This document shows positions 1 to 64,000 of a stretch of 64,000 bases of DNA, in pieces. Below the pieces are notes generated by a model that searched no databases, was not told where the DNA came from, and saw only the letters and a program-made list of their open reading frames with translations. The stretch covers positions 434,001 through 498,000 of the forward strand of contig JADNRV010000012.1 in assembly GCA_015499995.1 (NCBI GenBank), written 5' to 3'. This stretch comes from Flammula alnicola. Its lineage: Eukaryota; Basidiomycota; Agaricomycetes; Agaricales; Strophariaceae. Made by a program: the position numbers and the translations under genes. Within the stretch, counting starts at the first letter, position 1. Each line of letters opens with the position of its first letter.

Positions 1-356
1 CCAACAGTGATCTGGTTCACTGGTCTCCAGCGAAAATATTCCAGGACGAGATAAAGGTGGGTCAACGATCATTTACTGCGGAGATCTCGAGTTTTCATGC
101 CGTTGGTACGCTAGATTATCGGTTCATTTGCGCAAACCCATTGCTTTCCTCGGGCCGTTGCCTATCTAGACAGTGGCAAGATCAAGGTTAAAGGAATGGA
201 AAGTCGCCATTTTCCCTCACCACCTTCCTATTTCCTTGTCTGACGTTCGAACGTCATTTTGTGCAGGTTACAGACGTCTTCCCAATCAGAGACTTTGACA
301 AGGCGCTTGAGAAAATGAAGAGCAAGTCTGCCTGTAAAGTCGCATTGAAGCCATGA
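1..356 (+). CDS. Zinc-dependent alcohol/polyol dehydrogenase, 3' end (partial)
   Basis: Only the C-terminal part lies in the window. Three coding blocks are visible: 1-56, about 115-198 and about 267-356, ending KVALKP-TGA. Blocks DEIK and [25 protein letters not shown] are typical of the C-terminus of medium-chain zinc dehydrogenases such as arabinitol, sorbitol or butanediol dehydrogenases. These oxidise polyols or secondary alcohols with NAD(P)+. The gene at 63336-64000 encodes nearly the same C-terminus and shares the intron between DEIK and IIGS. The second intron is unclear. An intron directly after GKIKVKGM would need a non-GT donor (GA). Canonical choices (GT at 187, or GT at 203 with a later AG) remove or change a few residues. 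The exact substrate cannot be read from this fragment. Confidence 0.8.
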
Positions 357-655
357 TAGAAGCAACTGTACTACCCTTTAAAGTGATTTATATTGACTGA
401 TGATCTTTACTAAAGTTAGACTTTACCCATGGTACTTTAGGACGGTACCACGAGTCTCCTTGTCGCAAAGAGATACTCTTTGTACATCGCTCTGGTAAAA
501 TCTTCCTCAGAAAATTCAGTTTGGGTCTCATTCGGGTCTCGAATCTGTGCTGAAAGATTTATCGCCCAAAAAGAGACCCTGGACGTACAGAGAGACGCAC
601 AAGACAAGGTAGATGAAATCATGACAAAAATACGATAAGATCATGCGAACGATAC

Positions 656-3223
656 CTATCCATCAATACGGCGGAAGACATTTTTACTACCACTGCGCAC
701 GCCTTTCCTCCTGTGCATCCGGCCTTGCCTCTCCGAATCGCCCATGTCCGCTTTCTCCTCCACTCCTCTCTCAAGCCCAGCACCGAAAGACTCGACCCCT
801 TTCCTACGGACTTTGTCTTTGCCTGGCCTCTCTCTATCCTGTCCATCTCCACCATCCCTCCCACCGGACCCAGATGACGGCACCCAGCTTATCTCCATAG
901 GCGCGTCTGCTTCTGCATGCCCCTGTCTCACGCCAGACTTTCTGGCAGTATTAGAAGACACTGGAGTGCGGCGCTGACCAAATGTCGCGTTTTTGTCGCC
1001 GAGATTCTGGGACGGACCTCCGGTTTGAGGGCGGATAGGAACCATGCTGACTTTCTTCTTGGAGGTCCAGCCTTTCCGATTTTCTGCTTTCTCCCGTTGA
1101 TATGCCTCCTCGGCGCGGAAATTCCTCTGTCCAGGCTTAGTTCGAGGATCGAATTTCGTAAGTTCTAAGAAAAGAAACATGCAAAGGAACAAATATGAAA
1201 GTCAGTCAATGGAGAAGATGAAGGTAAATGAAAGTGACGAACCGCCTTCAGCACTGCTATCACTGGATACATCGCTAGCTTCACTTTCGCTTTCGCTTCC
1301 TCCGAGACCGTCGCTAGAAGCTCTCTCGCTCTCTTCTTCTTCTTCTTCCACAGCAGTCTTCCCGCGGCGAGCGGGATTCTGAGCAACAGAAGATGGGTTG
1401 AGCAGTGCAAATTCTCTCGAATTCTCGTCGATCGTAAATGCGGGGTCCTCGAAGACTTTCGCGAAACGAGGGTCCGAGAGAATAGTCGGCCGCGACGGCT
1501 CGGCGTCCACATCCATGGACTCGGCATCTGTTTTGCGGTTTTTCTTCTTTTCGGCGCGCAGCTTGGCCTTTTCTTCGTCCCTGAGAACCTTCTCAGCGAG
1601 CGCCTTGTTAACCTTGACCCCAGGGTCCTTCTTGGCACGAATCCGAGTCTCCGCCTCCTTCTCCATCTTCTCGCGAATCATCTTCTCACGATGCTCGTCG
1701 TAGGCGAAGGGGTTGGCAATGATGCGAGCAGTATCGTAGAGCTTGAGCGAGAGGAAATAGCCATGCATATATGGTTTGAGGGCGGGCGTTCCAACAAGAT
1801 GATCCAATCCCAGACTATGAAAACAGAGAGAGATGTGAATTACAGATTTTTGAGAAAGAAAATATCACGTACGTTTTGAGTTCGCTTCTCTCGACGAACT
1901 TGTAGTCTTCGTAGACAGAGCGCGTTGTCTGATCTTCCATCTCTTCGGTAATATTTTCGAGGAAGCTGGCCCAACGAGGAGCTGGCCCAAGTTGAGGGAT
2001 GTAATATGTGCACATCTGGATTCCTTCGTTGGCTGACATGAGAAGACCACTTCCAGGAACATGATGGACGTCGTTTAGATCGGTCGCTGGTGTTACTGAA
2101 GCGAAATTGGAAGCGGGCTGCAGGAGGAGACGTCAGGGAGCTAACGGATATCGTTATAATAGTCAGACGTACTGCATTCCGATCCCATATTTTGATTACT
2201 TTTTTGTCGGCACTCATTACCATACCGTCTCCAGCCATCCGGCTACCACCCTCAATCCAAGACACATTTTTAACGGGTACACCATATCCTTGATCTTTCA
2301 TGGCGAAGGGTTTTGCTGCACGGATGTCGTATAACAACGTATGTCCTGTCGATGTTCCAACTGCGTATGACAAACCGTCTGCTCGTGATGAAATCGCAGT
2401 TACACTCAAGTTTTCCACTTGGGCGCCAACTGGCATTAGTCGTTCCCTGGGTAGCCGCAGAGTTCCAACACATGAGCGAGATCGAGGATCCCAGAACTGG
2501 GTGGTTCCATTGCCATCGATTCCGAAAGCAAGTAAATGGTGGGCTGGGTTGATGTCGACGACGTTCACCCCAAGTATCTCACCATCAATACCGTCTTCTA
2601 GCAGAAGTGGGTTCATAAACCGTCCCTGGTCCAAATTGAGACGATACACCTCGTTTCCTGTGGCAGAGATGTAGGTGTCGCATGAGGGAAAATGGTACGC
2701 AAGCGAACGGCCAAAACGAGGTATTCTTGTGCGGTAGTGGAATCCACCTTGGGTATGCAGTTCAATAGTTCGGTCATTCTGTAGGTGTATCGACTTTGTC
2801 CAGTCGTCAGATAGGATCTAAAGACAATAAGGCAGTTAGTTTCAACCTGAAGACTGGGCACCACCAAGACGTCAGAATGGTGGACAACTCACGCACAACA
2901 AAATCAACATTCTCAGCATCGGAATGTCGTTCAAATTTCAGTGATAGTTGGTCCAGATCCCAAACTCGCATCTGTGGCTTGTACGTTCCAGTGGCGATAA
3001 CATGGTGGCCGTCCCGCGTTGTCTTTACGCGATTGCTGGCCTCCGGGAATTCGAAACCTTGAATCAGTTCAATCGACCCTTCCAAGTGTTCCTTGACAAC
3101 CCTCTTTTTTCCCTTTCCAACGGCGGCTCTTTTCCTTGTTAACCAATCTGGCAGAGACGACGATGAGCCTGCCGCTGCTCCGTTCACGGTATAAACCCTG
3201 ACGCTATTAGCATCTGGGACCAT
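656..3223 (-). CDS. ENP2: ENP2/NOL10-like nucleolar WD40 protein, small-subunit processome
   Basis: Orthologue of yeast Enp2 / human NOL10, a nucleolar WD40 protein needed for early 18S rRNA processing. Five exons are supported: 3223-2897, 2817-2173, 2117-1873, 1814-1243 and 1164-656. They total 2298 nt, or 765 codons plus stop, slightly longer than the human protein. Signature blocks in order are the N-terminal VYTVNG and LPDWLTRKR, IELIQGFEFPEASNRVK, ATGTYKPQMRVWDLDQLSLKFERH, EVYRLNLDQGRF and the late PAPRWASFLENITEEME. The C-terminal half holds the family's NPFAYDEHREKMIREK block and then acidic and basic low-complexity tails. Intron 1 uses a GTGCGT donor, which keeps the frame with ILSDDW. 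The start at MVPDANSV matches the family N-terminus. Conserved single-copy housekeeping gene. Confidence 0.95.
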
Positions 3224-3898
3224 TCCAGCTTTCTGCGATGCGAGTTTATGGAAATAGAGAGGTAGCAGAAAAGTTCGTGGAATACCAGGACTTTCTGGTC
3301 TTTGAAGTTGCGTAGAGATGTGTTATAGTGAAAGCTCAGAGTCAAAGCTGCCAGACGGGCAGCATTTTTTCTGCGGGTCATGTGATTAGGACTTTAATCA
3401 GATCTATTTATAGTCGAGAAAGATTAGATTAGAAATCTCTAGCAAGCTAGAGGCCGGCGCTTATTTACAGCCCTTCGAATGTCGATTTCATTCGAGGCCG
3501 TTAAGAGAAACATTTAGCAGCGTGAAATTTTACGAGGTTCAAAAGGTTCATGTTAGTTCCTTTCGAGGCCTTAACTTCTTGGGAAACTGTATTTTTGTCT
3601 TCTCCTCAATAGAGTCCGTTGACGGCTGTCATACCTAAATCTGATGCTGAACGGACACCCAAAATAATGAGATCGATAAGCTCCGGCGCTTTGGCATATA
3701 CCCGTAATGCAGTTCGAGCCTTTCCAGTGAATACAGTGGATACAACCTGAGGCCCACACTTGCAACTGTCGGGACCCACCGCGCATTCCACAATTCTAGG
3801 TTTCAACGGATAATTTAAACGACAACGTTAATAGGTAAGATCTCCTTACTGAAACGTCAAATGTGCATACGATTCAAATTCCACGCTAGCTAGGAGAT

Positions 3899-5977
3899 AT
3901 GCCTCTGCGATCAGGTTCATTGGTCTGCGGCCACTGTCAGAATAAACTCTTCTCCTACGAGCCTTTCCAAGCTGCATTATCTCCTCTAATTCACCCCAAG
4001 AGGGACTCCTCAACCTCAAGTTCGAAAGGTTGTTCGTACACGACACAAACCTGGGCGGAAATCGAGGAAGGCGAAGATAAAGGATGCAACTGGTGTGATT
4101 ACCTTTGGGATGAAATTCCATTTTGGTATAAAAACAAGAAGAAGAAGGAATTGCCAGAGCCAGAAGATACATTTCAAGTAACTGTTCGGTTTGAGAAATC
4201 GGATGTGAGGCAGCGCGTTTTGTTGAGGCTGATTATCGAGGACGACTGGGCGCCAGGTTATGATGTGTGTTGTAGCTCTGGTGCGTATTGGTACCTGTCC
4301 AAAATGGCATCAATGTTTTCGAGGAGCTTATATATTACGGGAATCACAGAGGACAATGCAGCAAGTATAATTCCAGAAAGGAATTTAATATGGCAGGTTT
4401 CATCTCCCAGGAGCTATGAACTGGCGTCTGCGTGCCTCAGCGAATGCACAAGTCTTCATTCCTGCCCCAAACCTGCGAGAGCGGCCCTTCCAACCCGTGT
4501 TCTTGACTGTGTCGACGTTAGAAGGCCCAAACTGCTAATCACTTCTGGCGCAACAGAAGGCTTTTATGTAGCGCTGAGCTACGTATGGGGCGAAGCGCAA
4601 CCACACAGCACATGCACTACCAACATCGCCAGATATCTTGATGGGATCGACGTGTCTTCCCTTCCCAAAACCATCCAAGATGCCATAAACTGCACGCACG
4701 AACTTGGCCTTCGCTATCTCTGGATCGATTCGCTCTGTATCCTGCAGGATTCAGCAGAAGACAAAGAACGCGAGATACCCCTCATGTGCGACATATACCG
4801 TAACGCATACGTGACCATCATCGCAGCCAGTGCAAGCAAGGTCAGCGAGGGATTCCTCCAAGATCGTCGAGAACCGGTTGACACAAGACTGCCCTTCTGG
4901 TGTCCCGATGGGAGGCAAGGTACAATCTCAGCCGAAGAAGAAGGAACAAAACCGACCGCTGGGGTCGAACAGGTAGATCATCGGGCTTGGTGTTATCAGG
5001 AACGCGTACTTTCTCCCAGAGCGCTGATATACGCCTCGGACACCCTCCGATATCGGTGTCAAGCCGTTGAGGATAAAGTAGGCGATGTCGCGTTCCATTT
5101 CCCTCCCGCAGTGACAGACGGATTACGACTACCGGACACCATGCATTCGACGAAACCTCCCAGCAGTAACACACTATCTGAGGAGGAATTAAAGACACTT
5201 CGGAGCGCTTGGTGGAAAATCGTGTCAGAATATTCCAAGAGGCTTCTGACAAACTCCTCCGACAAGCTACTAGCGATTTCCGGAATAGCCCAACTTTTTC
5301 GACGCTACTTTGGTAGCAATAATCGGTATATAGCAGGGCTATGGGAGCAGGACCTGTCTGCAAATGTTCTGTAGTACAGGTCCGACACTCATCAGACCCG
5401 ATCCATCAGACAATCTGCCACCGCTCTTACTCCTGCGACATACAGAGCGCCGTCGTGGTCCTGGGGCGCTGCAGACGGCGAGATCCAGCACAATTGCCTT
5501 AAGTTGAAGCCAGAGCAAATTTTATGGGAGATCAAGGAGCTCGTCATCGTCCCATTCACCGAAGGCCATCTTTTCGGCAGCATCAAGGGTGGTCACCTAT
5601 TGGTGAGCACCGTCGTCAGACCTATACTCTGGCAGGTATACAGCGGATACGCGGAGCTGTTTGAGTGCGACAATGCAGAAGCAGGGTGCATTGGCTATGT
5701 GTACCTCGATGGGGATTATAGCAGTGGAAAGAATTCAGAATCCGAATCTCCGCACAAGTTCTCTGGGTTTGCCGTTGTGGTGGGCACCTTGAAGATCGCG
5801 AAACCCATTCCGCAACTATCAGGTCTAATTGTAGTACCGACTGGAGACACAGAGGGAGAGTTCCGGCGAGTTGGAATGTTCCATGCAAATGGAAAGCTGG
5901 CAGCCGACGACGACGAAAATTTCTGTGAAATAGATGCCTGGTTGAGCATGCCCAGGAGGATTATTACGATTGTCTGA
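3899..5977 (+). pseudogene. HET-domain protein with an in-frame TAG at 5372-5374
   Basis: Intronless reading frame of 692 codons before the final stop at 5977, interrupted by one TAG at codon 492. The N-terminus has two CxxC pairs (CGHC, CNWC). The HET domain begins near residue 220 with ALSYVWG. It continues through LPKTIQDAI, LGLRYLWIDSLCILQD and the MCDIYRNAYVTIIAA block, then AWCYQERVLSPR. Such proteins trigger heterokaryon-incompatibility cell death in ascomycetes. Their role in basidiomycetes is mostly unknown. The frame before the TAG (3899-5371) and after it (5375-5977) is the same, and downstream sequence still carries the family's APSWSWGAADGEI. The TAG replaces the tryptophan usual in the LLWY motif, a single TGG-to-TAG change. 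A removing intron would break the frame. It is either a recent pseudogene, a truncated allele, or read through. Confidence 0.85.
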
Positions 5978-6726
5978 CCTCATATCTGTAATTAACGCAA
6001 AATTTGACATCTTGGAAGTCCCAAGAAAGACATATATAGTACTTATGCCGCGATAAGCTGAGTGTAAAGGTAGGCCAGAGGTAAGTAGCAAAACCAAAGC
6101 ACAATGGTAGTGATTTGGCCGACTGTCATGAGAGATAAGATTAGATCATTTCATCCATGATCACTTCATCCGTGTCTGCCGGAGATATATCATACATCTG
6201 GGCGTCCTCACGAACTGACATCGACATCGGCGCTGAAAAAATGCAGAAGTGAAGGATGACTTACACCTAGAGCTGACTTTGATAGATCTCAAATGCATCA
6301 TGTCGCCTTGGCTATAGCGACATTTTCACGAAGGGTCGACGTCGAGAGCGTACTTGTCAGAGTTAGGAAAGTGATAGACATGTATACGTTCAGCATTGCA
6401 CACGTCGGACTTTGACATCGAATTCACAAGCATACGTGGCTGCTCGGAAGGCTGGTGGGTTCGTGGGCACGCTATCCGCACTCATGAGTTTTGTCATCCT
6501 TCTGTCTGCGATGGATCATGATTGAGAAATCTCTGCCCTCATTGAGTGTAAAGAGTAAATGAGAGGTCTTTTAGTGGGAAGATACAGCCAAAGTAGAACG
6601 GTGTGCCAAAGAAATGCGACCAGCGTCGCATGGTCTTCTGTAACGAGACTCCATAACCTAACCCAGAGAAGGCGATAATTTCAGTCGGCTGCATGATCCA
6701 TGGGTAGTAGTAGATTAATCCAGTCT
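5978..6726. other. Intergenic, HET gene to ERV29 3' end
   Basis: No coding region is recognised. The two flanking genes converge here, so the stretch should hold both 3' ends. No repeat or RNA gene was seen. Confidence 0.5.
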
Positions 6727-7974
6727 TTAATACGTCTTCTTTTTCTCGTCCACAGAGAGACCGCCTACATAGCGCTGTGAGATATCGATACAGCGAACAA
6801 ATAACGCTGAACTCACCAGGACCCATGTTCACCAAGAGGATGAGACCGCCAACGATGGCTAGAAGTTAACAAATCAACAAAAGAAGACACAGGAAGAGCT
6901 TGAATGTCACGAACAAAGAGTCTGGAAGAAATCGTATCTGCAAAATTCTTTAATCATCGTCCAGTATTGACAAAACTGAGCTACTCACTTTAAGAAATCG
7001 CGCTGGGGATGAGCAGAGTTCACACTCCACCAGTTGTTTGCGAATACATTGAACACGCTCAACACAAGAACCAGGAAGGCAGCCGACCATTTGGCCTTGA
7101 AGCCGACGGCAACCATAACACAGGCAGCCAAACCAATAATAGATACGAAGACGCGAATGATGCTCCATTGACCCTGGAGCATGAAGCCCAGGAAAAGGAA
7201 GATCAGTAATACACGGCCTGCAAGGAGGAAACTGAGACAACATGTTAATACATTGGGCGCTATCAATAAAAATAATGGTTTACTATTTCTTGCGGTCGGT
7301 TTCGCTGATGCTGGGCAAACCAGCAAAGAGCGCTTTTCTTGACACCATCGAATCGCTGAAAACCATGAAGAGCCCACCGATGACGCTGAGATTCCGGAGG
7401 AAGAAGTTAAGGTCGAAGATGAGGCCATAGCCAAACCCTTGAATGATGACGACACCAAGGAGGCCACCAACGGCGTATTCTGTGTGCTTCTTGAGGATGA
7501 CAGCACCAGAGCCTACGAGCATGACCTTGTTGTCGAGGTAAGCATTAGACCTTTTGGGCCAGTCGAAAGGTTGTGCTTACAATAACATTGAGAATAAGGA
7601 AAATATGTGAGATTCCCCATGGGAAATGGCGGTGTCTGCCTTCGTTAAGCGTCTTGTTGGCATGGGTGTTTGCAATAATATACGCACTGCTGCAAGTACC
7701 AAATCTGATCACCCCATTGAGTCATGATTCTCAATGCATCCTCCAAGAACGTAACCACGATGAGGAAACGACCAATTGCCGGCAAGTGGGGTTTCAATGG
7801 TTGAGAATAGATTTCGACATTATCCTCGACTGTCTTGCTGAGAGCGCGGAGCTTCTCGAGCGGGTCGTCAGGGTCTGCAGCTCTGTAACCCGAAGATGGG
7901 CGAGAGTTAGAGAGACCATGGGGGTCGACATTGTAGTTGGCTTGAGGGCGAGCGATGCTAATTCTCGACGACAT
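6727..7974 (-). CDS. ERV29: ERV29/SURF4-family ER cargo receptor
   Basis: Multi-pass membrane protein that packages soluble secretory cargo into COPII vesicles at the ER. It has about seven exons with short introns. The start is MSSRISIARPQ at 7974. Family blocks are LPAIGRFLIVVTFLEDALRIMTQW, HFPWGISHIF, the GLIFDLNFFLRNLSVIGGLFMVFSDS segment, AGRVLLIFLFLGF, FNVFANNWW and FQTL-SIVGGLILLVNMGPGG. The last splice joins MGPG to GGLSVDEKKKTY and a TAA at 6727-6729. The protein therefore ends in K-K-T-Y, a dilysine (KKxx) COPI retrieval signal typical of this family. Because that tail sits on its own short exon, the unspliced reading would miss it. Orthology is clear; individual exon edges are by eye. 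Confidence 0.93.
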
Positions 7975-10645
7975 GGTGTAAGGAGGAAAAGTCTAGAGTG
8001 GGTCAAGGCGGCGGAAGACAAGTTCTAACGTGTCAGACCAATGAACGTGGCGCCTGCTGACTCAGCAAATCATGACCCGCGCCACCCAATTGCTGCCACT
8101 TGTGTTTCACGCCAATCATCATGATTTTCATCTTTTTTTTGCACCCCATTCGGAGGCTGGTCCATGAAGATGTTCAATATTTCTTTCAGAGCAACCCAGG
8201 GGGCCAAGTTGCACCTCGCCTTTGATTCTGATTTGAAATCAGTCACTGGGGAGGATGAATGCTTTCACACACCGGTTGCGGTTCATGAACGTTCACCGTT
8301 CGATGTTTAACATCTACGTCCACCCGCATCCCACGGCTAACGGCGACCTTATGCAGACCCATGATAACAGGCGGGTATCTCACCCCATAATCCGAACCAC
8401 TTTTGGCTGAAAAACCACTCTATGCCCTCGTTTATCCGACCAAATTTTTTGTCCTGGCCCTCTGGAAATTTTTTTTCAGCCCATCATGTTGTCCGAACAT
8501 GGTGGTCCAGCTATTAGCGAAAGTGGGGTTAGGCCGGTTCAGACGCCGGCGACATCTCGAATTCGATGAGGCGGGGTACAAAAAGTGAACAAAAAATTCA
8601 AGATGTTGAAATTTATGACCAAATTGCTTCGCACGGAAACAAACGCAAAAAGGCACCTTCTACCCGTTATCTGAGCAAAACATCTCTTTCTTGGGGGGCC
8701 GACACACACAGTCGAGTGAAAATTAACATTTTCTGGGCCAACCTCCGCAATCCGAGCAAAAAAATTGGAAATTAGACGCCACCGTTAACGTTGGGACCTG
8801 AAGAAAAGGCAAATTTTTCCCGAGGCCTCTTTCATCGGCGCAAAAAACGAAGGTGTTGCTCGCACATTTTCGACCTCAAATGGACTTTTCAGGGTGGCCT
8901 TCCCAACTATTATCATGGGTCCTTCCCATGCTGTACGGTACCAATCATCCTCGAGAGCGGTAGCAGCAGTCGGTCTGTGACTTTGCTGTTCACTGCAGTT
9001 CGGACCCGGCAACTTGTGTCATCTATGGGCGCTTGTTCTTGTCAAGATTGAAGTAACTCCAGGACTTTAACTTGGTCGCTGCACAATCGCACATGGCCTC
9101 GAACGTCAGCATCGGTCCTCTCTTTTTCGTCGGGTACGAATTCTTGTGGCCTCGGCGACACTGATCCAAATTCCGTTTCCTTGTGTCTCATCATTCGCAG
9201 GGTCATCGGGTCAATCTGGGTTGACCAACCGAGGGGTTATTGTGTAGCAAGGCCTCACGAAGCCTGGCGCTGAATTCCACCACGCTAGTGGTCGACGAGG
9301 GCTGGGCAGATGGATAATCTATTCTTCGTCCATGGATATTGCTGCGATAGTAGAGTGAAACTTGTACTCAACCGAACCCACCGAGGCTGGTATCCGGGGC
9401 GTGTCATTCTCGCCGGAGCCTCGCTAGAACGTTTAAGCTTTGTAAGCTTCAAGCTGCTGCGCTCAGTGTTACACGCTATCATCTGTGAATATTGGGACCG
9501 TCATCCGTACATTTGGAGTGGCTCATGGATAAAACGTGGAATCGATGGTTTTTCGCAACTCCTGATAACACCCGATTCTCACTTGCCTGCAACGTTAATA
9601 GAAATGAATTCTCTCGGTAACATGGGAGAGTCGGCTCCTTGACACTCAAGGTCGAGAATGAAGTTCCAGATTCAAGCCGAGGCGCATGAAAGTCTTCTGG
9701 AACTTCTTTGAGCTTGCCAAATTCCTAAACGCCGATTTCTCCCATGATTACATACATATGCTTCAGCAAGTAGTTTCTCCGCTGACACGAAAAAATCGCA
9801 TCGTTTGAGGCTCGAGAGGGGTCACATAACACCAGCGACTGGGAGATTTCTATGAATAACTCGAATCCTGCATGGGTATCTTCATCTGATAGAGTTTTCA
9901 GCGCTTTTCCAGGGTCGATCGACGATAGCTTTGACCCGGTGGTGAAATGCCACCGGGAGAGCGTGCTCAAAACACTACCTTCTAACTATACAACCCGCAG
10001 GTATCGATATCGATTTATTATGGTGGAAAGCCCGGGTTCCATTACTGAAACCTGTAGATAGCTGTAGATCCTGGCCGGGATTTCACTTTCAGATATCTCG
10101 ACCGAGCTTAGGTTATGCGGCGTCGTGCAGCTCGCGACAACTTGCATACATAATGGTACAAGTACCCAGAGATCTTGTGCTGATTGTCAGATTATATCTG
10201 TTCCAGACCAATATATGGTATTCCGATGAATCCGATATGCCCGCCGGCGGGGCTTGCCACGTGGAAATGACATGCAGGTCCCATCTTCAATCCCGGTGGC
10301 GTTTTGACATTTCGAATGCATTGTCAGGTAATAATAGAGTATACGTTGCGCATGAAAGAAAACTGTGATTAGTTTGAGGATCGGGAGCTCAGGTCACTAA
10401 GGAGATTTCCGGCGGTTTCATAAGACTGAACGTGAAATTCATTTCATGGTGCTAGTCTTACAGAGTTATATCAACGCAAAAGGTAACTAGGGATACACTG
10501 GTTCGATCTATGGCAAAGACTAGGGCTACAGTTACGAATGAAGAAGATCACGGCTACAGATAAATTTACAATGTTGACGTCAAAAAACTCGGTTGCGAAG
10601 TTGCGCACTACTTTGGAGGAAAGGAATGACGAACGCGGGGAAATT
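7975..10645. other. Gene-poor 2.7 kb intergenic region
   Basis: No gene could be supported. The part next to 7974 must contain the ERV29 promoter. At 9093 a possible start reading MASNVSIGPLFFVG resembles the first residues of the DUF6534 membrane family, but the frame closes after 23 codons. No further family blocks follow, so at best it is a relic. The ORF at 9310-9642 (110 codons) matches nothing I know. A perfect 8-bp stem with a 7-nt loop lies at 9935-9957 (CCCGGTGG / CCACCGGG). Confidence 0.5.
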
Positions 10646-11981
10646 TCACCCAGAAAACTGAAATTCTATTGTGGTTTTTGTTGGATCGATGGCCGTAAGT
10701 CGTTTAGTGAACCAAGCCTTGACTAGATCCATATCTCTTCCGACACCTGAGATGTGGAAGTGGATTTCCCGCATCCCGATATTGGCGAGAGCGTTGCTGA
10801 GAATGGGCCACGGTATTCCGTCTAGCTGTTCTTCCGCACTCAGCCAAATGTGAAAAGCGATGGTTTGAAGGCTCTCGCGGTGTGAGGTCGAGATGAAGGA
10901 TTGAATCCACGCATATGGTGAAGTGGTCACGAGGAGTTCATGGGGAGAAAATGTGGCCCCATTTTGCGTTATGAGTGAGGGAAATTGGAAGAGGGTAATC
11001 TGGTTGATCGTGATTGCCTTCAAATTGATATTATGGGTAAGATGAAGGCATTTCATGAAGGCTGCGAGTTAAAAAGGTAGTTAATCTCTGGCTTTCGGGT
11101 AGATGGTATGGATTTAGACACTGACGATCATGATTGCGGGTATCAAAGTTGTGGACTAGAATTCCCACTTCAACGGTCTCTAACGACTCACCGAGAATCG
11201 CAAGAAAGACACCCAGAATGTCTGCTTCTCCCGGCAAAATATCGGGGAGGGAAAGTGACACGAGATGAGGAAATGAACGTCGGTTTTTGGCGTCACCTTC
11301 CATGACGGCACCGTCCGACACGACCCCATATGACAACCAATTTAAAAGGATCCTGTTGTGACAAAACATGCTACGCAATTTCTTGAGGGAAGAAGGTTTC
11401 AATGTGGTGCCTTCAGTGAATTCTTTTTCGGCCGAAAGGCAACCTAAAGCCTCCCATGACACATCGTCAAGAGAGAGTTCTTGGAGAGCTGAAAACAAAT
11501 CAAGAAATTCGGCGAGTGCTGCGAATGATGGAAAGTTGGTGGATCGAAGATTTAAAATGAAGAGTCGTTGGAAAGATGGGCTTTCCGACGGAAGCGAAAT
11601 CGTGCTATCCCAGCCAAACCTTTCGACATGCAGAGCGGTGAGACCCGGAAGACATAGAATTGAATCAAGAATACGGTGCTTCATCTCATGGTCCAGAACA
11701 GGACCTTTGAGCGTGACCTTGCGTATGTGGGGACCAATTGTAAGAGCCGCATGAGTTGATGACGCGAGGAGTCGGGCGAAGTCTGCATGGTAGTTCACCT
11801 CAGCGAAGAGGTAATCTCGACAAAGTGATAACCAGGATTTGCATACGAGGCTGAATGAAGACAAACCCTGCTTCGAGGTGCAAAAGTTGCCTAAAATGAT
11901 GCTGTAGACTTCGGGCGCCATTTGGGAGGTCTGGCGGCTAGGCAACGCAGTAATGTGGTCCACCTGTGCTGGTCGATGCAT
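10646..11981 (-). CDS. F-box-like, leucine-rich protein of the agaricomycete type
   Basis: Two exons. The first carries an F-box-like start (MAPEVYSIILGNF, then LSSFSLVCKSWLSLCRDYLFAEVNY), followed by leucine-rich segments such as LPGLTALHVERFGW and LQELSLDDVSW. The second exon (about 11053-10646) continues with KCLHLTHNINLKAITINQ and ends IEFQFSG. The exons join best by a GTCTAA donor near 11113 and an AG near 11056, giving RQ-S-FMKC. ATG codons at 12029, 11981 and 11921 are all in frame. I chose 11981 as typical of the family's short N-terminus. Such proteins are thought to be substrate adaptors of SCF ubiquitin ligases, and agaricomycetes have very many of unknown target. It is divergent from the MutY gene. 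Confidence 0.75.
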
Positions 11982-12532
11982 TGCGCCTCGGGGGACAAGG
12001 CGACCTCGAAGAACAAAAGACAGGCCCATAATCAGGTCTTATGTGGGGATTTGGGTACAAGGCATCTCCAGAAGGAATACCTTTATACCGCTTTCGACAT
12101 GATTGTAATTTCGACAACGGTCATGGCCATAGCTTTTTGACAAGGGGGGCTATCACAAAAACCATCTTTATACTACTCTGGCACTTGTACACTGAGAGAG
12201 CATTAGGACCAGAGTTGACGGTGAGAATTAATCAGAACGTACTATATGCATCTTTGGTAAGGATCTTTGAGAGCTTGTAGCAATTTGACTTGCCACTGGC
12301 AGGTTGACTCTCCCGTGAATACAAGAACATTCAGGTTTGAAAGTGCCGCCGGGAAGTCGGAAACCGGTATTTGGCTATATTTGACAAACGCTTCCTGTTC
12401 AAGAACGGCTCTGGACAAAATCAACCACTTCAGGGATTCTCTGCAAAGCTTTTGTTGCACATTATCTCGATAACACCTCAATAATTTTCTCACCCAGAAA
12501 TTCTCCCATCCAAACGCGCCTGCAATATTCCC
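11982..12532. promoter_or_regulatory. Shared intergenic promoter region, F-box gene / MutY gene
   Basis: About 550 bp between two divergently transcribed genes, so it should contain both promoters. No coding sequence is supported. No convincing TATA box or known binding motif was recognised. Confidence 0.4.
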
Positions 12533-14748
12533 ATGGCAAAACGACGGCGATCGCCGCTTTCAGATGATGAGAACTGGAGTGCAGGCGAAATGTCGAATCC
12601 TGCGACAAATTCAGAGTCGGAAGACGCGTCTTTTGATATGAAATCTAAATCCTCGACTTCCAGGAAGACAAAAGCAGCTGCGACGCGAAAGAAGGCCAAG
12701 GTTCTAAAAATTGACGCGTCTTCTCGGTCCTCCAACCCACAGGGGATTTACGCTGATCTACCTCGCCATTCCAAGTCCGCACACACCATTTCTTCCCCTG
12801 GACCGGTTCGTATTGCACTCTTGGACTGGTACAAGACTGTGCATGACACTCGGAAGATGCCTTGGCGCAAAGCGTACAACCCAACCCTGGGACCCGAGGA
12901 ACGTGCACAAAGAGCTTATGAGGTACGACTTTCTATGCGGGCTACACGCTGTGAATGTGAATTTTGACTCTTATATGACTATGTACAGGTTTGGATCTCT
13001 GAGATTATGTTGCAACAAACGCAAGTTGCCACAGTCATTCCCTATTATAACCGCTGGATGGAGAAGTATGTACATAATGCCGTGTCCGTCGCCCTCGATG
13101 AATTGAGTGAGAACTGACAGATTTCCTACAGGTTTCCCACCATTCGTGATCTCGTGGGTGCTGTTCTATTGTCGTTTATGTGAGATAGTTAATCGCGGGT
13201 ACTCAGGCAGCAGCAACTATAGACGAAGTGAATGCTCAATGGAAGGGACTAGGATATTATACTCGAGCCAGGCGATTACTCGACGGAGCGCAGAAAGCCA
13301 TTAAGGAATACGGCGGTAAACTACCTGATAATGCCAAAGACATGGAGGCTAATATACCTGGAATCGGTCGATACAGTGCGGGGGCGATCTGCTCAATCGC
13401 TTATGGTGAACAAGTCCCTGTGGTATGTTCACATATCCCTTGCATCAATGTACCGTTTGGTTGCTGATATATCTGTAATTAGCTTGATGGAAATGTTCAC
13501 CGCCTTCTGAGCCGTTTTCTCGCACTCTACGCACCGCCCAAAGCCAAGCCAACTCTGGACATCCTGTGGTCTGGAGCGCGAACCATGGTAGAAATAGACG
13601 GTAAGGAACCAAAACGGCTTCGGCGGAAAGCTTTCTGATGCACCGACATGCTTTTTTTAATTCAGACACCTCAGAACTAATTAATTCAAGCGTGGAATCG
13701 CCAAACTCAGGTTTGCAGAGCCCACAGTACCCAGGAGACATAAATCAAGCTCTGATCGAGCTTGGCAGTACTGTGTGTAAGGTGCGCGAGCCTAACTGCG
13801 AGACATGCCCCCTTCAAACGTGGTGTTCTGCCTATCAGAGATCTACGGCGCCCGCTGACAAGGTACCATTCCCGGCCTGTAGTTTTGAATTACCGAGCTG
13901 ACAACGTCTAGTCAAATGCTGTCATTGACATTGAAGAGGCCTGTCAGGTCTGCGAACCGCTCACGGACTTCGAGGGCGTCATGTCGTACCCCATGAAAGT
14001 CGATCGAAAGAAAGCCAGAGAAGAGCTGGATATTGTACACGTCGTGGAATGGTATCCGAAATCCAATTCGGAAGACAGGCGGTTTCTTATGGTCCGGCGA
14101 CCGGAGAGTGGTAAGCTTGCTGCCCTATAATTTGTCGGCGAGTGAACTGACCGACCGCAAACTTGCACTTCAGGTCTTCTGGCAGGCCTTTACGACTTTC
14201 CCACCTCCGTCGATGTACCCAAGAGTACGACTCCACAGGCTCAGGAGACGTTACCTGCGGAAGTCCTAGCCAAAATTATTCACGGCAGTTCCCATCTTTC
14301 CCCCACACTCGTAACAGAAAATGCAGCTGGGAATGACCCTCCTCAGACTGAACGTCCAACCATTTCTAGTATTCGCTCTGTCGGAGAAGTGGTGCACGTT
14401 TTTTCACATATCCGGAAGACATATAGGGTTCAATGGGTTATTCTGGAAGGTGGCGATAACCCGCCTGCAACACGGGAAGATCCCTTCCAGGAAGGGCGGC
14501 AAACCAGAAAATCCGGGAAAGAAAAGCGCCCCGTCAAAGGTGTCAAAGTCATGAATCAATCGGATGGTCCGAAAGGAGCCATATGGGTACCCTTAAATGA
14601 AGTCATGGAGACGAAGTAAGCTGCGCTGTTTGCGTGTCCGAGATTACTCCCCATTTATTCTATTCTGGATTCTAGCATGGGAAGCGGTGTTGTCAAAGTG
14701 TGGAATATGACGAAGAAACTATGGGAGGAGGAGGCAGAATGTAAATGA
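12533..14748 (+). CDS. MUTYH: Adenine DNA glycosylase, MutY/MUTYH
   Basis: Base-excision repair enzyme that removes adenine mispaired with 8-oxoguanine. About eight exons, with a basic, serine-rich N-terminus (MAKRRRSPLSDDEN) probably carrying a nuclear signal. The HhH-GPD domain shows MPWRKAYNP, then after intron 1 VWISEIMLQQTQVATVIPYYNRWMEK with the catalytic Glu. The helix-hairpin-helix is IPGIGRYSAGAICSIAYG and the catalytic Asp is in LDGNVHRLLSR. The 4Fe-4S cluster cysteines are spaced C-x6-C-x2-C-x5-C in VCKVREPNCETCPLQTWC. The C-terminal NUDIX-like domain that reads 8-oxoG starts at VVEWYPKSNSEDRRFLMVRRPESG and LLAGLYDFP. The last exon ends WEEEAECK-TGA. All expected catalytic residues are present. 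Confidence 0.96.
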
Positions 14749-15821
14749 CCACAATTTTCGTCAGTCCTTAAGTTTGGGAGACAAGGGTTTTGTTTTTTCT
14801 GAAGGCGCTCGAATATAGTTAAGCAAGACCTTACCTGGCGCATCGCGCTCTTTCCGTCCCATCATTTAGAAGGCATTACATACTGTACCATACTTGTTGC
14901 TGGGTACTCAGCAAGATTATAAATCTCCGCAGGCATATCAAGGGCATAGACACCTTTGTTAACCACTGCTTTATCCCTATTAACGACTTCCGTTCATCAA
15001 GAGATTGAGCATTGGGATCCCCTGAAATGCCGTGAAGAATCTTAACACAACTTGTTGATCTTCTGCTTGGGAAAGCCACCGTGGCAGCTGGTCCGAGGTT
15101 CTCCAGAATCCAACTTGAAGTCGACGTCGTAACTTTCAATTTGCATATTTTTAATGAACTATATCAAGGCAGTGAGCCAGATTATATTATGCTTATCAAT
15201 TCTCTCTCATCATTAGCCTCAAAGCAGTCTAATTTCTTAACTACGCAGGGCGGCACGTCGCCCATTCCGTCGACAAAATGATGGTCGCGCCTTGACTCAG
15301 AACCAAACGCCAGTGCGGTCGGAACAGTCCGACTCACCAGCTGTCGGCTTATCACAACGCTGTTTCTCCTGAAAATCATGTATAAGAAGTCCTTTAATTT
15401 CTGTCCCTCAACATATACACAATCCTGGTAGTTTATGAAAAATAGCTAATTTTTTTCTCCCAGAATACATACTTTGCTGCATTTTTGTTCCGTAACCAAG
15501 TTATGATCACCCACGATTGGTCACCCTACGACCCACTTACTTACAGTTGGCGCACCGCTTGCTGTTAAGCGCGATTCTTGTCTGATAGTCGCTAAACATG
15601 TTCCCTACCAATCAGATGCATGCAGCGTTGGGCTGGCCAATCCGAAGAGCTTTGCGTCGTTTAGCTTCTTCGGACTGACCCTTCCTGTCTCGTCTATATC
15701 CACTCCGTTCCGGGCCGCCGAGACAGGGACTTTGTTCTCACACCCACACGCAGGTTCGATTCAGAATTTTTCGTCACTGTTCAGTGTGTCCGACTCGTCT
15801 TACGCCCACCCGTCATGTATA
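14749..15821. other. Intergenic, MutY to DNAJC11
   Basis: No coding region recognised. The short minus-strand ORFs here show no family features. The part next to 15822 is the likely promoter and 5' UTR of the J-protein gene. Confidence 0.5.
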
Positions 15822-18285
15822 ATGGATAAACCAACAACCGAAGGTTTGCCGAGGATGGAAGGTTACCTTTAGTACGTCGTCTCTACTAGGATTTTGTTTC
15901 ATTGCCGTAGAACTGACCGGAAGTCATAAACCAGTGCTGTCCTGAACCTACCCAAGTATGCCTCACAAACCGAAATCAACGAGAGACACAGGTCTTTGTC
16001 CCTCATCTTCCACCCGGACAAGCAAACAGATGAGCAGCTCAAGGAAACGGCTGCTAAGAAATTCCTCGAAATCCAGAAGGCGTACCAAGGTCAATCTCAG
16101 TTGTCCATGACAAGCAAACCTGCGGGGATCTCACAAATATATCTCCAGTTCTGTCCGACCCCTTCCTACGGTATGATATCCAACCACTTCTTGCTAGGAT
16201 TCGCTCATGGTAGTCTAGTCAGGTGTATGACACGCTTGGTGAGTGACGCACTTCCGCCTTTCAATTGCATTGCACCTTATCCGACTTAGGTTCCGAGGGA
16301 CTGGCAATGCAATGGCCTAGCTACATTCGTTCAAGGTCCAAAGACGAGGTGCACAGACTTCGGGACTCATTCACGTATAAATTACTAACTGGGCTCCAAG
16401 ATACAAGAGTTGCTTGAGCAAAATAAGCTCACCTTGGCAAGACGAAACTTGAACCAGTCTATCTTGCCTAAAGGGAAAATAACCTGCCAATTCGACGCAT
16501 CATCGATCTTCGACTCGGAGACTGAACCAATTCGCAAGCGCAGTACTTGGATCACAACGATGCAACGGCGTTTTTCGGAGGCTGGCGTGATGTCCAGAAG
16601 TATCATATACAGTGCAGAGGTGAGTATGGCATGGCCACATATTCATTTGAAGCTCACTTTCCTTTCTATTTTCTCTTCCGTCTCCCCTAAGAAAAAAATA
16701 AACGAGAAGACATCTATCTCGTTCGAAGGTCATAGCACTCTCCAGCGAGCGAAAGGCTCCTTTCGCTTTCTTGGCACAGTCCGTCATCAATTCTCCCCGC
16801 GCGTTGTTGTACTTGTTAGTCGTTCTTTCAACTATTTCCTTATCAAATAGCTTATTTTCTTTCTCATCTCGTCAAGGCCTCTCTGAATCCTTTCTTCCCC
16901 TTCACCACAAAACTTGACATCAAATACGAAGATCCCGACAACACGCTAACATTCAAAACAGCTTTCTTCCCCCTTGCCATAAATTCTCTCCCTGTGACGA
17001 CCACAGTTTCATTATCTAGGAGACTATTTCGTTCGAAGCCTCAGAGAGCCAAAATCAGTCTTCAAGTCTCAAAAAATCCCTCAATCTCTTTCCTTTACAT
17101 ATCACCGCCCACGCTCGAGTTGAGTGAAGACGGCGGGTTGCCACAAAAGAGTCCTCCAACAACTTCGGGCCTCAAATATATGTTATTTGACAAGAGCATC
17201 GGTCTCTCCTTTGACCGTGGCGTACCCGATTTGGTCGTGGAGGTGGGACTTTCATTGGTCGAGCTCTCCACTCGCCTGAAGGCTTCTGTTCACTACGGCC
17301 TCTCGGGACTATTGCTAAGTCTAGGCGTCAATTGGTCCAATGATGCAGCCGAAGTTGCCTCCACTTTGATACTGAGCCCTGCAGCAGTTATATTGAATTT
17401 CGAGTTGGTCATGCTGTCTTTACAAGTCTTCCCCTCGCTTATAGGTGCAAAGTTTTGGTTACCTAGAGCAGCGATTATCATTGCCGATCGTGTTGTCTAC
17501 GCAATTTTCGCCTTTCATAGCACTGGGTGCGGTTGTCATCCCGTCGACCGCGACGGCCCTTGGATACCATTTCTTTGTGATACCTCGCCGCCGAGCTCAG
17601 AGACTGGCGTGAGTACCTTTAATATTGAGATCCATTTTGAACTGATTTTTTCTTTCGCTAGACACCTACGAGCAATAAAGAAAGAATTCGAGGAAGATTC
17701 TGACGCTCGAAAAGAGCGCAATGCTGTAGAAGCCCTTCTTAAAGATTCAGTCAAGAAGCAGATCCGAGTCGAGACAGAACGAGAAGGCATAACAACCCCC
17801 CTTCTTCATGTTATAATTGATTTTGATGGCGTTGTGTTTAGGTCTTGTCATCCAGCAAGCAACATATGGAGCGGCGGAGAGCGAAGACGCCACTGAGAAC
17901 ATCTTGGTAGACGTCACCATCCCTCTGCAAGCCCTTGTGCGCAATTCGCAACTTCACATCCCTGGTGGAGATACTAAGGTAATGGACGAACCCTTGAATT
18001 TTATCCGCCTCGTTGTCTCCGTGGAAGTCTCACATCATATCGCAGGCTGCATTGCAGGGTTTCTCAGATCCTGCTCCATTCGCTTCGAAATCTTTACGCG
18101 TCCGCTATTTGTTTCGCGGTCGCGTGCATTACGCGGAGATTCCTGACTACCTGCCTGTCGTGTTGCCTTTAGCAGGTTTGTTTTCCATGCATATCGTCAG
18201 CCTATTCTTCGCGTCTGATGAAGCTCAAATTCCAGAGCACCAGGTGAATGGATATTCTGAAAACCATGGAACACCAGCACACTAG
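15822..18285 (+). CDS. DNAJC11: DNAJC11-like J-domain protein (mitochondrial outer membrane / MICOS associated)
   Basis: Matches DNAJC11 from end to end over many exons. The start MDKPTTEGLPRMEGYL splices to YAVLNLPKYASQTEINERHR. The J domain carries the HPD motif (SLIFHPDKQTDE) and KFLEIQKAYQ-VLSDPFLR-VYDTLGSEGLAMQ. A central beta-rich region follows (FRFLGTVRHQFSPR, LDIKYEDPDNTLTFKTAFFPLA). Near the end are YLRAIKKEFEEDSDARKERN, then LVIQQATYGA and VDVTIPLQALVRNSQLHIP, the DUF3395 signature. The C-terminus reads LRVRYLFRGRVHYAEIPD. DNAJC11 of animals associates with the MICOS/SAM machinery that shapes cristae. The last intron is uncertain. The frame closes at 18285 whether or not a 3' intron joins LA to EHQVNGYSENHGTPAH. 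Confidence 0.88.
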
Positions 18286-20277
18286 GAACCAATGGTGGTC
18301 ATCTTTCAGTTCAATCGCTTAAGGCAATCGGAGATGACCGAAGAGTTTTGGGTTCAAGACCACGTTGGATTCAAAACACTCGGATGATGCGTTGTTAACC
18401 TAACTTGTATATCTTGAAATTCGCACCTCTCATATTCCTCTTGTAGTCGATAGCGACGTTCACGTATTGTGGTGGTAGCCGCATTTTGAACCCCGAGACA
18501 CGCAGGTGGACGCCCGGTTCTTTTCCAGAACACGAGGAACACGCGCGAATTCTTGTGGTTCTCCGGGAAACCAATCGGCTATTCTAACAAGTAGCATTTC
18601 ATCAGGTATCTCGCGCACGGCGTACCCTTGCGGCATCTAATTTCGGTTGGCGCCTTCAGGCCTCAGGTTTGTTGATTTACGAGCAATTTGCGAGGATGGG
18701 AGCCAGCCACCCACATTACGTAAGATTTATTCACGGTAACTTCCTTACTCGAACTTTCACATGTACATAATGTGCACTCATTTCAGACGACCTTAACTAC
18801 GAACCTCCATGAGCACGCTGCTCAGAACAATCCTCCCCTTGTTGTCAAGTTTCACCTTATTAAACTTGGAGGAGTACCATGCTACCAGGTGCTACTAGGT
18901 GCTACTATGTGGCACCGTGCATGCATTATGCACTGGCCAGATATGCACGCGGGCCCGGGCCAATACTTCTAGAGACAAATGAGCCAATTCGCAAAATGCA
19001 GCAAGAACTTAGACTTGAGTATACGCATTTTTATGCCAACGTGACGCTCATCCATCACTTGTGGAAGCGCGCTTGCGAGGGTATCCTTAGCAATCGATCG
19101 GTGTTTGGCGCCGTCGATATGGTTTGCTTGTTCCAGGTGATAAAACTTGACCCCCTTAGATATTGTCATGCCGGTGTAGTTCTCTCATTTTCGAATGGAC
19201 ACTGCGGACTTTCGCTAATCTTACATCTTCCTACAGATTAAAATGTGAAATTCGTTGGAAATGACATGTGAGCAACACAATGTTTCCTTTTCCAAAACAT
19301 GTCAGACCCTTGAGAGTATTCACCAGTCGGCTCATTTCCGTTTTTCTTCTTCGTGTGTACAGCGCTTCCACTGTTTGCTTCACCTCTGCAGGAAGCAAAT
19401 ACCCACGTGTAGGGATCACACCCCCACGCGATCGTATGATAAGGCAAGACGGTGAACAGCATTTTATCGTCAGGACGAGGGGCATGAACATGCTCGAATT
19501 GACATGTATATGGAAGACGGAAGCCAAGCGTGAGACTGTTCACTGACACATTTGTCATTCAAACTCGGAAATGTGTCGGGTAATCCCTCGAGGAGGATGT
19601 TCAGTTCGGACTACTTCACGGGTGAACATGACCCGACGAAAAGTCCATATGCAGATGGATCGTGATGAAATAACTTTAAGCTCGCCAATCTTAAAATGTT
19701 CCGCTACGGTGGGTCACCGTGCACCAGCCTCGACCCTCCTCGACCGGCCTTGGTTTAATGGTTATCACCCGATATGAATGATGGTAGCAGTTGTGCATGT
19801 GACTTGTGTAACCTGCGAACAAAACAATTTTGCTTTGTTGATATCGAGGGAAGGATACGATATCAGGGATACTAGTGGATCATCCCTTTTTGACTTCTTC
19901 GCTGTCGAATTTTACGGTTCATTTACAGTTTGGATCTGTTTTCATAGAGATCGTTGCTGATCAGTCCTGATCTCAGATAGACTGCGAAGGGTAAAGTCAA
20001 AGTCAGCGATTAAAATCTCGATGGATTCTGTTCTCAGGTACAGGCCAAATTTGCTTCCCTTTGCGACATCTCCGCTCCGTTCTGCAAGCGACACCATGCT
20101 CTGCGAAGATAGGTTTCAATCGTGAGAGTGTCCAGAATCCTTCTTACGTTTTGCGATCCTTAGATCTCAATCCGATGCACGCGTCCAACTCAATGCAAAC
20201 TCAAAAATATTTTCTGGGATTCACCATTTGTTTCTTCGGTCAGGCCAGCCGATTCTTTTATTTAAAGTATGGTATAA
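18286..20277. other. Long gene-free region upstream of the Gti1/Pac2 gene
   Basis: About 2 kb without a supported gene. Short ORFs on both strands show no family features. A short tandem GGTGCTACTA-like repeat occurs near 18888-18908. Orthologues of the downstream regulator (Wor1, Ryp1) are known for very long promoters, so this may be regulatory sequence. That is inference. Confidence 0.45.
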
Positions 20278-21677
20278 ATGAGCTGTGGTTCCGCCTCAAC
20301 TGCCCTCCTACCAGACCTCTTCCAACAACTTGTCGCATACGCTATGCAGCACCCCACTCTTCAAAACGTTCGCATTCGGTCTACACGAGATGCTCTACAA
20401 GTTTTCCATGGCGTCGCCATAAATCGACTTCCATTAATCACTAGACGGTTGGACGCGGAGGAACGAAGAAACATTATACCAGGAAATGTCTATGTGTGGT
20501 AAGTTCCTCACTTTTAAGTGAGATACGGTTTATGCAAAGACACTCATGTAGGCCTACAGGGAAGAACGCGGGGCCAACACGGAGCCAACAGGACTCGGTA
20601 TGGAGCGATGGTAAGCCGGAATGTCGAAACAGAGACCTTGGCTCATATTTCTTTGCTACAAGGACTGATGGCATGGGATGGGGTCCTAGCCGTGCGTATC
20701 AAAGTACCCTATTGCGGCCATGTAACTGATGTAACGGCAACAATTGTCTAGGAGTTCGAGATGTGCGCCAATACCTTCGGGAGACCTTCTTCAAACTTAA
20801 ATTCTCATTGATCATTAATTTTACAGGAATTCTTGTTTTACCATCAGAAAGACGACGTAACCGACGATCTCGTCAATCCCGTAACTCCGTGGGCACAGAT
20901 GATGAGGTCAGTACACTCAACTTAGTTGCGCCACTCAATGTGGTTTCACACCAACAGCCTGGCATTTGCCGTCCCAGTGAAGTGCCAATCTTATTTTTGG
21001 CGCTCGGTGTTGTTTTCATTTTGAGTTTAATAACACGTTATAATACAGAAGACCAAGCGGACGGCTCACTAACCGGCCATTCTCTATCGACATCCGCCCA
21101 GTGCCTGAAGCCGAGCGATTAATCAAGCAGACGTATAGTGTCCACGTCTCGCTACCTGCCGACAAACCACGAGGAATTGTCAGAAAATGGCACCTTAGTG
21201 AGTGAGACTATGCTTTAGATCCCATCTTTTCATTTAAGCTTCGCCGTAGCTGCATATTTTAGTCCGCAAAAATTGGATGAACTCAGCACAATTGATAACA
21301 TGCGAGGTGTAGGTGATGTCGTTGTCCCAGAGGGCTGGTTCAGAAGCGCCCGCATTGGCAGGAGCAGACGTGACAGCCGGTCCCATGTATCCAATTCTCA
21401 ATCCGACGCCCCAAGTCAACCATCGACGTCGACGGCGTTAAATTTCCATCACCCATCGAATTCTCACCAAAGATACCCATCATCTTCTCACCTTTCTACC
21501 TCCCCAACTCCATCCGGCTATTCAAGTCCCGCGTCGTCGTCGTCTCCACATAGCCTGAGCTACGAACCCTCTCACCATTCGATGAACCAACTTGTTCCCA
21601 TTGAGGTGCTCGTCCGGACGGCTGGCCCAAGACGTGACCCTGCAGACGAACTACTGCTGCGCAAATTCTCCTCGTAA
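20278..21677 (+). CDS. Gti1/Pac2 (WOPR) family transcriptional regulator
   Basis: WOPR DNA-binding proteins control morphology and development in fungi (Gti1 and Pac2 in fission yeast, Wor1, Ryp1, Sge1). WOPR box part A is IRSTRDALQVFHGVAINRLPLITRRL followed by NIIPGNVYVWEE and, across an intron, MERWTDGMGWGPSR. The GERWTDG-WSPSR block is the family hallmark. Part B reads RVRDEFLFYHQKDD, then RLIKQTYSVHVSLP, RGIVRKWHLTAYFSPQKLDELSTID, also hallmark residues. The correct splice into VWEERGANTEPTG uses an AG at about 20563, after GGCCTACAG. At least five introns are needed. The tail after 21350 is serine, proline and glutamine rich without structure. The protein is about 330 residues, short for the family. 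Confidence 0.92.
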
Positions 21678-24600
21678 TCCGCTCAGATAAAATCCCAAAA
21701 AACATCCCCGACATGACTCTCGAATCTTGACAGCTGCGGTCCAAAATTCAGAGGCATCTATATTGCAGGCTTTTGACAATAGTCGCTGCATTATCTACGT
21801 CTTTAAAATTATTTCCGGAATCATATTGTACCTTCCGTTCCTCCAGCCTCAAGATTAGATACAGACTCACTCGACCCTCATGAATTGTTGCGTAGTCTTT
21901 TGCTCCGGTTCTCATGGACTTTGTTATCGCATACCTTCGTTGATCACCGCTGCTCGTCTATTTTTCGACATCAAAAGCTGTATTTCTATTATGTAGAATA
22001 TCTGGAATAACTTATAAATGCATTGTTCTCCTCTTTGCCATAGTTCTACTAAATGAAAAACCCTTTCGAGATCACCTTGTTCACTTGTACTGGGCGTCGG
22101 AGGGTAGTCGAGGATAAAATCCTCGTAACTCTACATAATGATTGCGATAGTATTACATGACGAGAATGCCTTGATCACGGCACAGATTTGCGTATAGCAC
22201 GTACTACTAAGTCTATAGTACTGTCTTGAGTACTGTACTACTCAGCTGGATCTTCGGCGGATTCAAGTTCGGCGTGACCTTTCCGATTCGTTGAACTTTA
22301 TGAGGCGAAGCTTATATTTCCTAGCTCCACTGGTATCATGTACAATTCTTTGTTTCTTTTTATATCGCTTTCTGGCAGTCATGATATCGATGCCGGCATG
22401 ACACTTCCGTCGAAGATGCTCAACTTGTGCCAATTTAGAACAGGTCGGCTGCAATTTCGGCAGCCTTAAGAGCGATTATCAGATTATTATTGTATCTATC
22501 CACTAAGCATATTGATTGTACGACTGGCTACTTCTCCTGACTCACACCACCGTGGACTACCCATAATTATATTTAGATCTGGGCCTCAGTCCCAAGAATA
22601 TATATTTCGCCCGTATTTAGGCGCCAATCGACATGAAGATTGGCATATGAGTCAATTGGAACTCAACGTACTTGCCAATCAGTTACTAAATGGACGTGAA
22701 GTTTCGATATTCACCTTGAGAGCATGCAAAGCCTGTCAACCCCTCTAACAGCATGTAATTCTATGAAGTTACACGCAGTCCGCGGTGACCTCCCCTATCT
22801 GCCCAAGAAACAAAGCATCTCTCACCTTACTTATGAAAAGACACAACTGGCTACGCTTCAATTCGTCATCACCAAATTAACACTATTGCAAGTTCTCAGG
22901 CAGGGATCAACGATCTAAGGCTTCTTGGTAATACGTTGGTGATTCAGAAGCGTTGATAAACGATGATATGCTGTAGATAACGGAACAACCTCAGTGATTT
23001 CCAAACATGCGAGCTTTACAGAAATAAATAATTCACATTCTGACAAATCGCCAGTCATAATGCTCTCCTCTCAGGCAATCAAAATTCTCGAATGCTGTTC
23101 CATCCGAAAGCTGCTCCAGAACTCTCCACAGGCTATTGTCTGTCTCCAGAAGTGCGGTTTTCTCAGGACCAGCGCACCGACGGTGAGAAGAAAATCAGAA
23201 CTTATCCACTCAGAAGATTCCCCAGGCTGGAAGCCCAAACCAAAGCCGTTATTTAGTGCGTTGCGTCGTCTCAGAAGTCTTGTTGGCCATGAGAAATGAT
23301 ATTCAGAAGATCAGAGTAGAACATCTCTGCTTCTGACGAAAGCTTTGGAATCCCCGCCTTCAAGCTTCAGGGTTACAGTTGTACTCGGATTAGGATTTCC
23401 AAGTGGCATCTATTTGAGGAAAATCGCCTCCGACTAATGTGCGGCTTACTGCGCAGAAGGGAATGGTGTGGCGTATGTTTCGAAAAAATACTGATGAGCA
23501 CACCTCAGCTCGCCCGATCTCAGGTCAGTATTCTATGGTGTCAAGGATACCAGAGAATACGCGCCCTGGATACAGTGAGAGTCCTCTGTGCGGCGGTCGG
23601 CGAGCAAAGATTTAATGCATCGTCTGTGTCGTCAAACATCGCCGACTACGAGAAATCAAACCGGAAAAGCCGCGAATCTAATGGGGGGCCTGTCTTTCAG
23701 TGAGGTTTTTACGCAGCTGGGTATGCCATGGATTTTTAAAGTTGTTGGTCTGATACATGGGAAACGAGATTGCTGGCGGGATCCCACCAGGAGATATTGT
23801 TGATTCATCAATCTGACGCTTGTATCTTAGATATGTTGATTGACATTTGGATGTTCCTAGGTCTTCTGAGAACCTGAATATTTACAAATTTATCGTTGAC
23901 TGCATTTATTATAGAACGAATACTCACAAGGTGGGGTAGATACTATTATGTCTAAGTTCCGGAGACCGCGTTGCCGAAGAGGAACCCGCTGCTTGTGCAA
24001 TTCAGCTAAATTAAAGTCGACTCTGATATTCAAAGCAAATACCTGATTGGATTGCTAAGCAGGATCGCTGAGCAGACTGTCGTAGACTATCTTTGGGCTT
24101 TAGGTCATGGTGCGTCAAGCATTCGGATGCTCACTGACCTTCAGGCGCGCTTTTGGACAATATCACACCCGCCGCCACTTTTTGCACAGCCCCGAAATAT
24201 TGTTATGTTTCATGGGTGCGCGAAGCCAATTTTTTATGGTCAGCCATGAATAATTGTCCAGCGTCGAGAACGCATTGGCAAAAGTATTGCCAACAAGCTT
24301 CCCTGACTGTTCTGGGTTGGAATCCGTACGTTGACCCAGAGGTAGCAACATCAGCCCGTATATTTACATCATATATGCCATTTTTCGGCATTGCTGGTGG
24401 ACTTGGATGCCTTGAGGAAGCCAGAGTAACGAGTAAGTATTGGTGACTAGTATTGGTGAGCTTGAGAAATCCTTCAGCCAGCCACATGTGTAATTCAACC
24501 AAAATTCACCAGTCAAGCAACTCGGTCGAGAATGCAACCCGAACATTGAGAAAAGGAATGACGAGCAAAGGGAAGGCATAACCTTCGAAGATAAGTTCCA

Positions 24601-24801
24601 AGCAAAGTGGTTCTCAAGTGGGGTGTCAAGCGATGACTTTGTACATCCTTATCGTTTATTCAATAATTTAATTACTTATGTAATTACTTACATAATCGCC
24701 AAGTGAATGGCTTTCACAACTGCGTCATACTTCTCAGGAACTACAGTACTAGTAGCTATCTTTCAAGCCTCTATACTTTCATTTTCTTATTAACTAGTCT
24801 A
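21678..24801. other. Gene-free 3.1 kb region
   Basis: No gene is supported. The best ORFs are about 23058-23299 (80 codons from ATG; a basic tail with KPKPKPLFSALRRLRS) and 24153-24446 (97 codons). Neither shows a known motif or a good splice context. An imperfect short repeat of the form AGTACTGT lies near 22210-22242. The segment next to 24802 contains TTATGTAATTACTTACATAAT, a palindromic A/T-rich stretch. Confidence 0.45.
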
Positions 24802-26797
24802 ATGCCGGAACCACTTACGTCAAGAGCAAATCCCAAGTCTTCGTCGGAATCTAAGCCGAGGGGTGCAAACAGATCAACCAAGGTCGCTGGCAAGCTCAAA
24901 GTATTACCGGAACAACCAGAGGACCTCCCAATTCTAGGTGGCAAATCGCCTGCACGTATTTTCAAGCCGCCTAAGGACCATGCTGAGAGCGCTGGTACTA
25001 CTGGAGATAGCGACGATGGTGATATCGAAGAGAATGATGGCTCCCAGGAATACGACGTCGAGGTACGCGGAATGTTGAATGTGGACGCATGCTATACTGA
25101 CTCTTTGCAGGTCTATAATCAAATATCGCTTATACCCGAGGGTACAGCTCGCAGGGATGCCTTAAAACTGACCAAAAAGAAAGCGAAATCACTGCCGCGA
25201 GTTACAGCATATGCTACCGCGAGGTAGGCCGTACCGCTTGTTCCCTTGATGCTTTTACCAACTTTTCCTCAGTTCATACAGAATGAATGACTTGATGAAG
25301 TTCTTCCATGCCAGGAGGAACGCCTATCACACGGACCCCAAACTGATTGACGACGTGATTTATACCCCATATGTGTACGACCCCCCACCCAACGGCCACG
25401 ATAACGGCCAATCTCAGGCCACCTCTCATGCACCTACAGGCGACCTTTTGGGCATTCCAGAGCTCAGAGAAGATGAAGAAAGCGAGCATGAGGAAGCACA
25501 GAAGAAGAGGAAGTTGAGCAAATTTGATACCACTGCGACAGAGGCCGAGATATTCCTGTTCGACTACGGCACAGTTGTGATTTGGGGCATGACAGAACCC
25601 CAAGAAAAGAGATTCTTATCTTCAATGTAAGCCGTCATAATTCTTCGGAGGGAATTTTTCAATTTTTAATTTGACTTTATCTGGCCAGAAAACGTTTCGA
25701 AATCGAAAAACTTGGTCAGTATCAAGACGTATTTGCCTCATCACACCCTCATGAATGATCAGCTCTCGACGACATTGAAATGGAGGATCTAAATTATTAC
25801 TACGCAAATTACAGCAGGCAAGTTTCAAGTTTCCAAGCATCCTTTCAGTATGTTTCAGACAGATCTCTGATGTCGAGACAGAATTTATAACGATGTGATA
25901 ACACTTCGAAAAGGCTCGAGTTACATGTAGGCCGTTCCACTGCCGATCAACTGCAACCTAATTAAAACGTGGTAGGACAAAGCTGTCCTTGTCCCACGCA
26001 CTCTCGCAATCGGTGAAAATATCACTGGTGAGCAATTCGCCGTGGCTTATCTGTAACATGTCAGACATCCTGACATATGTTTAGTTTGAAGAGTTGATTT
26101 CCTCCAAGATAGAAGAAACTAAAGATATCCCAGAAGTCATTAGCGAGACGGGCAAGGTTGGCATGCCTCACAAAGGTTTGTTACACGTTTTCGGCGTGCC
26201 GCATTTTGAGGTCCCTGTTGAACATCTTGCGCAGAGATCATGCAGAAGATTGGGCAGATGTTCCTCCTTCGGACAAACATCAACTCCGTGGGTTCGGTTC
26301 TTGACTCTCCTGTACGTAAATCCTTCATACAGACTGCGAACATACTTTTCGAACAATACTTTCCAACCCTTAGGAAATCTTCTGGGTCAGTGGGATTTGT
26401 CGTTAGAAAGTCTTTTTCCGCCTTATGGGCTCACTCGTGCGCCAGAGCTATCCCGATCTTCAGCCGCTGTATGATGCGGCCCGCAGTTACCTCGAAATTC
26501 CGCAACGAATCAATTTGTTGAATACACGCGTAGAAGTTCGTCTTCGTCACCGGTGATTGTATCAACCAAATTCATTTATGCTCTACCCCAGGTTCTGCAG
26601 GACATGCTGCAATTGCTAAAAGAATCGGTGTCAAGCAAACACGCCGAACGTCTGGAACAAATTGTCATCTTCCTAATTGTTATCGAAATTGGTACGCCAA
26701 TATCTTCATTTTCCACGATTTGGGAGGTCTGAAGCATTCTCTTCATATAGTCCTTGGTATAATAACTATTCTTGTTGACTTGATGGCGACCGGTTGA
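24802..26797 (+). CDS. RMD1: RMD1/RMND1 family protein (DUF155)
   Basis: Member of the Rmd1/RMND1 family. Relatives act in meiotic nuclear division (yeast Rmd1) or mitochondrial translation (human RMND1). The N-terminus is disordered and charged. Family blocks are VTAYATAS-SYRMNDLMKFF, YTPYVYDPP, EIFLFDYGTVVIWGMTEPQEKRFL, DDIEMEDLNYYYANYSRIYNDVITLR, MTKLSLSHALSQSVKISLFEELI and IGQMFLLRTNINSVGSVLDSPEIFW. Near the end, YLEIPQRINLLNTRVEVLQDM leads to a membrane segment, IVIFLIVIEIVLGIITILVDLM, ending ATG-TGA at 26797. The splice inside NYSR|IYND appears to use a GC donor (CAG-GCAAGT). An upstream in-frame ATG at 24703 would add 33 residues. I preferred MPEPLTS at 24802. Confidence 0.92.
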
Positions 26798-27170
26798 TAC
26801 TTATAAAATCTTTGTGATACCATTTCATATTCCATACTTAGTACTTAGCACCCATCCACGGACTACCGTCCCAGTTTTTTCAGGCTCAGCTTCTCTTTCA
26901 TGCAAAAAAGCACAGGGGAATTTGGCTTAACGTTTCACCGTTGCTACACCCACACATTGTTCAATTTTAGATGGGGTAATTATTCTTGTCTTCTAAAAGG
27001 AAAGTTAGTAAGTTCGCGTACAAGCCGGCGGATATGCACGGAGGTCCGTTGCTTTGTTTAGATATTGGGGGCAGCGTCATATATTACACAGATAAATCAT
27101 AAATATACAACATATTCTTGTCAGGGAGTACATCGTAGAGGTTGCAAGTAGCAGAAGCACCGTTGGCTCG
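26798..27170. other. Convergent 3' intergenic, RMD1 / SEC5
   Basis: About 370 bp shared by two gene ends. No coding sequence or repeat seen. Confidence 0.5.
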
Positions 27171-30100
27171 TTACGTCCTCTCACTGCGCAATACATCCTT
27201 ATCTCGGGACCGGCCCGCCGAAGTACCGCTTCGACTGGCAGACGAGGAAGATGCTTTTGTTTGCCTGAAACATAAGAACTCAATGCCAGTGGCGCGGCGT
27301 GTTTCGGCAAGCGTTTTCTTTACACCATCAAGGTTCGCCTGCAAATTTTCGTCGCCTGGACGCCTTGCATACGCCTGAGATATCCGGTTATAGAGTTCAG
27401 AGAGCGTTTTCGCCGCCCCAGGTGTCACATATCGCCCCAAGGTCTGATGCATGAACTCGATCTCAAGGGTAGCCTGCATACATAAAATGTAAAAAGTAGT
27501 CTTTGGCGAACGATGAAATGATACACGTACTCGAAGCATTCCACCCATGCCAAAACGTTTCACCTGTCGGAAGCAGCGGAGAGCTTCGCTTGCAAGCTCG
27601 TCAACCAGACAACACAAAGTTCGATCCAGAAGGGCTTCGGCTATGCTGCAGACTTGGGCGTGCACACCCACAAGGGACATCAAGGTCTCATACATGTAGG
27701 GTCGGATGTCTAGCCACATGACAATGTCAAGTTCCGAGCGAGGGAGAGAGGGTAGCAAAAGAACCTACCCGTGGGTTGCGGTGTCTCATACCAGTCAATC
27801 TCGCTGCCGAGAATTCCCCAACGAATAATAGCTTTGACCTGATCGCCTTTTGATTTTACATAACCTTCAAAGAGGGTTCTGTCGAGTTCGGCCACGACAG
27901 TCATCAGTGTCTGCATAAAAGCACATGGTTAGGCTCGACTGAGACAACGTCGGTCATCGAAGGCTTTCTCGCCTTTCTGTCCTCTGTCAGAGAGATGCCG
28001 AAGGCACTCTCCAGTTGGGTAAGCATGCTGGGAATCACCGCCTTCGATAGGTGACCAAAGTTGGAAATGACGAGAAGCAAACGGGTATCCTGGAAAGTAA
28101 GTCATGAGGATCATCTCGAAAGGCAGCAAATATTAGTGCATCTAACATACGCCGTCTTTCAAGTCAAGAAGCTCTAAGGGATTCAAACCCTCCGCGACCG
28201 TATTCAAGATATCAGGGCTTTTCCCGCTCACGACCGGAGATTCATCAGAGGCAAGAAGCACCATTCCGTCAAGGATTGTATACAATGCGTCCAGGAATGC
28301 CTTTGTAATTTTTGACACAAAGTTTTGGGGTATAGGGTTCTGTTTGAGAGGTTTAGATAAAGATGAAGACGACTCGACGCCTCCAGCCAGTTTGAACGCG
28401 GCAGTGGTCATGTGTCGTTGGTACATCTCTATTTGGGAAAGGTAGCGAGTAGTGAAGGGTTCAGTGGGGCTTGCAACCCAAGCTTCCGTGAAATAAAAGA
28501 AGCCCGCGTCTACATATATGTATATTTCATAAGTAGTGGTCGCAGATCAATCGCATGAGGACGTACCTCGTAGCCACGTATTAATGAGAATATCTTCGAA
28601 CCTCCATCTGACGCTCTCCAAAAGACTTTTCAGTCCAGTATCTTGAGAAACTTCCATTCCATTGAGCTCGGCTATGGTCTCTTGTACGTCAGTGAGGATC
28701 TTTAGCAGATAATAAGCGGTACAAAGAGAGTGGGCATTTTCAGGGAGGAGAGGTGGTGGGGTGTTGTACGAGCCGCCGGGCAATGACATGACTGACACAT
28801 CGGATAATTTAAAGAATTGTGATATTAGGGAGATGTAGAGCTTCACGACGTCCAATGCCATAGTCCGGCATTGTGACGAGCTTCGACGAGCCACACTTGA
28901 CGAGCTTGATGACTATAATGCAAAAAACTGAGTTCAAGTTGAGCCAAGAGATCAAGATGATAAACCTTCTTCAGTTTTCCATCCATGAAACTTTTCGCAA
29001 TCTTCCAGAACGTGGGAAGTGACGACATCATGGTCTCAGAGACATTCTTCACCATGTCGTGAATGGCTTGCCATACAGGCTCACCGGGAGACTTGGCTAC
29101 GAGATGACAAAAGCAAGCAGATGAGAGATAATCATATCAGCAAAGGGATCCAAACCACACCAATTACAACGTCTGCCTTTTGCCCATCTAGGTCGGTTAT
29201 TGTGGTCTGGAGTTGCGCCTGGAGTGATGCTGCCAGCGCGTCGGAGGCCGTGGTACTAAACTTTGTCTTTTGGATGGTTGCTATCATGTCAGTCAGCCGA
29301 CAGTCATATGTAGATGGGAAAACCTTGCACCCTCAGGCGCACCTTCAATAGCGCCTACGGAGGACCGATATGCTTTATTCATGCGATCAAGGATATGCTT
29401 GTGGTGGCTGTCAAAATACGTCCAGACAGGATCATCGTTCGATTGCAGTTCCAAAAGCACCCTGGAAATCCATAGGTTTGGGTCAGCAGACAGAAACGGA
29501 GCTCCGCGGGACGGGGAGTTCGTACTCGAGGGTCTTTTCCTGCTCTTCCACGCTCCGACTAGAATCTTGTAGCTGTGAGATGAGTATGCTTCGCATCTCC
29601 CCCATGGCTTTCTCTACAGTGTTCCATACTTTGTCGAGAACACGCCGTTGGTGCTGCCCGGCGGCCTCGGATGCAATGTTATCTTTCGCATTCCCAATCG
29701 GTAGCAATTGGCCTGGACGGTTTTCCAACAGATACTTCCCTTTTTTGTAATCACGCAAGGCTATGTCATAACGACCCTACAATTTGGCGCTTGGAATGAG
29801 TATGTATTTTTATAGAAGAACATGGAAGCACACCGCTTCGATGGATTCGGCGATGAAGTTGGGTAAGTTGAAAAAGAATTTTGATCGTTCGAAGACACTG
29901 AGAGTGGTTCGGAGTTTCTGCGCTTTCGCGGCATTCTCAAGGACAGGCAGAAACACCTGGTTGGCCTTTTGTGCACCATCTGCAACCACGATATGAATAG
30001 TCAGAGATGGCCGCTTTCAAGAAAGCTGGAATGTTCTCACTTTTGAGATGGTCACGCAGAGGCCGGGAAGCAAACTCCGTCTCAGGATCCAAGATGCCTT

Positions 30101-30746
30101 CTTTCATTTCCGAATAAAGTGCTAGAGCGGAAAATTATCATTTCCTGATACAATGCAAACTAAAACCGTCCTTACCATCAGTAGATGACTTGACAGCAAC
30201 AAAGCGGTCAAAGTTATCCTCCACCAGTATGCGAAGCGCTTCTGATCGAGCCTCTATGGAGTTTTGCAGAAAGGCAATTCCTCTAGCCAGGTCTTGATAC
30301 GTTGCATTCGGGTGCATGGTCGACAGGAATACCTTGGGATCGAATGCCTTGGAAGTGATGAGACAAGCAGCCTCTGTTAGGATCGTTCTGGTCAAGCGCC
30401 GGTCACAATGACAACCCGGAAAGCATACTTGATTCCATTTCCATATCCCTCATCCTAGGGACCATATATAAGTTTTCAATATCCCACGAACAGAGGCCAC
30501 TCACCTCACAGTGCTTCCAAGTCCTAGAGGATCTCCTTCCATGTCTCCACCGCTTGAAGGACTGAGCAATGCCCCAGCAACGGAATCCTCAAGTTCGTGA
30601 TCGACTTCTTCCCACTTGCTGTACAACTAACATTGTCATCACAGGGTATCCTCCGGAAACACTCTCACCCACGTAGGTGTCATCGACGCGACTTTGTAGG
30701 TCTGAAGCAACGCCGCCTCGTCAACGTCGAAATTCAATCTTGTCAT
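27171..30746 (-). CDS. SEC5: Exocyst complex component SEC5
   Basis: Subunit of the exocyst, which tethers secretory vesicles to the plasma membrane during polarised growth. The start is [21 protein letters not shown] at 30746, then after an intron [13 protein letters not shown] and [10 protein letters not shown]. The conserved Sec5 domain follows: [55 protein letters not shown]. Then come [32 protein letters not shown] and many helical segments over roughly 12 exons. These include [16 protein letters not shown], the [24 protein letters not shown] block and the C-terminal helices ending [19 protein letters not shown]. The length, near 900 residues, fits the family. No break was found. Confidence 0.93.
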
Positions 30747-31175
30747 TTCGCCAGGGTAAACGTTTAGATGTGATTTAAAGGTGCGATAAAACTTGGAGGG
30801 TCGTAAGAGGGGATTTCACTGAAAGCGGGTCAACCGCATGAGTCGATAGATGATAGCCTGTGTAAGCTGTGGTAAGATGCTCTTTGTTTGAACTTCGTAT
30901 GAGCCAAGCCATTCGAACGGCCTTGGGCCGTTGTTGAGCAACGTTGTTTGCAGCTGTTAGGTTCGGGAGATATTGGCTAAGCCAGCTTTCACTTAGCACT
31001 AAGTTTAAACTTAAAGAGCGGTGAGAGTCTATGTATTCCAGAAAGACTAAAATGTAAATACATCTAGGGGTTCGTTGGAACTTCCGATATTAAACATACC
31101 ATAAGGAACATGGTAAGAGGTAGGTAAGTAATCCGCCAAGTCAGTCCTCAATTAGAAAAGGATCCGGAGAATAAG
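30747..31175. promoter_or_regulatory. Intergenic: SEC5 promoter and SCS7 3' region
   Basis: About 430 bp between two minus-strand genes. It should contain the SEC5 promoter. No coding sequence or known motif recognised. Confidence 0.4.
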
Positions 31176-32687
31176 TTATACTGGAAGGACGGTGTTGAAT
31201 ACGATGTCCCAAATCTTGCCTGAAGGTATGTTCAGTACTTATTTGGAATGTAAATTTGTTCGAATGGACTTACTGGTCACACCATACCCAAGCTCGAAGT
31301 TCTTGTAGTGATGGGCGAGATGATATTTCTTCATGTCTCTCATGTACTGCGGAAGTTTCGTATGGTGGAGGCTGTTGGTGGTCGGAGTCAGTAACTGAAC
31401 ACGCTGCAAAGAGATAAACGATGCTCACGCATAATGCATGCAATCGTATCCGACGTCTAGGTAATGACGGATTTGGCCCTTGTCAACATGAGTCAAGGAG
31501 AAGGGGAAAAAGACTCACAGAAAGTAAAAGCTCCAGAGATAATCCCATTTGCCACTGCCACCGGGAAAAGAAGGTATGCCAGTTGGGTGAAAGGAAGCTG
31601 CAAGATAAAGAAAAGGGTCGGGGGCATAACCAGCCTCAATCTATGTAACAGAAAGTCAATCATGCGTGCGACGATCGATATAATTAAAGATCACATACCG
31701 ATCCATGGGAAGGTAATGATGGATACCATGCATCAGGAAATGAAGCATAAGAAACATCGGCCTGTCTGGTAGCCACCGGTCGATATGGAACAAGAAGCGA
31801 TGCAGAGTATATTCCAGCAACGTCCAGATAAGGTTTCCGAGGAAGAAACATGCCATTGTCTTCGCAATTGACTCCGCGGGGATGAAGGAAAGATAAGACA
31901 ACGGTAGGCTAGGGTTTTCGAAGAAATCGGGGAGAGGTCCAGTAAATTGGAAAAGGGACCGCAGGAGCAGGTACACCGCGATAGGCAACCAGAATATGGG
32001 CACGATATACCATTCGGTTCGTGTGCACATCTACTCGGACAGATTTAAGGGGTCAAGCATACGTCAGAAATCTAGAAGCGTACCTCGAGAATATCTGGAC
32101 CAAATAATCGGGCGGATTCCTGCAAGTGACGGGGCTGGTGTACTTGCTGAAGATAGTAGGACTTGCTACACGAGGTAGGAGATTATGAGATTTTATGATT
32201 GTTACGACACTCTTAAACCAACACACCTGAAGTTCGCTTCCCAGACCTGTCGAAGAAGGGGTTTGCGGAGGTCCAAGAACGCGTTTTTCTCATAGTCCTT
32301 CGTCGAATCCGTCGTATCTGGATGGAAATCATCCGTAGCCACCCAATCTGTGTGGAATTTATATCAGTCAAAATGAAGAATCCTCGCGTAACGGTCTGTC
32401 TGAAACGTACCATCACGAACGACTGACTCTCCAGTCCCAAGTCTTCCAATAATGTACTCATCCAGCATATTATACGCCGCGTCCGAGTGTTCATGCCCGA
32501 GTTTGTCCTTCATGACCTCTCCAACATCCTTCCCCGCATGTTGCAAAATCAAGTCGTCACCGCCTGGATGATCGTTTAAGAAGAGAGACACGTCGTAGAC
32601 TCTGCCTTCTCTTAATACCCAACAGCTCGAGGCTTGAGAGTGTTCGGCGACGTCCTCGGGTGTATAGATACGGATTCGTTTCGACAT
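31176..32687 (-). CDS. SCS7: Fatty acid 2-hydroxylase / ceramide hydroxylase SCS7
   Basis: ER membrane di-iron enzyme that 2-hydroxylates the very long acyl chain of sphingolipids. The start is MSKRIRIYTPEDVAEH at 32687. The N-terminal cytochrome b5 domain shows CWVLREGRVYDVSLFLNDHPGGDDLIL with the haem-binding HPGG, and a second histidine in LGHEHSD. After several introns the hydroxylase domain carries the histidine boxes LEYTLHRFLFHID, FLMHGIHHYLPMDR, GYDCMHYALHH and KKYHLAHHYKNFELGYGV. Hydrophobic membrane segments lie between them. The protein ends WDIVFNTVLPV-TAA at 31176. Domain order (b5, then FA hydroxylase) and the histidine set match fungal Scs7 and animal FA2H. All metal ligands I can recognise are present. 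Confidence 0.95.
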
Positions 32688-33318
32688 CAGGAGAGGAAGG
32701 AAAGGTAGGAGGGTCAAAGGGATTAAAGCACTGAAGCAGCGCTTGAAATAAAGTTGGAAGTTGCGAGAACAAATTTGTCTCACGACTTTTCAGAATCGTA
32801 AGGGCGATTTTAAGCAGATCACGTGACCATTATATTTGATCCCGAACCAGCGCAGCGCCGCAGCCTGAATTCCTGCGTTTCTCTGGATTGCTAAAATTCG
32901 CGTTATTATTTAAGAATTCTCCTTAGACATGTAAACAGAATTCCAAGTACAATTGGAAGAGTAGCAGGAAAGCCTGTCTTGAAATACAGCTTACTGGATT
33001 TTGCCACACAAACTCTGTGTCCAGAGCGCTTACCATTCCGGGTCCCGGATCCAGAATTCTCTGGGCATCGTTCTGGAAGAGAGCCGGGGCCAGAATGATT
33101 TTTGAAAAATATGCTAGCACATTTACTTGAGGATTGAACACAGTCGCCAAGTAATGATAGACAAAAAAAAATAGGAGAAAGGATCAATGAAACCTGCTTG
33201 CGCATGGCACGGGCCAGAGCGAAAAGTTAAAAACTTCAAAGAAACACAATGGCTTTCACAATATGCAGGGATTAGACGACAGCTCTACAGGCCTACATAG
33301 GTTTGATGACCCCGACAT
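32688..33318. other. Intergenic: SCS7 promoter and acyl-CoA synthetase 3' region
   Basis: No coding region seen. The short minus ORFs at 32906-33205 lack family features and overlap each other in different frames. Confidence 0.45.
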
Positions 33319-36016
33319 TCAATCTTTATACACGCGTCCTAAATCCATCCCCACCAGTTCTCGACTCCATTTACGCAACACATGTTTCATCACTTTGCCG
33401 CTCGCGGTCTTTGGTAACTCTTCTGGGTTGCCATCTTCGTTTAGGAACCATACCCATGCAGGCGCGTTCTGGGCACGTCCGAAAGTAAATACCAAGAAAT
33501 ATGACGCAAATAAAAACAATACATACCTGGGGGTTCATACTGTCTACAACATATTGTCGTACTTCTTGTCGGGTTATACGAGTATGTGGCTCGCGAACGA
33601 CCCATGCGGCCACTATTTCGCCGTAGACAGGATCGGGAACCGCGACCGCTGCTGCTTCCCGTATCTCGGGATGGGCGGTCATCGCATTTTCGATTTGGAC
33701 AGGGAACAAATTCTTTTCGAAAAGTGGGGAATTAACCCTATGCAAATAAAATGATGTCAAAAATGATGCACGTACTTCGCCGCCCCGAATAATGATATCC
33801 TATGTACGATGGAGGTTTTTGTTCAGCCATGATGTGGGACAAAGACAGAGATTATTCGTACCTTTATCCTTCCGACGACTTTGCGGCATAGCATCAGATT
33901 TCACATTGAGAACCGAAGGTAACATATTTGAAGCTTACCACGAAGGTAACCCTCTTCGTCCATAATACCCTCATCTCCTGTATGCATCCAAAGTGTACCT
34001 TCCGCATCGGTCTTCATCACAGCCTTCGTTTGATCTTCGTCATCCCAATAACTACAGAAAACAAGCAACAATCTTTTATTAGCTCAGATGCACTCGGTAC
34101 TCAAATAAGGCGGCCACGCACCCCTTTTGCAATAGGTATCCAGCAACACAAATTTCGCCAGGCTTACCCACATCGACAACATTGCCATTCGGATCAACGA
34201 TCTTCGCCTTTACATGGGGTTGTACTTTCCCCACTGTTTCTACCCGCTTGATAATGGGGTCGTCGGGCGTGGTTTGGAAAGACACGGGGCTGGTTTCAGC
34301 TATAGATCATCAAATTAATTATCTGCTTTCAACATGAACACAGGCATACGGCATGATGGACTTACTCATCCCATAAGCATTAGTTAAATCGCGCAAATGT
34401 AGGTGCTCGATGAGACTCTTCATCAGATCGATGGGAATAGGAGACCCTGCAGCAATGCCGGTGCTGGTGTATCAAAAAGCTGCTAAGTGAGAGACAGCAG
34501 AAGGAATATTTAAGATTCGTACCGCAAAGAACTCATATCTATAGGTGCACCCTCTTCTTTGCGTTTCTCGACCTCCGAGAGCACCCCAAGGAAATGGGTG
34601 GGCACACCATGCAATGCGGTGCATCTCTCGGCCGCCACGGCATCGACAATGGCGGGCGGGTCAAAAGTGTCGGAAGGATACACAATGCATGATCCATGCG
34701 ACCAGGCCGCCAGATTTCCCAGAACGAGGCGTATTTTGAGATGCTAGGTAAGTTTCTCGCAAGGTTCTAAATAGTACAGAGGACTTATCAAAACAATGGA
34801 ATAATGGAGGGACATTGCCTACAGAGCAGAGCAAGATCAGAAGTATTTGGTAAAGAGTTCGAACGAATGGCGTACATAGAATGTCCTTCTCGGTCAGTCG
34901 CATGCATCGACCTATTGATATTCCGTTGTTGAGAAGATTGGAATGAGTAAGCTAATAAGATGAGCAAATTGAAAGTCGGGGAGAAAGGCCGGCAGCATAC
35001 AGAGACAGCTTTTGGCGACCCAGTCGTCCCACTATCACAATAATGTAAGTATTAGAAAACACCCAACAAAAAATATGCCAAGTAATACCTGGTAAACTGC
35101 AGATTGATAACTTCATCATTCTTTAGTCCAGAGGAAATATCCATCTGCACCCGAGACTCTTGAGTATAAACTTCCCTCCAAATCAGAATTTCTCTCCAAT
35201 CCACTGTGCCCTTGATGTGCAATTTTGCCAAATCCGCCTGAGCTTCTTGAGCGTTGTCCACTACGACCAAGTTGCGTAGCTCTGGAATATCCGCAATCTG
35301 CAGCTCTCCTGGATGAGCGCTTCGAATCTCCGGAAAGGCTTCTGCCAACATTCGAACGTAGGCGGAGGATCTTAAACGAGGCACGACAAAAAGGTGCTTG
35401 ACACCAACTAGATTGAGGGTGGCTGCCTGTGTCGTAGGGTAAGCAAACAGATGGTGATATTAATTCGATGGACTGACCAGTTCGGTCAGGCGATACGCTG
35501 GGTTGAGCGTCACTAGGACGGCTCCAATGCTAGCACAGGCCCATTGAAGCATGGCGTATGCGCTGAAGAAGAAACCAGTTAGCTCGCGCGCCATCGAGAG
35601 TACCAACACGTTTGTACATACCTATTGTTCCCCATGACTACTCCAACACGGTCTCCTTTCTGCACCCCCATCCCCAGCAGTCCTCTCGCGAGCGCATTGA
35701 TGTGTCTGTCGAACTCCACGAAATCCCATGCCAGGTGAGTTGTAACGTTTAGGTTACGCGACGGCGGACCACCATGGGATCGAGGTGCTTCCTTCCTGCA
35801 AATTAGAGCCGGGCGAGTGCTATGCCTCGCCAATATCTCCGTGTTGAAGTAGTCCGGGAGCGTTTTCATAGACAATGGTGGCTCGAGAGGACCTTGCGTT
35901 GAGGACTTTGTTAAACACCGTTTGGCATTCAGAAATTGGGCAGAGAGGTGGCGAGTATTTCGCAAAGAGTTTCTGGCCAACGACATGGATGATATGGGGG
36001 AAAGACGAGTGGCCAT
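33319..36016 (-). CDS. Medium-chain-type acyl-CoA synthetase (AMP-forming, ACSF2-like), probably mitochondrial
   Basis: ANL-superfamily ligase that activates a carboxylic acid to its CoA thioester through an acyl-AMP. The N-terminus (MATRLSPISSMSLARNSLRNTRHLSAQF) is rich in Arg and Ser and free of acids, as in mitochondrial presequences. The domain starts VEFDRHINALARGLLGMGVQKGDRVGVVMGNN. The phosphate loop SGTTGSPKAVS is split by an intron at about 35035-35090. NVPPLFHCFG, NAYGMAETSPVS, LWMHTGDEGIMDEEGYLRVVGR and GGENLFPVQIE follow. The C-terminal catalytic lysine lies in ELPKTASGKVMKHVLRKW. The last exon ends DLGRVYKD at 33319. About twelve short introns. These motifs resemble human ACSF2, but the preferred acid cannot be read from sequence. 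Confidence 0.92.
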
Positions 36017-37661
36017 TGATACCCCATCTTCAAGCTCCTGTTTACGTTCACATGAGCGAGTTCAGGTTAGTCATGTGGGACGCCTGAAACCCCTGATATT
36101 CAACATTGGTTAACACGGATGCAGTCCGATGAACAAATTACGCACCCGTTGTCGATTGATACTTTGAGGTAATAGGACAGAGTAAAAGATACATCTAGTT
36201 CAACATCGAAAGACAAGAGGAAGCAACGCTTTCAGGGGATGCATTTACAGTTTGGCGAGACCGGGCCGGCGTCAGCCTGGCCAAAAAATAGTTGAACGTT
36301 GGATTGTCATGATGCAGTACAGTCAGTTCTTCTAAAGTTCCAACCACTAGCCTCATACTGCCCATAGCTATTAGCATCAATGGCACTGTCGTGGCGTGTC
36401 ATGATTTTGATCCCTCCTTGGAAACTCATGCCTCTGCTGGTATTCGCAAACAGACAATTTCTGCCCTACTTGAACTGGGACGTGCCAGACGTGCCAGGGC
36501 GGTGAAAACCCCAATGATGGCGTCGGTGACAAGATCTCAGAAACTTGTCTGATATGATGGACATGATCCCAAGATAGTCGATGGCTGTCCAAAGTTTCAC
36601 CCACTCAGTCAAGCTCAGGTCATATTTTCTTCAACTTACGGTACTCCAATTCCATGAATGAGAAGCACCACTTACATCCACCACTCTTATCAAGTTACTT
36701 TCCCTCGCATTGGAGTCGGTAAACGCCATCAGAGCTATAAGCGGCTCCCGAGGTGACCTTTCCCTCACCAACGGGTTTTGTTCTCTCACGAACCTCTCAC
36801 GAACTTTATCAGATTTCATATCAATCGGTACTAGGCGGTGGCCTACTTGAATGGTTCGCTTGCTTTCATAGCCGATATCGCTTTCAAAAAAATTTCCTCG
36901 CCATCTTTCCTTGAACGAGGGTCAATTCCCTGACATCTCGCGGTTGAATGAACTCGTTGATATATCATGACATCAAGAAGGTCGACGGGTTCAATCTGGG
37001 AATAATACTTATTCCAAGCTGGTGGGGCATGCGCGGCTAAAATTATTCCGGATATATTCGTTAGTCACCGCGACTGCGGAATGGAGGCTTATGCACATGG
37101 TTGGCGGCGAGCGCTTGAACCGCACAAACAGGTTATTCCATGCTGTATACACCCGGAAATCCTGCACGCTGGGAAATCGCACACTGGGAAATGTAAACCA
37201 ATGGCCGGTTCAGCACCAACCAGATACGACGCCTCAGGTCTCTGGAGGTGTATATTTGCTACCGCTGATCTTCCAGCGAAGAATTCGACTATACATATAC
37301 TGTATCTCGAGGCTATATCAGGCCAACATCCTCGATCAACTAGGAAATCTGTTCCAGAGGTCGCACGTCCGAAAGCTTATTTCGATGGCATCGCGACTGA
37401 GAACCGCCTTACCGGGTTTGTATGCATTTTCGCATACACCATTCTATGTCAGGTAATCACCTTCACACTGACAGCTACCCAGGACCCACCCATTCCATCA
37501 ATATCACACAGCGCTCCAATGAAGGCGGGCGTGGACAACCTTTAAATACCTCGAGGTGTGCTTCGATGCCGACTTTCTTTTTTAGCTTTGGCTCCCTCTT
37601 CCATCACTCCTTGTCACTCGTTTATCCCTCATCCACTCCTCGCGGTTGTAGATAAGCGAAG
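36017..37661. other. Intergenic 1.6 kb
   Basis: No gene is supported. Two overlapping plus ORFs (37022-37456, 37081-37545) and minus ORFs (36377-36819) have no known motif. Short tandem copies of CACACTGGGAAAT-like sequence near 37168-37195 and CTCTCACGAAC near 36784-36805 were noticed. The segment before 37662 should be the promoter of the membrane-protein gene. Confidence 0.45.
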
Positions 37662-39695
37662 ATGGCGTCCACCCTCCCCCTGGGTTCTTCAGAACACGTA
37701 TACAGGAGGTATCTTTGGGAATGCTCCTCCTGGCGTGATATTTTCATCTATGTATGGACTCTCGTTAATCGCTTCCGTGCGCGAGGTGCTGAGTTGGCCT
37801 GGATGCAGAGTGTACGGATCATGTTGACCCAGACATACAAATACTATCAACGGTTCAAGAGGGACCCGTTTATGGTTAAGTTGGTGGTAAGCTCTATTGC
37901 TTTGTTCCTCTCTCTGAAAATCATCTCATCAATGAACCCAGGTCTTTGCTGTCTTGTATGTCAATTTCTTTTCACTCCATATTCAGGTAGTAACGACGTG
38001 GCATAGTCTGCTCAACACAGCTTCGGTGTTCTTCGTTGGACATGCCGCCTGGTAAGAAATTTGCTAACTTCTACATGATCGGGGAGACTGAGCCTGGACA
38101 GGTACTACCTTGTCACTACTGGTCCCGGAACCGTTCCGTCTGGTAAGAATTTACTGGTAGACATAAATTATTGGTGGCTACTGATAGCTATTTAGGAGTC
38201 TCAACGTAGAGTTGGCCCTCTCGGTAGGCATTTTATGCTGAAAATATGATTCTACGCTTTATCTGTTATCTAGATCATAATGTCCGGGTTATCAGAAACG
38301 TAAGAGCAGGATTTCTTGTTTCTCCTCATAAACTCATCTTCTTCGTAATGTAGGTTTCTGGCCTTCCGAGTATATCAACGTAGGCTCACTGTGAAACTCG
38401 ACCAATGACGCCTCTAATATCACCCTTACAGTTAGCGGACATAATTACTGGCTGACGGGCATTCTTGTAAGCGCGCGATCTTGTTGTACGTATACGCGAG
38501 ACTAAAGGCTGTATTTTATTTAGCTCGCGTTTGCGACTTTACATTTTGGTGGGTTCCTTCAGGAATCGATTTGGATTTACAATAAATGACATCAAACATG
38601 TATATAGGTAGCGGAGAAGGTGATTTATGTCCAAGACTTATCGATTTCGATGACTGATTAAACTCCTCTGAAGTGGCCGCCATCGAATTGTTGCTTCTCC
38701 GGAGCTTAGCTAATTTCCATAGCGTGAAGGTGTGTATTGCACTATATGCTATATATCTTCATCCCATTTGAATATTCACCATTTTCAAAGGTTCCAACTA
38801 TTCTTCGTCTCAGCAGTGCGGCTGTCTGCGATACAGCGATTGCCATCTCTTTGTCCTATTTCTTGCACAAGAAAAGGACTGGATTTAAGAGGTAGAGTGA
38901 TCGCATCGCCTTGCATTTCATTGTTCGCTACTGACTGTCCTTCAATCATACATAGGAGTGACGAAGCCATCAACCATCTCATCCTTTTCTCAATTAACTC
39001 TGGATTGCTCACAAGGTATGTCGTATGTCCCTTAATAGCAATCGAAGACTGACTGAATGCACCTGAAAGTGTTACCTCAATTGCTTCTTTGATCACGGTA
39101 TGTCCACATTTTAAAAAGCAAACTGGGAGTCTTCACATCTCTCCCTGATTTCCAGTACCTCGTCATTCCCAGAGCCTGGGTATACACAGCTCTCTGCTTC
39201 TTGATTAGTCGTCGTAGGTTTACCTCTTTTTTCCTCTGGGCAAATACTAAGCGACTTTATCCATAGTTTATGCAACCACATTCCTTTGTTCGTCAGTATA
39301 TTTTATTTGCTTTGAAAACCCTTGCCTTACCTTTTCTGTTAGCCTCAACTCTCGACAAATATTGATGCAGAACGTCCACGACGACGAGAAACATACCCCT
39401 TTCAAGATCACTCCGAAATTCCTCCCCAAGCGCTCAAACTGGTCTGTTCGTCGATCAGGAAGTGGTGGTAATGGTAATGTGCGTCTAAAGTTTTCTTTGC
39501 CGCTATTTGTCCTAACCTTCGGTTGGTGGGGAAGTCACCGACCCAGATTGACGTGTTTGTAGTTACGGAAACAGTGACAGACATTCCTCAGGCCATGGGC
39601 GCTGCCAAGGTAGGGTAAATGCTTTCTTCTCTTCATATTAAACTGAAGGTGGTGATATTTAGATTCGAAACTCCAATACCCATATGAAGGATTAA
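37662..39695 (+). CDS. DUF6534-type seven-transmembrane protein of agaricomycetes
   Basis: Member of the large, functionally unknown agaricomycete membrane family. Recognised blocks are IFGNAPPGVIFSSMYGLS, QTYKYYQRFKRDPFMVKLVV, VVTTWHSLLNTASVFF, GHAAWYYLVTT, SGHNYWLTGILLAFATLHFG and SYFLHKKRTGFKRSDEAINHLILFSINSGLLTS. The tail LNSRQILMQNVHDDEKHTPFKI leads to a disordered C-terminus. Many very small exons are separated by 45-70 bp introns. The 5' end is uncertain. MASTLPLGSSEHVY at 37662 is in a different frame from IFGNAPPG, so a short unrecognised 5' exon or tiny intron is required. The 3' end is either TAA at 39618 or, with one more intron, TAA at 39695 (IRNSNTHMKD). I chose the latter. Confidence 0.8.
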
Positions 39696-40284
39696 TGGAG
39701 AATCCTTCCACGAGCACTCTCGGAGGATCATCCTCTCGTAGCGAGTCGAATCATTGAATGGCTGGGTGACTCTGCCGTTTCTGTTTAGAATAAAGTTCTA
39801 CCTCTTATCCACCACTCTTCGATGCTGTAACAGGTTTCAATCACCCATCGTTCTACTTCCATTAAGTATATCAAATGGTCTCCAACGGATGCTCCACATG
39901 CAATATTTTATATTTTCTGTATTTGCTTGATTCGTATATCTATATAAATATATATCATGCTCCATATCGAGGAAGCTTGTATGATTATCCAGAAACCTAG
40001 ATCCTACTCGAGTACTAACTATACTCATAACGAAGGTTTATCAACGACGCGTTCAGTAGGCGCGTGCCATTTGCTATTTCGGGATATTTGTACAGGCATT
40101 TTCAGCACAGCCACATATTTCCAACTCCACCTCATCTCTCTAAAGCTCAAGCGCTCAAGACCAGCCCTGTAAAACGTGTATTCAAGTCTTAATCTTGATA
40201 TACCCATTTAATCATCACGAGCAGATATCCGTGTGATCTTTGTTGACCATCGCGGCTGGTTTTCTGCAGATAGTTTTCGATTTC
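39696..40284. other. Intergenic, AT-rich
   Basis: No coding region recognised. An AT-rich TATATAAATATATAT stretch lies near 39940-39957. It should include the acid phosphatase promoter. Confidence 0.4.
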
Positions 40285-42595
40285 ATGCGCCTGGGAAACA
40301 ACGCTTCGCAGTTCTTGTTCCTCTTTTCCTTATTTCCTCCTCAAATCTGCACGAATTTCGTCTCTGCGGGTATTCTTGGAGAAGATCAAAGCCCTTACGA
40401 CGCAGCCGACCTGGCGGAGATGCCTGATTGTGATATAAGCACAATGCCAGCGGGTGTGTCGAAGCGGGGAACAGCTGGAATCGATGCGAACACACCTGAC
40501 TACCGATACCCTCAAGCACCCCTCGATGTGGAAGGCTACCCAGTTGCTCCGGGTAATCTGCAGTTGGAGCAAGTGCATGTGTACGTGAGACATGGTGCGT
40601 ACATGAACCGTGATATCGTAGAAACCAATGACTCATTCATCTTTATGCGAGTTGTAGGAGAACGCACGCCAGTGGAGTCCGCCTAACAGGTCCACCTGCA
40701 TGTATACCTGAGTATTGGAATATGTGTACAACAGCTCGCCGATTCAGTGCAGCAGTATCGAGCATGCTGGGATATGCGCCTGAACATGTATCACATGTGG
40801 ACGAACACGATTACGCTCACGAAGAGACGCTTAATACTCGGAAGCTTGTCGAACGAAAGGATGGGACGCGCGTGGATGGCGAATGGTGAGTTTCGTCCTA
40901 CACCTTGCTTAATTGGATGCTATAAGTTGCTCCTATTGCCGCTTTTCTTCTCAGTTTGCTTGGAGAATTGACTGATCTTGGGAGACAGGTGTGGCTATCC
41001 TTCTCACGTTGTTACTATTCTTAATCTTTTATTTTATAGTCAACCTTCCACTTTGGGCAGAATCTGCGGAAGCTCTACATAGATCGGTTGGTCACCTCGA
41101 CGTACTTTACGGACGTTGATGTTGACCCGATGCAGATTGGGATTCCTTCCAGATGTTTTGACAGACAAAAATATGGTGTATTTCCGGTATGCATAACCCA
41201 CTTAGCCCACGTTCTTGAGCTGAACCCAATCCAAGGAGCACAAACGTACCACGCACAACAGAATCACTCCAACAGATTATACATGGGTTCTACCCTACAA
41301 ATAAATGCCATCCGTCTGCATTACCTCCCCTTCTATTAAGGTAGCAGCAAAGTTTCAGCGTCACCGATTGATCTTATTATCCTCTTTCAGAAACGGGAAA
41401 GATGAAAACCTAATACCTAATACATACGCTTGCAAACGCTTAGAGTTATTGGTGGTTAGCTTCGCCACAGGTATTTCGGCTCCCTCCTGTTCGTGTTATG
41501 AGTACCATGTCTTATGCTGCCCTTAATAGCTGCGGCGCAGGCATACAACCCAAGTTTGGAACTTCTGGACAAAAAGGTGTCCAAGTATCTGAACGGCGGC
41601 CCCATACGCGTCGACGGGAACCTAGAGCTTCTGGAGTCATGGATACAGTGCGTACATATGTCTGTGATACCATCGTGAAATCTTATTCTTATGGAATACT
41701 TCTCCAGATCCGAGCTGCTATTGCCCATGGGGTCAAAGTGCCTCCAGAATTCGAGGACAAGAGTATTGTAGATGTTATCGTGCGTTGTAGTATAATTCAA
41801 CTCTCCCTTCCGCTCATTTCAGCTGCTTCCAGGAACGCGCCGTTGTCAGCGAATGGTTTTCAGGCAGGTTTTTCGTTTACCACAAATTTAATGTAAACTT
41901 AACGCTGACGTCGCGTCTATTTCCTGAAGGATGTAAGACAACAATCTCGGGGGAACGAACCTGACACTGAGTACCGGGGCTGATCATCTCTGAATTTCTG
42001 CAGATAAAACAGAAGAAGTGCGCCGCCTGGGAATGGGGCCCCTCCTTTCCGACATGACGCGCAAGTTGCAACACAAAGTAGAATTGGGTCTTCTGACCCT
42101 TTGAAGGTTCTCATCCACAGCACACACGATACAGCGCTTGCAGCTATGGCTTCAACTTTTGATGTTTTTGATGAGAAGTAATTTGATTGGAAGAAACATG
42201 AATGCTCTCTTCACTGACCGACGTTGTATTATCGTAGGTGGCCCTCGTTTACCGCGTCGATAACGTTCGAGCTATTCAAGAAAGCCGATATTGAACCTCC
42301 ATCCGCCCTGCATCAAACGATTCTGTCCGCTTTCTCGCCACGACTTATCCAGAACATTGTCTGTTTCCACTTTTTTCTAGTTCTCTCCGCTTGTTACTTA
42401 CCCCCATCCAATTCTACCCTAGATGTTCGAATGCGTTACCAGAACAAGGACATGATCCTGCCTTTGTGCGTCCCGGAGGGTAATCATTTAAAAGGCCATC
42501 CGGAGTTTTGCACGTTTGCGGCGTTCAAAGCTAGGGTCGATGAGTTGACACCTAAGGATTGGGACACGGAATGCTCTCCTGCTGGTCGAGGATAA
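40285..42595 (+). CDS. Histidine acid phosphatase (branch 2; ACP6/PXYLP1-like)
   Basis: Histidine phosphatase that works through a phosphohistidine intermediate. The first exon reads MRLGNNASQFLFLFSLF, a hydrophobic start that may be a signal or anchor. Then come the YRYPQAPLDVEGYPVAPGNLQLEQVHVYVRHG stretch and, across an intron, ERTPV. The catalytic RHGxRxP motif is thus split by an intron at 40592-40653. Later blocks are VRLTGPPACIPEYWNMC, the ATARRFSAA-like region, LGYLPDVL, AAQAYNPSLELLDKKVSKYLNGGPIRVDGN and RRLGMGPLLSDMTRKLQHK. The proton-donor HD motif is in HSTHDTALAAMASTFDVFD. The C-terminus has DVRMRYQNKDMILPLC and GHPEFCTFAAFKARVDELTPKDWDTEC. Cysteine-rich ends suggest a secretory protein. 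The physiological substrate is unknown. Exon edges are approximate. Confidence 0.88.
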
Positions 42596-43294
42596 GGGTT
42601 AAGATAAGGGTTTTTGGGCATCTTACATGGTACTATACCCTGCATACTTAGACACATGGATTTATTCTTTGTTTAATTCGGTGTGCTCACGGCTGTTAGC
42701 GTCGCACGCGCGCGTCTGGCTTCATTGGCGCATTGACCATTTCGACTGTGCGCTCATCAAGTGCTCGCACGCGTTTGTCCAGCTAAGGCCTTCAAAAACA
42801 TGGCTGATTACAGTGCTAATAATACCCCGTTTCCCATTTTATTCTCCAGTCTTCCGCATTTAAATAAGTCTGCAACTCCAAGGAAGACGAAGGCGTCCGT
42901 CTGGACAACCAAGGCATCGATGAACGTGGCTATCCGAGTCGTAGAATTGCCGCCTCACAGAATAAAGACCCGTACGTATTACTGGAGTATTTTGGGGGAG
43001 TCGTTTCACATGTGAATCTTCCTCCGTATCCGCGGTGTGCGATGCGCCCTGAGCCTGAACACCCATGAACACCTTTTTTTCCTTTCTCTCTGACCCCAAT
43101 TCCTGGGTCTGCGCTCATGTTTGGTATTCTGAATCTTTTAATCCCACAGATTCGCTTCTAACAGCTTCTATCTAACTGTTTGTCGTAATTATGTTTGTCG
43201 AATTCCGTCAAGGATAACGCGATAACGAGTGGCATGTAACTGGTATTCACAACCAACTTCGCCGTTAATAGGTAAAATAGTGGCAGTATCTTGA
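42596..43294. other. Intergenic flank left of the transposon nest
   Basis: About 700 bp between the acid phosphatase stop and the left target duplication of the hAT element. No gene recognised. Confidence 0.5.
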
Positions 43295-43302
43295 TATTTA
43301 AA
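43295..43302. repeat. Left target-site duplication of element A (TATTTAAA)
   Basis: Eight bases identical to 53987-53994, directly abutting the left TIR. Confidence 0.92.
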
Positions 43303-43425
43303 TAAGGCTCCAACCATATACTATAGGTATAGACGAAATTAATTATATATACAGATATGGTATATTAGTGTATAATAACTGTATATATATGAAAATATGG
43401 TTAAAATATAGGGTTGTTGCTAGGC

Positions 43426-46400
43426 CTACGTTGAACCGTGCTTTTTTCGTGCTACAACTGGCGCGTTCACCGAGAAAAGGCCACTCCTAATCCAAACCTT
43501 CGACAGCAGTGCTTCCGTGACCGTGTCAGCCTTCAACGAGCTCCTCAAGTCACTACAAATGTGCCGAGACTTCGAAAATGTGCGCTCCACTGATACACTG
43601 GTGGCTGGTATTGCCAAAAAGTCACGGGCCATACGTGAGAGGGTAGGAAATGCGGCGCCGTGAATCTGGTACAATAAAGAGGTGTGAGTAAAGATAGAGA
43701 TCGTGTTGCACAGCTCGAGGCTTACCTTCCACCATGCCAAAGGATCAAGAATCTCTCCTCGGCCACCTTCAAATGCCAAGTATCGACGCAACTCTTCTTT
43801 AAAAAGATCACCCGGTGTCGTTGTCGATGGCACTGCGGAATATTCGAACTCGCAGATACTTGCAAGCCATCCACTATTCGAGGCTTCGGCGGTTGATGGG
43901 GTTGGCGGTTCAGGGTCTGAAGGCGGTGGTGGTTGATTTTCGTGGTACGTCTGTGCGACGTGGGTGAAGAGAGTTTCGGCTCTCAAAACCGCTTCTTTTT
44001 GGACTTTTTTCAGGTCGTCGCCCTTTAACGTTGGCGTGGGTCGAACTGTATTTTTGAACCATTCGGCTCGCATATACGGATGCAAAACTGGATAGGCATG
44101 GTGTCAGAGAAATGCGGCAAGAGGTAAGAATTGAGACACACCTGTTCCAATAGCATAGAACTGATTTCCATCAGCAATCTTCTTGTACTTGATCAGTTTC
44201 TCATACGCCGTGGCGGCACCATTGCGGATGAGCTCGGGGGCTGACAGGTTATATTTTGTAGCTTGAAGATGGCGATCTATGTTCTCGTAGACGGGGAGGA
44301 CGAAAGGAATGGTCGGGCGCGATGACATAGACATTTGCGCTGTTGCATGGGTGAAAACCTATGTGACACATGATGAGAATAAACAGGGACATATCGATGA
44401 GTTGAATGGCGCATACCTCGAGAACGTCCGCAATCTGTCCAAGGAGTTTCCAGTCTGCAGAACTTAGTGTTGCACTGCGTAGTTCCTCTGTATTGAAGAC
44501 CCAAGTATCAATCACCTTCAACGACAATTAAAGCATGAATGAGAATATTTATTCTGGGGAAAAAGAAAACCCACTGGTTTCAGTAACTCGCCACGCCGTA
44601 TCATGGCATGGGTGTAGTTCCAGCGAGTCTTCACATCACGCACTACCATGAGTTTGGAGCGGCGGTCATTTACTTCGTACTTGGCTCGGGCAATTTTGCG
44701 GAACTGGAGCCTACGCTGTGGAGATGACACAATTTTGGTTGTTATAAATCGTAGCTAAATAGTTATCAGCTCAATGAAAAAGGGCAATAGCAAGGGTAAC
44801 GTACTCTTTGGATTGCACTCTGGCCTCCGATAGCCTCCATCTCATCATCATCTAATTTGTCGAAGTCGAGATCCATTGCATCGCCGCCAGGAGAGACTTC
44901 CTCGATCTCCTCGATCTCCTCATTCTCTAAGGCTATTTGATCTGGGTCAAGGTCCACGTCGTAATGAATGGGAAGATCTTTCATGAGTTCATAGTAATCA
45001 GTTTCTGGAGTAGGAACTGCAGCCTCGTCGATGGCGGCAAGAAAAGCCTGCACAATAAGATTAATAACGTGGGCAATGCAGCGGATATGCATATCAGGTG
45101 TAAAGGGAATGCCATAGCGTGCAAGGATGCAACGACCGGCCGTCTTGACAATAACTTCGTTGACTGTTGCATTGTCAGTCGTAAGGCTAATGAAGTAAAG
45201 GTTTCGCAGCGGTAAGAGAATGGATCATGATTACGTGTGTGTGACTCATCTTGTCTAGCCCACCACGCTTTCTCGCACCATTTACAAAAGCGAAACCTCC
45301 TTGTACACCACCATGTTCCTTGTCTTCGAGCGGCTTAAAATCCACGACACGTTCAATCAGATTCCAGTCATCATCAATAAAGGACCCAATGGTGCATGCA
45401 AATGTGTAGACCATTTGCTTTGTCGTCCAGGTGTCAGTCGAGTACGCAATTTTGGACTTGACCGCCTTGAAAACATGTAATGTGAGTTAGAGAGTTCCCG
45501 GCCATTTTAATAAAATTTCTTACCGCAAATTCACGCACTACCTTTGTATGCAGCTCTGCAAAGATATGGGTTAGCTGATTACGGACTGTTGTGTCAGACG
45601 GCAGCATGAATTTGATTTTGAGGTAGCGGAATAGAATATCAAGGGAGGGAGCTTCTCCGGTGGTCCATGGTAAGCTTTCATCGAGAATCCATGCAGAGAA
45701 GAGCCGTAAAAATCCCTTCTGATTTGCTTCAATTGCGGGATTCAGGTCGCCTGCTTTCAAGTACTCAGCCATTAGCTCAGCACTCCTCTTGAGGTTCATC
45801 TGGTCGGCCTTTGGATCATCGCCTTCATGCGCTGTATTCTCGTCAACATTTCGTTTCTTGCACTCCATATTGTGGGTGGCAAGGTTGTTGAGCTTCGGGA
45901 GGACAGGCTCATCATCAAATGTGATATCCTTTCCCTGAACGGTACGGTGAAAGGTACGAGTCCTTTTAGTGAAAAATTAGCATGGTCCTTAACTCTTCGC
46001 ATTGGCGTAGCTAACAAGGACTTACGCAGAGCAAAATTTGCATTTAAATTCCCATCGCTTCGCTCCACTTTTATCTGTGGTCGGGGTAGGGTCGTGATAG
46101 GACTGCATACTTGCGTTTGCCGGTCCACGTCGTCCATATTTTGCACTTTCACTTTCCTGCACAGACCGGAGAGCAGACTGTCCATCGGACTCGCTTCCAG
46201 AGTCCACGTTGTAAACAGGCGCTGTACTTCTATTTGATTTCTTCACACTTTTGGCAGACGGCTTTGCCTTTGTAGAATTGGCCTTTGCCCGGTGCTGCTC
46301 CTCTTCAGAACGAGCTTTCTTTGTTTTCTTTCGCTCAGCCTGCAAGTAGATTTGTTTGCTATGTTATGCAGTGCCAGAATATGAATACTAACGCACCAAA

Positions 46401-46862
46401 TTTATGCTCTGCTCAGTTTCGTCCAATATCTCATCGCCGCCACTGTCATAGACTGCAGTTGGTGATCCTGGTTCACGGCGAGCTCGCTTAGGGGGCGCAT
46501 ACTCTGGATCGTCGTCATCATTCACATCTTCAACGGTTGGCTGCTGTTGCTTTCTTTTCTGCGCTGCTGATACCTTCGACTTTGCTCCAGATTTTTCCGC
46601 GGGGGTCTTAGACTTTGCCGCACTACTCCCTATATTTAGTATTTTTAGAAAATGTTGATACATGAGTCAACACATACATAAGGTATTTAATTTCATTGAC
46701 AATCCATTCAACCTTCAATAAGGCTGGTTCCCACATAAGGAACCCGATGTCGGTCGCTTCTTTGATGTATAACACCACAAGATCCATCCCGAATTGGCCA
46801 CGTTTGATATGTAGGAGACGGCCGTCTTCACCACGGACGTCTTCACCGAATAAGATATCCAT
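43426..46862 (-). pseudogene. hAT transposase, 3' part of the gene split by element B
   Basis: Continues directly from the N-terminal exon at 53472-53640. The first codons here are MDILFGEDVRGEDGRLLHIKRGQFGMD. Next are a basic, disordered linker and a BED-like zinc finger (CKFC, then after an intron THNMEC). The hAT RNase H fold shows the first catalytic Asp in STDTWTTKQ and the second in LTTDNATVNE. The third (Glu) is in the dimerisation region SVSVERTFSKSRHICSDLRSSL. Other blocks are HIRCIAHVINLIV and DVKTRWNYTHAM. The protein ends RKKHGST at 43426, 123 bp from the left TIR. About ten introns. The splice from DKMSHTH to LTTDNA near 45190-45237 does not keep phase with any GT-AG pair I can find, so a frameshift may also be present. 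It cannot make full-length protein while B is in place. Confidence 0.85.
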
Positions 46863-46870
46863 GCGTCGGT
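46863..46870. repeat. Left target-site duplication of element B (GCGTCGGT)
   Basis: Eight bases identical to 53464-53471, directly abutting CAAGGGGGTACCG. In the hAT gene these bases encode part of N-R-R. Confidence 0.92.
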
Positions 46871-47003
46871 CAAGGGGGTACCGAAACCTTAGATATTACC
46901 TGACGTCGACAAAATATTTAAGGACCTGGCGGATGACCCACCCTCCATCGTAAGCATTACATAACGATCAATATGTCCTAATATAGTATATACGATCAAT
47001 TTA

Positions 47004-50000
47004 TCATCCAAGGCGGCGCACGCGCTTGGCCGCACGCCCCGCACCATCGGAAATGCATGTTTCGCACATCCAGCCCCTCGGCGCAATATCCAAACCAACA
47101 CATTCGAGATGATACTATCCATAGTTAACAAGAAATGTTATGAAAAAAATTAATAAACGGTACGTACCCATTTTGTAACACACTTTGTGTTTTTACATTG
47201 AACTGTTCCTCCATCAGGATGTACCTCTGCGTCTTTATCGCATGTACACTTCTTAAGCTCGGCAAGGTTGAATCGAGAATGAAGGGTCCTTCTCTGTGGT
47301 CGACCAGATGGTCCGAGGATGGGGACTTGTGGCAGCTCCAAGGCCATGGGAGCGTCAAGATCATGTGGGAAAGGCACGCGAGAATCCAAAATGGATGCTG
47401 CCGTTGCTTGTGCTGAGGGCGATGGCGCAGCGCCAGCGTCCAGAGCAGTGTTCTCAATGGGTGGGAGGACCTGGTTGAGTGGTTGTTCATCACCGTTATA
47501 ATACATGTCTAAAATAGACTTTAATTAGGATAGTAGATTAGTTAAAATGAGAAAATGGTACCGTCGTCATCATCATGGGGCGCCGGCGTGGCTGAACCAC
47601 TATCCTGATGTTCTGGTGCAGCTGATGTATCTGTCTAGACGATAGTAAATGAATTAGTGCGAATGCAAGATAACTGAAGATATTATTACCTCGGGTTCTT
47701 GAGCATCATTTCCATCCGACTCATTACTGTTCTGGTCAGAGTCTGAGACATGCTCGTCATCCTCATCAGCTTCGACCTCGGCTGTTGATGTCGCCAGCGC
47801 CACAGTCGAAGTATGCGCTTCCGAAATCACTATCTTCTTTGCTTCCTTCGCCTTTCCAGGCCGGCGCACAACAGTGTTGCGCCGGTCCCTCCAGAAGGAC
47901 ATCATCTGAGTGGTTTCAAACTTTGTAAGCTCCCAAAGTGGGGCATAGCGAGCGAGCGATGCGGATGGATGTTTCGATAGGATGTGGGATCGGAGGTTGT
48001 ACTTCCACACGGCTGGAGACTGCTTATCCGGGCAGATAGGACATGTCACAGGGACATTTGAGCAGGGAGATGTCGAAGTGGACTCCGCGGCAACTGTATA
48101 ACGAAAGACCTGCCAGTTTCCGCATCCCGAAGAGCGGTGTGTATTTACCTTCGTCTTTCCGCCAGCGCCACGTGCAAGGAATATCCGACAGTGCGAGGAC
48201 GAGCGAAGGCAGAGCCCGCACGGCTCGTCTTCTCGGGTGATGTTCGGGTCGAAAAGGACATGGGCGCCTATATGTTCGAGTGCTCGTTGACCAACTTTGG
48301 TGCCAAACTCGAAGCTGGGAGAGCAGAGCGAGCAGCTGTTGGTTGTGCCCTCGATGTTGTCGAGCTCCGAGGTGGCTGAACGGCAGGAGAAGCAGGATTT
48401 CCCTGTGAGTCATATAAATAAGTATCAGTAACAATAAGGTTGCAAAATCGTACCAGTATGTTCGCGGTATGGAAAATTGTCCGTGTGAGGGATGCGCGCA
48501 AGCTCCTTGATGTTATTACTTGTTAACTGGCCAAGAATCATCGCCGCTAAGCCCACGAGGAAGGTCCCTTGGAATAGATAGAACATTTGACCTATTCCTC
48601 GCGACACAAACTCCGGATCCATTGCTTGGATATACTTCCCTGGGACATGTAGCGTGAGCTCCTTGATTCGATACGAGCGCCAGTCATTCTGAAGAGAAAT
48701 ATCATCGTCGGAAGTAGAGGGACGTAGACCAAGAACCTGAATTGAGACGGTTATTTTCTCGAGCTCGTAAAGGTCTGCTTGTGGGACTGCGGTAATGGCG
48801 CTGTCGGAATTTATCTTGATGCCATTGACCTCGCCAATACAAAGGAAGAGGTGATCTTGACATCTGACAACCGTGGCGACAGGGTCTTGAATTACGAGCA
48901 AGGGTTGACTGACACTTGAAGGTGTGGTGCCATACGCGCTTGAGAGTGGCGTGGAGCCAGCATAGCGTTCCACTTCTTGAACGCGCTTCAATCGATCAGT
49001 TGAGCTGGGGCCATCCTTTCCCAGCCGTTTTGAATACAGCGAGAGAGCGCGAGACTTGAGCATGCGCGTGCCTTCAAATTCAATGTGGCGGTCGAATTTA
49101 CGGCCAGAGTCTGCGGTCTGGGATAGTACGGTGTCACCATGATCCTGCTCAACAAATGAGTCTTCGATTTCCACTCGGTTGTCGTCCAGCTCATCAGAGA
49201 TAGCAGAAGGCCGGTGTGGCCGACTGATTTCCTCAAGATCGAGGCTGTCATCCTCTCCTGCTTCCTCGGGCGTCAGACGAAACAGAAGCTTTCCGCGTGG
49301 TGCAAGAATATGGTGACTTCCCTTTTGTTCCAACGCCTCCAGAATCGGAGCCGCAAATGAGCAATCTTTCTCAACAAGATGACGGCCACGTCTCCACGCT
49401 GTCAGGAGTGTTACATTCTTGACATATACATCGCCCTTCCACGAGGCCGGCTTGATATGATCCACAGTGTCGGGCAGTGTTTCAGATGAGCGTGTGATGG
49501 CAGGGAGCTTCAGCCGTCGAGGCGCGCGGTCCCACTGTGGGTATTTGGCCAGGATATTCGATACTTGGGTGGTTCCCGTAAGGCGAGATGCTAGCTGATA
49601 AATATCGAGGTTTGAGTCGTTCCCGACCATGGTACGCAAGATCCCAAAGAGCTCTTCAAGACGATCAGTCCCTAACAGAATGACAAAGAATTTGCCATTG
49701 GGGTCGTCGATCTTTGCTTTGGCGACACAAAAGAACACGTTCTTGATCATAATGGCGAGGTCTTGATAAAGGAGAGTCGGCATGAAATCCTTGCCATTGT
49801 CATAGTAAAGAACAAGCGCCAAATGAGCCGCGGCACTCAGGTGCTCAAGCTGCTCACTCAATGAGAGCTCGGTGCACAGGTAAGGGAAGATTATGTGATA
49901 GAGAAGTTTTCCCAGAGTGCAGAGTGCATGTCGAGCCGCGAGAAAAGAGGGATTAGAGTGGGTGGAGAGCATGGGAAGGGTCCAAATATCCTTCAGCAAG

Positions 50001-52631
50001 TCAAATGCGAGCTTGACATCCTGTGAGTCGTCCGGCTGGAAGAGCGAGTTGATATGAACTGCTGAGTGGCCTTCTGACTTGAGATGATTGATAATAATAG
50101 CGGGCGTGATGCGGAAGTCTCGTATAACAATTCCGCGAGCGCGAATGGCATAGTTCCGAATGCGTTTATCCACATGTTTCCAGTCCTTGTCGGCGGTAAC
50201 ATCGTCGTTTCCCGTGTGGAAGTCCATAAACGTCAAGTCCTTGAGAATTTCGTAAATAGGAGAGGTCTCCTCTAGCTGCTTCTTGAAGGTCATTTGCACC
50301 AGTGACGCGCCTCTCCTCGTTTCGCCATCTGATGCAATAGATACAATGCGAAGTCCAGTCTTTTCTTTGAGCCCGTCTGCAGCATCGAAGACGGTTTGTA
50401 TAACTTTAGCATGCTCGGCTCCGGTTTCTCTCTTACAATCGCCGGATATAAGGATTGGACGTCCAGCATAGATGCGCGTGTCCTCTCCGAGGAGACCAAG
50501 AGCAGCGACAGTGGCCTATATATAGACGTACATGTGAGAATCTATTTTTAATGTGAGACTATCTGAGTGAACTCCCCTCGGCGGCATAGTGAACCTCTCC
50601 TGTTTCCAGACAGTTGAACAGCTCCTTCATGTCGTCAACAGTGCTGAATTCAAGTGCTGTCCTCTTCCCGTGCTCCCGACAGACTCCCAGAAAATTGTTG
50701 GTATGATCATCCCAGCGTATACGTTTCTCTGTTGCAATCTCATCAAACATCAGAACTTGATGGACGACCTTTCGCGAAGCAAGAATCTCGCCAATGCTCT
50801 CGAAGCATGCGTCGATATTTTTGGTGACTTCGCTGACGGCTGGCGTGGAGTGGGAAGGAATGAGAGGAGGCATGATGGCGCGGTTTCGAAGCGTGGTGAG
50901 TGCAGGTAGTCCGAGAGCACGGCTAGCAATCCCAGCTATTCTGTTTCCCCCTAGCAGCCACAGCAACAGTCCCCGCATGTCATCCTCTTCGCTGAAACTC
51001 TTTGGATGGTAGATCCCCTCCGCCGCTCTGTGATAGAGCTCTAGTATTGCTCGGATGCTTCGATTCTGCTTTAATGCAACCCGCACTAATCGTTCAACAT
51101 TTCCCGCCTTTGCGCTGGCAATTGCGACCATGAAACGCTTGAAACCATCGAGTGCAGCGGAGCGGGTAAGGATAATTCTTGCTTGTGTCAAAGCCTTGGT
51201 TCGTAGATGACTGATTTGCTTGTCTTTCCGACGCAGGATTTCGAGAAGGCCAAGCGTTCCGTGAAATGCATAGCCTGCATTCTCGTTGACACCGTCGACA
51301 AGCCTCGTGACAATTCCCTTGAGCATTCCGTGCTCAGCCAGGGCAATACAATTGCTACAGGCATGGCTTCCCGCGGCGGTAAATTTCTTGCAGCTCCACG
51401 CACGAAAGATGATCTGGTTGATTTGGAACTCGAACGTCCATGGGAGGGTGTGCGAGAGGTGAAGCCCCACTGGGTAGAGAGCATAAGGCGAGGAATTTGC
51501 AGGTAATGTGATGATATATCCCTCGCATTTGGCTCGCTTGCTAAGAGCAGTAGAATGCTGGATAATGTTCCTAGTGCTAGCAGCCTCGACAATTGGAATG
51601 GGGGCCGGGGCTTTTGCAGAAATGACAGAGCGTGTGACGGGATGCGATACTGCTAGTGGCGGCTGCAATATTGCTGCGGGGTACCTAAAATATTGGTGAG
51701 TACATGGGCTGATAGTAGTATTCGACGGAAGGCTTACATTGAGCGCAGACCAGACATTAAGTGCGCCAACTTTCCTTCAAACAATGCCTCACTCACACCT
51801 CGTTTCACGACGAAGTATTCGACAAAATAGGTCAGGCCCATCATTCCGCACCCATCTGTTTCACGGAGGGAAGGTACGTCCAAGGTTGTTCCCCATCCCA
51901 GACCGTTTTTCATCGCACCATTCAAGACCTCTTCCCACAGTTCTTCAGGTGAAAACATCTTGTTATCGTAGCCTGCTGGATCCACATCGAAACAGGCAAG
52001 AGGGTCTGGCTTTAGAACTTCAAGCGCACGGCGATGGATATCGTCACACAAACTCCTTGCTAGTAGCTTGAGTGAGCCCACGAGATTTGTAGGTTCCGCA
52101 GGCACGTCTACAGGTGCTGTGTCTGCAGGATCATCTGCAGTTGCAGGCACGTCCACAAGCACTACATCTGCAGGATCATCTGCAATTTCAACCGCCTTGA
52201 CCGAAGAACCAACGATCTCGATAGAGTGTTCACGCGAAAGGGTTGATGTCATGTCGACGCTGCTGTGGCATGGGGATTTGCCGACTGTGTCTCTTGGCGC
52301 AGGGTTACTCGGTAGGGGCGCGGGCGCCTGAGTGGTCGAAGGTACGGGTGTTGGCTTTGATTTTAAACGACTGAACATTGACAGTATTGACCCATTCTTC
52401 AGCCCTTTATTTTTGTCCTTCTTCTGTTGACTGTCGAGACATGTCTTCTTCCCCAAGTGAGTTTTCTGAACATTTTTCCATCCTCCAGGGCCACATTTGA
52501 TTCGCTCTTTGCAGGCTGGGCACACAATACGACCATCTGCGCCGACAGGCAGTCCCTTTATTCAGTTATTAGTTTCCGACTATTGTTACTAGGTACAATT
52601 AATTGAATGAACTTACATCGTCTGGCTCCAT
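47004..52631 (-). CDS. Very large multi-zinc, PHD-finger protein of element B; candidate transposase
   Basis: The only gene of element B, about eight exons and roughly 1,700-1,750 residues. Exon 1 is just MEPDD (52631-52617). A C2HC-like finger follows (CPACKERIKC, then HLGKKTC), then a linker rich in Pro, Ala and Asp. Residues near 590-930 may form a DDE core: VLMFDEIATEKR, IVSIASDGETRR, DWKHVDKRIRN and DRLEELFGILRTM. The last resembles the D-x-LE-x-x-F block of P-element/THAP9 transposases. Further on are a CxxC-x18-CxxC ribbon (SCFSCRS, CSLC) and PCGLCLR. A BED-like finger follows, CPICP with H-x4-H in LRSHILSKH. The C-terminus is a PHD finger (CTC, CKNTKC, YHLEC, WMCETC). I recall the PCGxCLR and SSPCSNVPxxCPxCP blocks from many uncharacterised agaricomycete proteins. 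No in-frame stop was found. Catalysis is inferred, not shown. Confidence 0.82.
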
Positions 52632-53026
52632 TAATTCAGTTGCTCACGTCAATGGCAGACAAGATCAAGTATAAGGAGAATGCAGGAGTAGTCAGAGAGC
52701 AAGAGACGGCTTGTAAAATTTATTCCGCCATTCTCGATCACTTCCGCTACTGTGATGGACGCTGCAGTGGGGGGTCTACATGTAGATTGCAGCTTGTGCC
52801 ATAGGATTTCAGTACTTTTCATTGATTATGCCATGCTTAAATCGCTCCATAACGCTCTATTTAGCACGCAAGATTTTATTTGTCCGGAAAATAGCCTTGT
52901 AAATCGATAGGCGCCCAGAACGCGCGCTCAAACATAAAGCTTGGGAGAAAGCCGTATGAGATTGATGCGTGATTGGGGTCATGTGACATTCCCTTTCCGG
53001 CGTCATTGACTGTAGGTCAGCTTGTA

Positions 53027-53258
53027 CTGTACTAAATCAATCAATTCGGCGGTCACAGGTCACAGGCCTACTCGATTTGACGAAAGGTCACAGGGGTCAC
53101 ACTAAAAATCCCCAAAATCCCCATGGAACGGTCGTTCCGGGCATCAAAAAGCTTACAAATCCATCAAAATATGCCAAATATAGTAATTTGACGAATTCAA
53201 AATTTCGTCAGTTGGGTCACAGGTCACACCTACTGATGAATTGATTGATTTAGTACAG
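53027..53258. mobile_element. Element C: mariner-like MITE inside element B
   Basis: A perfect inverted repeat starting CTGTACTAAATCAATC begins at 53027 and its complement ends at 53258, 21 bp on each side, with TA at both outer borders (53025-53026 and 53259-53260). TA duplication and lack of coding sequence fit a Tc1/mariner-derived miniature element of 232 bp. The interior has several copies of GGTCACAG (for example TCACAGGTCACAGG and GGTCACAGGGGTCACA), arranged in both orientations near the two ends. No second copy was found in this window. Confidence 0.75.
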
Positions 53259-53463
53259 TATGTGGTCCCTTCGACAGTTCAAGGTGTTTGAAGGTTACTA
53301 GACACCTCTATTGGTCAATATAACATGTAAAATATGCTATAATGTGCCTAAAATAGCAGTATACGGTTAAATATTAAGTACACATTACAAAAAATTTAGC
53401 GGCCTGGCGGCCGACCCTCCCTACCTACGTCAGGCCCGGCATTGTAATCCCGGTACCCCCTTG

Positions 53464-53471
53464 GCGTCGGT
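53464..53471. repeat. Right target-site duplication of element B (GCGTCGGT)
   Basis: Eight bases identical to 46863-46870, directly after the right TIR of element B. Confidence 0.92.
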
Positions 53472-53640
53472 TGAAGACTGGCCAGTGCTCGGTTGGATCT
53501 TGAGGAATAGGTATTGCTTGAAAGACTTCATAGATGCGATCTTCTTTTTTTGCAAGTGGAATGTTGGCAGGGAGGTCTTTTACGAGGGAAGATAACTCCT
53601 TAACCTTCTCAGAAAACCCGGAGAAGTTAGGTAACGGCAT
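53472..53640 (-). pseudogene. hAT transposase, N-terminal exon cut off by element B
   Basis: Reads MPLPNFSGFSEKVKELSSL from ATG at 53640 and reaches HWPVFNRR just before the right target duplication of element B. If B and one 8-bp copy are ignored, the frame runs on without a break into MDILFGEDV at 46862. The conserved block WPVFNRR-MDILFGED is thereby completed. The exon is therefore part of the same transposase, not a separate small gene. Its upstream 346 bp to the right TIR would hold the transposase promoter. Confidence 0.82.
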
Positions 53641-53986
53641 TTTGGTGGGTGTAGAGGCGTTAGAAAGTGGGACAAATTTGACTCTCAAGGAAAAATTGCA
53701 ACTCTAAGTTGCCGTTGATTTGCTTAGGACTTGCCGGCCCTCTCTGGTCCATGGCAGACAGACACAGTCTCCAAAGGTGTCCTTAGATGTCCACAAAGGA
53801 TTCTAGCCTCAAATATTATCCCGACGGAACCAAAAGTTAGCCTTAATAATCAACCCTATAGATGTATCCTATACTGTATATTTACTGTGTACTGAAGATA
53901 ATGCCGGGCAGCCCTATATCTATACATATACCTATACAGTATAAACCATATATATAGAGTAAGTAGATTGTACGGTTGGAGCCTTA

Positions 53987-53994
53987 TATTTAAA
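53987..53994. repeat. Right target-site duplication of element A (TATTTAAA)
   Basis: Eight bases identical to 43295-43302, directly abutting the right TIR. Confidence 0.92.
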
Positions 53995-55131
53995 GGATCG
54001 GACTAAAGTCTGAGTTGGCTGCGCCGAATTCTGTACGGCTTTAATCCAGATGCTTACTGTATCCAACCAGCTCGACTTCGAGGATTGTTTGAGGCGCTGG
54101 CGGCCTTCAGCTCGGTGGCTATTTTTATCTTTCAAGTTCCTTGCCGTTAATCACAAGCCTCCAGACATCTACACCTCCCTTCTTCCCGTCTTTCATGGAG
54201 GCATTTGAGCAGCTTTCTGGCGCTTTGTATCAAATTTCTCTTCATACATGCTTGTGTACATATGGGCCATTGTTCGACTTCTACAGACTACGCCTTGAAT
54301 GTCGGGGATTTTCATGGCAGATATAACTCCATTATTATTGTAAAATTTCGAACACCTTGAATCGTAAATTGAATTATGTTGAACGATTGGGATAGTAGTC
54401 CAAGTTCTGGAACCCTTTCTCCTCGACATACGAAACGGGGACTATCAAGTACTTTAGTACAATAATAGATGATCCTTGTCGTGCTATTTATGGCACGACC
54501 ACGGATGGCGAACGGAAACCCAGGCCTCCCAGCCACTAAGAAAAAGAAAGAAAACATGCGCTGGGAAGGGTTGCGTCACTGTTCTGGACCCGAGAGAAGG
54601 GGATAGGACTTTCTTCAAAGAGGATTAATATGACAGGAAATGAATTCACCTCTTTCCAACCTCTTTTCTTCACCCATCCCCAATACGAGGTAGTCACGGA
54701 GACAGTATAGCCTCTCCGCTATCGACACGGCGCGATGGCACGTTTGGGGATCGAAATAGCCTCCACAGCCAATCCACAGCAAGGAACTGCGCTTTTCATT
54801 GTGTCGGACGAGGCTGTAAACTAACCAGTGAGTCATCAATGCCATCGTTGCTACATAACGTGCATTACATTTCTGAAGCTAGAAGAAGCACTGACCAGCC
54901 CAGAAGGTGTCGACTGCGATGTTCCCCGCAAGTCCAGTTGGCAAACGTCAAATGTCAGATATTATGACTGGGGTGGCACGTGGGGAAGGCGGACACGTCT
55001 GATCCAAATGAGAATCAACAACTCAGTAATATTCAAGCTCATCTCTCACCGCCGCAGCCCTGACAAGGCTCACTTACCTTGCGGCGTACAACTAATACTC
55101 TTAGTTCTCGGACCAGCTTCGTCGGTTCGAG
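53995..55131. other. Intergenic: right flank of the nest and USP promoter
   Basis: About 1.1 kb without a supported gene. ORFs at 54193-54557 and 54615-54845 show no motif. The right part should contain the promoter and 5' UTR of the protease gene. Confidence 0.45.
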
Positions 55132-58100
55132 ATGGCCAAATCAAAGACGCTAACACCCCAGGAGATCTACCGACAACGAAGACAGCGGGAAGAGAGCGAG
55201 AGGACCGCATACTTGCCTCCTGGGCTGATAAACCATGGCAATACTTGCTTTATGAACTCGGTTTTACAAGGTGTAAGTCATCTTTTATTCGAGAACTATG
55301 TATCTTATTTACATTGTAATCGCGTAGCTTATAGCAACTCGCCTGCTTTCCGATCTTGTCCATTTCAACCCCATACCACCCGAGATCCAGATGGCTGCTT
55401 CAACACCGATTGTCTCGAGACGATCACCACAACTCACCAATGGCCATAATCTGGCCGGAGCATACGAGCAGCCATGGGTCAACAGCATGCCTATTGGCGA
55501 CATGTTTCTCACTGTCATGTACAAGGCATGGGACAGTCAGGCGGCGAGGAAACGAGATATTCTGAGTCCCAAGTGAGTCTGATATTACTTTTGATATGTG
55601 ATATACTAAAGCTCATTATCAAGGCCTGTCCTTTCCGCCCTAGGCCAAAAATACGATCAGTATTTGGACTTTGCGCAACAAGACGCCCATGAATTTTTGC
55701 GAATATTACTAGATGCAATGCGTATGGAAGAGCAAGATGTGAGTTCAGCTTTGCAAGAGTTTCTCCGAATTTTCTGCCGTTCATCATTCCATTTTTGCGC
55801 CATCAATAGACCAGCGCGTTGTTATCTATTCAATTGCCAAAACGCTAATGGGCTTACTTTGGGTAGATCATCAAGAAGCGCCAGCCGCCGCCTCCACCGA
55901 ATCACCACAAGAAACGACGGCGAACCACGATTACCCCAGGAAACCTCAATGACCCGCCCACCGACCCTTCTTCACAAAACAACGGCGATGCACCGCCGGA
56001 GTCGGACCTCCCGCTGCTCTCATTCGCCGACATGATCTTCGGCGGCCAGCTGACGAGCATCCTCGTGTGTCAGAAATGCAAGCACGTGTCGCAAACATAC
56101 GAGGAGTTCAACGACATCAGTCTGAGCATCAAGGCCGAGGACTACTTCCCAAACAACCGCAAGCGCGATCGCTTCAAGAAGATCGTCGGGCGGCTGACGC
56201 AGTTCCCGGGGAGCAGTGCGAGTCAGTCGAACCATCCTCACAAGGCGCACGCGAAACACCTGCCGATCACGACTGCGCATGCGGTGGAGATGTTGCGGTC
56301 GTCATCGGTCCCGCCGAGCCCGCGCACGGAGAGAGATGGGATGCAACTGCAGGCGGAGCTTCTTATCGTCGAGCCGAGAAGGAGGAGCTTGGACGTGCCA
56401 GTCGGAGGAGCTGAGTCCGGCCCCGATTCACCAGAAATACCCTCACAAGCACCTGCTGCGCTGCCAGCGGAGGTTCCCGACCAACACGGCCTCGAAGCCC
56501 AACAGGAGAAGACATCGGATTCACGAGAGGACGACGGCACTCTGGACTCTGATAATTCGCATGTCATTGTGAACATCACGGGGCCGGAGGACAAGCACGT
56601 AGAGTTTGTCGAGCCGAAATCGAGCAGAAGGGAGAAACACGAAAGTGCATCAGCTGCGCCTGCGACGGAGAAGGACAAGGACAAGGAGAAAAACCAAAAA
56701 GATGATATAGGGTGGGCCAAGATTGGACGGAGGATCAGCTTAACGGTTGGATTGGGGCGGCCTAAGGATAAGGACAAGAAGGAGAGGGATAGGAAGAGTC
56801 GGTCTATGGATCGTAGCAGCCTGGGGGTCCCGGATTCGATCAAAGAGGACGGCGTCCCGGATATGGCAATGCAGAAGTCGCTTTCTGCAAGCGCAAGTAT
56901 CGCCAGCACGCCGTCGATAGTGGGCGACTCCGCCTCTTCGGTGAAGAGCAGAGTTTCTTCTGATAGCGCTGCCATGCTTTCGCGGACAGTCGCGTCCGAA
57001 TTTGCTAGTTCTTCGACCAACGGCGTCGCATCGAGCTCCTCCTCAACCAAGCAGCCCAAACCTCTACCACCTCGACCAACACTTTCAAGTACGTCAGTCC
57101 CAACGATCAGCAGGTCGTCGTCACCCCAGCCATCTTCTTCTCAACAACAACTCTTGAGCGCCGCTCTTCCAGCAGCGGGTCCCTCCACATCCATCTTCCC
57201 TAACGTCCAGCGTTCCAAATCTCCGAAACCACCAAAGCCCAACGCGGCAGAGACCGAATACCTTCGCAAGATTCTCGCCGACATCTCTTCATCGCCAGCG
57301 TCGAATAATCCTTTCGCCATCTTCAAGCCTCCAATGCTGCACAGTCATACGAGTCATCACTCTACCCATGCGGGACTGGCGGGGGCGGGTGGCGCGGGGC
57401 TGTCAACTGGAGGGACAGGTTTCGAGAAGGACAAGGAAAAGAGCACGACATGGTTAGGGATCGGCATGCGTAATTTCTCCGGCATCGAGGAGTGTTTGAG
57501 GATGTTTACGGCGGTCGAGGTGCTTGATGGGGAAAATATGGTTGGCTGCCGGCGGTGTTGGAAGATACAGAATGGCGTGTTGCATACGTCGAAGGGCAAG
57601 GATTCTGATCATGAGGAAGAGGAGGACGAGGACGAGCAAGGAGAACGGGTGTCGCCGCTGCCACCGCCACCACTACACACTGTAGATGGAGGTCCTGCTG
57701 TGAATGGGGTCGCGCAACCTGAGGAGTTCCCACAGAAAGGACGCCTGGCGTTGAAGATTCTCGCACCGACTACCGCTACACATATCCCTACATCACTCTC
57801 TACACCAACGGTATCTTTCTACTCGCATGCCAACACGAGCGACACTCGCTCCGTGTCCTCTCTGCCTACAGAAGCCACCTCCACCTCTGAAACGAGTTTG
57901 CTCGAGGACGCGGACGAGGATTCTCCGCTTTCACTGTCTGTTATCTCTGAATCGAGTGCGCGGACGCGTAATAGTGGTCCGAACGACACACACCCTGGTC
58001 CTGGTGGGATGCCCATACCTATGATCTCAACTACCGCTCCGCCGGACACGCCCAAAGACTCTTCCATGTCTTTCAAATCACACTCGTCCTCCGTGGCGGC

Positions 58101-59181
58101 TGAGAACCGGGGGACGCAGGATCGTGATCTGCCTTCTACTGCCCCTCCTGCCGTACTAAATGCACGCCCACACCTGGCGCAGGCGCTGAATGGATATGAC
58201 TCTTCGCCGGGGTCGAAAGACTCCCTAGTGATACCCCAGATCAGGAAACCCAAGTTACAGAAGAGGAGGATCTCATATTCGGACACGACGACTGATGATA
58301 ACGATAGCTCGGGCGACGAGAGCGATACGTCAGTGGGTACGTCGATGTCAGCAGATTCAGTTGTGAGCCGGCCGAATGGTATGGTCACAAACCAGAAACC
58401 CCCAGTGCAGGCAGCGGCAGCAGCAGCAACAGCATCGTCGTCGAAACAACAGGAACAGCCCCCAGCAGCAGCGCCAACGCCGCAGAAGAAGCCCTCAAAG
58501 CCCAAGCCTGTTATCATGCGGCCCGCGTACAAACGCTATCTCATCGCCACCCCTCCTCCAGTGCTAGTCGTCCACCTGAAGCGGTTCCAGCAGACCTCCA
58601 AGACGCCTTTGATGTCGTTCTCGCACGGGTTCAAGAAGCTGGACGACTACGTATCTTTCCCGGAATATCTCGACCTGATGCCTTTCCTCGCCCCGAGGAA
58701 AGAGGACTATGGACTCGGTAAGAAAGGCAAAGATAAGGAGAGGAAGCACAAGGCGAAAGATGTGCGGTGCATGTATAGGCTCTACGCTGTGGTGGTGCAT
58801 ATCGGGAATATGGTCCGTCTTTTTAATGCCTTTTTGAGAGAGTATTGATTTGGTACTTACCTACTGTGACTTTTCTAGCTTGGCGGCCATTACATTGCAT
58901 ACACTGCCCTTCCTGCTGACTCCCCTGTCCCACCACCACCTCCGACTGCTGCTAATGGTGCACCGGAAGGGACCTCTGCTGCTACTCCTGCCACCAACTC
59001 CGCGGATAATGCTGGAGGAGACAAGGAAGCCTCCAAGACGCCCATGCCTGAGCCTGCTCATCATCATCCCAACCCAGCAGAGCGACAGTGGGCCTATATC
59101 AGTGATACAGTTGTGCGGCTGACGACACTGGAAGAGGTTCTTCATGCAAAAGCATATATTTGTATGTACGAGCGGTGCTGA
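55132..59181 (+). CDS. Ubiquitin-specific protease (USP16/45-like) with a huge disordered insertion
   Basis: Cysteine deubiquitinase. The start is MAKSKTLTPQEIYRQRRQREESER. The Cys box is GLINHGNTCFMNSVLQG, followed by PIGDMFLTVMYKAWDSQ and YLDFAQQDAHEFLRILLDAM. A zinc-ribbon part is seen in LVCQKCKHVSQTYEEFNDISLSI and CRRCWKIQ. The late core is PPVLVVHLKRFQ, the MYRLYAVVVHIGNM strand and, after an intron at about 58813-58879, the catalytic His in LGGHYIAYTALP. The protein ends WAYISDTVVRLTTLEEVLHAKAYICMYERC, which resembles the USP16/45 end. The long exon 56032-58810 carries about 700 residues of Ser, Pro and charged low-complexity sequence between catalytic boxes. The ORF shadows on the minus strand there are not genes. 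Three 5' introns and one or two 3' introns. Confidence 0.92.
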
Positions 59182-59828
59182 CCCCGCATTTCTCGAACTG
59201 GGAAGTTAGTTGGCGGCCGTGGACGTATTACCGATTGTGCTACGAGCCTTCCGTCCGGAACATTCTTCGCTTATCCAAGGTCATCTTGATTGCATGGACT
59301 ACTGTTAATTTATTGTCTCTCTTTAGGCTAAGGGATCAACCTTTCCTGTACATATTCTAGTACTCACATGGTCGCGTCACACATCGCATCTTGGTTATTT
59401 CATCGCACCCACATCCATTTACCACACACAAGCTTAAATTTGTTTTTCCTTGATTTATGTACATAAATGCCATCTTAAACTTATATTCTAAATTGTATGA
59501 ACGCTTGGGGCTGAAAAGGAACCCTTGTAGTTATTATATGGAGGGTTGTATTAGTACACTAGTAGCAATACTTCTCATCGCCGTTTGTTACGCTCGAGTT
59601 AGTGCAACGACCGGTCAACACGTATCTTTGCCGCAGTATCCAGCAACAGTATAGTTTCTAGTCTACATTGTTCTGAGAAATAAATATAGTGTAGGCAACA
59701 CTGCTACGGTCCAAGGAGGGACAACGAGGTGACTTGACTGAAGACAGGTTGCAGTGAAACCGTCACAAGCCAGCTCGAAGACAGCAGCACCACTTCGAGG
59801 GCCGACAGCCAGCTGCACACGCCATATT
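59182..59828. other. Intergenic, USP 3' end to F-box gene 3' end
   Basis: Two genes converge here. No coding sequence is supported; the ORF at 59457-59654 (65 codons, one hydrophobic stretch) has no recognisable family. Confidence 0.45.
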
Positions 59829-60492
59829 TTAATATAAGGCATACTTCCTTGTTTTTTCGTGGTGTTTCGAAAATGCTATGGCGAGGTTGAAGGTGAGAGT
59901 AGGCTCTTCCAGGTCAATATCAACTACCATGATTGGCTTGTGTGAGAGGCAGGGACATTGGGAAAACAGAACTCTGGGATCCTTTACAAAGCAAGGTACC
60001 GGAATGAGCGAACGTGCGACGGGGACAGCGTCTGGTTGTTCGTCGAGGTCGCAATATTCCACCGCTCCACAAGCTGTCGTTATCAGGAGCCACCGCCCGC
60101 CTTTTACCAGATGGATGCTCGTGATTTTCCGAATGGGACTCTCTCGGAGTCTCACGCACTGAGACCGGGATACTTAGGTTTCGTTCCACCGGTCCAGCGC
60201 TTTTTCAACACAACAGAAATTAATTTTTGGCAGCGTTGTACCCCGTCAGTCGATCCAGGTGCAGAGATCGTGGCATGGGCGACTTTTAAAAAAAGTTTTG
60301 CCCAGATCGACTTGACCTTTGAGATCGCAAGAACGCGTTTGCGGATCTGGGTCGCTCAATGTATGAGATAGATGATTTAAGAGTGAAGTTCATATATGTT
60401 CTTACCTGTCTGAAGGGCAGAAGGTCTCGCCAATCAAGCTCTTCCATTATTTCCGTCAAAGTCTCCACAGCCAAGGCCGTTAATGTGAGCAT
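59829..60492 (-). CDS. Reduced F-box-like gene, probably truncated
   Basis: The first exon (MLTLTALAVETLTEIMEELDWRDLLPFRQ, from ATG at 60492) is a clear F-box start of the agaricomycete type. Spliced from GTAAGA near 60405 to an AG near 60344 it continues as IRKRVLAISKVKSIWAKLFLKVAHATISAPGS, the usual second F-box helix region. The last block, about 60158-59829, reads RESPIRKITSIHLVKGGRWLLITTACGAVEYCDLD, the start of the beta-propeller-like region of these proteins, and stops at KYALY. No good intron joins the last two blocks, and the usual protein is about twice as long. It is therefore probably a decayed or truncated copy. Confidence 0.6.
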
Positions 60493-60760
60493 TGTGATGA
60501 AATTCAAGTTGTTTACCAAAGAAGAAACCTTGAATCCAGTCAGAAGTTGTCGCCTACCTAGAGCCGGAAGATTGTCTGAACCAGCAGGATTCCAGGTAGT
60601 CAGAAGAAGGTTGAATTGCAATGCCAAAGTACACAGGTGGAATGTTTTTCAATGTTAAGCTTCCGTTGCCCAGAGTCATGATGGCTCCGTACGTAACCGT
60701 CAACGGCACAATGAACCAGCACTGCCATTGATATATGCTAACTCTTAGAGTCGTGCAGCG

Positions 60761-60832
60761 TCTTCGCTAGTATATCGGTTAGTACACGCGCCTGTCACGC
60801 GCGAAAGCTGGGTTCGACTCCCAGGCGAAGAG
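60761..60832 (+). tRNA. tRNA-Asp (GTC), intronless
   Basis: Acceptor stem TCTTCGC (60761-60767) pairs fully with GCGAAGA (60825-60831). The discriminator G follows. The anticodon stem CGCGC/GCGCG encloses loop CTGTCAC with anticodon GTC at 60794-60796. The T stem CTGGG/CCCAG encloses TTCGACT, so the internal promoter B box GGTTCGACTCC is present. No intron and no encoded CCA, as expected for a nuclear gene. Confidence 0.96.
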
Positions 60833-61236
60833 CTGCAGTTGAGTGACGCATCTTCTTTTGATTTCATTACTTATTATTTGGGTCACCCAGTCAATGACAA
60901 GTGCCTAAGTATAACAAAGTGAGAGGTGGTTAAGAGAATTGGTTGCAGTCAGCCTCCACACACATCATTATTTATGCTATGTATGACGATGAGGGCCTGA
61001 GTCCTGAAAATTCTTCACGGTCTTTATTCAAGGGCCGCAGGGAATTTTTACACATTATTAGTAGGAAAACTAGGATGTAAAAATGATACTTTATCTCTAT
61101 CTAGATTTCAAGGAATATATCCTGTTATCGTTCAACGATCATCCCAAGATTCGTGGCGGGCAGCGCATACTTGCACTAACGCAAAAACATCCCAAACCCA
61201 ACCCCCCCAAAAACTTGTCGATCCCACCTACTGGGC
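60833..61236. other. Intergenic, tRNA to ORT1 3' end
   Basis: No coding sequence recognised; an AT-rich stretch lies in the middle. Confidence 0.45.
60856..60859 (+). terminator. Possible RNA polymerase III terminator of tRNA-Asp
   Basis: First run of four T, 24 bp after the tRNA. It is minimal in length, so termination here is only likely. Confidence 0.4.
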
Positions 61237-62799
61237 CTACGCAAAATACGCAGTCAACCCATCATAAACGACAAAGATAATCCCACTACTAGGCACCGCG
61301 CGGGCGACCGTCATCCCACACCCAGCATACAGCCCCTTCACGCCGTGCTTCGCCCACATCAGCCTGAACGTCCCGAGGAAAGAGCTCGTACTAGTCTTGC
61401 GCACGCCCGGTGCGGACGAAGAGGAACGCGGCCGCAGCTCGTCCTCCGTCTGGATTGCGCTCTTGATCGTATCCGCGGGGTACACCAGGAGCGCGCCGAC
61501 GGCACCCGCGATCGCACCCGACAGCGCCGACTCCCATGCGAGGAGCTCCGTGTTCGCGTGCGTCCGCGGTACATCACGGTCGCTGTTGAGATAGGGCGAC
61601 TGTCGGATCCGCCGCTCGACGAGCTTGCGCGCGACGAATTCTTTCGCGACGAACCACGCGGCGGTGCCGCCTGTCTCGCGGACGAGGGTGCCGGTGTGGC
61701 CTAGCCACAGCCCGCGGACGCCATAAGAGTCGACGATGTTGCGGATGAGGGCGATCGGGCCTGGCGGTCGCAGGGTTTCTACGGAAGAGGCGATGGATGA
61801 GGGTTTGCATGCGACATCGTGGATCAACGCACGTCCGGTGTTGTTCGTTTTACAAGGGGGTTTGTGAGAGGTATGTGAGGCAGGGGTATGCTGTGTTCCT
61901 TTAATGGAAGAAGATGGTGGTGATGATGATGATGGGGGAATTATGGGAACGGAACGCCGGGGTATCCGCCCAGGTGCGGCTGGCGGGTGGAAGTTCATCA
62001 TTTGCACTTGCATCTTGCATTTAACGAGCTCGATAGGTGTCCTACCACAGAACACAAAAAATAACAGATTGACATCAACCATCCGAGCCAGTCATAGGCA
62101 AGAGAGCGAAATATAGCACGTACAGGACGAAACTCGTAACAAATCCAGCACCTCCAGCAGCCACCGCTAGTTGGGACATCGAAAGCGGGGGTGGCATCGC
62201 AGAAGATGACCCCGAAGAAGACGGCGAGAACGTCCGAACGACGTTCTGAAACGCCGAATACGCGACGAACAGCGCTGCCGTCTCCGCCATGGAGCCCACA
62301 ATCGGGGCCGGCAATCCCTATATGTCCAAACAAAATGAGCATCGTACTTCCCAGTTCCTGGGTGAGATAAAATCAACGCACTCTATACAGTCCCCTGATT
62401 CCCTCGTCCTTCCACGTCTGCATTAGACAATGCATCGGCCCATCGAAATGCACCGCCGTCGACGAGGGCGGCGTAAGCAGCTGCGCTTGCAGCCGTACCT
62501 TGGCCAGGTCGAACGGGTATTCGAATATCTCAGCAACCATGCCCGCGATCTTTTCGTGGTTCATTTTTTAGGTGGCGACGGGTAATGAGATTATGTCGAC
62601 GAGAATATGCAATATTAATAAAGGAAAAAAGTCAGCGTATTAGCTCTCTCTCCAAGAAAAAAGAGACACGCACACTTCCAAACATGATGTCCTTCGCGGC
62701 CCTCTTCACCGTGAGGATAGGTGCCTCTTCCTGCGTTACACTCCCAACATGATCTACCGCGGACGTCGTCGTGACATGGCCAGCTTGCATAGTCGCCAT
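61237..62799 (-). CDS. ORT1: Mitochondrial ornithine carrier (ORT1/ARG11 family)
   Basis: Inner-membrane carrier that exchanges ornithine between mitochondrial matrix and cytosol for arginine synthesis. Start MATMQAGHVTTTSAVDH at 62799. The first exon ends AAKDIMFGS and splices to IAGMVAEIFEYPFDLAKVRLQAQ, the first carrier signature Px(D/E)xx(K/R). The second repeat has TPIELVKCKMQVQ, the variant typical of ornithine carriers. The third has VYPADTIKSAIQTEDE. GLYRGLPAPIVGSMAETAALFVAYSAFQN, GLWLGHTGTLVRETGGTAAWFVAKEF and GLYAGCGMTVARAVPSSGIIFVVYDGL are standard carrier blocks. It ends TAYFA-TAG at 61237. An unusual low-complexity insertion of about 70 residues (Pro, Ser, His) lies after the second signature, where the matrix loop should be. 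Confidence 0.93.
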
Positions 62800-63335
62800 T
62801 CTTCCCTACTCCTTTCAGTTTCTAGCTTTGAGTAATGTACGCAAGCCGCTTCAAGGGTTCGTTCTAGAACCAAGTCTAGACTCTAAGGTCAAGTCTAAGA
62901 GAAAGCGTGCAACGTCCGTGAGTATTGGGTATCAAGATAGTAAATCAAGTTTTGCAGAACGCCATGAAGAAAGAATGTTAGAGTATAGGCAGGTGTTGTA
63001 CACGCCGGGACGGACAGTCGTTGTGTCAGCCGGAAATTTTGAAGTTCCGAAAAAGGAAATTTGGATATAAAAACACGCGTCGGAACGGCAACGCGTCTTG
63101 CGGCAAAGAAATGCGTTCTCCAGAGGAAACAAAGGAAACACCACCTCAAGCCTTATCAAGCATACCAAGAACGCAAGTCAATACGTTGCTGAACTCCAAA
63201 GTAATGTTTACATATGCGATTACAAGAATAATAAACGAGTCCTGACGCTCCGGGTATTCAATGTTCAGTCGATGCCGCTGCTTCTGCCACTAGAAGTAAT
63301 AGTAAACAGACGACAGATACTCTCAAAAACAAACC
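62800..63335. other. Intergenic: ORT1 promoter and dehydrogenase 3' end
   Basis: About 540 bp. Short ORFs on both strands have no recognisable features. It should contain the ORT1 promoter. Confidence 0.45.
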
Positions 63336-64000
63336 CTAGGGTTTGATAGCGATTTTGAGCGCCGTTCGGCTGTTCATCTTGTCCAGGGCAGCCTGGTAGT
63401 CATCCAGCTTAAATATGTCGGTCACCATGCCCTTCACGTTGATCTTTCCACCATCGAGGTAGGCGACGGCGCGAGGGAAGCAGAACGTTTGGGAGAAAGA
63501 TCCGATGATCTTGAAGGAAAAATAAAAATGAATAAATGAAACAGAAACATAAGTCAGAAATCCCTCACCTTGATCTCATCTCCGAAAATCTAAATAGAGG
63601 AACGATTAACCACACGTCAACAGCGAACGTGAGGGATAAAACCCACCTTCGATGGCGGCCAATGCACCAAAGCCTTGTTCTCATAAACCCCATATATCAT
63701 CAACGTTCCACCCCTTCTCACATAGTTGATACTCTCATTCGCCACCTTTTCAACTCCAGTGGCCTCAACGACCACATCAAACCCATACGGATTGTCGTCC
63801 TTGAGCTTCTGCCACTGCGCCTCAGGATTCTCCCTGTCCAACTCGATATACTCATCGCCCGCGTTGATCTTCTTTGCAATATCCGTCTTGATGCCCTTGT
63901 TCGCAGCGATAACGACGCGTGAAGCCCCGTTAAGCTTGAGCAATTGTGCGAGTATCAAACCCGTTGGCCCAGCGCCGAGGAGGAGCACCTCAATCCCAAC
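63336..64000 (-). CDS. Zinc-dependent polyol/alcohol dehydrogenase, C-terminal part (partial)
   Basis: NAD(P)-dependent medium-chain dehydrogenase cut by the right window edge. The cofactor-binding Rossmann turn is [32 protein letters not shown]. It is followed by [77 protein letters not shown] and the end [16 protein letters not shown] at 63336. Two introns flank the IFGDEIK exon. The sequence resembles fungal D-arabinitol and sorbitol dehydrogenases, but the N-terminal zinc ligands lie outside the window. The gene at 1-356 encodes a very similar C-terminus and shares the DEIK|IIGS intron, so the two are paralogues. Confidence 0.9.

Follow-up and report, generated by a model that had tools for sequence, protein, structure and literature searches.

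The locus described here raises two questions: whether a giant gene lying between short inverted repeats belongs to a genuine mobile element, and, if so, which kind of transposase it encodes. It lies within a 64-kb stretch of the Flammula alnicola genome (hereafter, the window), in which a sequence-only reading had described an apparently intact DNA transposon of unclear superfamily.

Element boundaries and insertion site

The element spans 46871-53463 (6,593 bp). Its inverted ends match exactly over 13 bp, and the 8-bp target duplication around it is likewise exact; both lie where the sequence-only reading had seen them. The terminal sequence CAAGGGGGTACCG occurs at 46871-46883 on the plus strand and at 53451-53463 on the minus strand, with 0 mismatches between the two ends, and no further site was found in the 64-kb window when up to 2 mismatches were allowed. 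The boundary features are as follows.

46863..46870, no strand: left target site duplication GCGTCGGT (from the sequence; single copy in paralogous empty sites)
46871..46883, plus strand: left 13-bp terminal inverted repeat CAAGGGGGTACCG (13-mer search, facing pairs)
53451..53463, minus strand: right 13-bp terminal inverted repeat (13-mer search, facing pairs)
53464..53471, no strand: right target site duplication GCGTCGGT (from the sequence; paralogous empty sites)

When the two flanks were fused with one copy of GCGTCGGT into a 400-bp query, the empty site was recovered at full length twice on contig C124 (100%) and once on C179 (99%), while C290 matches across 393 of its 400 bases (93%); the same query also gave two half matches, which are the occupied site itself. 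Given these empty paralogous sites in four places, the element inserted precisely into an older repeat and created the duplication, and it now sits exactly between two GCGTCGGT copies within that repeat. A hAT dimerization domain lies near the element (43429-44103, minus strand; E = 1.2e-16), and the older repeat, whose ends were not traced, may be a hAT transposon copy. On the other side, a 993-amino-acid frame at 55867-58848 (plus strand) matches ubiquitin carboxyl-terminal hydrolase (E = 3.7e-13) and is probably a host deubiquitinase gene.

Copies in the Flammula alnicola genome

The 13-mer CAAGGGGGTACCG has 39 exact matches in the 74.4-Mb genome, versus 1 for a reversed control pattern. 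Thirty of these form 15 facing pairs, and all 15 pairs are bordered by exact 8-bp duplications, every one different; numbers of this kind are far beyond chance. Mobility, which had been claimed for the window element, is thus supported by the facing pairs with their duplications as well as by the empty sites, and the possibility that the pair of ends is found in the window only can be set aside. The duplication score refers to the 15 facing pairs, outside of which stand nine unpaired matches. In alignments, six of these (C211, C431, C529, C612, C778, and C854) are of the short form and retain stretches of both element ends, C203 is a decayed 2-kb fragment, and C181 and C573 share 68 and 31 matching bases, respectively, with one end only.

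Three of the paired copies are long (6,593, 6,357, and 7,996 bp) and 12 are short (737 to 776 bp). The left 380 bases of the element are found at 27 places in the genome, and across these bases the 12 paired short copies are 88 to 93% identical to the window element; they therefore derive from a related, nonidentical long copy. Close copies and short nonautonomous derivatives alike have moved recently, each with its 8-bp duplication.

Relative to the window copy, the other two long copies, C113 and C201, carry 20 and 9 substitutions, respectively, at 26 distinct positions. All 26 are transitions, and 22 fall at CpG or CpG decay products, a pattern suggestive of methylation of the element by the host. 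The 1-bp gaps of C113 fall in exon 3 (50747) and in an intron (50577), those of C201 in exon 2 (51899 and 51894) and exon 3 (50966). Because of the exon gaps, which may be real or may be assembly errors, the window copy is the one long copy of the three with a whole frame. C201 also carries a 1,640-bp intronic insert with a poly-T head and repeated AATATCTTCAG (L018, about 5655-7283), probably a LINE. Two decayed copies, C100 and C203, have in-frame stops and are 92 to 93% identical. The description of the window copy as apparently intact holds for its coding exons, which are whole, and has to be qualified upstream of the start codon, where the following element is nested; it is missing from the C113 and C201 long copies.

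53027..53258, no strand: nested 232-bp short inverted-repeat element with CTGTACTAAATCAATCAATT ends and TA duplications, 5′ of the start codon

Gene model

The gene lies on the minus strand. Its eight exons encode 1,740 amino acids with zero internal stops, in line with the single, stop-free spliced gene of about 1,700 residues that had been proposed. Splice sites were predicted and were placed with the help of open frames and relatives. A 55-base intron considered within exon 5 was dropped because relatives read open through that stretch.

52617..52631, minus strand: exon 1, start codon, MEPDD (predicted splice sites)
51738..52555, minus strand: exon 2, N-terminal zinc module CPAC...H...C and low-complexity linker (predicted; ligand pattern)
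50595..51684, minus strand: exon 3, helices matching the DNA-binding helices of P transposase, first catalytic strand, D592 (model and alignment)
48454..50515, minus strand: exon 4, the bulk of the RNase H core; it carries D704, D752xxH755xxK758xxRN, the helical insertion domain, and E928
47690..48402, minus strand: exon 5, three putative zinc-ligand sets as grouped here, C1352 C1355 H1372 H1376; C1390 C1393 C1400 C1422; and C1449 C1452 H1468 H1473
47562..47634, minus strand: exon 6, linker
47168..47508, minus strand: exon 7, linker and first half of a PHD-like finger (CTCDKDAEV...C...C)
47004..47114, minus strand: exon 8, YHLECVGLDIAPRGWMCETC, second half of the PHD-like finger, stop

Every block that had been picked out by eye is present in the conceptual protein: FDEIATEKR (at residue 591), IASDGE (701), DWKHVDKRIRN (752), and TDRLEELFG (924), as well as the zinc-type blocks PCGLCLR (1389) and CSNVPVTCPICP (1442). 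Relatives of ca. 55% identity align to residues 16-275, to residues from about 310 to 1529, and to the final finger. The best database match is a partial Flammula alnicola protein, BDZ97DRAFT_1652701, with 100% identity over the searched region.

Catalytic core and superfamily assignment

The central region is predicted to adopt an RNase H fold that is P-like and includes an all-helical insertion domain; the concern that this region might have a fold unrelated to RNase H is answered to the extent that the model is correct. Residues D592, D704, D752xxH755, and E928 align with D230, D303, D339xxH342, and E531 of P transposase, and the triad and D(2)H positions are kept in 71 to 73 of 73 aligned rows. 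The codons, located by alignment and the exon table, are as follows.

50742..50744, minus strand: catalytic D592 (= D230)
50327..50329, minus strand: catalytic D704 (= D303)
50183..50185, minus strand: D752, first residue of the P-superfamily D(2)H (= D339)
49655..49657, minus strand: catalytic E928 (= E531)

The D-D-E triad together with the D(2)H signature is given as characteristic of the P superfamily in PMC8230255. The element combines a P-like core, the triad and D(2)H, an 8-bp duplication, and terminal inverted repeats, all features of that superfamily. In Pfam and PDB sequence searches the resemblance is faint: the Pfam P model PF21787 gives an E value of 0.032 for the window protein, under the cut-off, and 0.0063 to 0.097 in four of five homologues, with no match in the fifth, and neither exon 4 nor the 73-row profile retrieved a transposase from the PDB by sequence search. 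The case for homology with P thus rests on the predicted fold and on profile comparison. We consider it very probable that this is a cut-and-paste DNA transposon from the P superfamily, belonging to a fungal branch with a giant transposase.

The label "unclear superfamily" accordingly gives way to a placement by predicted fold, triad, D(2)H, and 8-bp duplication. The likeness to P/THAP9 transposases pointed out in the sequence-only reading was apt as regards the superfamily and the P-like core; the THAP domain (PF05485), on the other hand, was not found, either in residues 1-104 or exon 2 (E up to 1) or in five homologues (E up to 0.1).

Divergent relatives and the protein family

Besides the three long copies, a genome search found five loci at 54 to 55% protein identity (C501, C641, C157, C357, and C490), one at 37% (C738), and two at 29% (C545 and C127), plus fragments. 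These eight loci, with three fragment loci left out, were searched for 7-, 8-, or 9-bp direct repeats beside inverted ends, with no sequence preset. Six of them (the five at 54 to 55% and C127) gave one candidate each, always with an 8-bp repeat, and their ends, CAAGGGGGT or CAGGGGGGT, are of the CA(A/G)GGGGGT type; C738 and C545 gave no bounded element in the same search. In a looser search of C738, C545, and C127, the same element ranked first for C127, followed by weaker, chance-like pairs, one of which (10 of 14 end bases matching) also stands beside an exact 8-bp repeat; for C545, from the 29% family, only chance-like pairs and no detectable ends appeared. C738 has one CAAGGGGGT end ca. 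120 bases past the last exon, and its gene start is near the contig edge. The inverted repeats are perfect over 10 to 16 bp in the 55% relatives, whereas that of C127 extends over ca. 130 bp with one mismatch. C326 is a 679-bp derivative of the C127 element and is flanked by GTTGGACC twice. Within this genome, then, homologues do lie between inverted repeats, at six of eight loci and in the short C326 element. A sub-cut-off Pfam match to 5-hmdU DNA kinase (E = 0.0026) over the catalytic region of the C127 element (L053, 4382-4720) is probably due to chance.

Protein searches, which scored part of the candidates and whose match sets may overlap, gave at least 230 matches for the window protein and at least 207 for the 1,055-amino-acid frame of C127. 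Among the 120 matches listed for each search, every named organism is an agaricomycete, and no protein is called a transposase; those listed for C127 include Crassisporium, Ganoderma, Trametes, Coprinopsis, and Schizophyllum, along with many nameless metagenome rows. Among the C127 matches listed, 101 of 120 have at least 950 amino acids. With C127 they make 102 rows; ten signature positions were checked, and each is conserved either in all 102 rows or in 101 of them. The profile of this second subgroup matches the first subgroup with an E value of 1.2e-86 and animal P proteins with 2.3e-5 (probability 76), the latter more weakly than the first subgroup does. Profile scans gave 89 pattern matches and no relative in viral contigs and no match in plasmids. 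The proposal that this orphan agaricomycete family consists of transposases gains support from the bounded homologues in this genome, and our findings suggest that a large family of mushroom proteins with no assigned role are transposases.

Accessory zinc modules and subterminal blocks

The protein had also been said to carry several zinc modules not known from the P/THAP9 family. At the N terminus (residues 17-44), a loose form of the CPAC...H...C pattern is found in 23 of 26 homologues of more than 1,550 amino acids, and a stricter pattern is found in 27 of 40 homologues of another set. Residues 1352-1473 hold twelve zinc-type ligands, each kept in 36 to 40 of 41 rows. The model of this C-terminal region is fairly confident (pLDDT 81.2) and has no PDB match at an E value of 0.001, so the term "several zinc modules" remains a description. 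The last two exons show a C4HC3 ligand pattern, for which the Pfam PHD model PF00628 gives an E value of 0.029, below the cut-off; in homologue P0048, PF23011 gives 2.3e-5, slightly below the cut-off. The strict C4HC3 pattern is present in 14 of 40 homologues in one set and in 8 of 26 in another, counts to be read with the caveat that the other gene models may be cut or misspliced.

Inside the element ends, two blocks were noted by eye.

46922..46950, no strand: subterminal block GGACCTGGCGGATGACCCACCCTCCATCG, a loose direct repeat of the 53402-53426 block (by eye)
53402..53426, no strand: partner subterminal block (by eye)

A script found no exact 9-mer repeat between the subterminal blocks of the window family. 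In C501, C357, and C490 there is an exact direct repeat, GTTAGTTAGTC, ca. 40 bp from the 5′ end and 65 to 80 bp from the 3′ end, and, by eye only, a GC-rich block can be made out at the matching places in the window family. These blocks are possible transposase binding sites.

These elements can be assembled into a working model. The N- and C-terminal zinc modules would recognize the subterminal sites of the element ends, whereupon the DDE core would cut the ends and join them to the target at points spaced by 8 bp. The short copies of 0.74 kb would be mobilized in trans, and the PHD-like finger may read chromatin, thereby steering or restraining insertion.

Alternative explanations

Could the element instead be moved by a transposase of the hAT or KDZ (Zisupton) type, its resemblance to P reflecting nothing beyond a shared RNase H fold? 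Some KDZ elements make 8-bp duplications. According to PMC12730594, such duplications are usual for hAT elements, and KDZ elements are present in Agaricomycetes. Against this stands the P-specific signature, and we regard such an origin as very improbable. Still less probable is domestication, with the protein serving the host in chromatin by means of its PHD and zinc modules and merely lying near inverted repeats. Some homologues are indeed named "Zinc finger PHD-type domain-containing protein," and some domesticated transposases keep their catalytic residues. Such a protein would hardly be expected, however, in three near-identical copies with the same ends and different duplications, alongside empty paralogous sites and divergent copies with matching ends of their own. 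For the window copy domestication is refuted; individual homologues elsewhere may be domesticated.

A third alternative is compatible with membership in the P superfamily and carries appreciable, though lesser, weight: the element may now be dead, its copies being left over from a burst that is past. The broken frames in two of three long copies would fit, as would the exclusive transitions (26 of 26, with 22 at CpG), which methylation and decay predict, and the element nested upstream of the window copy's start codon. Yet the window copy has kept a whole frame, the other long copies have diverged from it by just 20 and 9 substitutions, and 15 of 15 duplications are still perfect. Extinction is a possibility that we hold doubtful, and we retain the P-superfamily transposon as our reading of the locus.

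Comparison with known systems and the GTP pocket

Like the Drosophila P transposase (6P5A and 6PE2), the Flammula protein goes with an 8-bp duplication and has a split RNase H core (predicted), an all-helical insertion, and a D-D-E triad; its D(2)H follows the same DxxHxxKxxRN spacing, and 224 residues separate the second D from the E, compared with 228 in the fly. It differs in size (1,740 versus 751 amino acids), in that no THAP domain was found, and in its zinc modules at both ends and PHD-like finger; the element ends, CAAGGGGGT, differ as well, with only 13 bp perfect. By profile, the catalytic core is the same as in THAP9 and animal THAP9-like P proteins (represented by alignment A2, which combines P proteins of insects and other animals with metagenome relatives), from which it is likewise set apart by the THAP domain, size, and accessory domains. 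The match to Transib transposase and RAG1, whose target duplications are 5 bp, is much weaker. The KDZ transposons of mushrooms (Kyakuja, Dileera, and Zisupton) are also fungal DNA transposons with large cysteine-rich transposases; no KDZ family is among the Pfam matches of the window protein and five homologues, and no solved KDZ fold was listed.

For the Dikarya, P elements of rust fungi (P-1_PSt, P-1_MLP, and P-2_MLP in Repbase, with 8-bp duplications) were reported in 2011 (PMC3164196), so a basidiomycete P element is not in itself new. As described there, they share with our element the superfamily, the phylum, and the 8-bp duplication. They are the only fungal P elements that we found, with no report from Agaricomycetes, among the papers listed in literature searches that in part gave the top 15 to 30 of 32 to 2,604 papers and that leave most subscription papers and Repbase aside; the term "P element" was not found in the main text of PMC4226871 or PMC9281073; agaricomycete families may already have been named somewhere. 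With P elements known from rusts and none found for Agaricomycetes in these papers, we file the element in the P superfamily, outside the animal P/THAP9 family. A large set of agaricomycete proteins without an assigned role would thereby receive a likely function and a place in a superfamily whose study otherwise rests on Drosophila P and THAP9.

PMC7776569 lists the GTP contacts of the fly P transposase as K385, K400, V401, S409, F443, D444, N447, and D528. V401 and D528 are kept in the fungal proteins, whereas K385, K400, S409, and D444 are replaced and F443 is partly kept. The K400 position is D in 68 of 73 fungal proteins, and the S409 position is K, R, or H in 61 of 73; both adjoin residues that are invariant (V401 and A404), so these two alignments are safe. 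In less certain parts of the alignment, the D444 position is Y, R, or F in 58 of 73, that of K385 is G in 54, and at that of F443 L stands in 34 proteins and F in 29; N447 is unaligned. A prediction drawn from these residues is that strand transfer, unlike that in Drosophila, may proceed without a need for GTP. More broadly, and tentatively, mushroom fungi might harbor a large unrecognized branch of the P superfamily in which strand transfer is GTP-free and the P-type catalytic core is coupled to a PHD finger that reads histones and to zinc modules. We put this proposal forward with less than even confidence; under it, GTP dependence, taken to be typical of P elements, would be confined to the animal lineage. 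As several residues of the pocket are changed and the catalytic ones are not, the fungal branch offers a natural test of the GTP need in P-type strand transfer. With its defined ends and short natural donors, the element is also a candidate transposon tool for mushrooms.
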